64,000 nucleotides of DNA from Candidatus Saccharimonadota bacterium. GTDB taxonomy: Bacteria > Patescibacteriota > Saccharimonadia > Saccharimonadales > Saccharimonadaceae. Of the stretch, positions 1 to 64,000 are shown one piece after another. The DNA is taken from assembly GCA_030531645.1 (NCBI GenBank), contig JAUNNB010000001.1, positions 124,001 through 188,000 on the forward strand, read 5' to 3'. The position numbers and the translations under genes are program-made. The notes beneath the pieces were generated by a model that was not told the DNA's origin, did no database searches, and saw nothing but the letters and a program-made list of their open reading frames with translations. How positions within the stretch are numbered: the stretch's first letter is position 1; each line of letters starts with the position of its first letter.

Positions 1-25
1 CTAGACCGCTTTACGTTTCTTTGAG

Positions 26-53
26 AAAAAGTCTCCCTTCGGGGAGACTTTTT
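26..53 (+). terminator. Intrinsic terminator of an upstream gene
   Basis: A 12-bp perfect stem (AAAAAGTCTCCC with GGGAGACTTTTT) closes a TTCG tetraloop at 38-41 and ends in a T run. The A/T-rich lower stem makes it usable on either strand. It ends the transcription unit that lies before the window. Confidence 0.85.
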
Positions 54-76
54 CGTTGTGTTTTTATAATACTTAT

Positions 77-84
77 GCTAAAAT
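77..84 (+). promoter_or_regulatory. Extended -10 promoter, leaderless type, for the gene at 92
   Basis: TGC-TAAAAT with the hexamer at 79-84 stops 7 bases before the ATG at 92, leaving no room for a Shine-Dalgarno site. A second TATAAT lies at 65-70. The arrangement is the same as at many other genes here, so the inferred mRNA is leaderless or nearly so. Confidence 0.55.
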
Positions 85-91
85 TTAACTT

Positions 92-2095
92 ATGAAAGGC
101 CGTAGTTTCAAGTCTATTTTGCCGTATGCTTTAATTTTGAGTGTCGGTGGTATTATTATGGGACTCGGCATATTTTTGATCGTCAATTTCTGCTCGATTC
201 GCAATGTTTCGCGCACCGTTATGGTTTATATGGTTGGCGCAGATCTCGAATCTCGCAGTGGTCTCGCTACTGAAGAAATCACCGGTCTAGAGCACCCGGA
301 CAAGGTGCTTGATAATGGCATCCGTGTCATCATGATGGCTGGCGGTTCCAAGCGTTGGAAGACGGATTTAGTCTCGGCCGATGAAACATCAATCTTCGAA
401 CTAACTCGCGATGGTTTCAAGAAAGTGAAAACCCAAGATGTGAAAAATATGGGCGAGGCAGAAACTCTCACTAGCTTTATTAATTTTGCAACAAGTAATT
501 ACCCAGCTGATGATTACGATTTGATGTTCTGGGATCACGGCGGTGCTTTGCTCGGTGCCGAGTTTGATGAGCTCCACGATAGCGACCAGCTAAGTCTAGT
601 TGAAATGAAGAAGGCTTTTGAAGGAACCATCTTTGGCGGCGAACAGAAACTCGAAAGCATCATTTTCTCCACTTGTTTGAACGGTACGCTCGAAATCGCT
701 AATATTACCGCGCCATTTTCTAGGTATCTTGTAGCATCGGAAGAGACTTCCATTTCATTGCCAGGTTTCTCCGATTTTAGCTTCCTAGAAGATGTCACAC
801 CGCATGACGATGGTGATATCTTCGGCCAACGCTACATCGAGAGATATCAGTCAAAGACAGCCAGCCTCAAAGACCGTGTTGGCTTTATGGCGCAGGATTA
901 TGATTTGTATTCGACTTACTCAGTCGTCGATTTGTCGCGCGTCAATAAAATCAATTCCGCTGTCGATGAGTTCTACGGTTCCATTAATACTTGGCTAAAT
1001 TACGCTGAGATTTCGCGTGTTCGCGCTAACTTGTATCAATACGCCAACGAGCAGTCTGGCGACCCTAGCTACGATATGGTAGACCTCTATAATCTTACAG
1101 AGAAACTAGACGGATTCACTTCCGTTCCTGCTTCTAAAGTTCTCACTGCCATCGAAGACGCCGTAGTTTATAATTACGCCACTAATTCCGAATCGCGTGG
1201 CATCAGCATCTACTTCCCATACAATGCTAGCACCAAGGTGAAAGAATATTTCCTAAGTAATTATGCAGATGTTACTCCAGCTAGAAATTACGCCGATTTT
1301 ATCGAGAGCTTCAATCAAACTCTCGTGGCCAGCTCATCCGGCGGTTATAAGTCTAATACTTTCGTTCGCTCTAAATCTAATGTTGAAAACAAGACCGAAG
1401 GTTCTGCGGATGTCTCATATGAACTTACCGAGGAACAAGCTCAGAACTTCGCCAAAGGTAGATATATGGTGGTCCGTTCCAATCCAGATTATCCGGGCTA
1501 TTATTGGCCAACTTATATTGGCAAAAACGTCTGGCTCGAAGGTAACACTTTGAAGGCTAGCGTGGTTGGTCGCCAACTCACAGTCTATGACAAAGACGAG
1601 GGGAAGTCCGAGGTCATTACCGCCATCGAGTCTGATGAAGATGATGATTATGTTCGCTATGAATTTGCAGTAGTGCTAGAAGATTTCCGCGCTGATAAAA
1701 TCAGCGATTGGAAAATCGATGCCGCCAAGGTCCATATGACTCGTGATAAGCACACGGATAAAGTCGGTATTTCCGACGTCTATCTCTTGCCAAAGTCAGA
1801 CAAAGAATCCGAGGAGAAATCTATCATCCGCGCTACGTCGCCAGTCTATGTGTCATTAGATGATTACGATATTATCGCGTTCTCGTCCAGCAGTTATAAC
1901 ATTATGAATGAAGACAAGACATTTAACCCTAACTACCAGTCGAACGGAGTGATTCAGGGTTGGGAAGTCCACATCAAAGATCTGGATCTCCGCGTGCAAG
2001 AGAAGTTCGACACCGAGTATGATTATTACTGTATGTTCCAAGTTTGGGATATCTATAATAATAAGACAACAACAAATTTTGTAAAGATCAACTAG
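92..2095 (+). CDS. Membrane-anchored clostripain-like (C11) cysteine protease
   Basis: A 667-residue protein with an N-terminal membrane segment (about residues 11-34) and then a peptidase C11 domain (about 40-410). The conserved catalytic pair of the family is visible as His149 in WDHGG and Cys195 in STCLNG; the family commonly has a D-A-C-L type Cys motif, so the context of the Cys is slightly changed. The C-terminal part (about 430-667) is beta-rich and unassigned. C11 enzymes cut after Arg or Lys; here the domain should face the outside. It sits 18 bases before a Pro/Ala-rich membrane protein and probably shares its transcript. Substrate unknown. Confidence 0.8.
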   Translation: MKGRSFKSILPYALILSVGGIIMGLGIFLIVNFCSIRNVSRTVMVYMVGADLESRSGLATEEITGLEHPDKVLDNGIRVIMMAGGSKRWKTDLVSADETSIFELTRDGFKKVKTQDVKNMGEAETLTSFINFATSNYPADDYDLMFWDHGGALLGAEFDELHDSDQLSLVEMKKAFEGTIFGGEQKLESIIFSTCLNGTLEIANITAPFSRYLVASEETSISLPGFSDFSFLEDVTPHDDGDIFGQRYIERYQSKTASLKDRVGFMAQDYDLYSTYSVVDLSRVNKINSAVDEFYGSINTWLNYAEISRVRANLYQYANEQSGDPSYDMVDLYNLTEKLDGFTSVPASKVLTAIEDAVVYNYATNSESRGISIYFPYNASTKVKEYFLSNYADVTPARNYADFIESFNQTLVASSSGGYKSNTFVRSKSNVENKTEGSADVSYELTEEQAQNFAKGRYMVVRSNPDYPGYYWPTYIGKNVWLEGNTLKASVVGRQLTVYDKDEGKSEVITAIESDEDDDYVRYEFAVVLEDFRADKISDWKIDAAKVHMTRDKHTDKVGISDVYLLPKSDKESEEKSIIRATSPVYVSLDDYDIIAFSSSSYNIMNEDKTFNPNYQSNGVIQGWEVHIKDLDLRVQEKFDTEYDYYCMFQVWDIYNNKTTTNFVKIN

Positions 2096-2113
2096 AAAGG
2101 AGGATACTACAAA

Positions 2114-3118
2114 ATGGACAACAATCCAACACCAAATACTAACCCTAATCCAGCACCGGCACCAGCCCCAGCAATGCCACCTGTGCCACCAGCAGAACCT
2201 GCTCCTGCACCAGAGCCAGCTCCTGTGGCTGAGCCTGCCCCTGCTGCCGAACCGGCACCAGCACCAGCTCCTGCTGAACCAGTAGCGCCAGCACCAGCAC
2301 CAGCAGCACCTGAAATGCCAGTTGCCCCTGCCGCACCTGTGCCACCTGTAGCTCCAGAAGCTCCAGCCGCGCCTGTTGCACCAGCCCCAGTTGCTCCGGC
2401 ACCTGCTCCAGCAGCTCCTGCCAAGAAAAATAACAAAACTTTGTTGATTGTCCTTATCGCAACCGTAGTAGTTGTCGCGGCTGCACTTATCATTACCTTC
2501 ATTGTCGTTAATAATAACAACAATGCTCCAAAGAATGTGGGGAACAACCACTACGAGGAACGCCCAGATGATGACCCAGATGATGATGGCGAGCTCGCTG
2601 GTAGCGAAGAAAACACTATTTCTTGCGGTGGCTACAAATATAAAAAGATTTCTGGTCTTCAGTATGAATGTGAAGACGATGTATTAACCGCTGGCAATAA
2701 CAAGTATATCGTTTCTGTCGGCATCTCTATGTTCTCATATGCTGATATCCGTGCCAATCTTTCAGACTTAGTCGCCCTCTATCAACAAAGCGGCTACAAG
2801 ACCGGCGCGAGTGGTATCTATACTACCGCTAGTGGCGCAGAGGCTGCTTATATCGAGATTGATATGGATGGTAACAATCACATAGGCTATGCCGTTTATC
2901 TCAAGGCTTCCAATACTCAGTCATTCGAAGCTGCAGTTGTTAATTCCAACTACAGACCAACCGGTGCCGATGTTGATCTAGTTGCAGAAATCATTGGCGA
3001 GTCTGATTCTATTGCATCACGCCTCCCAGGTGATTTGGATAAAGATACTGCATCTGGTAGCTTCTCTATGAAGAAGGATGACATCCAGAAGCTCTCAGAT
3101 TTGAACCTCAAATTCTAA
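2114..3118 (+). CDS. Pro/Ala-rich single-pass membrane protein with C-terminal extracellular domain
   Basis: A 334-residue protein. Residues 1-103 are almost only Pro, Ala, Val and Glu (repeated PAPA and APEPA units); KKNNK at 104-108 precedes one membrane helix (about 109-132); a short Asn-rich and Asp-rich stretch then leads to a folded domain (about 165-334) that I do not recognise. The basic residues before the helix favour a cytoplasmic Pro/Ala tail and an outside C-terminus. A good ribosome binding site (AAAGGAGG at 2096-2103) lies 10 bases before the ATG. It is probably co-transcribed with the protease at 92, whose stop is 18 bases upstream. Function not known. Confidence 0.7.
   Translation: MDNNPTPNTNPNPAPAPAPAMPPVPPAEPAPAPEPAPVAEPAPAAEPAPAPAPAEPVAPAPAPAAPEMPVAPAAPVPPVAPEAPAAPVAPAPVAPAPAPAAPAKKNNKTLLIVLIATVVVVAAALIITFIVVNNNNNAPKNVGNNHYEERPDDDPDDDGELAGSEENTISCGGYKYKKISGLQYECEDDVLTAGNNKYIVSVGISMFSYADIRANLSDLVALYQQSGYKTGASGIYTTASGAEAAYIEIDMDGNNHIGYAVYLKASNTQSFEAAVVNSNYRPTGADVDLVAEIIGESDSIASRLPGDLDKDTASGSFSMKKDDIQKLSDLNLKF
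2150..2422 (+). repeat. Low-complexity CCA/GCA-type codon repeat encoding the Pro/Ala tract
   Basis: An irregular tandem of proline and alanine codons (ccagca, ccagct, gcacct and similar). It encodes about 90 residues of PA-rich tract in the protein at 2114. The varied codons suggest selection for the protein sequence, not recent slippage, although length variation between strains would be expected. Confidence 0.8.
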
Positions 3119-3125
3119 GAGAAAC

Positions 3126-3156
3126 AAAATAAGCCCCTGCGTGGGGGCTTATTTTT
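3126..3156. terminator. Bidirectional intrinsic terminator between convergent genes
   Basis: The stem AATAAGCCCC / GGGGCTTATT closes a short loop, with A runs on one side and T runs on the other. It can end both the plus-strand gene at 2114 and the minus-strand bL31 gene. Confidence 0.85.
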
Positions 3157-3165
3157 ATGGATGAA

Positions 3166-3498
3166 TTAAGCTTCGTCTTTTTCAGCTTTTTTGATAGCTT
3201 CTTTTTCAGCCTTCTTAGCTTTGTTGCCAAGCTGACCTTTGAGAGCTTCGGCCTTTGCAGCGCGAGCCTTGAAGCGATCAACACGACCCTCAGTATCGAT
3301 AATCTTCTCTTCACCAGTGAAGAATGGGTGAGAAGCAGAAGAAATCTGAATTTTTACCAAAGGGTATTCGTTGCCGTCGGTCCACTTAGTGGTTTCTTCA
3401 GAAGTAGCGGTACTCTTTGTAAGGAAAGAAAAACCAGCAGCTTCATCGGAGAATACGACAAAACGATAATCTTTCGGATGTAATTCTTTTTTACTCAT
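3166..3498 (-). CDS. rpmE2: Ribosomal protein bL31, type B
   Basis: A large-subunit ribosomal protein of 110 residues. The start MSKKELHPKDYRFVVF, the SFLTKST block, DGNEYPLVK and SSASHPFFTG are diagnostic of bL31. It lacks the CxxC zinc-binding pairs of type A, so it is the zinc-independent B form. A Lys/Glu/Ala-rich tail (about 88-110) extends past the usual end. I chose the ATG at 3498 over an in-frame upstream GTG because the family starts at KELHP and a TATAAT lies 11 bases before this ATG. Single gene, convergent with the membrane protein gene at 2114. Confidence 0.93.
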   Translation of the reverse strand: MSKKELHPKDYRFVVFSDEAAGFSFLTKSTATSEETTKWTDGNEYPLVKIQISSASHPFFTGEEKIIDTEGRVDRFKARAAKAEALKGQLGNKAKKAEKEAIKKAEKDEA

Positions 3499-3509
3499 AG
3501 TTATCACTC

Positions 3510-3515
3510 ATTATA
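3510..3515 (-). promoter_or_regulatory. -10 box for rpmE2
   Basis: TATAAT on the minus strand ends 11 bases before the ATG at 3498, giving a leader of only a few bases. No ribosome binding site is present. Confidence 0.55.
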
Positions 3516-3572
3516 CCAAACTTTTACCCTTTTGTAAAGAGTAAAGAACAGGCTTATTTTTCTGCGATTTTA

Positions 3573-3581
3573 TGTTATAAT
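3573..3581 (+). promoter_or_regulatory. Extended -10 promoter, leaderless type, for prfA
   Basis: TGT-TATAAT, with the hexamer ending 8 bases before the ATG at 3590. No Shine-Dalgarno site. Confidence 0.65.
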
Positions 3582-3589
3582 AATACCGT

Positions 3590-4639
3590 ATGGAAATTGA
3601 TTTTTCGAAGTTTGAAACGGAGCTAAAAGAGCTCCAAGATTTTATGGCAAAGCCAGATGCTTATGCTGATTCAAATTATGCTACGAAGGCTAAACGCCAG
3701 AGCGAATTGAATGAGCTTTTTGAAACCAAATCAGAATTAGAATCTCTCGAAAAGTCAAAAGCCGAGGCCGAAGCTCTAGTAAATGATCCAGAACTCGGCG
3801 AAATGGCTAAACTTGAAATTGAAGAAAGCACCCAGAAAATTGCAGAACTCAAAGAAAAACTAGAAGAAATGGTGATTCCTCGCGACCCCGCCGATGACAA
3901 ACCTGCCCAGGTCGAAATTCGTGCTGGTGCTGGTGGCGACGAGGCATCTCTTTTCGCCGGCGAGCTTTACCGTATGTATTTACATTATGCTGAAAAACAC
4001 GGACTTAGAACTGAACTAATCAGCCAAAACGAAAATGAGGCTGGCGGTATGAAGGAAGTCATTTTCCGTGTGTCTGGCGAGCGCCCTTATGGTCAATTGA
4101 AATTCGAAGGTGGCGTCCATCGCGTCCAACGCGTACCAGTTACAGAAAGCCAGGGTCGTATTCATACGTCCACTGTTACCGTGGCGGTACTTCCAGAGGC
4201 CGAAGAAGCCGACCTCGAAATCAAACCAGAAGATTTGCGCATTGATATTTACCGTTCCGGTGGCCATGGTGGCCAGGGTGTTAATACGACCGATTCCGCC
4301 GTCCGTATTACCCACCTTCCGACCGGCATTGTCGTTGCAATGCAAGACGAACGCTCTCAGCAACAAAACCGTGTAAAAGCTATGACAGTTCTTCGCACTC
4401 GTTTGCTTGAGAAAAAGCATGAAGAGGATCTTGCAAACGCTTCGAATGCTCGCAAGTCTCTCATCGGTACAGGCGACCGTTCTGAAAAGATTCGCACCTA
4501 TAACTTCCCACAGGACCGCATCACAGACCACCGCATTCACTATTCTCGCTCCAATGTTTCGGCAGCTATGGATGGCGACATCGACGACCTAATTCTAGAG
4601 CTTACCAAAAATGAGCGCGAATTCCAAAAAGAAGCCTGA
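3590..4639 (+). CDS. prfA: Peptide chain release factor 1
   Basis: Terminates translation at UAA and UAG on the ribosome. The protein has 349 residues, normal for RF1. It has an N-terminal coiled-coil domain, the codon-reading PxT motif as PVT (183-185) inside RVPVTESQGR, and the GGQ motif at 227-229 that triggers peptidyl-tRNA hydrolysis. PxT and not SPF marks RF1 rather than RF2. The gene ends with TGA, showing that UGA is a stop here; an RF2 should therefore be encoded elsewhere. Its last 29 bases overlap prmC, whose product methylates the GGQ glutamine, so the two are probably translationally coupled. Confidence 0.97.
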   Translation: MEIDFSKFETELKELQDFMAKPDAYADSNYATKAKRQSELNELFETKSELESLEKSKAEAEALVNDPELGEMAKLEIEESTQKIAELKEKLEEMVIPRDPADDKPAQVEIRAGAGGDEASLFAGELYRMYLHYAEKHGLRTELISQNENEAGGMKEVIFRVSGERPYGQLKFEGGVHRVQRVPVTESQGRIHTSTVTVAVLPEAEEADLEIKPEDLRIDIYRSGGHGGQGVNTTDSAVRITHLPTGIVVAMQDERSQQQNRVKAMTVLRTRLLEKKHEEDLANASNARKSLIGTGDRSEKIRTYNFPQDRITDHRIHYSRSNVSAAMDGDIDDLILELTKNEREFQKEA

Positions 4640-5429
4640 GGACGGTTCTAAAAGTAGCCCTCTCAAATTTAGTAAACTCGACCAAGATTTAATTTTGTTA
4701 GACGTCTTAAAACGTGCCGGTTTGGCACCAAAAGATGCGGACAGAAGTTTCCTAGTTGCGCACGATGTGGAGCTTAGTACTGAGCTTGAAGAAGAATACC
4801 ACGCAATGCTGGACCGCCGCAAAAACGGTGAGCCGCTTGCTTATATTTTGGGCTTTCGTGAATTTTATGGGCGTGAATTTAAAACAGATAGTCGCGCATT
4901 GGTGCCACGCCCAGAAACCGAAGACATCATTGAATTTGTCAAAGACTTGGATGGCAATTTTTATGACATTGGCACTGGCACCGGTTGTATTGCCATTACT
5001 TTGAAACTTGAAAATCCTACACGCAAAGTCACGGCCATTGATATTTCTGAAGATGCGCTTAGCCTCGCCAAGGAAAACGCCAACAGCCTCGGCGCAGACA
5101 TAGAATTTATTAAAAACGACCTTATTGAAGGCCTTAGTATCCAAGAAAACTCGATTATTATTGCCAACCTCCCGTATGTCGACCGTGGCTGGGATTGGAT
5201 TGACGAAAAAACTCTTGAATTTGAGCCGGACACTGCGCTCTATGCCGAGAATGAAGGCTTAGAAATTATCCTAGAATTACTAGACCAAATTTCGGAGCTT
5301 AGCCGCCCACAAACAATTATCTTGGAGGCTGACCCATGCCAGCATCAAAAGATTATCGACTACGCCGAAAAGCTGGGGATGAAACTTGATAAAATCTCTA
5401 ATTTCATAGTAAAATTAAACTATGATTGA
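4611..5429 (+). CDS. prmC: Release factor glutamine N5-methyltransferase (PrmC/HemK)
   Basis: Methylates the glutamine of the GGQ motif of release factors using S-adenosylmethionine. The protein has 272 residues. EPLAYILGFREFYG (74-87) and VPRPETE (98-104) are typical, and the SAM loop GTGTGC lies at 121-126. The substrate-binding NPPY motif is NLPY at 186-189, a Pro-to-Leu change; Asn, the second Pro and Tyr are kept, so activity is plausible. The first 20 residues are Lys/Ser-rich and overlap prfA. The end overlaps the next ATG (5422) by 8 bases. Classic prfA-prmC pairing supports the call. Confidence 0.93.
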   Translation: MSANSKKKPEDGSKSSPLKFSKLDQDLILLDVLKRAGLAPKDADRSFLVAHDVELSTELEEEYHAMLDRRKNGEPLAYILGFREFYGREFKTDSRALVPRPETEDIIEFVKDLDGNFYDIGTGTGCIAITLKLENPTRKVTAIDISEDALSLAKENANSLGADIEFIKNDLIEGLSIQENSIIIANLPYVDRGWDWIDEKTLEFEPDTALYAENEGLEIILELLDQISELSRPQTIILEADPCQHQKIIDYAEKLGMKLDKISNFIVKLNYD

Positions 5430-6132
5430 AATTAAGAAATTCTCCAAAGCATATAATGGCGGTAAGAAAAAAGCTGTCGATAATCTATCATTCAATGTAA
5501 ACGATGGTGAGATTTTTGCATTCATTGGCCATAACGGCGCCGGCAAAACTACCACTATTAAAGCCATTATGGGTATTCTTGATTTCAGCGAGGGGGACAT
5601 CTTAATTAACGGCAAGTCTATCAAAAAAGATCCGATTGCCTGCAAAATGCAGATGGCTTATGTCCCAGACAATCCAGATTTATACGAAAATATGAAAGCC
5701 ATTAAGTTTATCGATTTTGTCTGCGATATGTATGGCACTCCACTCGATGTTCGCGAGGCTAATATCAAAAAATACAGCAAAATGTTTGGCATGGAGAAGC
5801 ATTTGAACGAGGAGATTTCTTCATTCTCGCACGGCATGAAACAGAAAATCGCTCTCATTGCAGCCTTAAGTCACGACCCAGATATTTTAGTGATGGACGA
5901 GCCTTTTGTCGGCCTAGATCCAAAGGCTGTCTATGATGTTAAGGAAGTGATGAAAGAATTTGCAAGAAGCGGCAAAACTATTCTATTTTCCACCCATATT
6001 CTAGACGTTGCCGAAAAACTTTGCGACAAAGTCGCCATCATCAAACAAGGCAAACTTGTCGCGTGCGGTTCCATGAAAGAGATTAAGAAAGACCGTTCGC
6101 TCGAAGAAGTCTTCCTCGAGGTCGAGAAATGA
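5422..6132 (+). CDS. ABC transporter ATP-binding protein
   Basis: A 236-residue nucleotide-binding subunit of an ABC-2 type transporter. Walker A is GHNGAGKT (36-43), the signature is a variant SFSHGMKQK (134-142) in place of LSGGQ, Walker B is ILVMDE (155-160), and a switch His follows in STHILD. The SHGMKQ signature is typical of ATPases paired with multi-pass ABC-2 permeases for drugs, lipids or polysaccharides. It overlaps prmC by 8 bases and its permease by 4 bases (ATGA), so the three are one operon. The transported compound cannot be told from sequence. Confidence 0.92.
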   Translation: MIEIKKFSKAYNGGKKKAVDNLSFNVNDGEIFAFIGHNGAGKTTTIKAIMGILDFSEGDILINGKSIKKDPIACKMQMAYVPDNPDLYENMKAIKFIDFVCDMYGTPLDVREANIKKYSKMFGMEKHLNEEISSFSHGMKQKIALIAALSHDPDILVMDEPFVGLDPKAVYDVKEVMKEFARSGKTILFSTHILDVAEKLCDKVAIIKQGKLVACGSMKEIKKDRSLEEVFLEVEK

Positions 6133-7727
6133 AAAAACTTTTCTCGCTTATAAAAGCTGGGTTTAGTCAGGATTTGAATCTCTTTGAGTTTCAATCCAAA
6201 TCTAGGGGCGCTAGTAAGTATGTCCTAGTCTCATTAGTTGGCTTGCTTGTTATGTATTGCGTTGGCAATCTCACTAGCCAGACATTGGATGGGCTAATGG
6301 CAGTCGGAGCCGAAGAGGCTATTCTTCCTCTCGTTGCCGTGCTGCTTACGGGATTAGTTTTCTTTGAAGGTATCTATAAGGCTGGTGGCATTCTATTTGA
6401 ATCAAAAGACAACGATATGCTTTTTGCAATGCCAATTCCAAAACACCAGATTATTATATTACGCTTGGCGAAGTTCCTCGCGTTTGAATATATTTATATA
6501 GCACTGTTCTTCATCCCAGTTTTGGCCGTCTATATATTCAAAGTTCAACCTAGTCCCGATTTCTATATCGCATCGCTCATTACATTCTTCACCCTTCCAA
6601 TTCTTCCAATTGTTGTGTCGAGTATAATTGGGTTCCTAGTCAAACTTTTCACATCTCGTTTCAAAGCTAAGCGAGTCATGTCTACCGTCCTCACCCTCGT
6701 GTTCTCCGCATTGTTTGTGGCGGCAATAGCTGTAGTATCTATCCAAAACGAGAACGACAACACCAATATGCTTTCCGATATTTCCGGTGCTATCTCTGCG
6801 AATTATTACCCGGCTAAAGCATACTTAGATTTATCTCATGAATTTAATCTCGAAACATTAGGCGTACTTATATGTATCAACTATCTCCCACTTATACTGG
6901 TGGTTATGATCTTTTCGAAGTCGTATTTCAGAATCATTGCACGCCTTTCCGAGCACGCTGGTCCAACTTCAAACAAGACTGCCACAGTTAAGGCTTCTAC
7001 CAAAATTTCTTCATTGCTCAGGAGGGAACTAAGCCGTTTCTTCGCATCCACGACTTATGTCTTTAATGCTACTTTCGGGCTTATTATGATGATTCTAGCT
7101 ACTGGTGCACTCGTCGTTTATAAAGGTAAAATTATGGAAGCTGCGGCTCAAGTAGAAGAAAGTGGCTTTTCGCCGATGACGGTTTTACCATTTCTATATT
7201 GCGGAGCAATCGTCCTCACTAGCTGCATGACTTGTCTCACATCCTCAAGCATTTCGCTTGAGGGGAAGAGCTTCGGTCTCACCACTAGTCTACCAATTTT
7301 ACCTCGCGAACTTTTCCGTGCTAAGATTCTATTCTCAAATGTCATCACTATACCGGTAATTCTACTTTGCGACATCGTATTTTGCATAGCTTACACGCCT
7401 AGTATGCTAGCTATCGTATTAATCTTCTTATTCTCCATCATAGTTCCAACTATGAATGCTACGCTTGGACTTATCATTAATTTACGTTTTCCAAAAATGC
7501 AGTACTCCAACGAAACCGAAATTATCAAACAAAGTACGAGCTCACTGATCTCTACATTTGGGGGTATGGGCATCGCGTTTGCTTCGTTGCTTCCTATGGT
7601 TCCGTTCACAGAACATATGGATATATATTTCACTGTCTTGCTCGCCATTATGGCCGTAGTATTGTTCGTTTTAAAAAGTGTTCTATATAGCTGGGGAGAA
7701 AAACGCTGGAGAAGTTTGGAGGCCTAA
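6129..7727 (+). CDS. ABC-2 type transporter permease
   Basis: A 532-residue integral membrane protein with about 11-12 hydrophobic segments, long for an ABC-2 permease and suggesting a duplicated or fused two-half form. An amphipathic N-terminus comes before the first helix (about 31-50); a loop with DNDMLFAMPIPK (about 97-108) resembles the conserved cytosolic element of exporters that contact the ATPase. It overlaps the ATPase by 4 bases and the glycosyltransferase that follows by 1 base, hinting at export of a glycosylated or envelope compound. Substrate unknown. Confidence 0.8.
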   Translation: MKKLFSLIKAGFSQDLNLFEFQSKSRGASKYVLVSLVGLLVMYCVGNLTSQTLDGLMAVGAEEAILPLVAVLLTGLVFFEGIYKAGGILFESKDNDMLFAMPIPKHQIIILRLAKFLAFEYIYIALFFIPVLAVYIFKVQPSPDFYIASLITFFTLPILPIVVSSIIGFLVKLFTSRFKAKRVMSTVLTLVFSALFVAAIAVVSIQNENDNTNMLSDISGAISANYYPAKAYLDLSHEFNLETLGVLICINYLPLILVVMIFSKSYFRIIARLSEHAGPTSNKTATVKASTKISSLLRRELSRFFASTTYVFNATFGLIMMILATGALVVYKGKIMEAAAQVEESGFSPMTVLPFLYCGAIVLTSCMTCLTSSSISLEGKSFGLTTSLPILPRELFRAKILFSNVITIPVILLCDIVFCIAYTPSMLAIVLIFLFSIIVPTMNATLGLIINLRFPKMQYSNETEIIKQSTSSLISTFGGMGIAFASLLPMVPFTEHMDIYFTVLLAIMAVVLFVLKSVLYSWGEKRWRSLEA

Positions 7728-8734
7728 TGAAACTATCTATTATTGTTCCAATTTATAATACCGAAAAATACCTCGCGGATTGTCTCGACTCTATTTTGAA
7801 GCGCATTCCGAAAGGCGTTGAAGTTATTTTAGTTAATAATAAATCTACGGACAGCTCGCCTAAAATTATTGCCAAATATGCCGAGAAATATCCGAAAATC
7901 ATCAAGGCCTGCAATCAGGATAAACGAGCCGGTCTAGTTCCAACTCGTAATTACGGTCTAAAGAAAGCCAAAGGCGACTACATTTGGTTCATCGATTCGG
8001 ATGATGAAATCGCTGAGGATGCTCTCGAATTAATTCTCGAAAAAATCGAGTCAAATCCGGATCTCATTACGTTTGGTCGTCTCCAAGATTACTTTGACGG
8101 CACGAGCCGTGAATTTAGCGCCATTGGCCCAGATGACCCAGACTGGCATAATCGCTATATTATGTATGGCTTCGGCTTTTGCCAGGTTTGTTTCAAACGC
8201 GAGTTCTATCTAAAAAATATGGACCCAACTCCAGACCTAGATGAATATCACAAGCTAATCGAAGAAAGCGATGAGAAACTTGCTAGCTTCATCGCTCCGT
8301 GGCTCATGGATGATTATGTTATTCACGAAGATATGTCATCTATGTCTTCTGCAGTTTTATACACGGATAATGTCGCAAGTATTAATAAACCACTCTATAT
8401 TTACCATGCTAGACCCGGCTCGATTCTACATAAAACCGGCTTTAATGTTCACGCCTTTGATATTTTCCCAGCTATGTCCAATCTTATTAGCCGTTTCGAA
8501 AAGGCGGGAAGATTTGAAAAAGATCACGACGCTCTAGAATATTTCGTCATTTGGAATTTATTGCTCGATTCAGCAACTGATTTCAAAAAACACCCAGACG
8601 GAGCTAAGGGTTTCAAAGAGATTCGTCGTATGATGAAAACCTATTTCCCGAAGTGGCGTCAGAACCGATATTTCAAGAAGCGCAGCTTGCGCATGCGACT
8701 TCGCTGTATTCTAAATTATTATTGTATCAAGTAA
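7727..8734 (+). CDS. Family 2 glycosyltransferase
   Basis: Transfers a sugar from a nucleotide-sugar donor, probably to an envelope acceptor. The protein has 335 residues. The GT-A fold start IIVPIYNTEKYL, the donor-binding region with LVNNKSTDSS, and the metal-binding DSDD at 90-93 after YIWFI are visible. No membrane helix is seen, so it is cytoplasmic or peripherally bound. Start ATG overlaps the permease stop (TAATG). It is the last gene of prfA-prmC-ABC-permease-GT2. Sugar and acceptor are unknown. Confidence 0.88.
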   Translation: MKLSIIVPIYNTEKYLADCLDSILKRIPKGVEVILVNNKSTDSSPKIIAKYAEKYPKIIKACNQDKRAGLVPTRNYGLKKAKGDYIWFIDSDDEIAEDALELILEKIESNPDLITFGRLQDYFDGTSREFSAIGPDDPDWHNRYIMYGFGFCQVCFKREFYLKNMDPTPDLDEYHKLIEESDEKLASFIAPWLMDDYVIHEDMSSMSSAVLYTDNVASINKPLYIYHARPGSILHKTGFNVHAFDIFPAMSNLISRFEKAGRFEKDHDALEYFVIWNLLLDSATDFKKHPDGAKGFKEIRRMMKTYFPKWRQNRYFKKRSLRMRLRCILNYYCIK

Positions 8735-8736
8735 TG

Positions 8737-8745
8737 TGATATAAT
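8737..8745 (+). promoter_or_regulatory. Extended -10 promoter for the LiaF-like gene
   Basis: TGA-TATAAT at 8737-8745. A transcript start near 8752 would leave a leader of about 20 bases with a ribosome binding site AAGGAG at 8759-8764 before the ATG at 8773. Unlike the leaderless genes, this one has a real leader. Confidence 0.6.
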
Positions 8746-8772
8746 AATCATAATTAATAAGGAGAAAACTCA

Positions 8773-9555
8773 ATGAAAACATTTCGTAGAGTTTTGTGGG
8801 GCTTGGTATTTATTGCGCTCGGCGTGATTTTTATTCTCAAGGCCACAAACGTCATCACAGGTGACATATTTTTTAAGGGGTGGTGGACATTATTAATCAT
8901 CGTTCCAAGCATTATTAGCTTGTTCGATTTTACAGACAAAGATGGGAAGTTCCTTAATGCCTTCCTTATCGTTCTTGGCGTAGTAATGTTGCTTGCTTCC
9001 CAAGATGTCATTGCATGGGAAGATATGTGGAAGATTCTTGCACCTTCTGCTTTGGTATTGATTGGTCTTTCAATCCTCCTCTCAACTATCATTGGTAGTA
9101 GTGTAAAGAAGAAAATCGACAAAGCTAACCTAGCAAATGGTAAGGACGGGGCATCGTATACTGCTATTTTCTCCGGCCAGGAAGAGAAGTATCCTAAAGG
9201 TGAGTTCAAAGGCTGTTCAGTTTCTGCAGTCTTTGGTGGTATCGACCTCGACCTCAGCAACGTTACGGTTTCTGATGTTGCTATTATTAATGCTAGTGCA
9301 GTTTTTGGTGGCGTATCTATTTGTGTTCCAAAAGGTATGAAGGTCCAATATACTTCTAATTCACTCTTTGGTGGCGTAAGCAATGATGCCAACACTGAAT
9401 CAAAGAAGGGTGCCGGTACTATTTTGATCAACGCATCCTGCTTCTGTGGTGGTGTCGATATTGTCGATGAACTCGACAAGGATCTCAGACGCGCAGCTCA
9501 CAAAGCTGCCAAAGAAGCCAAAGCAGACAAGGCAGCTAAAAAAGCTAAGAAATAA
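8773..9555 (+). CDS. LiaF-like (DUF5668) membrane protein
   Basis: A 260-residue protein with four hydrophobic segments in the first half (about 8-24, 36-50, 61-76, 86-107) and a soluble C-terminal half with repeated FGG motifs (SAVFGGIDLDLSN, SAVFGGVSICVP, NSLFGGVSN), which form the right-handed beta structure of the LiaF C-terminal domain. In Firmicutes LiaF modulates the envelope-stress LiaRS system; no LiaR or LiaS is nearby, so that role is not supported here. The tail is Ala/Lys-rich, probably a charged coil. It stands alone between a promoter and a terminator. Confidence 0.75.
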   Translation: MKTFRRVLWGLVFIALGVIFILKATNVITGDIFFKGWWTLLIIVPSIISLFDFTDKDGKFLNAFLIVLGVVMLLASQDVIAWEDMWKILAPSALVLIGLSILLSTIIGSSVKKKIDKANLANGKDGASYTAIFSGQEEKYPKGEFKGCSVSAVFGGIDLDLSNVTVSDVAIINASAVFGGVSICVPKGMKVQYTSNSLFGGVSNDANTESKKGAGTILINASCFCGGVDIVDELDKDLRRAAHKAAKEAKADKAAKKAKK

Positions 9556-9572
9556 GTTTACTTTTGTACTGA

Positions 9573-9603
9573 ATAATACCCCTCCCGCAAAGAGGGGTAT
9601 TAT
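9573..9603 (+). terminator. Intrinsic terminator after the LiaF-like gene
   Basis: A 12-bp stem (AATAATACCCCTC region with GAGGGGTATTAT) closes a 7-base loop. The -10 region of the following tRNA begins at its last base, so terminator and promoter abut. Confidence 0.85.
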
Positions 9604-9611
9604 GTTATAAT
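9603..9611 (+). promoter_or_regulatory. Extended -10 promoter of tRNA-Val
   Basis: TGT-TATAAT ends 8 bases before the first base of the tRNA at 9620. The tight spacing shows where transcription starts relative to the -10 box in this genome, and supports the leaderless reading of the protein genes with the same spacing. Confidence 0.65.
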
Positions 9612-9619
9612 AACCACAC

Positions 9620-9696
9620 GGACCTTTAGCTCAGTTGGCTAGAGCGTACGATTCACATTCGTAAGGTCGCTGGTTCGAGCCCAGCAAGGTCCACCA
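9620..9696 (+). tRNA. tRNA-Val (anticodon CAC)
   Basis: The cloverleaf folds completely: acceptor GGACCTT/AAGGTCC, D stem GCTC/GAGC, anticodon stem TACGA/TCGTA with loop TTCACAT, T stem GCTGG/CCAGC with TTCGAGC. The anticodon CAC (9654-9656) reads GUG. CCA is encoded at 9694-9696. Confidence 0.95.
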
Positions 9697-9701
9697 TACT
9701 G

Positions 9702-9724
9702 ACATCCCAGAGGGGATGTTTTGT
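9702..9724 (+). terminator. Intrinsic terminator after tRNA-Val
   Basis: ACATCCC pairs with GGGATGT around a 4-base loop, followed by TTTTG. Confidence 0.75.
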
Positions 9725-9750
9725 CTGATATTGCATTTTTCGCCAATCTG

Positions 9751-9759
9751 TGCTATAAT
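9751..9759 (+). promoter_or_regulatory. Extended -10 promoter of rpsB-tsf
   Basis: TGC-TATAAT, preceded by TTTTTCGCCAATCTG. The same upstream block recurs before the gene at 45761. Start of transcription near 9766 leaves a leader of about 70 bases before the rpsB ATG. In it GACC at 9790-9793 can pair with GGTC at 9814-9817, a weak hairpin that might be a place for autoregulation. Confidence 0.6.
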
Positions 9760-9837
9760 AAAGGTATATATTAATTAATGAAACAACTTGACCACGTTTT
9801 CCTGATAAACAGAGGTCGAGTGAAGGGAAAGGAAAAC

Positions 9838-10521
9838 ATGTCAAAAGTAGACATGAAAGACCTGCTCGAAGCAGGCGTTCACTTTGGTCATAAGACCAGC
9901 CGTTGGCATCCAAAGATGGCTCCTTACATTCATAGTAAGCGCGACGATGCCCACATTATCAACCTTGAAAAGACCGTCGAAGGTCTCGAGAAGGCTTTGC
10001 CAAAAGTTACCGATATTGCTAAAAATGGCAAGAAGGTTCTCTTTGTTGGTACTAAGAAACAACTCAAAGACATCACTAAGGCCGCCGCTGAAGAAGTTGG
10101 TATGCCTTATGTCACCGTTCGTTGGGTCGGTGGTACTCTCACTAATGTTGAGACCGTCAACCGCCAGCTCAAGAAGATGAACAACCTTGAGCGTCGTATG
10201 GCTACTGGTGAGCTCGAAGCTCGCTACTCTAAGCTCGAAGTTCAGCGTTTCCAGGAAGAAATCGAAACTTTGAACGAGCGCTACGGTGGTATCAAAGATA
10301 TGTCTGAGCAGCCAGCTGCACTCCTAGTCGTCGATGCTCTCGAGGACAAGAACGCTATCAAGGAAGCTAAGGCTCTTAACATTCCTGTAATTGCAGTTTG
10401 CGACACTAACGTTGATCCAACCGGTATTGATTATGTCATTCCAGGCAACGATGATTCTATCAAGAGTATTAAACTCATTCTCGACTACTTTGTCGAAGCT
10501 ATTAAAAAAGGGAAGGAATAA
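9838..10521 (+). CDS. rpsB: Ribosomal protein uS2
   Basis: Small-subunit protein S2, 227 residues. The start MSKVDMKDLLEAGVHFGHKT and the blocks RWHPKMAPYIHSKRD, RWVGGTLTN and IPVIAVCDTNVDP are typical. An in-frame ATG at 9778 would add 20 residues with no family counterpart; I take the ATG at 9838, which has AAAGGA just upstream. Followed after 3 bases by tsf, the usual rpsB-tsf operon. Confidence 0.97.
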   Translation: MSKVDMKDLLEAGVHFGHKTSRWHPKMAPYIHSKRDDAHIINLEKTVEGLEKALPKVTDIAKNGKKVLFVGTKKQLKDITKAAAEEVGMPYVTVRWVGGTLTNVETVNRQLKKMNNLERRMATGELEARYSKLEVQRFQEEIETLNERYGGIKDMSEQPAALLVVDALEDKNAIKEAKALNIPVIAVCDTNVDPTGIDYVIPGNDDSIKSIKLILDYFVEAIKKGKE

Positions 10522-10524
10522 AAA

Positions 10525-11115
10525 ATGGCTGATATTAGCATTGAACAAATCAAGAAACTTAAAGAGCTCTCAGGCGTTGGCTTGACCGATGCTAAGAACG
10601 CTCTTATTGAAGCTAAAGGCGATTTCGACAAAGCTCTCGAAGCTATGCGCAAAAAAGGTCTTACCAAAGCTGAAAAGCGTGGCGACCGTGAAACCCGCGA
10701 AGGTCTCGTTGAGCAGTATGTTCACGATGGTCGTATTGGCGCTATCGTAGAAGTTAACTGTGAAACCAGCTTCGTTGCAAAGACCGACGAGTTCAAAACT
10801 CTCGCTCACAACATTGCCATGCAAGTCGCTTCCATGGCTCCACTTTATGTTTCCGAAGATGATATTCCTGAAAAAGATCGCAAGGAAAAGATGAAAGAGC
10901 TTGAAGCTAACTTCAAGGGTCCAGAAAAAATGAAAGAGCAGATTCTTGGCGGCCAAATGAAGAAAGCATTTGCCGACAAGGTTCTTCTCTCTCAGGCTTA
11001 CATCCTCGATGATACTAAGACTGTCGAGCAGTACATCAAGGACTGCATCGCAAAGACCGGTGAAAATATCACTATTCGCCAATTCAAACGCATCGAACTC
11101 GGTGTAACTGAATAA
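10525..11115 (+). CDS. tsf: Translation elongation factor Ts (short form)
   Basis: Nucleotide exchange factor for EF-Tu. The protein has 196 residues against about 280 in E. coli, so it belongs to the short class with one core subdomain, as in Thermus and cyanobacteria. The N-terminal UBA-like part (1-50) with LSGVGLTDAKNAL, and the EF-Tu-contacting TSFVAKTDEF motif (the TDFVAR block of the family), are present. Unlike most bacteria the next gene is not pyrH; a structured RNA element and frr follow. Confidence 0.96.
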   Translation: MADISIEQIKKLKELSGVGLTDAKNALIEAKGDFDKALEAMRKKGLTKAEKRGDRETREGLVEQYVHDGRIGAIVEVNCETSFVAKTDEFKTLAHNIAMQVASMAPLYVSEDDIPEKDRKEKMKELEANFKGPEKMKEQILGGQMKKAFADKVLLSQAYILDDTKTVEQYIKDCIAKTGENITIRQFKRIELGVTE

Positions 11116-11130
11116 AAATAAAAAAATAAA

Positions 11131-11227
11131 TCTCGCGCTCTAAGGGGAGTCATTTCGCAACGGGCGAAATAACAGCGACCGAGACCCATGACGATGGGTT
11201 CGAGGGAGCGGCCCCGAGAGCGTGAGA
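11131..11227 (+). ncRNA. Multi-branched structured RNA element at the 3' end of rpsB-tsf
   Basis: The region folds into a closed multi-branch structure. The outer helix pairs TCTCGCGCTCT (11131-11141) with AGAGCGTGAGA (11217-11227), 11 bp with one G-U, continued inside by GGGG (11144-11147) with CCCC (11212-11215). Inside are two hairpins: ATTTCGC/GCGAAAT (11152-11170) and ACCCAT/ATGGGT with GACG loop (11184-11199). A T-rich run follows the outer helix, so it may also end the tsf transcript. I see no separate promoter. No match to tRNA, SRP, tmRNA or RNase P motifs. Strand assumed from the flanking genes. Confidence 0.45.
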
Positions 11228-11248
11228 TTATTTTTTATTCTAATATTA

Positions 11249-11257
11249 TGTTATAAT
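11249..11257 (+). promoter_or_regulatory. Extended -10 promoter of frr
   Basis: TGT-TATAAT; transcription start near 11264 leaves a leader of about 19 bases with GGAG at 11273-11276 before the ATG at 11283. Confidence 0.6.
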
Positions 11258-11282
11258 TAGATTAGTTTAATTGGAGCTATTT

Positions 11283-11825
11283 ATGTTCGATAGTAAAGAA
11301 TACAAAGTCGCCGCCGAGGCAGTCCTCGAGAGGTTTAATTCAGAGATGAAAAAAGTCCGTACTGGCCGTGCACACCCTGATATGCTTTCAGCTGTCAAGG
11401 TCGAGGCCTATGGTCAATACATGCCTTTGAACCAGGTTGCCAATGTTACAGTTTCAGATGCAACTTTACTCGTGATTACCCCATTCGACCCGTCCACTAT
11501 TCAGAGTATCTCAAACGCTATTCGCGCTGACCAAACTTTGGGACTCAACCCAGCCGATGACGGTCGTATCATTCGCGTCCCAATTCCTCCACTTACTGAG
11601 GAACGCCGTAGGGAAATTGTGAAGACCGCTTCTAGCAAGGTTGAAGAGGCTAAGGTTGGTATCCGTGGTGTTCGCGAAGACGCTCGCAAAGAAATCAAGG
11701 GCGCTGAGCTTCCAGAAGATGTCACGAAGCGTGCCGAGAAAGAAATTGACGACCTCGCCAAAGAATACAATGATAAAATTGACGCTGCTTTCAAAGAAAA
11801 AGAAGCAGAGATTATGAAGATCTAA
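11283..11825 (+). CDS. frr: Ribosome recycling factor
   Basis: Splits post-termination ribosomes together with EF-G. The protein has 180 residues. The N-terminal FNSEMKKVRTGRAHPDML and the C-terminal PEDVTKRAEKEIDDL (about 147-161) match the family; Arg/Gly of KVRTGRA mark the conserved tip. I prefer the ATG at 11283 over an in-frame TTG at 11271 because it lies 6 bases after a GGAG and matches the family's usual N-terminus. It overlaps uppS by one base (TAATG). Confidence 0.96.
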   Translation: MFDSKEYKVAAEAVLERFNSEMKKVRTGRAHPDMLSAVKVEAYGQYMPLNQVANVTVSDATLLVITPFDPSTIQSISNAIRADQTLGLNPADDGRIIRVPIPPLTEERRREIVKTASSKVEEAKVGIRGVREDARKEIKGAELPEDVTKRAEKEIDDLAKEYNDKIDAAFKEKEAEIMKI

Positions 11826-12544
11826 TGGAACATATTGGATTTATCGTAGACGGTAACCGCCGTTGGGCCAAAGAGCGTGGACTTCCAACTTTAGAAGGGC
11901 ACACCCGTGGTTATGAAAAAGTCGAGGACATTTGCGAAGCTCTAACGGAAATGGATGTAAAGTATGCCAGCTTCTATATTTTCAGTACAGAGAACTGGGG
12001 TCGTTCCGAAGAAGAAGTCAGCTACCTCATGAAGCTCCTTGATAATAATATTCCACGCCTTGCTAAAAAGATGAAGAAAAATAATGCTAAGGTAGTGGTT
12101 TTGGGCTACGAAAGCAGGGTAGATGAAAAGCTCCTAAAGAAAATTCGCGATGCGGAGGAACTCACGAAAGATTGCACCGGCCTTACTGTATGTCTTTGCT
12201 TTAATTATGGCGGTCATCAGGAGATTCTTGATGCTTCCAAGGCTCTCGCTCTCGAATATAAAGATGTGTCGCACGCTAATATGTCCGATCCATCCAAGAT
12301 TCCAAGCGCAGATGATTTCTTTACTATTGAAAATCTAGCCAAGCATATTTATCATCCAGAAGTTCCACCAGTGGATATGATTGTGCGCACGTCTGGCGAA
12401 CAACGCATTTCTGGTTTTATGCTCTGGCGCTCCGCTTATTCGGAATTTCTTTTCCTTGATAAATATTGGCCAGATATTGAAACAAGCGATCTCGAAGGTA
12501 TTTTTAAAGAATACGAGAGTCGCGGGCGCCGTTTCGGCAAATAG
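11825..12544 (+). CDS. uppS: Isoprenyl transferase (undecaprenyl diphosphate synthase)
   Basis: Adds isopentenyl units in cis to make the lipid carrier for peptidoglycan and glycans. The protein has 239 residues. HIGFIVDGNRRWAK (2-15) holds the catalytic Asp and the diphosphate-binding Arg residues; the C-terminal RTSGEQRISGFMLWRSAYSE block is the second signature. Overlaps the frr stop by one base, as in the common frr-uppS-cdsA order, but cdsA is found at 38 kb instead and rseP follows directly. Confidence 0.95.
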   Translation: MEHIGFIVDGNRRWAKERGLPTLEGHTRGYEKVEDICEALTEMDVKYASFYIFSTENWGRSEEEVSYLMKLLDNNIPRLAKKMKKNNAKVVVLGYESRVDEKLLKKIRDAEELTKDCTGLTVCLCFNYGGHQEILDASKALALEYKDVSHANMSDPSKIPSADDFFTIENLAKHIYHPEVPPVDMIVRTSGEQRISGFMLWRSAYSEFLFLDKYWPDIETSDLEGIFKEYESRGRRFGK

Positions 12545-12546
12545 TG

Positions 12547-12555
12547 TGGTATAAT
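12547..12555 (+). promoter_or_regulatory. Extended -10 promoter, leaderless type, for rseP
   Basis: TGG-TATAAT directly after the uppS stop; the hexamer ends 7 bases before the ATG at 12563. No Shine-Dalgarno site. Confidence 0.65.
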
Positions 12556-12562
12556 TAGTGGT

Positions 12563-13903
12563 ATGAATATTGTGGTTGGGGTTATTGTTGGACTTCTTGT
12601 ATTGATGCTTCTTGTGGTGCTTCACGAAGGTGGCCACTTCATTATGTCCCGTAGAAACGGAGTCCATGTTAAGGAGTTTGGCATTGGTTTTCCTCCACGT
12701 GCTATCGCTTGGAAATATGGCGAGGACGGCAAATGGCACCGTTTCCGTCGCAAAGACTGGAGTGATGCCAACGCTTCCGACCCTGTCTTCTCAAAGTCCG
12801 ATAAAAGTCAGTTCAAAGGCAATTCCAAAAAACTTATCGAGCCAGGTCTAATTTTTAGTATCAATTTCTTGCCTATCGGTGGTTTCTGTTCTATGGATGG
12901 GGAATCAGATGCAGATACTCGCAAGGGGACCTTTGGTGCCGCCAGCTTCTGGTCCAAGACAAAGATTTTGTTCGGCGGTGTTCTCATGAACTGGCTTACT
13001 GCCATCGTGATTTTGAGTGTTCTGTCAATTACCGGTATGCCGGTCTTTCTCGAGAATCAATTCCATATTGAAGCCGACACAAAGGTAGAAGCATATCCAA
13101 TTCAAGTTAAGGAAGTTATTGAAGGCTCGCCAGCTGAAAAAGGTGCATTCAAAGTCGACGATTATATCTATGCAGCTAAAGCCTCTAGTGACGAAAAACC
13201 TACAGACATTACATCCTCAGTTGATCTTACATTCTTCAATAACGACCACAAAGCCGAAGAGGTTGAATATTATGTTTGCCGCGACTCCGATGAGATTGAG
13301 GGAACTGTAGATTATGAAACTTCAGTGGTGTTGGGGGACTGTAAGCGCACAATCCTAAAGACTACACTAAATGACGAAACGAAGGATTATCTGCTTGGTA
13401 TTTCTATGCGTAATACCGGCGCTACCACATACCACTCAACTTGGTCTGCGCCAATTAATGGTATCGTTCTCACCGGTCAACTCACCGGCGAAACCTTCAA
13501 GGGCCTCGGCATGATGATTGGTGATTTATTTAAAGGTGTCTTCAAGCAATTTAGTTCGGATGAGACCGTGCGTAATGAAGGCAAGGCAGAACTTGAAGCA
13601 GCTGGCGATTCCGTAACTGGTCCAGTTGGTATCCTAGGGATGCTTTTTCCAAGCTTCATTGAGCTTGGCCCAACACACCTCGCCTTCTTAGCTGCCGTCA
13701 TTTCCATTTCGCTTGCCTGTATGAATGTTTTGCCAATTCCAGCTCTCGATGGTGGTCGTTGGCTACTCATCGGCTACTTCCGTTTACGTAAGAAGAAACT
13801 CGACACCGAGACCGAGAACCGTATCGTTTCACGCGCATTTATGGTAATTCTCGCGCTAGCGGTGTTAATTACAATTCTTGATATTATGAGGTTGGCAAGA
13901 TAA
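12563..13903 (+). CDS. rseP: Site-2 intramembrane metalloprotease (RseP family)
   Basis: Zinc protease that cuts membrane proteins inside the bilayer. The protein has 446 residues. HEGGH (21-25) in the first helix gives the zinc ligands and catalytic Glu; the second active-site block is NVLPIPALDGGRW near the C-terminus (about 391-403). Between them a PDZ-like region (about 160-270) carries EVIEGSPAEKGAFKVDD. About four membrane helices. There is an extra soluble stretch (about 50-95) after the first helix. Own leaderless-type promoter; followed after 15 bases by a CPBP protease, so two membrane proteases are neighbours. Confidence 0.93.
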   Translation: MNIVVGVIVGLLVLMLLVVLHEGGHFIMSRRNGVHVKEFGIGFPPRAIAWKYGEDGKWHRFRRKDWSDANASDPVFSKSDKSQFKGNSKKLIEPGLIFSINFLPIGGFCSMDGESDADTRKGTFGAASFWSKTKILFGGVLMNWLTAIVILSVLSITGMPVFLENQFHIEADTKVEAYPIQVKEVIEGSPAEKGAFKVDDYIYAAKASSDEKPTDITSSVDLTFFNNDHKAEEVEYYVCRDSDEIEGTVDYETSVVLGDCKRTILKTTLNDETKDYLLGISMRNTGATTYHSTWSAPINGIVLTGQLTGETFKGLGMMIGDLFKGVFKQFSSDETVRNEGKAELEAAGDSVTGPVGILGMLFPSFIELGPTHLAFLAAVISISLACMNVLPIPALDGGRWLLIGYFRLRKKKLDTETENRIVSRAFMVILALAVLITILDIMRLAR

Positions 13904-13918
13904 TGGAGGGCAAAAAAA

Positions 13919-14725
13919 GTGGAGAGCAAAACTAAAAAAACAGAAGCAAAAGAACCATTTTCTAAATTCTTTTTAGGCAAAGTAGTTCCGTCCATCTTGA
14001 TGTGTGCTTGGGTCTACGTTGCGTTGGTAGCCACGCAATACCTCGTAGCTTTTCCGTTTGTAAAGATCGTCGGTGTCAATCGCGCCACTGACCCACTTTG
14101 GACCACAGTTTACTCTGCCATCGTCTATATCTTAGCGTTAGTCTTCACAATACTTGCCCCAATTCTTGCACATAAATTGTTCAATATCTACCGCAAGAAA
14201 CACGAGAAGAAATTTAAGGGCTACTTAGAAAAATCTCCTACAGTCAGCCGTGAAAGAATGGGTTTGAACGGCCTTCCGACTTTTACAGACATCTTTCTTT
14301 CCATAGCAGGCTTTATTGCATTTATGATTATTGCTTCCATCGTAATGTTTGTAGTGGAGAAGATATTTCCTTGGTTTGATGCTGGCCAAGCTCAAGATGT
14401 CGGTTTTTCTAAAGACCTCATTCAAATCTCAGATCGTATCGTAGCGTTCTTCGCACTCGTTATTATCGCGCCTATCTTCGAGGAGCTTATCTTCCGTGGC
14501 TGGCTCTATGGTAAAATACGTGCCCGCATCGGTATCATTCCTGCTATGCTCCTCGTTTCCGTTTTATTTGGTATCCTGCACGGTCAATGGAATGTGGGTG
14601 TTGCAGTCTTTGTCTTAAGCCTAGTTCTCTGCGCTCAACGCGAACTTACCGGCACAATCTACTCTGGCATATTGCTTCATATGATTAAGAACGGCGTTGC
14701 CTTCTATCTCATCTATATCCTCTAA
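13919..14725 (+). CDS. CPBP-family intramembrane metalloprotease
   Basis: A 268-residue membrane protein of the CAAX protease/bacteriocin-processing (Abi) family. The catalytic motif EELIFRG gives Glu188, Glu189 and Arg193; His221 in ILHGQW and the later LLHMIKNG are the other expected metal residues. About seven hydrophobic segments. Start is a GTG at 13919, chosen because GGAGGG lies 8 bases upstream; the ATG at 13904 is out of frame and stops at once. Target unknown; members in other bacteria process prenylated or peptide substrates or act in immunity to bacteriocins. Confidence 0.85.
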   Translation: MESKTKKTEAKEPFSKFFLGKVVPSILMCAWVYVALVATQYLVAFPFVKIVGVNRATDPLWTTVYSAIVYILALVFTILAPILAHKLFNIYRKKHEKKFKGYLEKSPTVSRERMGLNGLPTFTDIFLSIAGFIAFMIIASIVMFVVEKIFPWFDAGQAQDVGFSKDLIQISDRIVAFFALVIIAPIFEELIFRGWLYGKIRARIGIIPAMLLVSVLFGILHGQWNVGVAVFVLSLVLCAQRELTGTIYSGILLHMIKNGVAFYLIYIL

Positions 14726-14751
14726 CGCTAATTTGCTTTTTTACCTGTTTT

Positions 14752-14760
14752 TGGTATAAT
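14752..14760 (+). promoter_or_regulatory. Extended -10 promoter, leaderless type, for lysS
   Basis: TGG-TATAAT ends 9 bases before the ATG at 14770. No Shine-Dalgarno site. Confidence 0.65.
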
Positions 14761-14769
14761 ATATTTATT

Positions 14770-16227
14770 ATGGCAACATTAGAAGATTATCGAAACGAAC
14801 GATTACGAAAACTAAAAGAAATCGAAGATTTAGGAATTAATCCTTACCCTTCAAAAGCAAACCGTACTGTGAAAATTTCAGAAATCACAGATAATTTTGA
14901 TGAGTTTAATGAAAAAGAAGTTTCTATTGTTGGCCGCATTTCTGCAATTCGTTCGTTTGGTAAGCTCGTCTTCGTAAAAGTCAAAGATTATTTCGGTGAA
15001 GTTCAGCTCTTTATGAAGGCTGAAGGCGAAGAACCTTCTAAGGGTTTTCTTTCCGCCAAGCAAGTAAAATTGCTCGATGTTGGCGACTTTGTCGAAGCAC
15101 ATGGTACTGTTGGCAAGTCTCAGACCGGTGAGATCTCCGTGTTTACCAATGAAATTAAATTGCTCACTAAAACCCTTCGCCCATTACCTGGTCGCGACGG
15201 CTTCACTAACAAGGAAGAGCGCTATCGTCGCCGTTATGTTGACATGAATGTGAACCCAGAAGTTCGCGAACGCTTGGTGCGCCGCAGCAAATTCTGGCAG
15301 GCTACCCGTGAGTATATGAACTCACATGGTTTCACTGAAATTAATATCCCAGTTCTTGAACACACTACTGGTGGTGCTGATGCCACCCCATTCGAAACTC
15401 ATATTAACGCATATGACGAAGATCTCTATCTCCGCATCTCACACGAGCTTCCTTTGAAGCGTTTGCTCGGCGGCGGTTTTGAAAAAGTTTACGACATCGG
15501 TCCACGCTTCCGCAATGAAGGTGTTGATGATGAGCATTTGCCAGAACATGTCGCTTTCGAGGCTTACTCCGCCTATGAAAACTACGAAGACGGAATGGAC
15601 TTTTACGAAGATATGATTAAATATGTTGCCAAGGAAACTTGGGGCACACTCCAGTTCCACGTCGGTGGCTTTGACATTGACCTAGACCAGAAATGGCCAC
15701 GCATTAAATATGCAGACCTTCTCCGTGAGAAATACGATGTCGATGTATTCAACCCAGACATTGACCAGCTTTATGGTATTTTGAAGAAAGCTGGAGTCGA
15801 GGTCAAGCCAGGCCTATCTGCTGCCCGTCTCATTGACCATGTCTGGAAGTTGATTCGCCAGACTTCTGGTGGCCCATACTGGCTCGTAGAAGAGCCACTT
15901 GCTCTTAGTCCACTTGCTAAGAAGTCCGAAGAAAACCCTCTCATTACCGAACGCTTCCATCCGATTATTGCTGGCACTGAAATGGGTAATGGCTTCTCTG
16001 AGCTTAACGACCCTCAAGATCAGCTCGCTCGCTTCAAGGAACAACAAGCACAGCGCGATGCTGGTGACGATGAGGCTCAGATGCTCGATATGGACTTCGT
16101 AGAAATGCTTGAATATGGTATGCCTCCAGCCTGTGGTTGGGGCAATAGCGAACGCAATTTCTGGCTCCTCGAAGGTGTTCCAGGACGCGAAGCGGTCCCA
16201 TTCCCACTGATGCGCGAAATCAAATAG
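14770..16227 (+). CDS. lysS: Lysyl-tRNA synthetase, class II
   Basis: Charges tRNA-Lys. The protein has 485 residues. The N-terminal OB-fold anticodon domain (about 45-150) includes VSIVGRISAIRSFGKLVFVK; motif 2 is FRNEGVDDEH (about 244-253). The C-terminal end is divergent: motif 3, usually GLGIGIDR, reads CGWGNSER at 455-462, so the key Arg462 is kept but the Asp and the glycine pattern change. MDFVEMLEYGMPPACGW precedes it as in the family. Class assignment is firm; the altered motif 3 is a real feature of the sequence. Single gene between its own promoter and terminator. Confidence 0.93.
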   Translation: MATLEDYRNERLRKLKEIEDLGINPYPSKANRTVKISEITDNFDEFNEKEVSIVGRISAIRSFGKLVFVKVKDYFGEVQLFMKAEGEEPSKGFLSAKQVKLLDVGDFVEAHGTVGKSQTGEISVFTNEIKLLTKTLRPLPGRDGFTNKEERYRRRYVDMNVNPEVRERLVRRSKFWQATREYMNSHGFTEINIPVLEHTTGGADATPFETHINAYDEDLYLRISHELPLKRLLGGGFEKVYDIGPRFRNEGVDDEHLPEHVAFEAYSAYENYEDGMDFYEDMIKYVAKETWGTLQFHVGGFDIDLDQKWPRIKYADLLREKYDVDVFNPDIDQLYGILKKAGVEVKPGLSAARLIDHVWKLIRQTSGGPYWLVEEPLALSPLAKKSEENPLITERFHPIIAGTEMGNGFSELNDPQDQLARFKEQQAQRDAGDDEAQMLDMDFVEMLEYGMPPACGWGNSERNFWLLEGVPGREAVPFPLMREIK

Positions 16228-16233
16228 TTGCCA

Positions 16234-16264
16234 AAATAAACCCCAAATAGAGGGGTTTATTTTA
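16234..16264 (+). terminator. Intrinsic terminator of lysS
   Basis: AAATAAACCCC pairs with GGGGTTTATTT around a 7-base loop, with T-rich flank. Confidence 0.85.
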
Positions 16265-16290
16265 TAGCTATTGCTTTTTTACGGCAAGTG

Positions 16291-16299
16291 TGGTATAAT
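16291..16299 (+). promoter_or_regulatory. Extended -10 promoter, leaderless type, for the gene at 16306
   Basis: TGG-TATAAT ends 6 bases before the ATG at 16306. Confidence 0.65.
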
Positions 16300-16305
16300 A
16301 GAACT

Positions 16306-16794
16306 ATGAAGTATCGAGTAGATCCAAAAATCATCGGTTTATATATAGCTGTTACTGTAGCCGCTTTTGTTGTGTCTATGCCTCGTTTCGTGATGGCTGC
16401 CAACGATAAGTTCTACAGAGCATCCAGTAATCCTGACTATGTATTCGACGCTGGTGAAGAAGAAGAGATCGATGATGAAACTCCAGAAACTGCGAGCGCC
16501 CCTGAAGAAGAAACTTCAGAGACGGAAAAGGAGACTGAATCTACTACTTCTACTCCTAACTCTACAACTTATGTCAAACCGACTTCAAGTTCTAGTAGTT
16601 CTTCAAACAAAAAAGGTCCCACCGCTGAAATTATTGAACATGACAGACCAGCTACTGGTAACACAAATGTGAATTCTGGTCAGACCACCACCCATGAAAA
16701 ACCAATGGGTAACGACGTAGATAACGGTGACGGTGCTGAAAATATTGGCACACCAGAAGAAGAAACACCAACAGAAGAAACTACAGAAGAATAA
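16306..16794 (+). CDS. Small secreted or membrane-anchored Glu/Thr/Ser-rich protein
   Basis: A 162-residue protein with an N-terminal hydrophobic segment (about 9-31) ending in FVMAAND, which fits a signal peptidase site after Ala. The rest is low-complexity: acidic Glu/Thr clusters, a Ser run (about 90-97), and several Thr/Glu repeats to the end. It has no cysteine and no recognisable domain; it looks like a disordered surface or stalk peptide. Start is placed at the ATG 6 bases after the -10 box rather than an in-frame TTG at 16288, which would lie upstream of the predicted transcript start. Function unknown. Confidence 0.65.
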   Translation: MKYRVDPKIIGLYIAVTVAAFVVSMPRFVMAANDKFYRASSNPDYVFDAGEEEEIDDETPETASAPEEETSETEKETESTTSTPNSTTYVKPTSSSSSSSNKKGPTAEIIEHDRPATGNTNVNSGQTTTHEKPMGNDVDNGDGAENIGTPEEETPTEETTEE

Positions 16795-16795
16795 A

Positions 16796-16822
16796 AATAA
16801 GACCCCGCGGGATCTTATTTAT
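16796..16822. terminator. Bidirectional terminator between convergent genes
   Basis: AAATAAGA pairs with TCTTATTT, with a CC/GG inner stem and a mismatch, flanked by A and T runs. Serves the gene at 16306 and greA on the minus strand. Confidence 0.75.
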
Positions 16823-16828
16823 TTTGTA

Positions 16829-17275
16829 TTATGAAATCTCTACAATTTTTCCTTTATTGCCGTTAGGTAGTTCGTAAGTATCACCAGTGGTCTTGCCCAT
16901 TAGGGCCTTACCAATAGGAGATTGATCTGAAATCATACCCTTAGTTGGGTCAGCCTCGACTGGACCAACTACAGAGTAGGTGTACTTCTTGCCACCTAAT
17001 GTAACGGTAACGGTAGCACCAATCGCAACCTTATCATGAGCGGTGTCGCGAATAATCTTGGCGCTCTTCAAAATTTCTTCAATTTCAACAATACGGTTTT
17101 CTACAGACTTCTGCTCTGCGCGAGCATCTGTATATTCCTGGTTCTCAGAGAGATCACCGAAAGAACGAGCCGTAGCTAATCTTTCCGCAATAGCTGGACG
17201 CTGTGCAATCAAATCCTGGAGCTCTTGTTCGAGATCCTTCTTACCAGATTTAGTTAAACTCACAGTTTTTTTCAT
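16829..17275 (-). CDS. greA: Transcription elongation factor GreA
   Basis: Rescues backtracked RNA polymerase by stimulating transcript cleavage. The protein has 148 residues. The N-terminal coiled coil (about 8-75) with GDLSENQEYTDARAEQ at its tip carries the conserved acidic residues that enter the polymerase channel; the C-terminal FKBP-like domain ends in SDQSPIGKALMGK and GDTYELPNG. Single gene, convergent with the secreted-protein gene and divergent from proS with 57 bases between. Confidence 0.96.
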   Translation of the reverse strand: MKKTVSLTKSGKKDLEQELQDLIAQRPAIAERLATARSFGDLSENQEYTDARAEQKSVENRIVEIEEILKSAKIIRDTAHDKVAIGATVTVTLGGKKYTYSVVGPVEADPTKGMISDQSPIGKALMGKTTGDTYELPNGNKGKIVEIS

Positions 17276-17316
17276 TTCACATTTATATTACACTTATTGA
17301 TAAGTTTTGTCAACAG

Positions 17317-17325
17317 TGCTATAAT
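17317..17325 (+). promoter_or_regulatory. Extended -10 promoter, leaderless type, for proS-pepN
   Basis: TGC-TATAAT ends 7 bases before the ATG at 17333. Confidence 0.65.
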
Positions 17326-17332
17326 TACCCCT

Positions 17333-18559
17333 ATGAAACTAAGTAAATCATTCACCAAAACTTTTAAGGAAGTTTCCAAAGACGAAACTGCCCTTAATGC
17401 CCAATTACTAATTAAAGCGGGCTATATCAACAAAGAAATGGCGGGGGTTTACGATTTTCTACCCTTAGGGGTGAGAGTACTTGAGAACATCAAAAACGTT
17501 GTCCGTGAAGAATTGAATGCTATCGGTTGCGAAGAAATGCAACTTACGGCTCTCCAGAACCCTGAATCTTGGGAAAAGACTGGTCGCTGGAATAGCGAGA
17601 AAATGGATATTTGGTTCAAAACCGAGTTGTCCGCAGGCGGCCTACTAGGTTTGGCTCCAACTCACGAGGAACCACTCACTAATCTGATGACACGTTATAT
17701 CTCAAGCTACAAAGATTTGCCAGCTTATATTTATCAGTTCCAGACCAAATTCCGCAACGAGCTCCGTGCAAAATCTGGTATTCTTCGCACCCGTGAATTC
17801 CTAATGAAAGATCTTTACTCATTCTCACTTAACGAAGAAGAACACAATAAGTTTTATCACGAAGTCGAGCAGGCCTACGCACGCATTTACGACCGCCTAG
17901 GTCTTGGCGATTGCACCTACGAGTGTTTCGCTTCTGGCGGCGCCTTCTCAAAGTATAGCCACGAGTATCAGACTATCACTCCAGTTGGCGAGGATACAGT
18001 TTATCACAATAAAGATTATTCCGTAGTTCTTAACGAAGAAGTATTCAATGACGAAGTCTTGGCTGACCTTGGCGTAACTCGCGAAGAAATGGAGCCAACC
18101 CGTGCAGCTGAAGTTGGTAATATCTTCACCCTTCGCTACAAGTTCTCTGAGCCAATGGGTCTTGAATATAATGACGACAAAGGCGATAAGCAAACCGTGT
18201 TTATGGGTAGCTATGGCATCGGTATTTCGCGCGTAATGGGTGTAATTGTCGAGAAATACGCTGACGAAAAAGGTATTGTCTGGCCAGAAAATATTGCGCC
18301 ATACAAGTACTACGTCATTGGTATTGGCGAAAAAGGTGAAAAAGAAGCCGAGAAACTTTATGAAAAGCTTGGCGCCGATAACTGTATCCTTGATGATCGC
18401 GATGCTCGCCCAGGCCAAAAGTTTGCTGATGCCGAACTTATGGGTATCCCATATCGCGTCGTAATTTCCGACAAGACTTTGGAAAATGAGGGTGCTGAGA
18501 TTACTACTCGCGCAACCGGCGATGTCAAAAATGTTTCATTGTCTGATATAATAGAGTAA
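17333..18559 (+). CDS. proS: Prolyl-tRNA synthetase without the editing insertion
   Basis: Charges tRNA-Pro. The protein has 408 residues against about 570 in most bacteria. Class II motif 2 (FRNELRAKSGILRTREFLMKD split over about 144-164) and motif 3 (GSYGIGISR) are bacterial-type, and the anticodon-binding domain closes the protein (DDRDARPGQKFADAE). The roughly 180-residue INS domain that normally lies between motifs 2 and 3 and removes mischarged Ala is absent. I use the ATG at 17333, 7 bases after the -10 box; an upstream in-frame start at 17297 would be outside the transcript. Overlaps pepN by one base. Confidence 0.94.
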   Translation: MKLSKSFTKTFKEVSKDETALNAQLLIKAGYINKEMAGVYDFLPLGVRVLENIKNVVREELNAIGCEEMQLTALQNPESWEKTGRWNSEKMDIWFKTELSAGGLLGLAPTHEEPLTNLMTRYISSYKDLPAYIYQFQTKFRNELRAKSGILRTREFLMKDLYSFSLNEEEHNKFYHEVEQAYARIYDRLGLGDCTYECFASGGAFSKYSHEYQTITPVGEDTVYHNKDYSVVLNEEVFNDEVLADLGVTREEMEPTRAAEVGNIFTLRYKFSEPMGLEYNDDKGDKQTVFMGSYGIGISRVMGVIVEKYADEKGIVWPENIAPYKYYVIGIGEKGEKEAEKLYEKLGADNCILDDRDARPGQKFADAELMGIPYRVVISDKTLENEGAEITTRATGDVKNVSLSDIIE

Positions 18560-20979
18560 TGGAACGACTACTCAACTACTTTACACCACGAAGCTATAAG
18601 TTAAATCTCAAAATTGATAAAAATAGTCCAGACGCTTCAGCGACCGTCGAGATTGTTGGTGTGTCTAAAAGCGATGTCGTTAAATTGCACGCCAAAGGCC
18701 TCAATATTAAGAAAGCAGTAGTTGATGGTGTAGAAACCGAAACGGCATTAGATGATGATGTTTTGACGCTCAAAAAAGCCGGCGAAAATATCGTCATAGA
18801 TTATGATTTCAAAATTAATCGCAATATGGAGGGCGCCTATCTCTCGACCTATGACTACGAGGGAACGGAAGAGAAGATTGTTGCTACGCAATTCGAAAGC
18901 CACTATGCGCGCGAGGCATTTCCGTGTGTGGATGAACCAGCCGCCAAAGCTACTTTTGATATCACAATTACCACAGACGACCCTACCGATACTGTTCTTT
19001 CCAACATGCCAGAAATTTCAGGGAAAGGTGCGACTCATACTTTCGCAACTACTCCAGAAATGTCCACTTATCTCGTTGCATTTGTAATCGGTAAATTTAA
19101 TAAAATCAGCACCACGAATAAACATGGTGTCAAAGTTACAACATATGGTGCTTTGAACCAGCCAAAAACTGCGTTGAAATTCCCAAATCAAATCGCCTCC
19201 GAAGCACTCGACTTATACGATGATTTGTTCGGTGTTCCATATCCGTTAGAAAAATTAGATCAAGTTGCAATTCCAGACTTTGAAGCTGGGGCTATGGAAA
19301 ACTGGGGTCTTGTAACTTACCGCGAGGCATGTTTACTTGTCGACAAAAACACCACCAAGGCAGAAAGAGAATATGTCGCAACCGTCATCACTCACGAACT
19401 CAGCCACCAATGGTTTGGTGATCTCGTAACGATGGAATGGTGGGACAATCTCTGGCTCAACGAGAGCTTTGCTAACCTCATGCAATTCGTTTCCGTCGAT
19501 AAAATGCGTCCAAGCTGGCACATTTGGCAAGATTTCTTCACCAACGATTGTTACTATGCGCTTCGCCGCGATTGTCTCCCAGGCGTCCAAGCTGTCCAGC
19601 AGCCAGTCAACGACCCTGGTGAAATTGCCACTTTGTTTGACTCTGCCATCGTCTATGCTAAAGGCGCACGCCTAATGTTCATGCTGATGCGCTTGATGGG
19701 TGAAGAAAACTTCATGGCGGGCCTTGGCGATTATTTCCGTGTTCATGCTTATAGAAATACTACCGGTGATGACTTATGGAACGCACTTCAGCCATACGCA
19801 AAATTCAATGTCAAAGAATTTATGGACGCCTGGATTTTGCAACCGGGCTATCCAATGATTACCGACAAGGTTTCACAAAGGTTCCTTATTAATGGCGCAA
19901 CCGATAGCATAACTTGGCCACTTCCAGAAATTTCTGATGATATGACTGGCCACTATTTGATTAACTTAAGTTCTGAAGAATTTGAAGATAAATTAAAGAA
20001 TTTCGATAAACTAAGCCTTGAACAGAAGTTGCGTTTGCTTATCGACCGTATGATGTTGGCGCAAACTCCGATTGTTTCTGCGGCCGGGCTTATGGATTTG
20101 TTGCCGAAGTTTAAAAACGAGACAAGTGAACCTGTATGGGAAATTCTCGCAGACATTATCGCGTTGCTCAAAATTTTCTTCCCACCAGACTGTGATTACT
20201 TTGAAAAGTTCAAGAAATTTGTCTACGAACTTGCTGAATTCAATTTGAAACGACTTGGCTATTCCGCCGCAGAAGGCGAGGATGATTCTGACGCTAAACT
20301 CCGTTCCGAGATTCTCAATTTCGCCTTGTATGCACGCGATAAAAAATCAGAAGAAATTCTTGCGATGGACTACGACAATTGTCTGAGTGCTAAATCAAAA
20401 GCCTTCGACCGCGTTGAAAAAATTAGCAACGGCGCCATGATTTGTCTTGCGCTTCCTGAGCTCGATTCTGAAACGCGTGGAGCCATTCTCCTAGCTAAAT
20501 TCCGCACCTCGGATGAAAGTATCTATGATGATATAGTTGAAGCATATCAAAATACCGCAGATCCATCCCTACGCTCCGATCTCCTCGGCACATTCACGGT
20601 GGCGAAGAATCCAGAAAACATTAAGAAGAATATTGCGCTTCTAGAAAAACCAGAGATTGTCCGTCCTCAAGACCATTCATATCTCCTGGCATATTTAATG
20701 TCCAACTTCTATTCTAGAAACGAAGCCTTCGATTGGTTCTATAATAACTGGGATTACATCGTCGGCTTAACTTCCGATAAATCAATGGATGATTACATCC
20801 GTATTGCTGCAGCTCGCATTCGCAGCGAGGAAGAAAAAGACCGCTTCTTTGCCTTTGTTGAGCCTAAAGCATCAGACCCAGCGTTAACTCGTGCTATCGA
20901 TATGGCTAAAACCGATATTATGGCTCGCTTGCACTGGCTCGAATCAGACACCAAGGCTGTCCGCGAACGCTTAGACTAA
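18559..20979 (+). CDS. pepN: M1-family zinc aminopeptidase
   Basis: Removes N-terminal residues from peptides. The protein has 806 residues. GAMEN (244-248) is the substrate-binding loop, HELSH (279-283) with Glu302 is the zinc site, and a Tyr for transition-state binding follows later. Domain order is beta N-terminal domain, thermolysin-like catalytic domain, beta domain and a helical C-terminal domain, as in ERAP/PepN relatives. No signal peptide, so cytoplasmic; it may recycle imported peptides in an organism with few amino-acid pathways. Start overlaps the proS stop by one base. Confidence 0.92.
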   Translation: MERLLNYFTPRSYKLNLKIDKNSPDASATVEIVGVSKSDVVKLHAKGLNIKKAVVDGVETETALDDDVLTLKKAGENIVIDYDFKINRNMEGAYLSTYDYEGTEEKIVATQFESHYAREAFPCVDEPAAKATFDITITTDDPTDTVLSNMPEISGKGATHTFATTPEMSTYLVAFVIGKFNKISTTNKHGVKVTTYGALNQPKTALKFPNQIASEALDLYDDLFGVPYPLEKLDQVAIPDFEAGAMENWGLVTYREACLLVDKNTTKAEREYVATVITHELSHQWFGDLVTMEWWDNLWLNESFANLMQFVSVDKMRPSWHIWQDFFTNDCYYALRRDCLPGVQAVQQPVNDPGEIATLFDSAIVYAKGARLMFMLMRLMGEENFMAGLGDYFRVHAYRNTTGDDLWNALQPYAKFNVKEFMDAWILQPGYPMITDKVSQRFLINGATDSITWPLPEISDDMTGHYLINLSSEEFEDKLKNFDKLSLEQKLRLLIDRMMLAQTPIVSAAGLMDLLPKFKNETSEPVWEILADIIALLKIFFPPDCDYFEKFKKFVYELAEFNLKRLGYSAAEGEDDSDAKLRSEILNFALYARDKKSEEILAMDYDNCLSAKSKAFDRVEKISNGAMICLALPELDSETRGAILLAKFRTSDESIYDDIVEAYQNTADPSLRSDLLGTFTVAKNPENIKKNIALLEKPEIVRPQDHSYLLAYLMSNFYSRNEAFDWFYNNWDYIVGLTSDKSMDDYIRIAAARIRSEEEKDRFFAFVEPKASDPALTRAIDMAKTDIMARLHWLESDTKAVRERLD

Positions 20980-20982
20980 CTG

Positions 20983-20991
20983 TGATATAAT
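20983..20991 (+). promoter_or_regulatory. Extended -10 promoter, leaderless type, for ruvA
   Basis: TGA-TATAAT ends 6 bases before the ATG at 20998. Confidence 0.65.
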
Positions 20992-20997
20992 AAACAT

Positions 20998-21579
20998 ATG
21001 ATTGGACACATAAACGGCGAAGTCGCCGAAAAGTTCACGGGGGCTATGATTGTCGACGTCAATGGCGTTGGCTATGAAATTGCGGTTACGGCTCTAGATT
21101 TCGAAGCTGTGAATGTTGGTGAAAAACGAAAATTCTATACATACCACGCAGTTCGCGAAAACTCAGAAGACCTATATGGATTCACATCGCTTGCCGCTAA
21201 GAAAATGTTTGAGTTACTCATTACAGTTCAGGGCGTCGGCCCAAAGGCCGCTATGGCTATTCTCTCGCTCGCTTCAGCTGAGGATGTCAGAAATGCCATC
21301 GCCAATGCGGATGTTGCTTTCGTGTCAAAGGCTTCTGGTGTTGGCAAGAAATCCGCAGAACGCGTTATTGTCGATTTGCGTGATAAAGTAGGCGTGCCAT
21401 CCCATGTTGGCGCTACTGATATTATCGGCCCATCAGCTGCCACTCAGGCAGAACCAGACGAGGCTCTTGATGCTCTTATCGCACTTGGCTTCCCGTTGAA
21501 AGAAGCAACGGATGCTTTGGCTAAAGTCGATAAGAACCTATCGGTCGAAGAAAGAATAAAAATGGCTTTGAAAAAATGA
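20998..21579 (+). CDS. ruvA: Holliday junction DNA helicase subunit RuvA
   Basis: Binds four-way DNA junctions and loads RuvB. The protein has 193 residues. The N-terminal OB domain begins MIGHINGEV; the tandem helix-hairpin-helix region has VQGVGPKAAMAIL and ASGVGKKSAERVIVDLRDK; domain III (about 150-193) binds RuvB. RuvB and RuvC are not in the window. Stop overlaps the next ATG (ATGA), so it is coupled to the FemAB gene, an unusual partner. Confidence 0.95.
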   Translation: MIGHINGEVAEKFTGAMIVDVNGVGYEIAVTALDFEAVNVGEKRKFYTYHAVRENSEDLYGFTSLAAKKMFELLITVQGVGPKAAMAILSLASAEDVRNAIANADVAFVSKASGVGKKSAERVIVDLRDKVGVPSHVGATDIIGPSAATQAEPDEALDALIALGFPLKEATDALAKVDKNLSVEERIKMALKK

Positions 21580-22718
21580 GTGGCAAGTTTGAATTCAAAA
21601 GTATTTCAGCAAAAGAGTTCGACAAATTTTCGAACTCACATCCACTTTCTACTTTCTTCCAGACTTCAGCAATGAGCGAAGTCTCAAAAACAAACGGTTG
21701 GGATTCCGAATATCTTGGTGTTTTTAAAGATAGCAAGCTTATCGCTGCTACCAGACTTACTTCGCGCAAGAATCACGGTAAAGTATATTATTATGCGATT
21801 CGTGGTCCACTGCTCGACTATAGTGATACGAAGCTCCTAGAATTTTTTATCAACGAACTCAAAAATTATTGCAAGAAAAACGGTGGTTATGAATTAAAAA
21901 TTGACCCAATTGTGCAATATGAAGAGCATGATCAAAATGGTGATATCGTGCCTGGAAAAAATAATTCCAAAATCATCGAAAAACTAAAAGCACTTGGCTT
22001 CAAACATGGTGGTTTCACCGTGGGTGTTCCTAAACGTAGTCAAGTCCGCTGGGCTTCAGTGCTGGATTTTACAGATGTATTGAGCTCAAAAGAACTTAGT
22101 CTCGCTACTAAAACCCGGGAAGGTCTAGAACAAGCTAAAGAAAAACTTTTGGCTAGTTTCAAACAAAACCATCGTAATCTTATTCGCCGCACTATCAAGA
22201 CCGGAATTGTGGTCGAGGAACTAGAAAAGAAAGATTTGCAAACTTATCTAGACATAGTTCATTCAACCGGCGAGCGTCGCGGATTTGCCGTGCAAGACAA
22301 AAAATATTTTGAGAGCTTCTTTGACAATTTTGTGGTGAATGAAAAAGCTAAGTTTCTTGTGGCCTACCTCGTCGAGGGGAAGAAAAAGACGCCTATTTCT
22401 ACAGCACTCTTTGTTATGAACCGCGATGAAATCCTTTATTTTACGAGTGGCGGCTACGAAGAATATATGAAATATTATGGACAATATGCCGTCCAGTGGT
22501 CCATTATGTGCTGGGGGCTCGCCCACGGATACAAGAAACTTAATTTCTATGGAATCTCAGGCATCTTCGACCCACATGATCCTAGTTACGGAGTTTTCCA
22601 ATTCAAAAAAGGCTTTGGTGCGAAAGTTGAAGAATATATTGGCGATTTCTATATGCCATTATCGTTCTACTATTATATAGATAAAGCCATCGCCAAATTA
22701 AAAGGAATTAAAAAATAA
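21576..22718 (+). CDS. FemAB/FemX-type peptidoglycan aminoacyltransferase
   Basis: A 380-residue protein with the two-GNAT-domain layout of Fem enzymes, which add amino acids from aminoacyl-tRNA to lipid II to form the peptidoglycan bridge. Recognisable blocks are the N-terminal HPLSTFFQTSAMSEV, the central NHRNLIRRTIKTGI with a helical region around residues 175-200, and the C-terminal NFYGISGIFDPHDPSYGVFQFKKGFG, typical of the second GNAT domain. Cytoplasmic. ATGA overlap with ruvA; followed by a bidirectional terminator. The amino acid added is not predictable. Confidence 0.85.
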   Translation: MSGKFEFKSISAKEFDKFSNSHPLSTFFQTSAMSEVSKTNGWDSEYLGVFKDSKLIAATRLTSRKNHGKVYYYAIRGPLLDYSDTKLLEFFINELKNYCKKNGGYELKIDPIVQYEEHDQNGDIVPGKNNSKIIEKLKALGFKHGGFTVGVPKRSQVRWASVLDFTDVLSSKELSLATKTREGLEQAKEKLLASFKQNHRNLIRRTIKTGIVVEELEKKDLQTYLDIVHSTGERRGFAVQDKKYFESFFDNFVVNEKAKFLVAYLVEGKKKTPISTALFVMNRDEILYFTSGGYEEYMKYYGQYAVQWSIMCWGLAHGYKKLNFYGISGIFDPHDPSYGVFQFKKGFGAKVEEYIGDFYMPLSFYYYIDKAIAKLKGIKK

Positions 22719-22738
22719 CCCCTTCTCGGGGTTATTTT
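22712..22738. terminator. Bidirectional terminator between FemAB and rpmG
   Basis: AAAATAACCCC pairs with GGGGTTATTTT around TTCTC. It overlaps the stop codons of both convergent genes. Confidence 0.85.
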
Positions 22739-22946
22739 AGCGTTTCTTTTCCTTAACTTCGTTACGACCAAGGTTCTTTTTCGTTTCCGTAAAGACCACG
22801 TGTTTGCGAAGAATTGGATCATATTTCTTGAGACTGAGCTTATCAGGTGTATTCATTGTATTCTTCTTTGTATAGTACGCACGAATACCGGACTCTTCCG
22901 AGACCAAACCTACAAGCTTTCTCTTGGTATTACTCTTTTTTGCCAT
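22737..22946 (-). CDS. rpmG: Ribosomal protein bL33, zinc-free form
   Basis: Large-subunit protein of 69 residues. [32 protein letters not shown] and [10 protein letters not shown] match bL33. No Cys is present, so it is the zinc-independent type. The C-terminus extends about 15 residues past the usual end with a basic tail ([12 protein letters not shown]). Its ATG at 22946 is preceded by a TAAAAT box on the minus strand. Confidence 0.93.
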
Positions 22947-22956
22947 AATTATATTT

Positions 22957-22965
22957 ATTTTAGCA
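22957..22965 (-). promoter_or_regulatory. Extended -10 promoter of rpmG
   Basis: TGC-TAAAAT on the minus strand, hexamer at 22957-22962, 10 bases before the ATG. A TATAAT closer to the ATG (1 base away) is too near to serve. Confidence 0.5.
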
Positions 22966-22990
22966 CATAATGGGTAAAAAGTAAATACTA

Positions 22991-22999
22991 TGCTATAAT
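22991..22999 (+). promoter_or_regulatory. Extended -10 promoter, near-leaderless type, for htpX
   Basis: TGC-TATAAT ends 12 bases before the ATG at 23012. Confidence 0.65.
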
Positions 23000-23011
23000 A
23001 GATATGTTAAT

Positions 23012-23887
23012 ATGAACAAACAGATTAAGATTAATAAGCGTAATACCATTATAATCCTTATCGGATTTACAGCTCTAATTGCGGCAATCGGCGCGCTTAT
23101 TTCCTATTTTACAGGGAATTGGGGTGTTTGTATTACGGTGCTAATTATCGCCGCTTTTTATGCACTTCTTCAGTATTTTGTTGCTGATAAGGTTGCTATG
23201 TCTATGACAGGCTCCCATAAGATTACTAAAGATGAAAATAAACGCCTTTATACTGCCGTCGAGAAGATGGCGGAAGAGGCCAATATTCCGATGCCTCAAG
23301 TCTATATCATCGATGATTCTGCGCCAAATGCCTTTGCAACTGGTCGTGACCCACAACACGCCTCGGTTGCGTGTACTACGGGTCTGTTAGGTATTATGGA
23401 TGATAAGGAACTTACTGCCGTTGTTGGCCACGAAGTTTCACACATTAAGAATTATGATATTCGAGTTTCTATGATTACATTTGGTCTTGTCTGTATTATT
23501 GGTTTCATTGCGGACATTGGTCTTCGTATGATTTATATTTCAGATGATCGCGATAACGAGCGTTCTCCAGTCGGCTTCATTGTCATTTTGCTTACTAGTT
23601 TACTGGCGCCGGTTGCTGCTAGCATTGCACAGATGGCTGTTTCGCGTCAGCGTGAGTATCTTGCAGATGCCACATCCGTGAAACTTACTAAAAATCCAGA
23701 TAGTATGATTAACGCATTAAAAAAGCTCGATGAGCACTCTCGTCCTATGCGTCGTCAGAACCCTGCTACTGAGGCTATGTATATTAATAATCCATTGAAA
23801 AAAGGTTCTATTTCATCACTTTTCAGTACTCACCCTCCAATCGAAAAACGCATTACTACCCTCGAACAAGTGAAATGGAATTTCTAA
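23012..23887 (+). CDS. htpX: HtpX-like M48 membrane metalloprotease
   Basis: A 291-residue membrane zinc protease for quality control of membrane proteins. Two N-terminal helices (about 10-32 and 36-58) and two more (about 152-173 and 185-205) surround a cytoplasmic domain with HEVSH at 140-144; the third ligand Glu lies in SRQREYLADA. The APNAFATGR block is typical of HtpX. It is followed after 1 base by a membrane protein gene and then ligA. Confidence 0.93.
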   Translation: MNKQIKINKRNTIIILIGFTALIAAIGALISYFTGNWGVCITVLIIAAFYALLQYFVADKVAMSMTGSHKITKDENKRLYTAVEKMAEEANIPMPQVYIIDDSAPNAFATGRDPQHASVACTTGLLGIMDDKELTAVVGHEVSHIKNYDIRVSMITFGLVCIIGFIADIGLRMIYISDDRDNERSPVGFIVILLTSLLAPVAASIAQMAVSRQREYLADATSVKLTKNPDSMINALKKLDEHSRPMRRQNPATEAMYINNPLKKGSISSLFSTHPPIEKRITTLEQVKWNF

Positions 23888-23888
23888 T

Positions 23889-27036
<3,148 letters not shown>

Positions 27037-27042
27037 ATTAAT

Positions 27043-27071
27043 TTGACATTTTGGCAAAAATCCCTTATAAT
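27043..27071 (+). promoter_or_regulatory. Consensus sigma-70 promoter for the orphan gene at 27094
   Basis: TTGACA (27043-27048), a 17-base spacer, TATAAT (27066-27071): a perfect consensus pair, rare in this window. A ribosome binding site AAGGGAG (27081-27087) lies 6 bases before the ATG. High expression is expected. Confidence 0.8.
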
Positions 27072-27093
27072 AAATAAGTAAAGGGAGTGTCAT

Positions 27094-29064
27094 ATGAGTA
27101 AAAAACAAAACAAAATCAAAAAAAGTATTTCTCGCGATGAATTCCATAAAATCATCGAAAACGAGATGGACAGTGTTATTTATGTCCATGGTGATCAAAG
27201 TCGTAGTGATGGCTACAGCTTTTGCACTGGTGGTGAAATCTATAAATACGAAGGGGACCAGCTCATTCACATGGTCTATCATAATTGGCCATGGCCAGAT
27301 GAGGACGACACGGACGGCTATCTATGGGGCTTAGCGCGTGGAGAGGGAAATCCTAAATTTAAGGATAATTTCATTGAGGTTTCCGATAATATTACATATC
27401 CAGGTTTCCTTAATCGCGCGGTTAAATTTACAAAACTAACTGATATTGGTCTTGGGTATGTATTCAATGGGCATAAGGGCGTCATTGGTAATGCAATTAA
27501 CAGGACCGATGAGGGTGTAGAAATTCTCGCCGATGTCTATATCTCTAGCGATGGTATCGACCACCTTCTACAGATGTATGCAGATGGGAAATTCTGTGGT
27601 GACTTGGTGTCTAGTCCAAGGCAATATCCGTTTGAAATTTCTCGCGAGGAAATTACGGAGTTGTTTGAAAAAAATCTAGAAAATGTAGTTATGGTAGACG
27701 AAACTCCGTCGTTTGACGATTGGAGCATTGCCGGCATTAACTTTAATCTATACCTATATAATAATGGCAAAATCGAACATTATTACCATGCGGAAGATTG
27801 CAAAAGGGAAACAAGGGAAGACAAAGTTATTATCCCGCCAGCCATCTTTGGTGTACTTATAGAAAAACCAAAGTATGCTAAATTACTTAAGTCTTATGGA
27901 CACGGATATGCTATCAATAAGGAACTGAAGTGTAAGCTAACTTCCAAGTCTAAGCTCACTCTAGAATTTAAAAAATTTAAGCACTCAGTTGATTTTGATA
28001 AGACTCCGTTCCCGCAGGATGCTGCCGGAAAAATTGCTTATCGTCTAAAATCTCATTTCCCATACAACGATGACTCAGAACGTTTTGATGACATTGAAAG
28101 AGGTTATATTGAGGTATACTCACAGGATTACAACGAGTTGATTCGGAACCGTGTTAATAATTCAAAGATTTTTAGTAGATATTATCGTCTCGCTGAGCAG
28201 CAAATCGATGGCAAAACTCAGCTTGCTGATAATGAACTCTTCGATGTCATTAATGATATTTGGTGCAGCCTCGACGATGAAGAAGGGCTCGAACGTGAAC
28301 TTTGCCGCCATATTTATGATTGGTTCTGGAAATACATTAAAACCAATAAACGTGTCCAAAATATCGATAGGGAGGATGAGAATCTCAATATCGCGATAGA
28401 CTGGATCTATAGTCTACAAGAAGGAGTGTTGAAAGAAAAGAATCCGGAGCTAATTGATATTCTGGATAGCTATACTGCGAAGATCGAAGAATTCTTTAAT
28501 ACAACAAAAATCACTGGTCTGAAAAAGCTTGACAAAGCATTTGTAAGTTTCTGGGAAGATGAACTTCCATATGCTTTCCAACTTAAGGCCGTAGTAAGGT
28601 TCCTTGATAATTTGCCAAATGATACCGATTTTACAAAATACCCACCAACCTTGTTGAAGTATGGCACATATTGTCTTGGTAATAAAAACCGCCGTGAGAT
28701 TTTGAAAGTCTGTATGACTGACCCACGCTTTAAGGAGGCGAAAGACTGGATTTTTACCGAATGCTTCGAAAGGGGATGGCGTTTTGGTCATGAGGCTGAG
28801 GCGTTGAATATGATTCTGATGCACTTTGATTTTGACAATGTAGACGCCGAGAGGGCCGCCGATATGATTACAAATCTAGCGGAAACCTGCACTTGTCCAG
28901 AAGAGATTCCTGTCATGGTGAAGATTGTGGATCGCTTCCCGTTAAAAGAGGATGGCAAGCAGGGGCTAAAAGATAGAGTTCAAAAGTATGCACAAGCCTC
29001 AGTTAATAATTATTTAGCTCGTCGTGCAGAGCTTCGTAAAAACCTGCCTAAGATGTTGAAATAA
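27094..29064 (+). CDS. Large orphan protein of unknown function with an internal repeat
   Basis: A 656-residue soluble protein; no signal, membrane helix or known motif. The first 300 residues hold two related units: in the first, EIYKYEGDQLIHMVYH is followed by IGLGYVFNGHKG; in the second, NLYLYNNGKIEHYYH is followed by YGHGYAINKELK. This suggests a duplicated beta-rich domain of about 120 residues. The second half is helical and Trp/Phe-rich (DWFWKYIKTN, FVSFWEDELPYAF). It has the strongest promoter in the window and a good ribosome binding site, so it is probably abundant. It stands alone between ligA and eno. I cannot assign a role. Confidence 0.6.
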   Translation: MSKKQNKIKKSISRDEFHKIIENEMDSVIYVHGDQSRSDGYSFCTGGEIYKYEGDQLIHMVYHNWPWPDEDDTDGYLWGLARGEGNPKFKDNFIEVSDNITYPGFLNRAVKFTKLTDIGLGYVFNGHKGVIGNAINRTDEGVEILADVYISSDGIDHLLQMYADGKFCGDLVSSPRQYPFEISREEITELFEKNLENVVMVDETPSFDDWSIAGINFNLYLYNNGKIEHYYHAEDCKRETREDKVIIPPAIFGVLIEKPKYAKLLKSYGHGYAINKELKCKLTSKSKLTLEFKKFKHSVDFDKTPFPQDAAGKIAYRLKSHFPYNDDSERFDDIERGYIEVYSQDYNELIRNRVNNSKIFSRYYRLAEQQIDGKTQLADNELFDVINDIWCSLDDEEGLERELCRHIYDWFWKYIKTNKRVQNIDREDENLNIAIDWIYSLQEGVLKEKNPELIDILDSYTAKIEEFFNTTKITGLKKLDKAFVSFWEDELPYAFQLKAVVRFLDNLPNDTDFTKYPPTLLKYGTYCLGNKNRREILKVCMTDPRFKEAKDWIFTECFERGWRFGHEAEALNMILMHFDFDNVDAERAADMITNLAETCTCPEEIPVMVKIVDRFPLKEDGKQGLKDRVQKYAQASVNNYLARRAELRKNLPKMLK

Positions 29065-29090
29065 CACCACTTTAAACCATAAGCGTTTTA

Positions 29091-29099
29091 TGATACAAT
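29091..29099 (+). promoter_or_regulatory. Extended -10 promoter, leaderless type, for eno
   Basis: TGA-TACAAT ends 6 bases before the ATG at 29106. Confidence 0.6.
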
Positions 29100-29102
29100 T
29101 AG

Positions 29103-30386
<1,284 letters not shown>

Positions 30387-30388
30387 AG

Positions 30389-30397
30389 TGTTATAAT
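30389..30397 (+). promoter_or_regulatory. Extended -10 promoter, leaderless type, for the gene at 30405
   Basis: TGT-TATAAT ends 7 bases before the ATG at 30405, just after the enolase stop. Confidence 0.65.
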
Positions 30398-30404
30398 ATA
30401 TAAC

Positions 30405-30995
30405 ATGAAAAACTACCTGCAGCAGGTATCAGATAAAGAAACTGAAATACTTCTCGATTTGCTCGAGAAGTATTCTGATGTAGAGGGGGATGTGGTTGAA
30501 TTTGGTTGCTATAAGGGGGATACCTCCGTCAAATTCCAAAAATACTTACAAAAAAATACAAATAAAACACTATGGATTTATGATTCATTTGAAGGACTAC
30601 CAAAGAAGACTGTCGAAGATGCTTCTAGTGCCGGCGATAACTTTAAAGAAGGCGAGCTCTTCGTAACGAAGCGCGAGGTGATTGAGAAATTCAAGAAGGC
30701 TGGAATAAGAATCCCACGCATACGAAAGAATTTCTTTGAGAATTTAGATCCAGCTAGCGATTTGCCAGAAAAGATTAGCTACGCATTTTTGGATGGTGAT
30801 TTATATGGTTCAATAAAAACTAGCTTAAACCTAGTATTGCCAAAATTTACTTCAAACGGTGTCATCGTTGTTCATGACTATAATAATCCAGAGCTGCCTG
30901 GCTCGGCTAGGGCAGTTGATGAATTCATGGCTGTACATAAAAACTTTGCGCTTCAAAAACGCGAAACGCTCGCCATCATTTCTATGGCAAAATAA
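30405..30995 (+). CDS. TylF-like SAM-dependent O-methyltransferase
   Basis: A 196-residue class I methyltransferase. The SAM loop is VEFGCYKGDTSV (about 32-43), WIYDSFEGLP follows as in macrocin O-methyltransferase (TylF/MycF) relatives, and FLDGDLYGSI with VVHDYNNPELPG holds the metal-binding Asp residues. This family methylates sugar hydroxyls in antibiotics or surface glycans. No signal peptide. No glycan cluster is adjacent, so the acceptor is unknown. Confidence 0.8.
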   Translation: MKNYLQQVSDKETEILLDLLEKYSDVEGDVVEFGCYKGDTSVKFQKYLQKNTNKTLWIYDSFEGLPKKTVEDASSAGDNFKEGELFVTKREVIEKFKKAGIRIPRIRKNFFENLDPASDLPEKISYAFLDGDLYGSIKTSLNLVLPKFTSNGVIVVHDYNNPELPGSARAVDEFMAVHKNFALQKRETLAIISMAK

Positions 30996-31022
30996 AAAAA
31001 CTTGTATACTTTTAAAAATCTA

Positions 31023-31031
31023 TGCTATAAT
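31023..31031 (+). promoter_or_regulatory. Extended -10 promoter, leaderless type, for the gene at 31041
   Basis: TGC-TATAAT ends 9 bases before the ATG at 31041. Confidence 0.65.
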
Positions 31032-31040
31032 GTAAACATT

Positions 31041-31526
31041 ATGGAAGGTAATAAGAAGACTAAACCACGCGCCATTTTGGTATTCGGTGCTCCTTGTAGC
31101 GGCAAAACTACATTCTGTGAAAAGTTTTCGCGTCGTTTCAAGGCTCCGTATTACAATCTGCAAACCTTGCGCGAGGAAGCAGATTTTACAGAAAAACAAA
31201 TTCACGTTGTTCTCGAGGCAGTTTCGAAAACCGGCCAGAATATCGTGATTGAAGGTGGGCTCGATACAGAGGCAGAGCGCAATGCTATGTGCAAGCTCTT
31301 GAAACTCTGTGGTTACAATCCATCACTCATTTGGATTCAGACCGATATCAATACTATTAAGACCCGCTTGAAAGCAAAGCTTAAATCTGCTGCTAGGGCT
31401 AAAGAAGAATACGACACTCGTATTAAAGCCATGGAAGCACCTGCTGAATCAGAAAAGCCTATCATTCTTTCTGGTAAGCATACATTTGATACCCAGATCA
31501 AACAAGTTTTGTCACAGCTCCCATAA
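31041..31526 (+). CDS. Small P-loop kinase-like ATPase
   Basis: A 161-residue protein with Walker A GAPCSGKTT (16-24), a DxD-less lid region, and IVIEGGLDTEAERNAMCKLL as in AAA_33/zeta-toxin-like or nucleotide-kinase-like small P-loop proteins. WIQTDINTIKTRLKAK gives the conserved Arg-rich lid. The substrate, a nucleotide, sugar or RNA end, is not clear. Start is the ATG 9 bases after the -10 box; an in-frame start at 31002 would be upstream of the transcript. Confidence 0.65.
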   Translation: MEGNKKTKPRAILVFGAPCSGKTTFCEKFSRRFKAPYYNLQTLREEADFTEKQIHVVLEAVSKTGQNIVIEGGLDTEAERNAMCKLLKLCGYNPSLIWIQTDINTIKTRLKAKLKSAARAKEEYDTRIKAMEAPAESEKPIILSGKHTFDTQIKQVLSQLP

Positions 31527-31527
31527 G

Positions 31528-31562
31528 TGTTAACAGTGGTGGTTTACTGTTCACATTTATTT
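31528..31562 (+). terminator. Weak terminator after the P-loop gene
   Basis: GTG-t-AACAGT pairs with ACTGTT-CAC around an 8-base loop, followed by ATTTATTTT. The T run is broken, so strength is doubtful. Confidence 0.4.
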
Positions 31563-31574
31563 TGATACCTTTCT

Positions 31575-32135
31575 ATGATTATCTTAGATAAAGAATTTGG
31601 TGAAGTGATTGTGCGGAAAAATGCCCTAGTGCGTGGGGTAAAGTTTTCCGTGTCTATGAATGGCCGCCTTCAGATGACGGTTCCAAAATATGCCAAAAAC
31701 TTTTTAATCAAACGCTATCTCGAGGCTTCGCGTAGCCAAATACGCAAAAGTCTTGATGTTAAAGATCCAGCCACTCAGCGTGCTCGCGATGCGCACAAAA
31801 AAATCTTAATGAAAAAAGCCAAGGAGTATTTGCCGTATCGTCTCGAATACTTAGCAAACCTGTATGGCTACAAATACGACAATTTCCGTGTCTCTCACGC
31901 ATCAACTCGTTGGGGCTCCTGTACAAGGCATTCCAAAGATGGCACCACTACGATTTCCCTTAATATTGGGCTTATGAATGTTCCAGAAGTTTTGCGCGAT
32001 TATGTGATTATTCATGAACTCGCGCACCTTAATCACATGGATCATTCTCCAGCCTTTTGGGCAGAAGTTAGCTCGCATGATCCACGCTATAAAGAGCACA
32101 GAAAAAAAATGAAGGCGTTTTCGCCTGAAGTATAG
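31575..32135 (+). CDS. YgjP-like (WLM/DUF45) zinc metallopeptidase
   Basis: A 186-residue cytoplasmic protein. HELAH at 147-151 with His157 in MDHSPAFW forms the zinc site; STRWGSCTR (about 113) and the tail RYKEHRKKMK are typical of the YgjP family. The natural substrate is not known for the family; some members sit near DNA-protein crosslink proteases. The TAG stop is immediately followed, with no gap, by the 3' CCA end of the minus-strand tRNA-Trp. Confidence 0.85.
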   Translation: MIILDKEFGEVIVRKNALVRGVKFSVSMNGRLQMTVPKYAKNFLIKRYLEASRSQIRKSLDVKDPATQRARDAHKKILMKKAKEYLPYRLEYLANLYGYKYDNFRVSHASTRWGSCTRHSKDGTTTISLNIGLMNVPEVLRDYVIIHELAHLNHMDHSPAFWAEVSSHDPRYKEHRKKMKAFSPEV

Positions 32136-32211
32136 TGGCAGGGGCTGCAGGACTCGAACCTACGACACCTGGTTTTGGAGACCAGTGCTCTACCAACTGA
32201 GCTAAGCCCCT
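32136..32211 (-). tRNA. tRNA-Trp (anticodon CCA)
   Basis: On the minus strand the cloverleaf is complete: acceptor AGGGGCT/AGCCCCT, D stem GCTC/GAGC, anticodon stem CTGGT/ACCAG with loop CTCCAAA, and a T arm with TTCGAGT. CCA as anticodon reads only UGG, so UGA is not read as Trp. The 3' CCA is encoded (32136-32138). Confidence 0.95.
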
Positions 32212-32221
32212 AGGTTCCTTT

Positions 32222-32230
32222 ATAATACCA
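32222..32230 (-). promoter_or_regulatory. Extended -10 promoter of tRNA-Trp
   Basis: On the minus strand TGG-TATTAT, hexamer at 32222-32227, ends 10 bases before the first tRNA base. Confidence 0.5.
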
Positions 32231-32273
32231 TAAATTTTATCAAAAATAAAGGGTTACGTTTTAGACATAAACG

Positions 32274-32282
32274 TGATAAAAT
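32274..32282 (+). promoter_or_regulatory. Extended -10 promoter, leaderless type, for the gene at 32291
   Basis: TGA-TAAAAT ends 8 bases before the ATG at 32291. Confidence 0.55.
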
Positions 32283-32290
32283 TTACGTAG

Positions 32291-33520
32291 ATGAAAATTT
32301 TGATGTTAGGATGGGAGTTGCCACCGAACAACAGTGGAGGTTTGGGTGTGGCATGTCTTAACCTTTCGAGGGCTCTTGCCGACGAAGGGGCTAGCATCGA
32401 TTTTGTTGTTCCTTACACCGCAGATCATTCTGATATCAAATTTATGAAAGTGGTCTCAGCTCTTAAGCTGGACCCGCTCTATCGCTATGGCATCGGAGCA
32501 TACGATTCTTGGAAAGTTGAGGATGTGGTATTCCCATCTGTCGACGCAGAAAAACTGATATCTATCCGCGATGTACAGGCACAATATTGCGACTTTGTGA
32601 AAGAATATTTGATGGAATATAAGCCGGACGTGGTTCATGCTCATGACTGGCTCACCTTTGAGGCTGGCGTTTTGGCCAAGAAAAATTATGGCTTGCCGCT
32701 AGTTGCTCATGTTCACGCTACAGAGTTTGACCGTTCTGGCATGAATGGCGGCAATCCTGTTGTCCATGAGGTCGAGTATGAAGGCTTGCTCGCCGCTGAC
32801 AAAATTATTGCAGTTTCTAAAGCGACTAAGAAAATCATCCATGACCGCTATGGTATTCCTTGGGATAAAATTGATGTTGCATACAACTCGCTTGATGAAG
32901 ATTTTGTTACGGCCGATTATAATTTTGATGCTAGCCAATATGAATATATCGAGATGATGAAAAATATGGGCTACACTGTCGTATCTACGGTCGGACGCTT
33001 CACTATCCAAAAAGGGCTTAGCCATATGATGAAGGCAGCAGCTCGCGCTCTTCAGAAGGAGCCAAAATTGCTCTTTGTCTTTGGCGGTGATGGCGAGGAA
33101 AGGGAAGAATTAATGAACCTCGCTGCAGATCTCGGTATCTCTAGGAATGTAATCTTCACAGGCTTTGTCCGTGGGCAGAGACTTCGTGATATTTATGAAT
33201 TGTCTGATGTGTTTGTTATGTCATCAGTTTCTGAACCATTTGGCCTTACTGCGCTTGAAGCAGCCCACCATGGTAATGTACTCATTTTGACTAGACAATC
33301 AGGTGTTGCAGAAGTTTTGAAATCGGCTATGGAATACGATTTCTGGGATGAAGAAAAGTTGGCCGACGAAATAGTTGCCGTTGCAAAAAGCCCAGCGTTA
33401 AGGAGCGTGCTCCATGATGGTGTGCTTGATGAATACCGTAAAATTTCGTGGGGAGATGTTGCCAAAAAATGTCTCCAGGTCTATAATGAAGTTAATAAAC
33501 GTAAGAGGTATAATTATTAA
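32291..33520 (+). CDS. GT4/GT5-type glycosyltransferase, glycogen-synthase-like
   Basis: A 409-residue GT-B glycosyltransferase. The N-terminal MLGWELPPNNSGGLGV resembles the KxGGL donor-binding loop of starch and glycogen synthases; PDVVHAHDWLTFEAG, GRFTIQKGLSH and SEPFGLTALEAAHHG (the EX7E region) follow. Its stop overlaps the start of a GH57 alpha-amylase gene (TAATG), a pairing that suggests synthesis and remodelling of an alpha-glucan. Whether it uses ADP- or UDP-glucose, or builds a surface glycan instead, cannot be read here. Confidence 0.82.
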   Translation: MKILMLGWELPPNNSGGLGVACLNLSRALADEGASIDFVVPYTADHSDIKFMKVVSALKLDPLYRYGIGAYDSWKVEDVVFPSVDAEKLISIRDVQAQYCDFVKEYLMEYKPDVVHAHDWLTFEAGVLAKKNYGLPLVAHVHATEFDRSGMNGGNPVVHEVEYEGLLAADKIIAVSKATKKIIHDRYGIPWDKIDVAYNSLDEDFVTADYNFDASQYEYIEMMKNMGYTVVSTVGRFTIQKGLSHMMKAAARALQKEPKLLFVFGGDGEEREELMNLAADLGISRNVIFTGFVRGQRLRDIYELSDVFVMSSVSEPFGLTALEAAHHGNVLILTRQSGVAEVLKSAMEYDFWDEEKLADEIVAVAKSPALRSVLHDGVLDEYRKISWGDVAKKCLQVYNEVNKRKRYNY

Positions 33521-34764
33521 TGCGAGCTATCTGTCTCTATCTTCACATGCATCAGCCGTATCGCGTGAAGCAATACTCGATTTTTAATGTCGCTCGCGAT
33601 CATGATTACTGGGAACCAGATTTCTATTCTAAACAAAGCAACGAGCGTATTTTTAAGAAGGTTGCTGAAAAAAGTTATCGCCCAATGCTCTCCCTGATCG
33701 AGAGAAAAATCAAAGAGACTGATGGTGCATTCAAAGTTTCTCTTTCTATTACCGGCACATGGTTAGACCAGGCCCAGGCTTATGAGCCAGAGTTGCTTAT
33801 TCAGATTCGTAGACTAATCAAAACCGGTTGCGTTGAAATTGTTGGCGAAACTTATTATCACTCGCTCGCTTTCTTCCACTCTCTTCCAGAGTTCGAAGCG
33901 CAAGTTGAGAAGCATCAATCTCGCATAGAAGAATTATTTGGTTTCAAAACAAAGGTATTTCGTAATACTGAGTTTGCCTATAACGATGCTCTTGGTCACT
34001 GGATTGATACAGAAGGTTTTAATAAGTTTGGTTTCAAAGGCTGTCTTACTGAAGGTTGGGATAAAGTCCTTGGTTGGCGTAGTCCAAACCATGTGTACAA
34101 AGCGCCTGGTTCTGTTAATACGAAGTTGCTTCTCAAGAACTATCGCCTTTCAGACGACATTGCTTTTCGTTTCTCGGATCGCAAATGGAAAGAGTGGCCT
34201 CTCACGGTAGAGAAATTTCAAGGCTGGGCAGATATGGATTGTCTTCGCGGCAACCTAGTTAACTTGTTCATGGATTTTGAGACCTTCGGTGAAAACCAAT
34301 GGGCTGATACCGGCATCTTCGAATTTATGGATAAATTTATTACCGATTGGCTATCTGTTTACGAGAATAAATTCTTCACCTGCTCAGAGGCTCTAGATAG
34401 TGAAGATGCTGTCGATGAAGTCGCTATGCCATCAACTGTTACTTGGGCTGATACTGAGCGCGACCTTTCGGCATGGGATGGTAATTCAATGCAAAAAGAA
34501 GCCGAAGATACACTCTATAATATGCGCGACGACATCCTCGCGACCGGCGACCAGAGACTTATTGAAGATTGGCGCCGATTGACTACTTCAGATCATCCAT
34601 ATTATATGTGTACAAAATACTGGAACGATGGCGATGTCCACGCCTACTTCTCACCATATGACTCGCCATATGATGCCTTTATGTATTTCATGAATGCCAT
34701 TCGTGACCTTGATTATCGTCTATTAAACAACCAATTGAAGAAGCAACAACGCTCCACAAATTAA
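33520..34764 (+). CDS. Glycoside hydrolase family 57 (alpha-amylase type)
   Basis: A 414-residue GH57 enzyme acting on alpha-glucans. Family motifs are visible: HMHQPYR at the start (motif 1), GETYYHSL (motif 2), FRNTEFAY with the nucleophile Glu151 (motif 3), and LFMDFETFGENQW (motif 4, Asp252 as proton donor candidate). A helical tail closes the protein. No signal peptide, so it acts inside the cell. Translationally coupled to the glycosyltransferase before it and followed after 1 base by a membrane protein gene. Confidence 0.88.
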   Translation: MRAICLYLHMHQPYRVKQYSIFNVARDHDYWEPDFYSKQSNERIFKKVAEKSYRPMLSLIERKIKETDGAFKVSLSITGTWLDQAQAYEPELLIQIRRLIKTGCVEIVGETYYHSLAFFHSLPEFEAQVEKHQSRIEELFGFKTKVFRNTEFAYNDALGHWIDTEGFNKFGFKGCLTEGWDKVLGWRSPNHVYKAPGSVNTKLLLKNYRLSDDIAFRFSDRKWKEWPLTVEKFQGWADMDCLRGNLVNLFMDFETFGENQWADTGIFEFMDKFITDWLSVYENKFFTCSEALDSEDAVDEVAMPSTVTWADTERDLSAWDGNSMQKEAEDTLYNMRDDILATGDQRLIEDWRRLTTSDHPYYMCTKYWNDGDVHAYFSPYDSPYDAFMYFMNAIRDLDYRLLNNQLKKQQRSTN

Positions 34765-34765
34765 T

Positions 34766-35620
34766 ATGACCACAAAAGAACCAAAGACCATCTTCGGACA
34801 ATTTATCGAATATGCACGCTCCGTTGACAAGGTTTGGCTTAAAACTTGGATAATTATATATGTTGGTTTTTTGATTCTAGACGCCTATACGCATATACGC
34901 TATGGCAATGGCACGGTTACCCGCGAGATTAATCTCTTTGGCGACACTTATGCTATTGAGCTTATCAGCAACGGCACATTTATTGGCACGACGATACTTA
35001 AATTTGCGGGTATCATCCTGAATGTTGTTTATGCGTTCGTCAAATTCCCAAAAGATCATTTACTCCAAATCGCACTCGCCCTGACTTTGCTTGCTGATAC
35101 ACTATTAGTTCTCAATAATACATCGCCTATCGGCGTGCTGGTATTTTGCTTTGCACAGTATTTTCATACCTCGCGTTTTATGGGCTCCAGCCCAAAATTC
35201 TTTATTCCGTGGTCAATTCTATTACTTACGTTGTTATTTATGGGATGGATATACCAAATAGATTCTATCTTTGTCGTAGGCTTTGTCTACGCCGCCTCAT
35301 TAATCGTAAATCTAATTCTCGTTCGCAAATGGTATAACGCAACTCGTAAGGAAAAGAAATCATCGGAAATTGCAAAACGCGCTAGCTTCTGTGCTTTCTA
35401 TGGTTTTGTGCTATTTGTCTGCTGTGATTCCTGTGTCGGTGTTTCATTCTTCAGTCTTATTGGTGTGTTGCCAGCATTCCTCTATGGATTTGCGAATTAT
35501 TTCTCATGGCTATTCTATTATGTCTCGCAAGTTTTAATTTCGAATTCTTCTGTTCTTGTTCGAGACCAGAAAAAATCTCAGATCATCAAGAACTCGCTTG
35601 GCGAAAGCATTCAGCCATAA
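34766..35620 (+). CDS. Polytopic membrane protein, possibly YhhN/lysoplasmalogenase-like
   Basis: A 284-residue protein with about eight hydrophobic segments. ALTLLADTLLVL (about 92-103) with a nearby VFCFAQYFHTSRF loosely recalls the YhhN family, which includes lysoplasmalogenase; conservation is too weak for a firm call. It lies 1 base after the GH57 gene and is probably on the same transcript. Function uncertain. Confidence 0.5.
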   Translation: MTTKEPKTIFGQFIEYARSVDKVWLKTWIIIYVGFLILDAYTHIRYGNGTVTREINLFGDTYAIELISNGTFIGTTILKFAGIILNVVYAFVKFPKDHLLQIALALTLLADTLLVLNNTSPIGVLVFCFAQYFHTSRFMGSSPKFFIPWSILLLTLLFMGWIYQIDSIFVVGFVYAASLIVNLILVRKWYNATRKEKKSSEIAKRASFCAFYGFVLFVCCDSCVGVSFFSLIGVLPAFLYGFANYFSWLFYYVSQVLISNSSVLVRDQKKSQIIKNSLGESIQP

Positions 35621-35649
35621 CGCTTATGATTTGAGTTTCAGTGGACCTA

Positions 35650-35658
35650 TGTTATAAT
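35650..35658 (+). promoter_or_regulatory. Extended -10 promoter for the HAD phosphatase gene
   Basis: TGT-TATAAT. Right after it GCCTCC (35659-35664) can pair with GGAGGC (35670-35675), but the transcript should start near 35665, inside that palindrome. A leader of about 37 bases holds GAGGTGA before the start codon. Confidence 0.6.
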
Positions 35659-35701
35659 GCCTCCAGGTGGGAGGCTCTTTTAGAAGCGAGGTGAGATAAG
35701 T

Positions 35702-36316
35702 TTGGCTACTTCTCTTAGCGACCAGGTGGTCGTTTGTGATATGGACGATGTTCTCTGGCCGTCTAATGTAGTAGTCGCCAGATATGCAAACATCAAGCCG
35801 GAAGATATAACCGACTTTCATATCAATGAAATTGAAAATTTAACATCGGAACAGAAGCGCAGGATTTTAGAGCGTTTTGCTGATCCTGAGCATTTCAAGA
35901 CGTTGCAACTTTTTGACAAAGTAGAGCGTGTGATGAATGTGGTCCTAAACTATGGGGCTAAGTTCGAAATTCGGTCAAATTGCTTTTCGCAGGAAGTCGC
36001 AGATTACAAATACGGAGTTCTAAAACACGGTTTTCCGTATATCCAGGACAGTCAAATTAACCTGAATGTAATCGACCCAAAGAATACCCTGAAGAAAAGT
36101 TTACCTGACAACACAATCATATTTATCGACGACAGCCCGTACAATATCCACACATCTACCGCTAGGATGAATATCGTTCCGCGTTGGCCGTGGAACAAAA
36201 CCGAGAAAGCTATTCAATTGATGTCTGGCCATGATGCCATTTTTACAGATCCATGGCGTATGGACCTGCTTGCGGACACGATTGGTTGGCTGCTCGAGAC
36301 GTATAGTCTGGGGTAA
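35702..36316 (+). CDS. HAD-superfamily phosphatase/nucleotidase-like protein
   Basis: A 204-residue soluble protein. HAD motif I is CDMDDVLWP (about 12-20) with the two Asp that form the phosphoenzyme; IIFIDDSPYNI (about 145-155) is the acidic motif IV. The pattern resembles 5'(3')-deoxyribonucleotidases. Start is a TTG at 35702, chosen because GAGGTGA lies 7-13 bases upstream; the next ATG would cut into motif I. Codon choice is richer in CTG and CCG than in neighbours, and its leader resembles that of the methyltransferase gene at 53411, hinting at acquisition. A strong terminator follows. Confidence 0.7.
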   Translation: MATSLSDQVVVCDMDDVLWPSNVVVARYANIKPEDITDFHINEIENLTSEQKRRILERFADPEHFKTLQLFDKVERVMNVVLNYGAKFEIRSNCFSQEVADYKYGVLKHGFPYIQDSQINLNVIDPKNTLKKSLPDNTIIFIDDSPYNIHTSTARMNIVPRWPWNKTEKAIQLMSGHDAIFTDPWRMDLLADTIGWLLETYSLG

Positions 36317-36342
36317 AACCCACTTACCACGCTTCCCACTCA

Positions 36343-36371
36343 ATGCGCCCTGAACTTTAGGGCGCATTTTT
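36343..36371 (+). terminator. Intrinsic terminator of the HAD gene
   Basis: ATGCGCCCT pairs with AGGGCGCAT around a 7-base loop, followed by TTTTTA. Confidence 0.88.
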
Positions 36372-36372
36372 A

Positions 36373-36401
36373 TTGACAAATTTTGCTTGACAAGATATAA
36401 T
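36373..36401 (+). promoter_or_regulatory. Consensus sigma-70 promoter of secE-nusG
   Basis: TTGACA (36373-36378), 17-base spacer, TATAAT (36396-36401). Two more TTGACA copies lie at 36387-36392 and 36406-36411, one in the spacer and one after the -10 box. The first -35 follows the previous terminator with one base between. Confidence 0.8.
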
Positions 36402-36411
36402 GTACTTGACA

Positions 36412-36434
36412 AGTCTGGTAACAGACTATTTTTT
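36412..36434 (+). promoter_or_regulatory. Attenuator-like hairpin in the secE leader
   Basis: AGTCTG (36412-36417) pairs with CAGACT (36422-36427) around a GTAA (GNRA-type) loop, then A and six T. It lies inside the predicted leader, after the transcript start near 36408 and before the ribosome binding site AAAGGAG (36439-36445). It has the form of a short intrinsic terminator, so part of the transcripts may stop here. Confidence 0.5.
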
Positions 36435-36448
36435 ATAGAAAGGAGTAT

Positions 36449-36928
36449 ATGGCCCACGTCACTAGAATTAGTGCTGGTAAATCAGGGAAGAAGGATGAAA
36501 CGCCTAAGCCAAAGGCTATGAAACCTTCCAAAGCGATCAAAACCATCAAGAAGATGGACGCCAGTATCAAGGCAGAGCAAAACAAAAAACATACTGCTCC
36601 TAACAGTCGCGTAACCGCTCGCGCTGAGGCAGGCAAAGCACTTTCAAAAGCTAAAACTAAAGAGGCAAAACGCGCCGAGAGAGCTGCAAAAAGGGCAGAA
36701 AAGAAGAAGAACGAAAAACCTTTTGTAACAGCAATCAAGATGCCGTTCCGTGCAACTGGTCGCTACTTTAGCGAATCATGGCACGAAATCCGTACTTGCC
36801 GTTGGCCAAGCCGCAAAGCTACTTGGGGTATGGTGCTTGCAGTATTTATCTATACCGCAATTTTCATGATTTTTATCACACTCCTTGACATGCTCTTCAA
36901 ATTTATATTTAATACAATTTTAGGATAG
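36449..36928 (+). CDS. secE: Preprotein translocase subunit SecE with a long basic N-terminal tail
   Basis: Clamps SecY in the protein export channel. The protein has 159 residues, long for SecE. The conserved part is at the C-terminus: the amphipathic helix RYFSESWHEIRTCRWPSRK (about 112-130), with the WP motif, then one membrane helix (about 133-156). Residues 1-95 are Lys/Ala-rich and disordered-looking. Followed after 10 bases by nusG in the classic secE-nusG-rplK order. Confidence 0.92.
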   Translation: MAHVTRISAGKSGKKDETPKPKAMKPSKAIKTIKKMDASIKAEQNKKHTAPNSRVTARAEAGKALSKAKTKEAKRAERAAKRAEKKKNEKPFVTAIKMPFRATGRYFSESWHEIRTCRWPSRKATWGMVLAVFIYTAIFMIFITLLDMLFKFIFNTILG

Positions 36929-36938
36929 AAAGGAAAAT

Positions 36939-37487
36939 ATGGCAGTTAACCGTTATGATGGCACCCGCTCATGGTATACAATTAGCACCTATAGTGGGTA
37001 CGAAGATAAAGTTTGTGAGTCTATTAATCAACGTGTAGGTTCAGCTGAATTCAAACACAAAATTTTCGAAGCTCTCGTACCAAAAGAGAAGCAAATTGAA
37101 ATTAAGAATGGCAAGCGTAAAGTTGTCGATCGCAAAATTTTCCAGGGCTATGTCCTAGTTGAGATGTGTCTCTCTGATGAAACTTGGTATATTATTCGCA
37201 ACACTCCAGGTGTTACCGGCTTCGTTGGCACTGGTACCCAGCCTACTCCGGTTTCTGAAAAAGAAATCGCCAAGATTAAGAAGCGTATGGGCGTGGAAGA
37301 TCCTAAATTCAATGTCAATTACGCAATCAACGAGGTTATCTCTATTACCGATGGTCCATTTAAGGGCTTTGAAGGTACTGTTTCTGAAATCGACAGCACC
37401 AAAGGTAAACTTAAAGTTCTCGTCTCCATGTTCGGCCGCGAAACGCCGGTTGAGCTCGACGCACTTCAAGTTAAGAAGATTGACTAA
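36939..37487 (+). CDS. nusG: Transcription termination/antitermination factor NusG
   Basis: Binds the RNA polymerase clamp. The protein has 182 residues. NGN domain begins with WYTISTYSGYEDKVCESINQR, and VPKEKQIEIKNGKRKVVDRK and PGYV-like FQGYVLVEM follow; the C-terminal KOW domain has ITDGPFKGFEGTVSEIDSTKGKLK split over about 131-154. RBS GAAAGGA before the ATG. Downstream rplK has its own promoter. Confidence 0.96.
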   Translation: MAVNRYDGTRSWYTISTYSGYEDKVCESINQRVGSAEFKHKIFEALVPKEKQIEIKNGKRKVVDRKIFQGYVLVEMCLSDETWYIIRNTPGVTGFVGTGTQPTPVSEKEIAKIKKRMGVEDPKFNVNYAINEVISITDGPFKGFEGTVSEIDSTKGKLKVLVSMFGRETPVELDALQVKKID

Positions 37488-37502
37488 AATCGCATCTTGT
37501 AG

Positions 37503-37508
37503 TATAAT
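37503..37508 (+). promoter_or_regulatory. -10 box of rplK
   Basis: TATAAT; transcript start near 37515 leaves about 30 bases of leader with AAAGGA before the ATG. AGCG/CGCT around 37513-37524 may form a small hairpin at its start. Confidence 0.55.
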
Positions 37509-37544
37509 AAACAGCGTTACGCGCTCATAATTAAAGGAATTTTT

Positions 37545-37973
37545 ATGGCAACAAAACAAGTAATTGGTAATTTGAAACTCCGCATCCCAGGCGGTAAAGC
37601 TACTGCCGGACCTCCAGTTGGTTCAACTCTCGGTCAGTGGGGTCTCAATATGATGGACTTTATCAATCCATTTAACGAAGCAACTAAAGAGTTCGCTGGC
37701 AAGAATGTGATTGTTCATATCAAAGTTTATGAAGATCGCACTTTTGACTGGGTTTGTCTCGGTCAGCCAGTAGATGACCTAATCCGCGAAGCTATTAAGC
37801 TCGACAAGGGTTCTGGTCGTCCAAATACTCAGAAGGTTGGCAAAATCACTCGTGCTCAGCTCGAAGAGATTGCAAACAAAAAGATGGCTCAGCTTAACGC
37901 TGTCGATCTAGAAGGCGCCGTTAAAGTTGTTGCGGGTACCGCTCGCTCAATGGGTGTTGAGGTCGTTGACTAA
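37545..37973 (+). CDS. rplK: Ribosomal protein uL11
   Basis: Forms the GTPase-associated center with 23S rRNA. The protein has 142 residues. GNLKLRIPGGKATAGPPVG is the N-terminal block with the conserved Pro residues; LGQWGLNMMDF has a Trp where His is usual; the C-terminal rRNA-binding domain ends in VKVVAGTARSMGVEV. rplA (L1), which nearly always follows rplK, is missing; a terminator and cdsA come next. Confidence 0.95.
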   Translation: MATKQVIGNLKLRIPGGKATAGPPVGSTLGQWGLNMMDFINPFNEATKEFAGKNVIVHIKVYEDRTFDWVCLGQPVDDLIREAIKLDKGSGRPNTQKVGKITRAQLEEIANKKMAQLNAVDLEGAVKVVAGTARSMGVEVVD

Positions 37974-37985
37974 CCTATCTTAAAA

Positions 37986-37994
37986 TGATATAAT
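37986..37994 (+). promoter_or_regulatory. Extended -10 promoter of cdsA, abutting the rplK terminator
   Basis: TGA-TATAAT directly before the terminator stem. Transcription starting near 38001 would begin inside the stem, so the new transcript keeps only part of the hairpin and is not terminated by it. Confidence 0.55.
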
Positions 37995-38030
37995 AAGTAC
38001 CAAGTAAAAAACTTGGTACTTTTATTTTTT
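37995..38030 (+). terminator. Intrinsic terminator of rplK
   Basis: AAGTACCAAGT (37995-38005) pairs perfectly with ACTTGGTACTT (38011-38021) around AAAAA, followed by TTATTTTTT. Confidence 0.85.
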
Positions 38031-38054
38031 AGTGTAGTTATAAGGGGGAATCAC

Positions 38055-38804
38055 ATGAAGCGCAAAATTATTTCTGGCGCTGTGATTGGCGCCGCAATTT
38101 TGATATACGCTGTGGCGTCTTGTCGGGGCTGGGTCTCCGAGTACGCCTCTAACATTTTTGCTAGAGGCGCCAGTATCTTTTGTCTTACCATGGCTTATAT
38201 TGAATCGGCACATGCTGCAACAAAAATGAGTATGGAAGATGAAGTAGTGATCTTTACTCAATCGGAGCTAATTAATATTCTACTATGTCTAGTGTTTTGT
38301 CTTTTGGAAAACACGGCAATTATTATCGCGATTCTTTTAATCATAGCAAGCGGAAATCTTTTAACATTTCGTGACTTCTTAATAGTGATTGTGATCTGTT
38401 GCTCAACTGATTTTGGTGCCGGCGTGTTTGGATATCTCTTTGGAAAGCATAATCCTAAGTTCTTATCGCGCATTTCGCCCAACAAAACTATTGAGGGATT
38501 TATTTTCGGAATGTTATTCTCCAGTCTTATGTCCATCATAATAGTTCCTACTCTGGGTGGCTATTCAATGTTTGGGACATTGAAACTTGTTGCCATTATG
38601 AGCCCGCTCGCCATTGCAGGCGACTTGCTTGCTTCACTGGCAAAAAGGTGCTATCGGATGAAGGATTCTGGCGAGAAGCTGTCGCTTATCCCAGTTTTCA
38701 GAATCTTGGAGTGGCCACTCAAATATCACGGAGGATATCTTGATCGCATGGATTCTATTACCTTTGGTATTTTATGTATCACGCTCTTCAAATCTCAGAT
38801 GTAA
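38055..38804 (+). CDS. cdsA: Phosphatidate cytidylyltransferase
   Basis: Makes CDP-diacylglycerol for phospholipid synthesis. The protein has 249 residues with about seven membrane helices. The family signature is present as SLAKRCYRMKDSG followed, after a stretch of about 15 residues, by KYHGGYLDRMDS; SPNKTIEGFIFG precedes it. I place the start at the ATG 38055, 6 bases after AGGGGG, instead of an in-frame start at 38013. Separated from uppS, its common neighbour elsewhere. Confidence 0.9.
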   Translation: MKRKIISGAVIGAAILIYAVASCRGWVSEYASNIFARGASIFCLTMAYIESAHAATKMSMEDEVVIFTQSELINILLCLVFCLLENTAIIIAILLIIASGNLLTFRDFLIVIVICCSTDFGAGVFGYLFGKHNPKFLSRISPNKTIEGFIFGMLFSSLMSIIIVPTLGGYSMFGTLKLVAIMSPLAIAGDLLASLAKRCYRMKDSGEKLSLIPVFRILEWPLKYHGGYLDRMDSITFGILCITLFKSQM

Positions 38805-38814
38805 GTTTTTACTT

Positions 38815-38841
38815 GACCATCCGCTCGCGGGTGGTCTTTTT
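38815..38841 (+). terminator. Intrinsic terminator of cdsA
   Basis: GACCATCCG pairs with CGGGTGGTC around CTCG, followed by TTTTT. Confidence 0.85.
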
Positions 38842-38850
38842 ACTCCAATG

Positions 38851-38859
38851 TGCTATAAT
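38851..38859 (+). promoter_or_regulatory. Extended -10 promoter, leaderless type, for the gene at 38866
   Basis: TGC-TATAAT ends 6 bases before the ATG at 38866. Confidence 0.65.
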
Positions 38860-38865
38860 AGGCTT

Positions 38866-39177
38866 ATGTGGGATAAAAAGAACGAAGACGAACTTAACTA
38901 TATCCTGAAAGATTTTGATGATATTCCTTACTTGGCGCTTGAGAGCTCATCTATGGTGACCCCAGAGCACCGTTTTTATAAGTTGCACGATGACAATGAT
39001 CAAGTTTACGGCATCCTAACCGGTGAGTTCATGGGCGATTTGCTTCGTATCGCGCAAGACATTGAATATAATACTGATTTTGCTGTTGAAAAATGGTTCT
39101 ATTCCCGTGTGGGACAATCTGAAACTCAGTTTTTTGAGGGGAACGAATACGCCGTCTGTTTGCTTGTACAGCGATAA
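38866..39177 (+). CDS. Small hypothetical protein
   Basis: A 103-residue acidic soluble protein starting MWDKKNEDELNYILKDFDD. No known motif; YKLHDDNDQVYGILTGEF and VEKWFYSRV suggest a small mixed alpha/beta fold. Start is set by the -10 box and by the loss of an upstream terminator: an in-frame extension back to 38740 would run through cdsA and its terminator. It precedes mnmA by 18 bases, which has its own promoter. Confidence 0.6.
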   Translation: MWDKKNEDELNYILKDFDDIPYLALESSSMVTPEHRFYKLHDDNDQVYGILTGEFMGDLLRIAQDIEYNTDFAVEKWFYSRVGQSETQFFEGNEYAVCLLVQR

Positions 39178-39179
39178 TA

Positions 39180-39188
39180 TGGTATAAT
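39180..39188 (+). promoter_or_regulatory. Extended -10 promoter, leaderless type, for mnmA
   Basis: TGG-TATAAT ends 7 bases before the ATG at 39196. The T of TGG is just after the previous stop codon. Confidence 0.65.
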
Positions 39189-39195
39189 ATATAGT

Positions 39196-40305
39196 ATGAA
39201 AACAGTCTATCTCGGCATGTCTGGAGGTGTTGATTCCTCCGTTTCCGCAGTCCTCTTAAAGGAGGCTGGTTATCGCGTGGTTGGGGTTTATATGAAAAAT
39301 TGGAGCCGAGATTTGCCAGGAATGAAATGCCCATGGGCTGACGATCTGTCCGACGCTAAGCGTGTTGCCACTAAACTTGGAATCGATTTTGAAGTCTTTG
39401 ATTTTGAGAAAGAGTACAAACAAAAAGTTGTTGATTATATGCTGGACGAATTTAAGAAAGGCAACACTCCGAATCCGGATGTAATGTGTAATGAGGAGAT
39501 TAAGTTCAAACTCTTCTATGATATCGCTATGTCTAAAGGTGCCGATATGATTGCCACTGGCCATTATGCACAAATTACTGATGGCGAATTGGCTAGGGCA
39601 GTTGACGAAAATAAAGACCAAACATATTTCCTCTACCGTATTTCGCAGGATGCTATTGAACATACGATTTTCCCAATTGGTCATATGTTAAAGCCTGATG
39701 TGAAGAAATTTGCCGAAGAACATGGCCTCGCCAACGCTTACAAAAAAGAATCTATGGGCGTATGCTTTGTGGGCGAAGTCGGAATGAAAGATTTCTTGAA
39801 AACATACCTTGAAGAATCTGGCGAAGCCGGGATCTATATTCGCCCAGGCGAAATTAAAGATGCAGATACCGGTGAAGTCTTAGGAATGCATGATGGCGCT
39901 ATTTTCGTAACTCTAGGCCAACGCCATGGCTTGGATGTTGGCGGTGGCTTGCCATATTATGTTACTGGAAAAGATATGGCGAAAAATGAGGTTTATGTTT
40001 CTAAGGACTTGAATAGTAAAGACTTATGGACTAATGAAATTAAGATTCGCGACGGATTCTTCCGTCTAGGACCTATCGACACCGATACATTAAATGGTAT
40101 GCCTGTCCAAGTTCGTCTACGCCACCGTGCTCCGCTTATTCCAGCTCGCATTGAATTAACATGTTGGAAGCATGGACGCCTAACTCATCTCAAAGAAGTT
40201 CATGCTACTCTGAAATTTGACAAGCCTATCAAACGCCCAGCCCCAGGTCAGTCTGCAGTTATCTATGATGATGAAATTTGTCTTGGCGGTGGTATCGTAG
40301 TATAA
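39196..40305 (+). CDS. mnmA: tRNA 2-thiouridine synthase MnmA
   Basis: Thiolates U34 of tRNA for Lys, Glu and Gln. The protein has 369 residues. The PP-loop GMSGGVDSSVS (8-18), the catalytic Cys in NPDVMCNEEIKF, the TGHYAQI block and the second Cys in MGVCFVGE are present, followed by the beta-barrel domain. The sulfur donor genes are not nearby. Its stop codon lies inside the -10 box of the next gene. Confidence 0.95.
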   Translation: MKTVYLGMSGGVDSSVSAVLLKEAGYRVVGVYMKNWSRDLPGMKCPWADDLSDAKRVATKLGIDFEVFDFEKEYKQKVVDYMLDEFKKGNTPNPDVMCNEEIKFKLFYDIAMSKGADMIATGHYAQITDGELARAVDENKDQTYFLYRISQDAIEHTIFPIGHMLKPDVKKFAEEHGLANAYKKESMGVCFVGEVGMKDFLKTYLEESGEAGIYIRPGEIKDADTGEVLGMHDGAIFVTLGQRHGLDVGGGLPYYVTGKDMAKNEVYVSKDLNSKDLWTNEIKIRDGFFRLGPIDTDTLNGMPVQVRLRHRAPLIPARIELTCWKHGRLTHLKEVHATLKFDKPIKRPAPGQSAVIYDDEICLGGGIVV

Positions 40306-40306
40306 T
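40301..40306 (+). promoter_or_regulatory. -10 box, leaderless type, for the DUF1704 gene; contains the mnmA stop
   Basis: TATAAT ends 8 bases before the ATG at 40315. The TAA at 40303-40305 is at the same time the stop codon of mnmA. Confidence 0.55.
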
Positions 40307-40314
40307 ACTCTCAA

Positions 40315-41649
40315 ATGGAGAGGTTAGAATCTACGGAAAATCTTGAATCTGCCGAGCAGAAATCTTTTGATGAAATTTTGTCCGAAGTTGACGAGACACA
40401 TACTAGTGTTTTACGCAGCTTGAAAGTTACTCGACCAGAAGCGAAAGGCGAGTTTTTGAGCGACCCTAGCCTCGAACATCCGAATAATACCCGTGATAAT
40501 TTAGATCCAGATGATGCTGTTGCTAAGCTAAACAAAATTGCAGGTATAGAAAGTTCTCTTGATACGATGGAGATTTCCGATAAGCAACGCCAAGCTATCG
40601 AATTATCACTAGAAGACAATAAGCAAAGCAACTTATTCATTCTAGCCTGTGCTAATTATAATGAAAATCCATCCGAAGAAGCTCGCGAGATGTATCTCAC
40701 AGCCGGCGAGGCGCTTTACGGAAAGCCAGATGAGGATACATTCTGGGTATTGTTTAACGAAGATCTAGAAAAAGCTCGCGTTAATGCTGAAGAGCAAGGA
40801 ATGATGAATGAATATAATGAGCTCACGGGGCTTATTGGCGAGATAAAACATCCAGAAGTTGAACGCTTTGTACCAAAGTCGGAAACTGTTTCGCGCATGC
40901 ATGAAATGGTAGAAGATTTTTATGGCCCGCTTTTTGAAAAAATCCCAGAAGATAAAGATGAATTTACAATCGAGGAAGCTGCTGAGATTGCCAATAGTAT
41001 TTTCGCTGAATTCTTGCCAGAAGATTCAAAATGGCACGCTGTAGTTTCAGAAAATGCTACCGCCGCTAGTGTTTCGCAAGAAACTTTCACTGTTTCATTC
41101 CCAGGCCGACGCGCACTTGGTAATTATGATAGACAAAGTTTGAAACGCATCCTGGTTCATGAAGTTGGAACTCATGCTATGCGTGGCATTCCATACGAGG
41201 AAGCTAAATCTGGAATGTTCCGCACTGGAGTTCCTGGTTACGAAGAGTTTGAAGAGGGTCTTGCTAAAGTGATGGAGCAGGCAGTCGATGGCGAATATTC
41301 CGAAACGCCAGTGCCTAGGCTTCGATATATCTGCTCTGGACTTGCGAATTATAAATGCGGTAATTTCCGTGAAACCTTTGAAATTCAGAAGCGTTTAGAG
41401 CACTTGGCTTATGGCCGAAAAGACACTCAAGTCTTCGATACAGTCCAACGCGCTTATCGCGGAACTGACGAATTACCTAACAATAAAGACATTGTGTATT
41501 ATAATGGTATTAGCAAAGTGTGGCAATATATCGAGGAACACATTGATGACCCAACACTTTTCGACACTCTGTTCTTGTCTGGGAAGACGAATTTCTTAAT
41601 TGCCGACCACGAGAAAATGAGTTATGAAATAAAAGTAAACGGGATATAA
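40315..41649 (+). CDS. DUF1704 (QEGLA-motif) putative metallopeptidase
   Basis: A 444-residue soluble protein. HEVGTH at 282-287 and EEGLA at 313-317 match the HExxxH and QEGLA motifs of the DUF1704 family, whose bacterial members are annotated as flavohemoglobin expression-modulating and whose animal relatives (KIAA0895/MATCAP) are tubulin tyrosine carboxypeptidases. The expected zinc ligands, His282, His287 and the Glu of EEGLA, are thus present. Function in bacteria is unproven. Followed after 2 bases by the SpoU methyltransferase gene. Confidence 0.75.
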   Translation: MERLESTENLESAEQKSFDEILSEVDETHTSVLRSLKVTRPEAKGEFLSDPSLEHPNNTRDNLDPDDAVAKLNKIAGIESSLDTMEISDKQRQAIELSLEDNKQSNLFILACANYNENPSEEAREMYLTAGEALYGKPDEDTFWVLFNEDLEKARVNAEEQGMMNEYNELTGLIGEIKHPEVERFVPKSETVSRMHEMVEDFYGPLFEKIPEDKDEFTIEEAAEIANSIFAEFLPEDSKWHAVVSENATAASVSQETFTVSFPGRRALGNYDRQSLKRILVHEVGTHAMRGIPYEEAKSGMFRTGVPGYEEFEEGLAKVMEQAVDGEYSETPVPRLRYICSGLANYKCGNFRETFEIQKRLEHLAYGRKDTQVFDTVQRAYRGTDELPNNKDIVYYNGISKVWQYIEEHIDDPTLFDTLFLSGKTNFLIADHEKMSYEIKVNGI

Positions 41650-41651
41650 GT

Positions 41652-42149
41652 ATGGAAGTTATAGTAATACTACACAACATCAGATCAACTTATAATGTCG
41701 GAGCTATCCTTAGGAGCTGTGATGGTTTTGGTGTCAAAAAGGCCATCTTCTCAGGTATTACCCCACGCGTTAACGATGAAAGGCTCGTCCCTAATCTTCG
41801 CGAAAAACTAAATCACCAAATTGCGAAGTCTGCGCTTGGCGCCGAAAGAACTATCAACTGTGCCCCAACTGACAATCTAAAAGATGAGTTTAAGTTCCTT
41901 CGCGACCACGGCTATGTAATTGTTGGTCTCGAAAACAATATTCAGGATAGTCGTCTCGTTAAAATCTCTGAGGTAAAAGAGCATAGCGGCAATCGCATCG
42001 CCCTCATCCTTGGCGAAGAAGTCAAGGGAATTCCAAAAGATCTTTATGGTGACATCGATATCTTTGCAGAAATCCCAATGAAGGGCAAAAAAGAATCCTT
42101 CAATGTATCTGTCGCCACAGGTATAGCTTTATATGAGCTAAACCGCTAA
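41652..42149 (+). CDS. SpoU/TrmH-family RNA 2'-O-methyltransferase
   Basis: A 165-residue SPOUT enzyme methylating ribose in tRNA or rRNA. Motif 1 is NIRSTYNVGAILRSCDGFG (8-26), motif 2 ALILGEEVKGIP, motif 3 IPMKGKKESFNVSVATGIALYE split near the C-terminus, which form the SAM-binding knot. No RNA-binding extension is present, so it is a minimal form like TrmL or a short TrmH. Target not predictable. It lies 2 bases after the DUF1704 gene. Confidence 0.87.
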   Translation: MEVIVILHNIRSTYNVGAILRSCDGFGVKKAIFSGITPRVNDERLVPNLREKLNHQIAKSALGAERTINCAPTDNLKDEFKFLRDHGYVIVGLENNIQDSRLVKISEVKEHSGNRIALILGEEVKGIPKDLYGDIDIFAEIPMKGKKESFNVSVATGIALYELNR

Positions 42150-42154
42150 AAATG

Positions 42155-42163
42155 TGATATAAT
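42155..42163 (+). promoter_or_regulatory. Extended -10 promoter, leaderless type, for alaS
   Basis: TGA-TATAAT ends 7 bases before the ATG at 42171. Confidence 0.65.
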
Positions 42164-42170
42164 ATGTTTT

Positions 42171-44045
42171 ATGAATGCAAATGAAATCCGAACTCGTTTT
42201 TTAGAGTTTCAAAAATCTAATGGCCACGCTGAAATTGCGCCGGCTCCTCTAGTTCTCGAAAATGACCCAACCACCCTCTTTACGGGTTCTGGAATGCAAC
42301 CTCTTTTGCCATACTTGCTTGGTCAGCCTCATCCAGAAGGGAAGCGCTTGACTGACTCACAGCCATCCATGCGTCTTCAGGATATCGAAGATGTTGGCGA
42401 TCCGCGCCATACTACAGTTTTTGAAATGCTTGGCAACTGGTCTCTTGGCGATTATTTCAAAAAAGAACAAATCGAAAACTTCTTTAAATTCCTTACTGAA
42501 ATCGTCGGTCTAGACCCACATAAAATTTATGTAACATGTTTCATTGGTAATGAAAAATATGGTATTCCGCGCGATGACGAAGCTGCTGAAATTTGGCAGG
42601 GCGTTTTCAAAAAAGCCGGTATTGATGCAAAAATCGCAGAGATTGGTTCCGCCGAAAACGGCGACAAACGTGGCATTAAAGAAGGCGAGCGTATCTTCTT
42701 CTACGATGACCATGAAAACTGGTGGAGCCGTGGTGGTGGTATCGAATCTACGCCAATTGGCGATCCTTGTGGCCCTGACTCTGAGGTCTTCTATGATTTC
42801 GGCGAGGACAAGCAAGATGTTGAAAAATACGGTCAATCTCACCCAGCTTCCGATGGTGCTCGCTTTATGGAAATCGGTAACCAAGTCTTTATGCAGTTCC
42901 GCCGCAAAGAGGATGGCAGCTTTGAAGAACTTGAACACAAGAATGTCGACTTTGGTGGTGGCCTCGAGCGTATTGCTGCAGCCAGCATCGATAGTTTTGA
43001 TGTCTTCAAGATTTCATTGCTCAAGCCGATTATCGATAAGCTAGAAGCAATTTCTGGTAAATCTTACGATAACAATACCGATGAGATGCGCATCATTGCT
43101 GATCACCTTCGCGGGGCTTATCTACTTTCTGCGCAAGGTCTTGTTCCATCCAACAAGCAGCAGGGTTATGCTCTTCGCCGTTTGATTCGTCGCGCAGTTT
43201 TGAAGGCACTTGACCTCGGTATTTCCGATAACTTCCTTTCTGAGATTATTCCAATTATCGCTGAAAATTATAAGGAACTTCCAGATAGCATTCTTACAAA
43301 TCGTGCAGATGTCTTGAGTGTTTTGACTAAGGAAGAGCAGAATTTCCGCCACACTATCGCTAAGGGTCTTAAAGTCCTTCATAAGTTCAAGGATAATGGC
43401 CTTACTGGTAAAGAACTCTTTATGCTCCAGGATACTTACGGTTTCCCACTTGAACTTTCCGTCGAAGAGGCATTCAAAGAAAACATTAAACTCAGTGATA
43501 ACTGGCGCGAGGAATTTGACGCTAGTCTTGCTGAACAACGCGAGCGTTCCAAAACTGCCAGCAAGGGCATGTTCAAGGGTGGTCTCGAAGACCAAGGTGA
43601 ACAGACTGTTAAATATCATACTGCCACCCACCTCACTCTCGCAGCCCTTCAACAGCTCATCGACAAAAATATCGAGCAACGCGGCGCTAACTTAACTAGC
43701 GAACGCATGCGCTTTGACTTTAATATCGACCATAAATTGACCGACGAAGAAAAACAGAAGATTGAGGATCAGGTCAATGAATGGATCCAGGCTGATCTTC
43801 CAGTAGTCCACGGCGAATATAAAAAATCATATGCCAAGGACACTCTGAAAGCCCACGGTCAGTTCTGGGAAAAATATCCAGACAACCTCACGGTCTATAC
43901 GATTGGTGATTTTGATAATCCAGTTTCTCGCGAAATTTGTGGTGGCCCACATGTTGAACATACCGGTGTTCTTGGTCACTATAAAATCGTTAAGGAAGAA
44001 TCATCTTCCGCAGGGGTTCGTCGCATAAAAGCCATTCTAGAATAA
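42171..44045 (+). CDS. alaS: Alanyl-tRNA synthetase lacking the C-terminal domain
   Basis: Charges tRNA-Ala. The protein has 624 residues against about 875 in E. coli. The class II catalytic domain (start RTRFLEFQKSNGHAEI, GMQPLLPYL, motif 2 region with FEMLGNWSLGDYFKKE), the tRNA-recognition helical part and the editing domain (HTATH at 483-487, CGGPH at 590-594) are present. The C-Ala domain is absent and the protein ends soon after the editing domain. Keeping the AlaRS editing site contrasts with the ProRS here, which lost its own. Confidence 0.94.
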   Translation: MNANEIRTRFLEFQKSNGHAEIAPAPLVLENDPTTLFTGSGMQPLLPYLLGQPHPEGKRLTDSQPSMRLQDIEDVGDPRHTTVFEMLGNWSLGDYFKKEQIENFFKFLTEIVGLDPHKIYVTCFIGNEKYGIPRDDEAAEIWQGVFKKAGIDAKIAEIGSAENGDKRGIKEGERIFFYDDHENWWSRGGGIESTPIGDPCGPDSEVFYDFGEDKQDVEKYGQSHPASDGARFMEIGNQVFMQFRRKEDGSFEELEHKNVDFGGGLERIAAASIDSFDVFKISLLKPIIDKLEAISGKSYDNNTDEMRIIADHLRGAYLLSAQGLVPSNKQQGYALRRLIRRAVLKALDLGISDNFLSEIIPIIAENYKELPDSILTNRADVLSVLTKEEQNFRHTIAKGLKVLHKFKDNGLTGKELFMLQDTYGFPLELSVEEAFKENIKLSDNWREEFDASLAEQRERSKTASKGMFKGGLEDQGEQTVKYHTATHLTLAALQQLIDKNIEQRGANLTSERMRFDFNIDHKLTDEEKQKIEDQVNEWIQADLPVVHGEYKKSYAKDTLKAHGQFWEKYPDNLTVYTIGDFDNPVSREICGGPHVEHTGVLGHYKIVKEESSSAGVRRIKAILE

Positions 44046-44057
44046 GCATATAAACTA

Positions 44058-44066
44058 TGCTATAAT
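44058..44066 (+). promoter_or_regulatory. Extended -10 promoter of the CapA-like gene
   Basis: TGC-TATAAT; transcript start near 44073 leaves about 22 bases with AAAGAGG before the ATG at 44095, a leader-bearing case. Confidence 0.6.
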
Positions 44067-44094
44067 TGTAAAAAGGGTTATATAAAGAGGTAAA

Positions 44095-45693
44095 ATGACG
44101 AAAGTTCTTAAGAAAGGTCGCATCGCAATACTCGCAATTGTGCTTGTTTATGTGGCGATTATGACATGCATTATCTTAAAAAGCATTAATCGCACGAAAG
44201 AATCGGACGATATCCGTTTCTCGTTCGATAAATCCGTCACGGATGAAGAGCGTTCGCTCATTACTAGTAGCTATGGTAGCACGAATCCGTCTAGCAATAA
44301 GGTCGTGCGCATTTCTGCTTCAACCCAAAGCTATGCGTACACCGAGAGCGAGAATACTCTGCTAATTAAAATTTCTGTACCAGTGGTTGATATGTATAGC
44401 GATATACTTAATATTACATCTGCTGAAGCGGATCTTTGTGCTAACAACACCGCCAGCGAGAATTCTAACAAAGATAACAAGATTAATTGTAAATTCGTTG
44501 ACCTTGCATATCTCACGCCAAGTTCTCGCCTAGTTAGTATTGATAACAAATACTTCCTCGATGATTTTAATGCCGGTGCAATTTTTCGCGTTATCGAAGT
44601 TTCTGCTGATGACAAAGAGATTGAGACTGCTACTCTCGACAAATTGCATCAAGCCTTTAGCAGTATGAATTATTCTATGAATAATGTCACAGGCAAAACC
44701 TTCAGTATCGCTCAGACTGGTGTTACGGCTATCTCTCGCGCCATGACTACATATCTCAATAATAAGGCTGGTGGTAAAGGTGGATTCTTTGCTGAAAAAA
44801 TCGCTAGCTTCCTTAACAAAAAAGACATTACCCATATTAGCAATGAAGTAAGCTTTGCTGATGGCTGCCAGGGTGGCGATACGACTTTGCAACTTTGTGC
44901 AGATTGGCGCACCATTGATACTATTACTGCTATTGGCACTGATATTGTGGAGCTCACCGGCAATCACAATAATGACTATGGTGCCAGCAGCAACATAGCT
45001 ACTATCGAAAAGTATGAGAGCCTCGGCATGAAGACTTATGGCGGTGGTAAGACTGAAGAAATTGCTCAAAAACCAATCCGCATTACAACTTCAAATACTG
45101 CAGATGAAAAACTAAGTATCATTGAAAATGCTAAAGGCGCCAACATTACAATGCTAGCGTATAACGAAAGCACCAGCACTAAGGCTAATGGTCAGCTTGC
45201 TGATGGTGAACGCCCAGGTGCCAACGGCTACGTCGAAGCTATTGCTCGCGCTGATATTAAGGCGGCTAAGGAACGCGGCGACTTCGTAATTGTGGATGTC
45301 CAGTTTGCAGAGTGTTATTGCTACCCTGGCGATGGTAATGAATACCCAGATTGTGACTATCCAATCAACGGCCAGCAGAGTCTCTTCCGCGGACTTATCG
45401 ATATGGGTGCCGATATGGTAGTCGGAACTCAGGCTCACCAACCACAGACCTTTGAGCGCTATAAAGATGGTGTCATTTACTACGGTCTAGGTAATCTCTT
45501 CTTCGATCAGATTAGTTGGGCAGACACTATGAAGAGCCTCATCTTGACACACTACTTTATTAATGGTAAATATGTTCAGACTCGTATTACACCTACAATC
45601 TATGACGATAACTTCCAAACAGAGTTAATGGAAGAAAAAGACGCCGAAAAATACATCAAACGCCTCATTAAAGCCAGTGATAGAGGGGAATAA
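44095..45693 (+). CDS. CapA-like membrane-anchored metallophosphatase
   Basis: A 532-residue protein with an N-terminal signal anchor (about 9-29). The C-terminal part (about 250-530) is a PGA_cap/CapA domain of the calcineurin-like fold: ELTGNHNNDYG holds the family His/Asn motif, FVIVDVQFAECY and MVVGTQAHQPQTFERY give further metal ligands, and YGLGNLFFDQ closes it. Such proteins act in poly-gamma-glutamate or capsule anchoring in Bacillus. The N-terminal 220 residues are a separate, unassigned extracellular domain with some Cys. No capB or capC is near. Confidence 0.8.
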   Translation: MTKVLKKGRIAILAIVLVYVAIMTCIILKSINRTKESDDIRFSFDKSVTDEERSLITSSYGSTNPSSNKVVRISASTQSYAYTESENTLLIKISVPVVDMYSDILNITSAEADLCANNTASENSNKDNKINCKFVDLAYLTPSSRLVSIDNKYFLDDFNAGAIFRVIEVSADDKEIETATLDKLHQAFSSMNYSMNNVTGKTFSIAQTGVTAISRAMTTYLNNKAGGKGGFFAEKIASFLNKKDITHISNEVSFADGCQGGDTTLQLCADWRTIDTITAIGTDIVELTGNHNNDYGASSNIATIEKYESLGMKTYGGGKTEEIAQKPIRITTSNTADEKLSIIENAKGANITMLAYNESTSTKANGQLADGERPGANGYVEAIARADIKAAKERGDFVIVDVQFAECYCYPGDGNEYPDCDYPINGQQSLFRGLIDMGADMVVGTQAHQPQTFERYKDGVIYYGLGNLFFDQISWADTMKSLILTHYFINGKYVQTRITPTIYDDNFQTELMEEKDAEKYIKRLIKASDRGE

Positions 45694-45697
45694 TTAA

Positions 45698-45737
45698 CTA
45701 AAAAATCCACTACTTTATACTATACTTGATTTTTTAG
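45698..45737 (+). repeat. A/T-rich perfect inverted repeat (possible terminator)
   Basis: CTAAAAAATC (45698-45707) pairs with GATTTTTTAG (45728-45737), 10 bp, with a 20-base spacer. It follows the CapA-like gene and lies just before the promoter of the next gene. A pure A/T-rich stem with such a loop is a weak terminator at best. Confidence 0.5.
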
Positions 45738-45745
45738 CCAATCTG

Positions 45746-45754
45746 TGGTATAAT
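45746..45754 (+). promoter_or_regulatory. Extended -10 promoter, leaderless type, for the gene at 45761
   Basis: TGG-TATAAT ends 6 bases before the ATG at 45761. Upstream TTTTTAGCCAATCTG repeats the block before rpsB (9736-9750) nearly base for base. Confidence 0.65.
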
Positions 45755-45760
45755 GGAAGT

Positions 45761-46663
45761 ATGGATAATGTTGCGTGGCAAAAAGAAAAAACAGAGTATC
45801 TTATTGATACTTTTTCACGCAGCAAGGAAAATAAATACGAAAATTACATCGTAAATGCCCTCTACCAGAGAATTGGTTTGCCTGATCTAAGGCCAGTAGC
45901 TAAGGCTTTTGTACGCTCTAAGAATGAAGTATACCACGAAACATCTCTTTATTTCCCACAAGTAAATATCTCTGTTAAAGTTCTAAGCGAAGAAACTCCA
46001 GCAGAAATTAAGGATGAAACCGAGCTGTCATTAGAAATCTTTGATTGTCTCAGCCCAGATGAAACCAGACCGGATTTCGAAGAATATGAATTTGAAGCCG
46101 ACCTCGGATTTGCCGAGCTTACTGAAAAGATTGATACTCTCGCATTGATTATCAAGAAAGCCTGGAATAATATTCCAAGCAACAGGAAGACTTGGGAACA
46201 TGCAGAATCCGCAGAAGAATATTATGTAAGTAGAGATATGGTGAACTCATCAGATCCAGTTATCTTCGATAATGTTGAGGAAGCCTGCAATATACTCTTT
46301 AATTCTCAGTTTGAAGACAAGTTTACCGGATTCAAATATCTTAAAATTGATGGCAACAACGAATATAGCCATACCGTTTGGCGCCCAAGTATTGCTGTTC
46401 CAGAGGAAGAAACTGGCAACTACATTACTACATTTGAAGGCGATGAAATCAAGGAGACTCTCCCTATCTATGAGGCTAAGCCAAAAACAGAGAAGGATAA
46501 GCTCCCACGCATTACTTTTATTAAGGTAACTGATCCAGAAACGAAGAAGGAAGGCTATCGTTTCGCTGGTGTATATCAGTGGTTCTCAGAGTATGATGCC
46601 GTTGTAAATCGCGTCAACATCTACAAACGAACCAAGACTTCCTTCCCGATACTAGAAAAATAA
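45761..46663 (+). CDS. Hypothetical protein of unknown function
   Basis: A 300-residue acidic soluble protein. No known motif. The first 65 residues are helical and end in YHETSLYFPQVNISVKVL; the middle is Glu-rich; the C-terminal end (EGYRFAGVYQWFSEYDAV and VNRVNIYKRTKTSFPI) looks like a beta-sheet ending a fold, faintly like the C-terminal YRF-GV-K pattern in some DNA-modification-linked endonucleases. I do not regard that as evidence for such a role. Single gene before uvrA. Confidence 0.55.
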   Translation: MDNVAWQKEKTEYLIDTFSRSKENKYENYIVNALYQRIGLPDLRPVAKAFVRSKNEVYHETSLYFPQVNISVKVLSEETPAEIKDETELSLEIFDCLSPDETRPDFEEYEFEADLGFAELTEKIDTLALIIKKAWNNIPSNRKTWEHAESAEEYYVSRDMVNSSDPVIFDNVEEACNILFNSQFEDKFTGFKYLKIDGNNEYSHTVWRPSIAVPEEETGNYITTFEGDEIKETLPIYEAKPKTEKDKLPRITFIKVTDPETKKEGYRFAGVYQWFSEYDAVVNRVNIYKRTKTSFPILEK

Positions 46664-46672
46664 CGCATTTTG

Positions 46673-46681
46673 TGGTATAAT
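46673..46681 (+). promoter_or_regulatory. Extended -10 promoter, leaderless type, for uvrA
   Basis: TGG-TATAAT ends 9 bases before the ATG at 46691. An in-frame TTG at 46670 lies before this box and cannot be the start of this transcript. Confidence 0.65.
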
Positions 46682-46690
46682 TTCCAAGAT

Positions 46691-49618
46691 ATGGTGAGTG
46701 GATATCTAAGTGAAGGCGGAGTTAAGCTCCAGAACGGTGATGCTGAGAATTGCATCAAGATTCGTGGTGCCCGTCAACATAATCTCAAGAATATCGACAT
46801 TGATATCCCTCGCGACAAACTTGTAGTTATTACCGGTCTTTCTGGCTCTGGTAAATCTAGCCTAGCTTTTGACACTCTTTATGCCGAGGGTCAGCGTCGT
46901 TATGTTGAAAGCCTCAGCTCTTATGCGCGTATGTTCCTAGGCGTGATGGACAAGCCTGATGTTGATATCATCACCGGTCTCAGCCCAGCCATTTCCATCG
47001 ATCAGAAGTCTACTTCTCGCAATCCTCGTTCTACAGTAGCAACCGTTACAGAGGTTTATGACTATTTGCGTCTGCTCTTCGCTCGCGTCGGTATTCCGCA
47101 CTGTCCAATCTGCCATCGTGAAGTCTCGCGCCGCAGTGTCGAAGATATTGTTAACGAAGTTATGAAGCTTCCGCTCGGTTCTAAATTAATGCTTCTTGCA
47201 CCAATTGTGTCTGAGAAAAAAGGCGAGTTTGCACACATTCCAGAACAATACCAAACCAAGGGTTTCTCGCGCGCTCGTGTTGATGGCATCGTCTATGCGC
47301 TAGACGAGTTTCCACGCCTTGAGAAACAAGAGCGCCACGACATTGAAATCGTAGTGGACCGCTTCATCCTCACCCCAGATATGCTTTCCCGCATTTCTTC
47401 CAGCATCGAGCAGGCCCTCGACCTAGGTCAGGGAATCATCAAGGTCTTGAAGATTAACGATAATTCTAGTTCCATTGAAACTCATGGCTCTAAAGTTACC
47501 GACGAGGTTATTACATATTCTCAGCGTTATGCTTGTGAATATCATCCAGACGAGCTCATTCCTGAACTCGAACCACGCCTCTTCTCGTTCAACGCTCCAC
47601 AAGGCGCCTGTCCTACTTGTACCGGTCTTGGCACACGCCAGGAGATTGACCCAAATCTTGTACTCAATAAGAATCTCACCATCGCCGAAGGTGGTATTCG
47701 CCCATTCAACCGCATGCAGGTTTCTGCTTGGTGGATGAAACGCTTAGCGGCTGTGGGTGCCCGTCATAATTTCGACCTTCATACGCCGCTCGAACAATTC
47801 TCGCCTGAGCAGATTAATATTTTGCTTTATGGCACAGGTGACGAAAAATACACCGTAAAGGTAGAAAACTATGCCAAATGGGGCAACGGCGCAACCTACG
47901 ATTCTACTTACGAAGGTGTTATCCCGACTCTCGAACGCCGTTACAAAGAAACTGATTCCGATTTTATTAGAAAAGACATTGAGCGCTTTATGCGCGTTCA
48001 TGAATGTCAGGCTTGTCACGGTGCTCGCTTGAAGCCGTCTGTGCTCGCCGTTACGGTTAACGACCTCAATATTGTTGATATGTGTAATCTCGATGTTGAT
48101 GCTACACTTGATGTTTTGAGCAAAGACCTCAAATTTAAAGAAGAGGAAAAGGCTATTGCCGAACCTATCATTAAGGAAATTCGCGAGCGTGTTCAGTTTA
48201 TGAAGGATGTAGGCCTTGGCTATCTCGAACTTGGCCGTGCTGCTAATACGCTTTCTGGTGGTGAGGCTCAGCGTATTCGCCTTGCGACCCAGATTGGTTC
48301 TGGCCTTCAAGGTGTCCTCTATGTTCTTGATGAGCCATCAATTGGTCTTCATCAGCGCGATAATGATAAATTAATTGCTACATTGAAGCATCTACGCGAC
48401 CTTAAGAATACAGTACTTGTAGTTGAGCATGATGAGGATACGATGCGTAGCTCAGATTACCTCATTGACATCGGTCCAGCCGCCGGCTCAAAAGGTGGTG
48501 AAGTTACTGCTGTTGGTACCCCAGAAGAAGTTATGAAAAGTGAAACTTCTATCACCGGCAAGTATCTCTCCGGCAAGATGACTATTGAAACTCCAAAGAC
48601 CCGTCGCAAAGCCAAGCCGGGCAAAGAAATTGTAGTCAAAGGAGCCAAAGAAAATAACCTCAAAAATATCGATGTCCATTTCCCACTCGGAGTTCTCACT
48701 GTTGTCTCCGGTGTCTCTGGATCCGGTAAGTCTACCCTTGTCAATGAAATTCTAGCCAATGAACTGCTTGCTCGCCTCCATCGCGCGCAGACTGTGGCTG
48801 GCGCACATGACAATATCGAGGGAATTGAAAACTTGGATAAATGTATTGTCATTGACCAGTCGCCAATTGGCCGCACTCCACGTAGTAATCCAGCGACCTA
48901 TACTGGCGTGTTTAATCAAATTCGTGAGCTCTTTGCACAGCAACCTGAGGCTGAAGTTCGTGGCTATAAGGCTGGGCGTTTCAGCTTCAATGTCAAAGGC
49001 GGACGCTGTGAACACTGTCAGGGCGATGGCGTAAATAAGATCGAAATGCACTTCCTCCCGGATGTTTATGTTACTTGTCCAGCTTGTCATGGCAAGCGTT
49101 ATAATCGCGAAGCTCTCGAAATTAAATATAAAGGCAAGGACATTTCTCAGGTTCTCGATATGACTATCGACGAGGCTGTCGAATTCTTTGCTAACATTCC
49201 ATCAATCACACCTAAACTCAAAACCATTCAAGAAGTCGGTCTTGGCTATGTGAAACTCGGCCAACCTGCTACTACTTTCTCTGGTGGTGAAGCTCAGCGT
49301 ATCAAACTTGCAACCGAGCTTGCACGCCGTTCTACTGGCAAAACTCTTTACATCCTCGATGAGCCAACTACCGGTCTCCATACCGATGATGTTAAACGCC
49401 TCCTAACTATTTTGAATCGCCTCGTTGATGGTGGCAATTCAGTTATCGTTATTGAACACAATCTCCATGTTATCAAATCTGCCGACTGGCTCATTGATAT
49501 GGGGCCAGAAGGTGGCGCTCATGGTGGTACCGTTGTTGCAACCGGCACACCAGAAGACTTGGCAAAAAAAGCCGACACCCCGACCGGCGAGTTCTTAAAA
49601 GATTATCTTACCAACTAG
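46691..49618 (+). CDS. uvrA: Excinuclease ABC subunit A
   Basis: Damage-sensing ATPase of nucleotide excision repair. The protein has 975 residues, full length. First Walker A is GLSGSGKSS (49-57), followed by the conserved [21 protein letters not shown] block split near 66-86; zinc site CPICHREV and a later CxxC pair; two ABC signatures ([12 protein letters not shown] and [12 protein letters not shown]); second zinc module CEHCQGDG and CPACHGKRY; final Walker [12 protein letters not shown]. UvrB and UvrC are not in the window. Its last 11 bases overlap the convergent CAP gene. Confidence 0.97.
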
Positions 49619-50612
49619 TAAAAATCTGCGTCCAGTAAGTTTTGTATTTAGCGTTTGCGTCAAATTCAAACCCAACGGACAAATATTTGTAATTCGAATT
49701 AAGTATATTGGCGCGGTGACTATCCGAGTTCATCCAAGCACGCACAACTGCGCGTGGAGATGCTACATTGGCGCCAGCTGCTACATTTTCGCCACTATAT
49801 TGGTTCTTTGCTGGAGTACAGACTGTAACCCAATTTGTCCCGTCTGGGCGAGTGTGCGAATATGAAGTTTTAAGCTCTGAAACGCGAGTGAACGCTGCGG
49901 CTTGGCAAGCACCGCCAGCGCTGAGTTCGGCAATACCACGCGCGCGACGTTCTTCATTGACAAGATTTAGAACCTCATTTTTCCAATCATCAACTGGCAC
50001 TGGCTTCACAATAACTTCAATCGTATCACGCCTTGCACCATCGTAAGTACCGGCAGTGATAGTTGTAGTGCCTACACCTACAATCAATGGATAACGACAC
50101 TTAGTAACATCGCCACCAAGATCCGCACGAGCCATATTATAAAACCCGGAGATTACGCTTTTGTTGGATGTCTGCCAGTACATATTATTATAGCCAGGCA
50201 AAGATGAATCGATACAAATATCTTTATCAGCACTCTGATAAATTGTAATCGACTTTTCATTCCAAAGCTCCCCGTGTGGCACATTGCCACTTGTGGCGCG
50301 ACCTTGTTCGTCAGTAGTCTCACCACTACTAATAGTGGCTCCGGCGCCAACTTGGGATACTTCTCCTCCCGAACTTGCGGCTTCCAAATTTGGCGCACTA
50401 CCATCCGTACCAGCCGTCAGTAGATCCGGCGATTCCATTGAACCGTCAACTTCATCGGAGCGTTCCGAAACGACTTTTAAACCCTCGTTTCCAGTCAGCC
50501 CTATTGCCGATGCAATCAGCACGCCTGCCACCAAAATCGCTACCGCGTTGACTGATAAGAGTATTGTCATCCGCTGTTGTTTTAACATTTTGGCTGCGGC
50601 GGCTGCGGTCAT
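49608..50612 (-). CDS. Membrane-anchored CAP/SCP-domain protein
   Basis: A 334-residue protein. A signal anchor (about 16-38) follows an Ala/Lys-rich start; residues 40-115 are a Ser/Gly/Glu-rich linker; 120-205 may be an Ig-like beta domain (ITIYQSADKDICIDSS to DTIEVIVKPV); 208-334 is the CAP domain, with VLNLVNEERRARG, the YSHTRPDG region with a conserved His, GENVAAGA and WMNSDSHRANILN. CAP proteins are secreted and may bind lipids or act on peptides. On minus, 15 bases after the 7TM protein gene, so the two form an operon. Overlaps uvrA's end by 11 bases. Confidence 0.82.
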   Translation of the reverse strand: MTAAAAAKMLKQQRMTILLSVNAVAILVAGVLIASAIGLTGNEGLKVVSERSDEVDGSMESPDLLTAGTDGSAPNLEAASSGGEVSQVGAGATISSGETTDEQGRATSGNVPHGELWNEKSITIYQSADKDICIDSSLPGYNNMYWQTSNKSVISGFYNMARADLGGDVTKCRYPLIVGVGTTTITAGTYDGARRDTIEVIVKPVPVDDWKNEVLNLVNEERRARGIAELSAGGACQAAAFTRVSELKTSYSHTRPDGTNWVTVCTPAKNQYSGENVAAGANVASPRAVVRAWMNSDSHRANILNSNYKYLSVGFEFDANAKYKTYWTQIFTSW

Positions 50613-50627
50613 TTAGAAAGCCTCAAA

Positions 50628-51959
50628 TTACTTAGCTTTTGTATCAATCATGGCTGCTACGAGATTAATAACCATCTCGATTTGCACCAAATCTTTACGT
50701 TCAAAACTCATCTTGCCAAGTGGCTTACCTACTAGGATTTGGCCGAATGCCTTACCCTTAGCATCATTAAGCTCTGCTACCGCCATCAAATCAGAACGGT
50801 CGAAGATCTCCTTTACGGGGTCGCTTAATTCCTGCCAAATATTAGCAGTAGGATTCTTTTTCAACTTTGTAATAGTAGATAATTCAGAACCACTTAGTGG
50901 AAGTGCAGATGATCCATAAAGTTTGCCGTCTACAATCAAGCCAATGTATGTAAAATGCATATGGTCTGCAAGGAATTCTGAAAGTTCGTTCAAGTTTGTG
51001 TTTGTGGTCATCGAATTTAATTTTTTAACGATGTAAGCGAGGTCAACTTGATTTGTGTGTATCAAGGAATTTGTGAAGGTTGTAAGCTCATTAATCACTG
51101 GGAATAAGAGCAACACAATCACAATCATGATGAAGTTCAAAACGAAAATCGAAGTCGATGGGTTAGGAACTTTGAAGAGTGCAGTGAAGACGATGTAGAA
51201 GATAATCATGTAGATGATTGCTGCTGCACAAATCATAATTGCGTAAGACAAAATCTTGAGCCAACGACCAGATAGAGAAATCATCTTGTAGCGAAGAGTT
51301 GCATAATAGAATGCAATCATTGAGAAGCCGAGTAGGAACGGACCAACCCAAATCAAATCATAGCGCATGCGTGGTAGAATCACGTCGAAGATAAGGCTAC
51401 AGGTGCCGCCAATACCCATTGAAACGAGCAAGATGGCAAAACCAGTTTTTACAGCTTTACTGCGAGCCTTCTTGATGCGGTACATCAAAGCAAACATTGA
51501 TACTGATGTCGAGATGATAAGGAAAATTGAATATGCAATGTAATACCAACCATCAACAATACTTACTGAGTTCCCCTCAGGTGAAAGAGTCACGCCGGAG
51601 TAAAGTAGGGAATGATCGTAAAGCAAAGCGCCACACATAAACATAGCGCCGAGCGTCAGTATCCACGCAAAGATTTTCCCTAGTAGGCTAGAATGCATTA
51701 AGTATGCAAACATTGGCAAGCTTACGAAAAGGCCGAAGCCATATACGCCAAAGATGACGATATGCTCCATCCCCACATTTTCTGGCGTAAGAGCCATGAA
51801 CGCTGCAATAGAGAGACCCCAACCAGCTGTGGCTAAGGTGGACAGAGTAAAGTATTTTGCTGCCTTCCTTTCTTGTTTTTTAGACCCACCGTAAACCGCA
51901 ATACCTGACAAAAGTGTCAAAATACCAGTCACGACAAGTAACAAAGTTGATAATTGCAC
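50628..51959 (-). CDS. 7TM receptor-like membrane protein with a GAF-like domain but no kinase
   Basis: A 443-residue protein. Eight or so hydrophobic segments (about 4-24 to 285) resemble the N-terminal 7TM region of histidine kinases (the LYDHSLLYSGV and MRYDLIWVGP blocks); the soluble C-terminal part (about 300-440) looks like a GAF-type domain (LNELSEFLADHMHFTYIGL, GQILVGKPLGKMSF). The histidine kinase domain is absent. Start is GTG at 51959 behind a very good AAGGAGGT site. It heads the minus-strand operon with the CAP protein and is divergent from the surface-protein gene at 52020. Likely a sensor for an unknown signal. Confidence 0.7.
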   Translation of the reverse strand: MQLSTLLLVVTGILTLLSGIAVYGGSKKQERKAAKYFTLSTLATAGWGLSIAAFMALTPENVGMEHIVIFGVYGFGLFVSLPMFAYLMHSSLLGKIFAWILTLGAMFMCGALLYDHSLLYSGVTLSPEGNSVSIVDGWYYIAYSIFLIISTSVSMFALMYRIKKARSKAVKTGFAILLVSMGIGGTCSLIFDVILPRMRYDLIWVGPFLLGFSMIAFYYATLRYKMISLSGRWLKILSYAIMICAAAIIYMIIFYIVFTALFKVPNPSTSIFVLNFIMIVIVLLLFPVINELTTFTNSLIHTNQVDLAYIVKKLNSMTTNTNLNELSEFLADHMHFTYIGLIVDGKLYGSSALPLSGSELSTITKLKKNPTANIWQELSDPVKEIFDRSDLMAVAELNDAKGKAFGQILVGKPLGKMSFERKDLVQIEMVINLVAAMIDTKAK

Positions 51960-51988
51960 TTGACCTCCTTTTAGATTTAGCTTATACT
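51960..51988 (+). promoter_or_regulatory. Promoter of the surface-protein gene at 52020
   Basis: TTGACC (51960-51965), 17-base spacer, TATACT (51983-51988). The -35 box overlaps the ribosome binding site region of the divergent gene. The start is followed by a leader of about 25 bases without a clear Shine-Dalgarno site. TATACTTAT also occurs before the related gene at 54815. Confidence 0.6.
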
Positions 51989-51989
51989 T

Positions 51990-51995
51990 ATTATA
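51990..51995 (-). promoter_or_regulatory. -10 box of the minus-strand 7TM-CAP operon
   Basis: TATAAT on the minus strand. The leader of about 24 bases carries AAGGAGGT before the GTG at 51959. It lies 1 base from the plus-strand -10 box, so the divergent promoters compete. Confidence 0.55.
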
Positions 51996-52019
51996 TAAAG
52001 CAAACGGTTAAAAATCAAT

Positions 52020-53318
52020 ATGAAAAAATCAAAAATTACAGAAAAAAAGGTTAAGCTTGCGAAGATAAATTATACTCCGTCCAAGCGTCAAAAACAGAAA
52101 GTCCGCTTCAATAAGATCTATAAATTATCGCAAAAGGTTTGTGCCGTTGCTTTTGTTGGTTTAGCCTTAATTGCTGCATCTAGCCTAGTTAATGCTTTCA
52201 CGGCGGTTGATATGGCGAACGACGACGGTATCCCTTCTGTTTGGGCCAATAACGCCTCTACCGAGCTCAACTCCGCTTTGCTTTCCGAACAAATTGCAAA
52301 TAAAATCCAATATACGACATACCTCACAAATAGCAATACAAAGGAAAAAGTACTTGTTAAGAAATTCTCAGTCTTCATCAAGGATAATAACGGTGAAAAT
52401 CAGGGCTTCTTGCCATTTGATAATGGTAAACTAGAGGTTTCCTACACGCCAAACGACCTTTCGTCTTGGCAGCCAGTTGAGATTACGGCTCCATCTACCG
52501 ATTCTCTCGGGTTTGTTCTTAATGATATTATCACTCTAGCCCCAGCTGGTAGCGACGAATATAATACTGTCTACTTCCGTTTCTATGTAGAAATTCCAGA
52601 GGAAGGCGCTGATTATCTCGCAACTTCAACTTTCTATGCAACAGATGAATTCGATACGGCCCAAGTCTTCTTATCAAAAGACAACTTCGTACTAGGCAAG
52701 GGCTCGGTTACTGAACCAGAAGTTCCAGAAGAAGGTGTTTCCGTAGTATTCAATTCCAATGGCGGCTCAAAAGTCGAAACCGTAAATATTGCAAAAGGTG
52801 AAACTGTCGCTGAGCCAGAAAAACCAGCTCGCAAGGGCTACGTCTTCCTAGGTTGGACTCTCCCAGGCTGGGGCACTGAAAATTGCAAAGAAGATGATGC
52901 CTGTTCAGATAAATTCGATTTCAGCACGCCTATAACAGAAAACCTAGTCCTTACCGCACAGTGGCAGCGTGTTGTGGCTGCCCCATCATCAGCCAATAAG
53001 GTAGAAACTCCTGTCCCTAATGTTCCGGCTACTAGCTACGAAGAAGATAATACCATTATGTATGTCCCAGATCTCTATGTCCCAGTGCTCGGTCGCACCG
53101 CCTTTAGCTCAGCTATGGAATTCATCTTTGAACTCGCTACATCAATTTTCGGTAGCCGTTCGTTCGACTCAATTATCCTTTCCCAAGCTTCAGTTATGAT
53201 TATCCTAGCCCTCTTTGCCGTATCCTTCGCCACTATGTGCGCAACGCATAAGTATAGCGACAACGGTAAGTTCTCTCCGCTCAAGAAGTTAAAAGAGCTA
53301 AACCTCATCGAGAAATAA
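52020..53318 (+). CDS. Surface protein with shared beta domain and Listeria-Bacteroides repeat
   Basis: A 432-residue protein. A Lys-rich start precedes a signal anchor (about 40-60); residues about 115-235 form a domain also found in the protein at 54815 (GFLPFDNGKLEVSYTPNDL, GFVLNDII, TVYFRFYVEIPEE, STFYATDEF); residues about 245-325 hold a Flg_new/InlB-type repeat (VVFNSNGGSKVETVNI, PARKGYVFLGWTL, LVLTAQW); a C-terminal hydrophobic anchor (about 385-405) and a short basic tail end it. Extracellular, anchored at both ends. It may act in host or cell contact; no sortase motif is seen. Confidence 0.78.
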   Translation: MKKSKITEKKVKLAKINYTPSKRQKQKVRFNKIYKLSQKVCAVAFVGLALIAASSLVNAFTAVDMANDDGIPSVWANNASTELNSALLSEQIANKIQYTTYLTNSNTKEKVLVKKFSVFIKDNNGENQGFLPFDNGKLEVSYTPNDLSSWQPVEITAPSTDSLGFVLNDIITLAPAGSDEYNTVYFRFYVEIPEEGADYLATSTFYATDEFDTAQVFLSKDNFVLGKGSVTEPEVPEEGVSVVFNSNGGSKVETVNIAKGETVAEPEKPARKGYVFLGWTLPGWGTENCKEDDACSDKFDFSTPITENLVLTAQWQRVVAAPSSANKVETPVPNVPATSYEEDNTIMYVPDLYVPVLGRTAFSSAMEFIFELATSIFGSRSFDSIILSQASVMIILALFAVSFATMCATHKYSDNGKFSPLKKLKELNLIEK

Positions 53319-53324
53319 CCTAGC

Positions 53325-53349
53325 CGGGGTTTACAACCCCGGTTTTTTA
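53325..53349 (+). terminator. Intrinsic terminator of the gene at 52020
   Basis: CCGGGGTT pairs with AACCCCGG around TAC, followed by TTTTTT. Confidence 0.9.
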
Positions 53350-53353
53350 GTGT

Positions 53354-53359
53354 AAAATA
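53354..53359 (+). promoter_or_regulatory. -10 box of the methyltransferase gene at 53411
   Basis: TAAAAT, beginning 4 bases after the terminator's T run. Leader of about 45 bases includes GTGGTGGAGTTCTTTT, close to the GGTGGGAGGCTCTTTT in the leader at 35667, and ends with GGAGGTGG before the ATG. Confidence 0.4.
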
Positions 53360-53410
53360 GACCCCTGAAGTGGTGGAGTTCTTTTCAATATTACATGGAG
53401 GTGGTTTATC

Positions 53411-54688
53411 ATGTCTGTAAAAATCGTAGAGATGTATAAGGATGTTGAACATCCGAGCAGAACAGAGAAACGTGTTTCCGCCCTCTCCGAGGAAAACATT
53501 ACTCGCTTTGTCGAGATGTCCAGGAAGCACTACAAAGACCCTGAGGCGTATCGCACGCCTGACGCAAGTGACGATCCGAACTGTTTCGACGTCCTGGCTG
53601 TGAAGACCAAGCTTTACCCACGCATTATGGGACAGGTTAATGATCTTTCGAAGAGTCTGGGCGGAGAAAAGGATAAATTACTGGAGAAGCTGCTCAGAGC
53701 AGCCAAGATTTTCAAGGTTGATGATACCAAGCTGAAAGAAGCTGACACGGCTACGCGCCTTTGCTATGAGTGGACGGAGTTGATCTGGCAGAAATGCCGT
53801 CGCTCAGTTCTGAACCCTGGCATTGCAGGATTTCTTGAGCTCAATGGTGCTCACGATTTCTCCCAGGCCTTCTGGGATGTTATCTTGACGGCGCCGCTTT
53901 CGCAGTCTCTGTTGCCGGCCATCGGCATGACCTATGACTTTGTGGGGAATCTGATGGAGATTGATGTAGATGATACCTTCGGTTTTCTGGTTCCGGGCGT
54001 TGGCGGCGATTTATCCAAGAACGATGCCGGATTCGTCTACATTAATGAGCGCAGGAATTTCATTGCGAATGAGCTGATGAGCCTGATTAGGTCCAGCACC
54101 AAACCCGTCGAGGTATTTACCGGCGGTGGTGGTATGCTGATTGAGCTGTTTAACGATGGTGTCATTGATGCTCTGAAAAGCGACAAGTATCTGCTCCCGA
54201 AGATCCACGTTTACGATCAGGATCCGGCATTGGATGATAACGAATACATCTATGAGCAGATTCCGCATTTCAAGGAGATCGTGGTTCGCCATCAGTGCGA
54301 TATCCAGACGGCTCTTCAGACCTGCGTAGCCGAAGGCAAGCAGTTTGACCTGTGCTATACTATGGGTTTGCTCTGCTACATTCCTCAACTTTCAGCAAAG
54401 GTGATGGGTGGCGTCATGGCAATTACCAAACCGGGCGGAAAGTATGTTTTCGATTATCTTTTCGAACATCTGGTATGGCATCGTGATGCTGAGCTCTTGA
54501 ATTACAGCGGTTCCAGTGAAGGTTTCCATTTCTTCCCGCGCGAAGAATCCATCGCGAAGATTCAGGCCGATGTGTCTGCAATCGCCCCGATGTTCGCCGG
54601 CAAGGACTTCAGCTTTGAGAACAATGTTTCGATTACCGATGACTCTCAGCATATGGGAGGTTTCATTACTGTTACAAAACCTGATTAA
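53411..54688 (+). CDS. SAM-dependent methyltransferase-like protein, atypical codon use
   Basis: A 425-residue soluble protein. The SAM-binding part is in the second half: VEVFTGGGGMLIELF (about 237-251), KIHVYDQDPALDD after it, and FDLCYTMGLLCYIPQ; KPGGKYVFDYLFEH resembles the post-motif strand. The first 200 residues are helical and unassigned. The gene uses CTG, GAG and CCG codons far more than its neighbours and seems higher in GC; it has its own leader, strong ribosome binding site and terminators, which suggests transfer into this locus. Substrate unknown. Confidence 0.7.
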   Translation: MSVKIVEMYKDVEHPSRTEKRVSALSEENITRFVEMSRKHYKDPEAYRTPDASDDPNCFDVLAVKTKLYPRIMGQVNDLSKSLGGEKDKLLEKLLRAAKIFKVDDTKLKEADTATRLCYEWTELIWQKCRRSVLNPGIAGFLELNGAHDFSQAFWDVILTAPLSQSLLPAIGMTYDFVGNLMEIDVDDTFGFLVPGVGGDLSKNDAGFVYINERRNFIANELMSLIRSSTKPVEVFTGGGGMLIELFNDGVIDALKSDKYLLPKIHVYDQDPALDDNEYIYEQIPHFKEIVVRHQCDIQTALQTCVAEGKQFDLCYTMGLLCYIPQLSAKVMGGVMAITKPGGKYVFDYLFEHLVWHRDAELLNYSGSSEGFHFFPREESIAKIQADVSAIAPMFAGKDFSFENNVSITDDSQHMGGFITVTKPD

Positions 54689-54720
54689 TCTACCACTTCA
54701 CATGCCGTCTTTAGGGCGGT

Positions 54721-54751
54721 TGCCCTGGGCCTATGGCCCGGGGCATTTTTT
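54721..54751 (+). terminator. Strong intrinsic terminator of the methyltransferase gene
   Basis: TGCCCTGGGCC pairs with GGCCCGGGGCA (one G-T pair) around TAT, followed by TTTTTT. A weaker hairpin CCGTC/GGCGG precedes it at 54705-54719. Confidence 0.9.
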
Positions 54752-54762
54752 ATGTAAAGCCC

Positions 54763-54791
54763 TTGCGCTTATTTTTGTTTTCACATATACT
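54763..54791 (+). promoter_or_regulatory. Promoter of the surface-protein gene at 54815
   Basis: TTGCGC (54763-54768), 17-base spacer, TATACT (54786-54791) followed by TATA. The -35 is imperfect. Leader holds AAGGAGG (54802-54808) before the GTG. Confidence 0.55.
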
Positions 54792-54814
54792 TATATTAAT
54801 TAAGGAGGCTTCAG

Positions 54815-56635
54815 GTGCAAAACTCTTCCGACACCCAGAAGAAGAAATTAGGTATAGTTTTTTGGTCCACACGAGTTGTTTGTGCGGTTTCATTTATACT
54901 ACTTATTTTTATTTCGATTTCACACTTTGTAGTGGGTCTAAAATACACTTCGATTTCTCAAATCCAGGGTGTCCCAACCCATTGGGAAAATACTTCAATT
55001 GTTCTCCCAAATATGATTGAAGCGGACATTGTTTATTTTGATCAACTTATCGAGTGTGAGACCGATAAAGGCACTGGTAATCGTATGTTTGAATATCAGC
55101 AGTGTGGAGATAAAGACGGCACTACCGGCCAGACTGGCCTTCAACAAGGAGTCTTGAAGAATCATCTTGGCGTTGATGGATTGCCTATTCCTACTTACAC
55201 ATCACTTGCCGAGACGACAGCGGCTGGATTCACTTATCGCACTCGTGGTATTACCGGTCATGATCCAGTGCTTCCTACTGATAATTTCTATCAGTGGTTC
55301 CACGAAGTCCCGGGTAAATCATATCGTTATGACAAACTCACCTCATTTAGGCGACTAGCCAATCAAAACAAATATGTTTATGGCGGCACCCACATCTTCC
55401 CGTTAGATGATATTATCTTTAAGGATGTGGCTCAAGGTAGCTACGAATATCAGGGTCATAATTATAGCTTTACCGCACACCTTTCAGTGCCAATGCGTAT
55501 GAATCTTACAGGCAACGAGGTCTTTGAGTTCAGTGGTGATGACGACGTTTGGGTATTCTTAAATGGTCACCTTATTCTGGATATCGGTGGCACACACCAG
55601 GCTCTCCCGGGTAATTTCCGTGTTAATAAAGATGGTACAGTTACATCAACCGTTGCCGATGAAGAACCGGTCACTATTCATACAAACCTTCATGTCGGTG
55701 AAGTTGTGAATCTTGATTTCTTCTACGCGGAACGTAATACCGTAGAGTCAAATACCCTCATTACTATTTCTGGTATGGAATGGCCTATTTCTGCCGACTC
55801 TACTGTCACCGATAGATTGGTCGACGGTCGTGCCATTGAATATGTCACCGAGGTTGAAAATGATACAGCTCAGCCAGTTAATATTGAGCGTATGGCAGCC
55901 TTCATTGACGACAAGAGTCTAGGCAAGTCTGGCTTCCTCGAGCTTGTCGATGCTCACGTCCAATATAGTTATACTCCAGACATTGAGGACTCATGGGTAG
56001 ATGTAAAAATCTCCTCACCAACAGATGACCACACTGGCTTCAAACTTGAAACACCGGTCGTTTTGGGCCCAAATAAGGATGTATATACCGACGATGAAGA
56101 ATGGGAGGAAGAGGAAGAAAATACCACATCTCGCGCCGGGGCTATTCTTGCAGCTGTTACGACACGCGAATCCGATATTCCTCAAAAAGCTTATTTCCGC
56201 TTCTACTACGCGCCATCCACGGATGATGTAGATGTCACTGCTACGGTTTCATATTACACTGCAGATAAGTTTGGCGATACTGGTGTGACATACGATATTG
56301 TCAGTAGTAAATATACCCTAACACCATCTGCCTCAACTAATCCAAATGATCCTACCACTACTAACCCAACCGAGCCAGGTGGTAATACAGACAATGCCAA
56401 TGCTGGTGAGTATGTTACGCCAGATGACCTGACATCGGATGACACTGATACAAAGAACATCCCAAATGTTCCAAGCATCGGCCTCATTAGCGAATATAAG
56501 CCAGGAATTGCCTTCAGTAAGTCAATCGACGAGATTCTCTTCTCGCGCACGCTTCTGGCTGCGCTTTGCACCACCTTCACAGTGTCGCTTTTACTTGTTG
56601 TGGCCACTACAAAAAGTCCGCGAAGTGTGTTATAA
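54815..56635 (+). CDS. Surface protein with fibro-slime domain and shared beta domain
   Basis: A 606-residue protein. A signal anchor lies at about 21-42; residues about 50-320 match the fibro-slime type, including GDDDVWVFLNGHLILDIGG and VNLDFFYAER; residues about 345-515 contain the domain shared with the protein at 52020 (FIDDKSLGKSGFLEL, HVQYSYTPDIEDSW, FRFYYAPSTDD, SYYTADKF), here split by an acidic insert (EEWEEEEENTT). A Thr/Asn/Pro stalk follows, then a C-terminal hydrophobic anchor. GTG start behind AAGGAGG. Its stop TAA lies inside the gatC -10 box. Confidence 0.8.
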   Translation: MQNSSDTQKKKLGIVFWSTRVVCAVSFILLIFISISHFVVGLKYTSISQIQGVPTHWENTSIVLPNMIEADIVYFDQLIECETDKGTGNRMFEYQQCGDKDGTTGQTGLQQGVLKNHLGVDGLPIPTYTSLAETTAAGFTYRTRGITGHDPVLPTDNFYQWFHEVPGKSYRYDKLTSFRRLANQNKYVYGGTHIFPLDDIIFKDVAQGSYEYQGHNYSFTAHLSVPMRMNLTGNEVFEFSGDDDVWVFLNGHLILDIGGTHQALPGNFRVNKDGTVTSTVADEEPVTIHTNLHVGEVVNLDFFYAERNTVESNTLITISGMEWPISADSTVTDRLVDGRAIEYVTEVENDTAQPVNIERMAAFIDDKSLGKSGFLELVDAHVQYSYTPDIEDSWVDVKISSPTDDHTGFKLETPVVLGPNKDVYTDDEEWEEEEENTTSRAGAILAAVTTRESDIPQKAYFRFYYAPSTDDVDVTATVSYYTADKFGDTGVTYDIVSSKYTLTPSASTNPNDPTTTNPTEPGGNTDNANAGEYVTPDDLTSDDTDTKNIPNVPSIGLISEYKPGIAFSKSIDEILFSRTLLAALCTTFTVSLLLVVATTKSPRSVL

Positions 56636-56636
56636 T
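56628..56636 (+). promoter_or_regulatory. Extended -10 promoter, leaderless type, for gatC; contains the upstream stop
   Basis: TGT-TATAAT ends 7 bases before the ATG at 56644. The stop codon TAA of the fibro-slime gene is at 56633-56635, inside the hexamer. Confidence 0.65.
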
Positions 56637-56643
56637 TAACCCC

Positions 56644-56931
56644 ATGGAAATCACTCGCGAGGACATCTTGCATTTGGCTGACTTGTCAAATTTTAGCCTT
56701 TCTGAGGCTGAAATTGATTCGCTTGGCAATAATTTGCAGGATATTATTAAATATATATCTCAACTTGATGAGCTCGACACTGAAGGTGTGGAGCCTACTT
56801 ACCAAGTTTTTGAAATGGAAAATGTGTGGCGTGACGACGAGATTTTAGGTCAGGATGCCACTCCAGATGAGTTGCTCGCGACCGCTCCAGCTGAATATCA
56901 ACATCAAATCAAAGTTCCAAAGGTGTTATAA
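56644..56931 (+). CDS. gatC: Glutamyl/aspartyl-tRNA amidotransferase subunit C
   Basis: Stabilises GatA in the enzyme that makes Gln-tRNA and Asn-tRNA by amidation. The protein has 95 residues. ITREDILHLADLSNFSLSE at the start and GVEPTYQVFEMENVWRDDE later are typical. The ATG at 56644, 7 bases after the -10 box, is preferred to an in-frame start at 56566 inside the previous gene. gatA follows after 1 base. Confidence 0.92.
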   Translation: MEITREDILHLADLSNFSLSEAEIDSLGNNLQDIIKYISQLDELDTEGVEPTYQVFEMENVWRDDEILGQDATPDELLATAPAEYQHQIKVPKVL

Positions 56932-56932
56932 C

Positions 56933-58312
56933 ATGAAGATCGCATCGAAAACAGTTTCTGCTGTATCGCTTGTCAAGGAAGCGCTCGAAAAGGCTAAGAA
57001 ATATGCCGAATATAATGTTTTTGTATCTTTGAACGAGGAAGAGGCTTTGAAGAAAGCCGAAGAAATTGATGCTCGTATCGCTAAGGGTGAGAATGTTGGT
57101 CGTCTAGCTGGTGTCCCATACGCTTTGAAAGATAACTTCCTGAGCGAAGAGGGAAATACTACCGCTTCATCAAAGATTCTTGAACCATTTCACGCCCCTA
57201 TCACATCTACTGCAGTCTCCAAGATTGAGGCTGAAGGTGCCATTATGATTGGCCGCACCAACCTAGATTCTTTTGCACACGGATCTTCTACAGAGAACTC
57301 TTACTTTGGCCCAACTTTGAACTCACACGACAAGACACGCGTTGCTGGTGGCTCGTCCGGTGGTTCTGCCGTGGCGGTGGCCCTAGATATCGTAGAATTT
57401 GCTACCGGCACAGATACAGGCGGCTCTATTCGCCAGCCGGCTTCATTTAACGGCGTTTATGGCTTGAAACCAACCTATGGTACTATTTCTCGCTACGGCG
57501 TGGTTGCTATGGCTAGCTCTACTGATGTTGTTGGCTTCTTTACAAAAACTCCAGATGATATGAACTTACTTATGTCTATTGCTGCTGGTCAGGATTCGAA
57601 AGATATGACCACTCTTCCAGATTTCTATGACGAAGAGCCAAAGACCATTAAGCGCATTGGTGTTATTAAAGATTTCGATAACGATGCCGTAGATCAGGAT
57701 ATTCGTGATGCTCTCGCACACAAAGTTGAATTGTTGAAGTCTAAAGGTTACGAAATTGTCGAGCTAGAAATGCCTACATTGAAATATGCTCTTGCAGTGT
57801 ATTATATTGTGGTTCCAGCCGAGGTTAGCTCTAACTTATCTCGCCATGATGGCATTCGTTATGGCTATCGTAGTGAAGACGCAAAGAGCTTAGGCGAAGT
57901 CTATGGCAAATCCCGTAATGAAGGTTTTATGCCAGAGAATAAGCGTCGTATTATGATTGGTAACTTCGTGCTAAGCTCCGGCTTCTATGATGCGTATTAT
58001 TTGAAAGCTCAGAAGGCTCGCACGAAGATTATTGAAGAATACAACAAAGCATTCGAAAAGTGTGATTGTATTCTCACTCCGGTTTCACCAAACCCAGCAT
58101 TTCACCTCGGCGAAAAAGTAAACGATCCTGTTGCAATGTATCTAGAAGACGTAATGAGTGTGCCAATCAATCTTGCCGGTGTGCCAAGTCTTGCTGTTCC
58201 TGCTGGCGAAACCGCAGATGGTTTGTCTCTAGGTCTCCAAATTGTCGGTCCACGCAGAAGTGATAAAACTCTCATCGAATTCTCGAAGGAATTGGAGGAG
58301 GCGAATGAATAG
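56933..58312 (+). CDS. gatA: Glutamyl/aspartyl-tRNA amidotransferase subunit A
   Basis: Amidase that frees ammonia from glutamine for GatB. The protein has 459 residues. The Ser-cisSer-Lys triad is in GVPYALKDNF (Lys), AGGSSGGSAVAV (cis-Ser) and TGTDTGGSIRQPA (nucleophile Ser). I start at the ATG 56933, right after the gatC stop; an in-frame ATG at 56855 lies inside gatC. Overlaps the start of the next small gene by 8 bases. Confidence 0.95.
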   Translation: MKIASKTVSAVSLVKEALEKAKKYAEYNVFVSLNEEEALKKAEEIDARIAKGENVGRLAGVPYALKDNFLSEEGNTTASSKILEPFHAPITSTAVSKIEAEGAIMIGRTNLDSFAHGSSTENSYFGPTLNSHDKTRVAGGSSGGSAVAVALDIVEFATGTDTGGSIRQPASFNGVYGLKPTYGTISRYGVVAMASSTDVVGFFTKTPDDMNLLMSIAAGQDSKDMTTLPDFYDEEPKTIKRIGVIKDFDNDAVDQDIRDALAHKVELLKSKGYEIVELEMPTLKYALAVYYIVVPAEVSSNLSRHDGIRYGYRSEDAKSLGEVYGKSRNEGFMPENKRRIMIGNFVLSSGFYDAYYLKAQKARTKIIEEYNKAFEKCDCILTPVSPNPAFHLGEKVNDPVAMYLEDVMSVPINLAGVPSLAVPAGETADGLSLGLQIVGPRRSDKTLIEFSKELEEANE

Positions 58313-58724
58313 TACTGTAATCTTTCTAGCTATTGCAATCGTAATTGTCGGAATCATGGTCTTTATTGCCATCACTTTGACTGGCCACAAGCCACACGAG
58401 TTCGATAAAGAAATCTACCAATCCGATTTCCTTAGTATCGAAAATCAGCTTATTAAGGAGCAGCCACTCACCTTCAATGCTAGTGTGATTGAAGCTGATA
58501 AGTTGCTTGATAAGGCACTCAGGGAACTAGATTTGCCAGGAAAAACTATGGGTGAGCGCATGAAATCTGCCCACGGACATTTCTCTGAAGAAAATTCCGT
58601 TTGGTATGTTCATAAAATTCGTAATCAAATCGCGCACGAGCGTGGATTCCAGGTAGATTATAATCAAGCTAAGCGTGCGCTTGCGACTTATCGCCAAGCA
58701 CTAAAAGATTTGGGAGCTATCTAA
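58305..58724 (+). CDS. Small membrane protein with HEPN-like RNxxAH motif, between gatA and gatB
   Basis: A 139-residue protein with one N-terminal membrane helix (about 4-26) and a helical soluble part. Near the end it carries RNQIAH at 106-111 (R-x4-H, as in HEPN domains) followed by a last helix (about 120-137). HEPN domains are helical and often RNases or nucleic acid partners; the motif alone is suggestive only. ATG at 58305 has GGAGGAGG upstream and overlaps gatA's end by 8 bases; gatB starts in its stop (TAATG). Conserved placement would imply a link with tRNA amidation or just co-expression. Confidence 0.6.
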   Translation: MNSTVIFLAIAIVIVGIMVFIAITLTGHKPHEFDKEIYQSDFLSIENQLIKEQPLTFNASVIEADKLLDKALRELDLPGKTMGERMKSAHGHFSEENSVWYVHKIRNQIAHERGFQVDYNQAKRALATYRQALKDLGAI

Positions 58725-60139
58725 TGAGTAAGAAATATGAAATTACAATCGGTATTGAATGTCACGTTCAGTTAGCCACTAAGACTAAGCTCTTTTCTGA
58801 AGTTGATAATGATGCTCGTGGCAAAGATCCAAATACTTGCGTTTCACCAGTCGATTATGCTCTTCCAGGTATGCTTCCAAGACTCAATAAAGAAGCTATC
58901 CGCATGGCAGTTGTAGCTGGGCAAGCTCTTAATTCTGAAATTAATTTGAGCTCACGCTTTGACCGCAAACATTATTACTATCCTGATTTGCCAAAGGGAT
59001 ATCAGATTTCTCAGCTCTACCATCCTATTATTGGCGCTGGTTACATTGAGCTTCCTGATGGTACAAGGATTCGTATCGAACATGCTCATCTTGAGGAAGA
59101 TGCTGGTAAGCTCAGCCACTATGACACATATTCCTTGGTTGATTTGAACCGCGCCGGCACACCACTTATCGAAATCGTCAGTATGCCAGATATTCACTCT
59201 GCTAAGCATGCTCATGATTATTGCAAAGAGCTCTGGCGTATTATGACCTTTGCGGGTGTTTGCTATGGCGACTTGTATAACGGTAATATGCGCTTTGATG
59301 TAAACATTTCTCTTGCATTGCCAGGCGCCGAAAAACTTGGTACTCGCGCAGAGATTAAAAACCTCAACTCATTCAGAAGCGTCGAACGCGCTGTTGAATA
59401 TGAATACGAAAGGCAGAGTAAGTTGCTTGATGCGGGCGAGAGAGTCGTCCAGGAAACTCGTGGTTGGAATGACGCTACCGGCAAGACCACCTCTCAGCGT
59501 TCAAAGGAAGAAGCTCAGGATTATCGCTATATGCCAGAACCTGATATTCCACCTATTAATCTCACGAAGGAATTTGTTGAGGCTAATAAACCGGGGCTAC
59601 TCCCTGCCGACTATCGTGAAAAACTCGGCGGCACTATCAGTAGTGACATTCTAGAGATTTTGCTAGATTATCAACCACTTGTCGCTAAACTCGTTGAATT
59701 AGAAGATAAGAACGCGATTAAAAAAGTGTCTAACTTGTTTAGCTCTGTGTTGCTTGCTGAAGAAAATACTAGCTTACTCAACGACGAACTTCCATCCGCA
59801 ACTCAGCTCAAAGATCTCGTGGCGATGAGTGAAAATCAAGAGCTTTCCAGCACCGGTACCAAGGAAGTCTTTATTAAGTTCTTCGACCCAGAAATGCATT
59901 TTAAAGATGCAAAGACCATTGCCAAGGAGCTCAATGTCCTCCAGGAAAACGACACCGGCGCTCTCGAAGCAATCGTTGACAAGGTCTTGGCGGACCCAGC
60001 CACCAAGAAGGCGCAGGAAGATTACAAAGCTGGTCAGGAGAAAGTCCTCGGGTTCCTCGTTGGTCAAGTCATGAAAGAATCTCACGGTAAGGCTAATCCG
60101 TCCGCTGCGCAAACCATCTTGAAGGAAAAATTGAAGTAA
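58724..60139 (+). CDS. gatB: Glutamyl/aspartyl-tRNA amidotransferase subunit B
   Basis: Binds misacylated tRNA and carries out the kinase and amidation steps. The protein has 471 residues, full length. EITIGIECHVQL at the start, DYALPGMLPRLN, HLEEDAGKL, DLNRAGTPLIEIVS and the FRSVERAVEYE region are typical of GatB, and the helical and YqeY-like tail ends in KANPSAAQTILKEKL. Last step of the gat operon; presence implies no need for GlnRS or AsnRS. Confidence 0.96.
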   Translation: MSKKYEITIGIECHVQLATKTKLFSEVDNDARGKDPNTCVSPVDYALPGMLPRLNKEAIRMAVVAGQALNSEINLSSRFDRKHYYYPDLPKGYQISQLYHPIIGAGYIELPDGTRIRIEHAHLEEDAGKLSHYDTYSLVDLNRAGTPLIEIVSMPDIHSAKHAHDYCKELWRIMTFAGVCYGDLYNGNMRFDVNISLALPGAEKLGTRAEIKNLNSFRSVERAVEYEYERQSKLLDAGERVVQETRGWNDATGKTTSQRSKEEAQDYRYMPEPDIPPINLTKEFVEANKPGLLPADYREKLGGTISSDILEILLDYQPLVAKLVELEDKNAIKKVSNLFSSVLLAEENTSLLNDELPSATQLKDLVAMSENQELSSTGTKEVFIKFFDPEMHFKDAKTIAKELNVLQENDTGALEAIVDKVLADPATKKAQEDYKAGQEKVLGFLVGQVMKESHGKANPSAAQTILKEKLK

Positions 60140-61620
60140 TGTATACGCTCGCCGTCATCCTCACGTTTTTAAATAGCTTTGCCTTCTTTGGGCTCATCTA
60201 TTTAAAAACTCATGTCGGCATGGTATCGGTTGATGAGATTATTTATCATCTGAAAGTGCCTCTAGCTGGCACGGCTAATGTAATGGTCCTTAGTCTCATC
60301 GGCTTTCTAGTGGTGCTGCCACTTCTTACCACACTAATAGCCGCATTTATCTTGAAGCGTCTGCACGTTGACTTTAGACTTAAAACCAAGAAGAAAGATA
60401 TCCACTACGCGTCAGATAAGATTGCAACGAGGGTCTTCGTGGTGTTTGCACTTGTGGCGCTAGTTGCTCAATTAATTTTCGCAGACCATAAGCTTGGCGT
60501 CACAGATTATATTGCTAACCAGCTCGAAGACTCGCCATTTATTGAGGATCACTATGTTGACCCAGAAAAAACCGAGATTGAGTTCCCAGAAAAGAAACGC
60601 AATCTGATTCATATCTATCTCGAGTCGATGGAGGGAACATTCTTCGATAAAACTAACAACGGCTATCAGAAAGAAAGTCTGATTCCAGAATTGCAACAAC
60701 TCGCGCAGGAGAATACCAACTTCTCTCATACTAGTGGTCTTGGTGGCGCCATGGGTAGCTTTGGTGTGTCATGGACAATGGCCGCGCTAGTATCCTCTAC
60801 CGCCGGCATTCCGATGAAGCTTCCAGTGATGGAAAATTTCGGCACTTATACTTCCAGCTTGCTTCAAAAGACGTATACTCTAGGCAATATTCTTGAGAAG
60901 GAAGGCTATAAAAATGTCTTTATGGCTGGCTCCGACGCAACCTTCGGCGGCCGCAAAGTGTATTATCAAGGACATGGTAATTATGAAATTAAGGATCTCT
61001 TCACAGCTTATAAGGACGGCATCGTAGAGGATGGGTATTATAATTTCTGGGGCTTTGAGGATTCTTATCTCTTCAATTATGCGAAAAAAGAACTTACCGA
61101 GCTTGCCAAATCAGACCAACCGTTCAATTTTGAAGTTCTCACCGTCAATTCCCATTTTCCAGACGGCCTCGTTGAGAAAGATTGTGACACTTCCAAATAC
61201 AGTGACAGCTATACCAACGCAGTTCGCTGTTCATCTAAATATGTCAGCGCATTCGTCAAGTGGATTCAGGAGCAGGACTTCTACGAAAACACTACCATCA
61301 TTATCTCTGGTGATCACCTCTCTATGGCAAATAATCCAATCCTCGGCGATGATAATTACCCACGCAATGTCTACAATGTTATCATCAATTCTGCAATTAA
61401 AAACCCAGACCAAAAAGTTACAAAGAACCGTCTTTTCACCACTATGGATTTCTTCCCGACCGCGCTCGCTGCAATCGGTGCGAAAATCGATGGCGACAAG
61501 CTAGGTCTAGGTGTGAATCTCTACTCCGGACAACCAACTCTGGCCGAGGAACTAGGCCTAGATGTTCTCAACGACGAGCTCATCAAACGCTCCAATTTCT
61601 ATACCAATAAATTTATTTGA
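60139..61620 (+). CDS. LtaS/MdoB-like membrane sulfatase-fold phosphoglycerol transferase
   Basis: A 493-residue protein with three visible N-terminal membrane helices (about 3-24, 47-75, 96-115) and an extracellular sulfatase-fold domain. RNLIHIYLESMEG, FGVSWTMAALVSSTAGIP (nucleophile Ser/Thr region), NFEVLTVNSHFPDG and IIISGDHLSMAN give the metal-binding blocks of alkaline-phosphatase-like enzymes such as LtaS. It could move phosphoglycerol or phosphoethanolamine to surface glycans or lipids. It overlaps gatB by one base (TAATG), an odd functional pairing but likely just co-transcription. Confidence 0.8.
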   Translation: MYTLAVILTFLNSFAFFGLIYLKTHVGMVSVDEIIYHLKVPLAGTANVMVLSLIGFLVVLPLLTTLIAAFILKRLHVDFRLKTKKKDIHYASDKIATRVFVVFALVALVAQLIFADHKLGVTDYIANQLEDSPFIEDHYVDPEKTEIEFPEKKRNLIHIYLESMEGTFFDKTNNGYQKESLIPELQQLAQENTNFSHTSGLGGAMGSFGVSWTMAALVSSTAGIPMKLPVMENFGTYTSSLLQKTYTLGNILEKEGYKNVFMAGSDATFGGRKVYYQGHGNYEIKDLFTAYKDGIVEDGYYNFWGFEDSYLFNYAKKELTELAKSDQPFNFEVLTVNSHFPDGLVEKDCDTSKYSDSYTNAVRCSSKYVSAFVKWIQEQDFYENTTIIISGDHLSMANNPILGDDNYPRNVYNVIINSAIKNPDQKVTKNRLFTTMDFFPTALAAIGAKIDGDKLGLGVNLYSGQPTLAEELGLDVLNDELIKRSNFYTNKFI

Positions 61621-61639
61621 TTTTTCTAAGCCTTTGTGG

Positions 61640-61645
61640 TAAAAT
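61640..61645 (+). promoter_or_regulatory. -10 box of fusA
   Basis: TAAAAT, preceded by TGTGG (TG at 61637-61638 and one base spacer). Leader of about 28 bases with AAGGA before the ATG at 61680. Confidence 0.5.
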
Positions 61646-61679
61646 TAACCCTAGTGAAATATTAATTTAAGGATTTTTT

Positions 61680-63779
61680 ATGGCAACCGAAATAAAAGAT
61701 TTATCAAAGTTGCGCAATATTGGTATTATCGCCCATATTGACGCAGGTAAAACGACTTGTTCCGAAGCCATCCTTTATCGTACCGGTTTGAAGCACAAAA
61801 TCGACCTCGTTAAAGGTGACACCGGTGGCGCCACCACCGACTGGATGGAACAGGAGAAGGAACGCGGTATCACTATTACATCTGCCGCTGTTACTGCATA
61901 CTGGAAGGGTCACAAGATCAACATTATTGATACCCCAGGCCACATCGACTTCACCGCTGAGGTGGAACGCTCACTTCGCGTTCTCGATGGTGCCGTCGTG
62001 GTCTTCGATGGTAAGATGGGTGTTGAGGCTCAGTCTGAAACCGTTTGGCGCCAGGCTACCAAATATGGTGTCCCTCGCATCTGTTTCGTAAACAAGATTA
62101 ACCAGATTGGTGGTGATTTCTACAAATCTCTCGAATCAATTCACAAGCGTCTTTCTAAGAACGCTGTTGCTATCCACCTCCCAATCGGTTTTGAAAAAGA
62201 CATCTGTGGTGTTGTTGACCTCGTTGATATGAAGGCTTACACCTACAAGGATTACACCGACCACGAATTAACCGTTGGTGAAATTCCTGCAGATATGCTC
62301 GAGAAAGCTAAGAACGCTCGCTCAATGCTCGTTGAGGAAGCTGTTCAGGCTGACGAAGAGCTTATGAACAAATACTTCGAACAGGGTGAAGATGCAATTA
62401 CCGTCGACGAACTTAAGACTGCTCTCCGCAAGCGCGTGCTTGATGGCGACTTCTTCCTCGTTACTGGTGGTGATGGCCGTGGTGTCGTGATTGAAAAACT
62501 TCTCGACCTTTGTGCTGACTATCTCCCATCTCCTCTTGATCGTGATCAGGGCCAGACCGTTGGTACCGATCCAAAGACTGGTAATGAAGTTATCCGTAAG
62601 GCTGATGAAAAAGAGCCTCTTACTGCTCTCGCATTCAAGATTGCTACCGACCCATTCGTTGGCAAGCTCGTATTCATCCGTGTTTACTCCGGTAAACTCA
62701 CTTCCGGTTCTTACATTATGAACGCAACTACTGGCGATAAGGAACGCGTTGGTCGTATCGTCCGTATGTTCGCTGATAAGCGTGAAGATATCGATGAAGT
62801 CACTGCTGGTGATATTGCCGCTGTGGTTGGTCTCAAAGATACCACTACTGGTACCACTCTTTGTGACCCAGCTCATCCAATTCACCTCGAGTCTATCGAA
62901 TTCCCAGATCCACCTGTATCTATTGCTGTTGAGCCTAAGACTAAGGCTGACCAGGAAAAAATGGGTATTGGCCTCTCTAAGATGGCTGAAGAAGATCCTA
63001 CCTTCCGTGTCCACAGCGATGAAGAAACCGGCCAGACCATTATTTCCGGTATGGGCGAGCTCCACCTCGAGATTATTATCGACCGTTTGAAGCGTGAACA
63101 TGGCGTTGAAGCTAACACTGGTGCTCCACAGGTTGCCTATCGTGAAACTATTCGCGGTACCGCTGAAGCACAAGGTAAGCACATCAAGCAGTCCGGTGGT
63201 CGTGGTCAGTATGGTGATGTTTGGATTAAGTTTGAACCAAATGAACCAGGTAAAGGCTTTGAATTCATCGACCAGATTAAAGGTGGTGTCGTTCCTCAGG
63301 AATACCGCAAACCTGTCCAGCAAGGTGTTGAAGAAACCCTTAACGGTGGTGTTATCGCTGGCTACCCAGTTGTCGATGTCAAAGCTACCCTCTATGATGG
63401 TTCTTACCACGATGTCGACTCCTCCGAGCTCGCCTTCAAACTCGCAGGTAGCCTCGCTACTCGTGAAGGTATTTCCAAGGCTAGCCCAGTGCTCCTCGAG
63501 CCTGTGATGAAGTTGGAAATCACTACCCCTGAAGAATTCATGGGCGATGTGATTGGCGATATTAACGCTCGCCGTGGCCGCATTGATGAAATGGAAGATC
63601 TAAACGGCGGTGCTAAGCTAATCCGCGCCTTCTGTCCACTCGGTAACCTCTTCGGTTACACCTCCGATCTCCGCTCTATGAGCCAAGGTCGTGCTGCATC
63701 CAGCATGGAGCTCTTTGCTTACGAGGAAGTTCCACCTAATGTGGCAAACGAAATCATTGCAGAACGCAACGCTAAATAA
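61680..63779 (+). CDS. fusA: Translation elongation factor G
   Basis: GTPase that moves tRNAs and mRNA on the ribosome. The protein has 699 residues with normal five-domain order. G1 AHIDAGKTT (18-26) and DTPGH are normal, but the G4 guanine-specificity motif NKxD reads NKIN at 138-141, with Asn in place of the Asp. Domain IV has the usual GGRGQYGDV region and GGVVPQEY. Start set by family length; TAAGGA lies upstream. Single gene with its own terminator; rpsL, rpsG and tuf are not adjacent. Confidence 0.96.
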
Positions 63780-63786
63780 TAGTAAT

Positions 63787-63816
63787 AAAAAGAGCCCCCG
63801 AAAGGGGGTTCTTTTT
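63787..63816 (+). terminator. Intrinsic terminator of fusA
   Basis: AAAAAGAGCCCCC pairs with GGGGGTTCTTTTT (one G-T pair) around a GAAA tetraloop, ending in T runs. Confidence 0.9.
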
Positions 63817-63839
63817 ATCTTTATAAAACGCCATAAATT

Positions 63840-63848
63840 TGCTATAAT
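63840..63848 (+). promoter_or_regulatory. Extended -10 promoter of the terminal structured RNA
   Basis: TGC-TATAAT ends 3 bases before the outer helix of the RNA at 63852, which fits a transcript start at or just inside that helix. Confidence 0.65.
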
Positions 63849-63851
63849 TAA

Positions 63852-63986
63852 GGTGTCTAAACCAAATTAATAAGCAACAGTTACAGCAATAGAGTATGTA
63901 ATACTTTGTTATGTCGTATTTGCCCGAGACTAGGACATCACGACATAATAGGGTTAATATGACTCTGTTGCTTGGGTTTAGACACC
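63852..63986 (+). ncRNA. Large structured RNA: 6S-like or riboswitch-like (continues to window edge)
   Basis: No reading frame fits here. The outer helix P1 pairs GGTGTCTAAACC (63852-63863) with GGTTTAGACACC (63975-63986), 12 bp without mismatch. P2 pairs AAGCAACAG (63872-63880) with CTGTTGCTT (63965-63973). A distal helix P3 pairs TTATGTCGT (63909-63917) with ACGACATAA (63940-63948), and a small hairpin AGTAT/ATACT lies at 63893-63905. Nested helices around a central open region recall 6S RNA. But GACACC of P1 can also pair with GGTGTC at 63993-63998, a P1-versus-terminator layout seen in riboswitches. No tmRNA, SRP or RNase P signature. Confidence 0.6.
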
Positions 63987-64000
63987 TGTCGTGGTGTCCT

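Follow-up and report, generated by a model that had tools for sequence, protein, structure and literature searches.

A widespread structured RNA class of Saccharibacteria, best explained as a modular leader attenuator

The locus downstream of fusA

The window analysed here is a stretch of 64,000 nucleotides, bases 124001-188000 of contig 6 in a genome of 771 kb. Near its end, fusA is followed by its own terminator-like hairpin (about 63795-63808) and by a unit consisting of a promoter, a structured RNA and a U-run, of which positions 63840-64000 form the 5' part. The RNA has its own promoter, separate from fusA. The features are as follows.

61680-63779, plus strand: fusA (EF-G), the upstream neighbour, outside the RNA unit
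63820-63848, plus strand: promoter, composed of a -35-like element, a 17-nt spacer and an extended -10 element; 10/12 match, TG present
63820-63825, plus strand: -35-like TTTATA
63840-63848, plus strand: extended -10 TGCTATAAT
63851-63863, plus strand: 5' arm of the closing helix P1, AGGTGTCTAAACC; P1 covaries
63864-63871, plus strand: A/T-rich junction after the P1 5' arm, AAATTAAT, weakly conserved as AATTTAATA
63872-63895, plus strand: two 5' segments (63872-63880 and 63885-63895), rivals for one 3' strand
63909-63948, plus strand: P3 hairpin, 63909-63917 with 63940-63948; its 3' strand overlaps segment A
63932-63945, plus strand: segment A, AGGACATCACGACA, 14/14 complementary to segment T
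63962-63973, plus strand: ACTCTGTTGCTT, the 3' strand shared by both alternative P2 helices
63975-63987, plus strand: P1 3' arm; its end R (GACACC, 63981-63986) can pair with 63993-63998 instead
63987-64000, plus strand: segment T, TGTCGTGGTGTCCT, the strand before the U-run

Beyond the window, AATTTGTTTTT directly follows segment T (L004 3002-3012), and the RNA ends about 12 nt past the window edge, in CCTAATTTGTTTTT. After this end come a third GGTGTCTA and the hairpin CTGTTGC-GGAAAG-GCAACAG, in which GGAAAG resembles a Shine-Dalgarno sequence. Next is the ATG start codon of a gene for an N6/N4 DNA methyltransferase (PF01555; type II MTase). The end of this gene overlaps a type II restriction enzyme gene, and about 70 nt separate the end of the unit from the pair. 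Past the R-M pair (L004 4484-9000) a series of ORFs follows; most of those tested have no Pfam match, and some are membrane-like. The region looks like a variable gene island after fusA.

A preliminary description of positions 63840-64000 had proposed a promoter directly before a closing helix, two further helices and no coding potential. All three helices are present: 63852-63863 pairs with 63975-63986 (12/12, or 13/13 if taken from 63851 to 63987), 63872-63880 with 63965-63973 (9/9) and 63909-63917 with 63940-63948 (9/9). The extended -10 element is the top promoter-like match on the plus strand (10/12, with TG), and no convincing ORF was found within the RNA. A short ORF running through P1 and the terminator in another genome (G104, CxxC-like) has few codons in common with the window frame and is thus probably due to chance. 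Folding of 63848-64000 gave z = -7.2, with none of 200 shuffles as good, and z = -7.7 when downstream sequence was added; the longest perfect helix has 13 bp, whereas the longest seen in 1000 mononucleotide shuffles had 11.

The earlier observation is correct and larger in extent than first described. It had lacked an alternative register, in which 63885-63895 pairs with 63962-63972 (11/11) on the same 3' strand as the second helix, a crossing pairing of 63932-63945 with 63987-64000 (14/14, including one G-U), a local hairpin (63981-63986/63993-63998), and the U-run and gene just past the window edge. A similar duplication of the 5' P2 segments was seen by eye in the methyltransferase leaders G104, L049, L051, L054 and L057.

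Homologues and distribution

BLAST detected a single relative, of 33 nt, in another genome of the same genus, where it precedes genes for an EcoRI-type methylase and an endonuclease of the GmrSD/HNH type. With a sequence model covering 36 nt at the RNA 5' end (R1), a family emerged in which P1 varies in sequence yet is still paired. A covariance model with P1 as its sole structure (R2) matched 89 of 174 genomes of the genus, with up to 15 matches per genome (16 candidates scored), and 173 of 394 genomes of the family, spread over 36 of 61 genera. TGnTATAAT is kept at equal distance in the seed homologues; both models contain this motif, so that their matches were selected for carrying it. Matches outside the family are rare, with 4 genomes in a phylum-wide sample of 380, and two of these (G721 and G684, from other classes of the phylum) could be contaminated bins. 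In one subgroup, the matches in named genomes were all in Candidatus Saccharibacteria.

Of 11 copies inspected in one genome (G175), most precede related exported surface proteins. In this genome and three others (G377, G251, G391), many RNA copies lie less than 200 nt from contig ends; assemblies thus seem to break at repeated leader/surface-gene units, and copy numbers are therefore probably underestimated.

Two other searches were discarded. A search for a 17-nt pattern that allowed 2 mismatches returned mainly chance matches, and GGTTTAGACACC..GGTGTC in microvirus-size contigs was rejected as a homologue, its context being different; exact patterns in viral contigs yielded no homologue of the RNA. 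Six of the microvirus-size contigs (L039, L040, L042, L043, L045, L046; IMG/VR, about 4.4-4.6 kb) have in common a hairpin GACACC-n-GGTGTCTAAACC, which immediately precedes a Shine-Dalgarno sequence and a small basic ORF. Here GGTGTCTAAACC is the same 12-mer as the window P1 arm.

Covariation of the closing helix and of a crossing pairing

The preliminary description had named covariation among relatives, assessed with a covariance model, as its check. Comparison of the homologues shows two covarying helices, P1 and the pairing of segments A and T (A:T). In P1, 96.7% of cells are paired, both-side changes occur in 6 of 9 pairs, and the covariation score is 0.475 versus 0.145 for shuffled controls; 0/500 shuffles equalled the percentage paired or the score. 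Sliding the partner strand by one to three columns destroyed the signal (covariation at most 0.09).

Segment A has an A-rich consensus followed by GGGCAYCGC. On a sequence-based alignment that also carries P1, and that is free of best-complementarity bias, 93% of A:T columns are paired, with both-side changes in 4 of 8 pairs. A and T are complementary in 94/94 loci, with a mean length of 13.5 nt for cognate and 8.8 nt for non-cognate combinations, and in 75 non-redundant loci pairing amounts to 81-100% in columns -3 to +8, where double changes are frequent; the register over the 94 and 75 loci was picked by best complementarity, which inflates these counts. The double changes in the 75 loci reach the loop of the local hairpin and the nucleotides between this hairpin and the U-run. 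Since these positions lie outside the local hairpin stem, A:T is selected in its own right and not as a by-product of the local hairpin. With segment A inside P1 and segment T outside, A:T is a pseudoknot crossing P1.

Such compensatory evolution, together with the terminator and the gene-leader position, led us to reject an integron attC site, a retron or a miniature transposon, which were considered because of the inverted ends; no reverse transcriptase was found among the checked genes adjoining the RNA.

Genes downstream of the RNA

The preliminary description had raised the possibility of a leader for a gene beyond the window, and the homologues bear this out. The median distance from the model end to the downstream start codon is 34 nt, and 78 of 91 ORFs start within 110 nt, in front of very different genes from many unrelated families; in one locus (L073), a Shine-Dalgarno sequence and ATG immediately follow the U-run. 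A gene so placed would depend on readthrough, which leads us to read the RNA as a 5'-leader transcription attenuator that probably decides whether the downstream gene is transcribed.

About 24 of the 91 downstream genes are R-M genes by family match or conserved EFYT motif, and about 6 more are methyltransferase-like by eye. They comprise EcoRI-type, Dcm-type, N6/N4, Eco57I and MmeI type IIG enzymes and a Tsp45I endonuclease. Further products include exported proteins with a Fibrobacter-succinogenes-major domain, TM2 proteins, lysozyme/amidase, DUF4352, OmpA-like and PNPOx proteins, and proteins without Pfam matches. We read the RNA as controlling a gene set that would consist to about a third of R-M genes and otherwise mostly of genes for exported or membrane proteins. 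A second R-M gene of the window's genome (L189, type III Mod-like by eye) is associated with a divergent RNA copy.

An independent small RNA gene, whose stable product acts in trans while the downstream gene is a mere neighbour expressed by leakage, would account for the separate promoter and U-run, for the likeness of A and T sequences between copies, and for A:T itself, which would hide the 3' end. However, the RNA lies nearly always directly before a same-strand gene, often without room for a second promoter, and the leader of a small membrane-protein family (MKDRKTYKIL..., by eye; L157, L170, L171, L173, L178, L179, L182) is kept across several genera. We consider a small RNA gene quite improbable.

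Competing folds and the sign of the switch

Segment T can pair either with A or, as a local hairpin (R:T), with the 3' strand of P1, and A is often sequestered in a hairpin of its own; in the window, A overlaps the P3 3' strand. The folds are thus mutually exclusive, with {P1, A:T} competing against {R:T, A in P3}. Across the family, 5.6 of the 13.5 nt of segment A are on average paired upstream in the free domain. By rough energies, in which pseudoknot terms are approximate, {P1, A:T} is favoured by about 17 kcal/mol before any pseudoknot penalty.

From these pairings and the position before genes we infer termination, the identity of the ON fold and control by a signal. With moderate confidence, we propose a 5'-leader attenuator with its own promoter, in which A:T would be the terminating (OFF) fold and sequestration of A would allow readthrough. 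During synthesis, P1 would close a domain whose apical segment A complements T, the last strand before the U-run. Pairing of A with T over about 13 nt, up to or into the U-run, would cross P1 to form the pseudoknot, so that the apical domain gives the 5' arm of the terminator. Alternatively, A would be held in the P3 hairpin and T paired with the P1 3' end (R), and transcription would read through into the methyltransferase-endonuclease pair.

The opposite sign is possible, though on balance we regard it as rather unlikely: the local R:T hairpin would be the terminator, and A:T with P1 would capture T as an antiterminator (ON). R:T is conserved and itself a plausible terminator, with 4-9 bp in nearly all loci and covariation by eye in L158, L164, L092, L086-088 and L083; the arrangement would be the standard riboswitch layout, and A:T plus P1 is the more stable state by the rough energies. 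On the other hand, R:T is weak (mean -8.7 kcal/mol, 75 loci) and usually stops 1-4 nt short of the U-run, and covariation of A:T continues as far as the U-run, more than an antiterminator would require.

Three observations favour A:T as the OFF state. First, in 67 of 75 non-redundant loci the A:T helix directly adjoins the U-run or ends within it. Second, L188, a further copy from the genome of the window (its A contains GTCGGCATCGTAAG, its T CTTACGATGCCGAT and then TTTT), keeps A:T (-27 kcal/mol) and the U-run although it has no useful local hairpin (dG -2.9). Third, four loci (L094, L166, L175, L135) keep A:T but have lost the U-run after T, and a separate strong terminator hairpin lies downstream. 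The lost U-run as such counts against the proposed model; by eye, however, T could pair in three of these loci with the 5' arm of the downstream hairpin, which would again make A:T the OFF state.

Comparison with known RNA families

The preliminary description had called the RNA undescribed and structured, and had proposed an Rfam scan. At the gathering threshold, Rfam 15 matched tRNAs only in the window, the downstream 9 kb and 20 homologous loci, and no other known family; with a relaxed cut-off, weak matches appeared mostly at the fusA terminator. This result and the compensatory changes in homologues uphold that part of the description, as well as the idea of a gene leader, whereas the suggested likeness to 6S RNA did not stand. 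The RNA shares with 6S RNA a long, imperfect closed hairpin with an open middle. 6S RNA, which binds sigma70 RNA polymerase and templates pRNA, usually has one or two genes per genome and is not a gene leader; the present RNA, by contrast, occurs in many copies per genome, each before a gene, and differs in its defining pairing (A:T). The 6S model RF00013 had zero matches in the window's genome, while 5 of 14 control genomes match it, and none of the 6S, tmRNA and tRNA models matched the RNA. A divergent 6S RNA is therefore very unlikely.

The hallmarks of an attenuator found here are a structured leader with a terminator-like end directly before a same-strand gene, and mutually exclusive pairings that include the strand before the U-run and have evolutionary support. 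In fluoride/crcB and preQ1-I riboswitches, too, the 5' leader contains a pseudoknot that overlaps an intrinsic terminator or competes with it. This likeness is consistent with a metabolite riboswitch whose small, poorly conserved aptamer core comprises P1, the A:T pseudoknot and A/U-rich junctions, as is the weak conservation of AATTTAATA following P1 and of A-rich bases ahead of the P1 3' arm. Those riboswitches, however, conserve a ligand core and belong to coherent gene sets, whereas the Saccharibacteria RNA conserves nearly only pairing (unpaired conservation outside segment A is weak and A/U-rich only), precedes unrelated genes with no metabolic theme and has no Rfam match. We consider a metabolite trigger improbable; it would be compatible with either sign of the attenuator.

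T-box leaders also combine a terminator with a competing pairing, and the apical AGGGCACCGCG superficially resembles their T-box sequence, AGGGUGGNACCGCG. In the Saccharibacteria RNA, however, segment A pairs with the strand before the U-run, and no specifier domain or tRNA-related genes were seen. RF00230 did not reach its gathering score in the window, its flank or 20 homologous loci, and none of 30 downstream genes scanned was an aminoacyl-tRNA synthetase or amino-acid gene. In pT181-type attenuators, terminator formation is decided by a chain of competing segments in the leader, an organization shared here, but promoter prediction gave no antisense promoter for the opposite strand of this locus.

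The main text of four papers on bacterial ncRNA discovery (PMC8040213, PMC2864571, PMC11109978, PMC8632094), as far as accessible, does not mention Saccharibacteria. Judged by Rfam 15 and the open-access papers searched, the RNA class is previously uncatalogued; it is the class that is new, cis-acting attenuators being a known kind of regulator.

Implications and further observations

Saccharibacteria are a large family of tiny parasitic bacteria, and to our knowledge little is known about their gene regulation. Comparative evidence shows a real, widespread RNA class, for which a modular leader attenuator is the best explanation. If true, this would be an RNA regulator that occurs in over half of the genera sampled from one family, preceding surface-protein and DNA-restriction genes, the functions likeliest to matter for life on a host and phage resistance. 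A pseudoknot terminator spanning 40-60 nt would be an unusual mechanism, and the RNA switch is testable since cultured relatives exist. It is tempting to go further and to speculate, tentatively, about a generic, gene-independent class of switches of ultrasmall episymbionts, in which the covarying pseudoknot itself is the terminator and a portable module sets or randomises expression of many surface-protein and R-M genes.

In the methyltransferase leaders, a ribosome-binding-site hairpin CTGTTGT..CAACAGAG-ATG (L004 3024-3075; L050, L058, L060, L066) repeats the P2-strand sequence of the same RNA and changes along with P2 (L066, CAGAACATA / CAACAGAACATATG). This echo suggests that the RNA might pair with the start site, and the hairpin may add translational control. 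In L007 (8555-12006), a cluster of Vsr, a MutH-like REase and a C5 methyltransferase is divergent from the RNA-led EcoRI-type system, placing two R-M systems side by side.

Finally, the EcoRI-type methylase of five loci (L078, L079, L097, L145, L168) carries ATA at the very position of the ATG in homologues, following a hairpin that holds AGGAGG. In L078, L097 and L168, no in-frame ATG, GTG or TTG occurs between the last stop and the conserved motif, and AUA initiation is possible in these genes.
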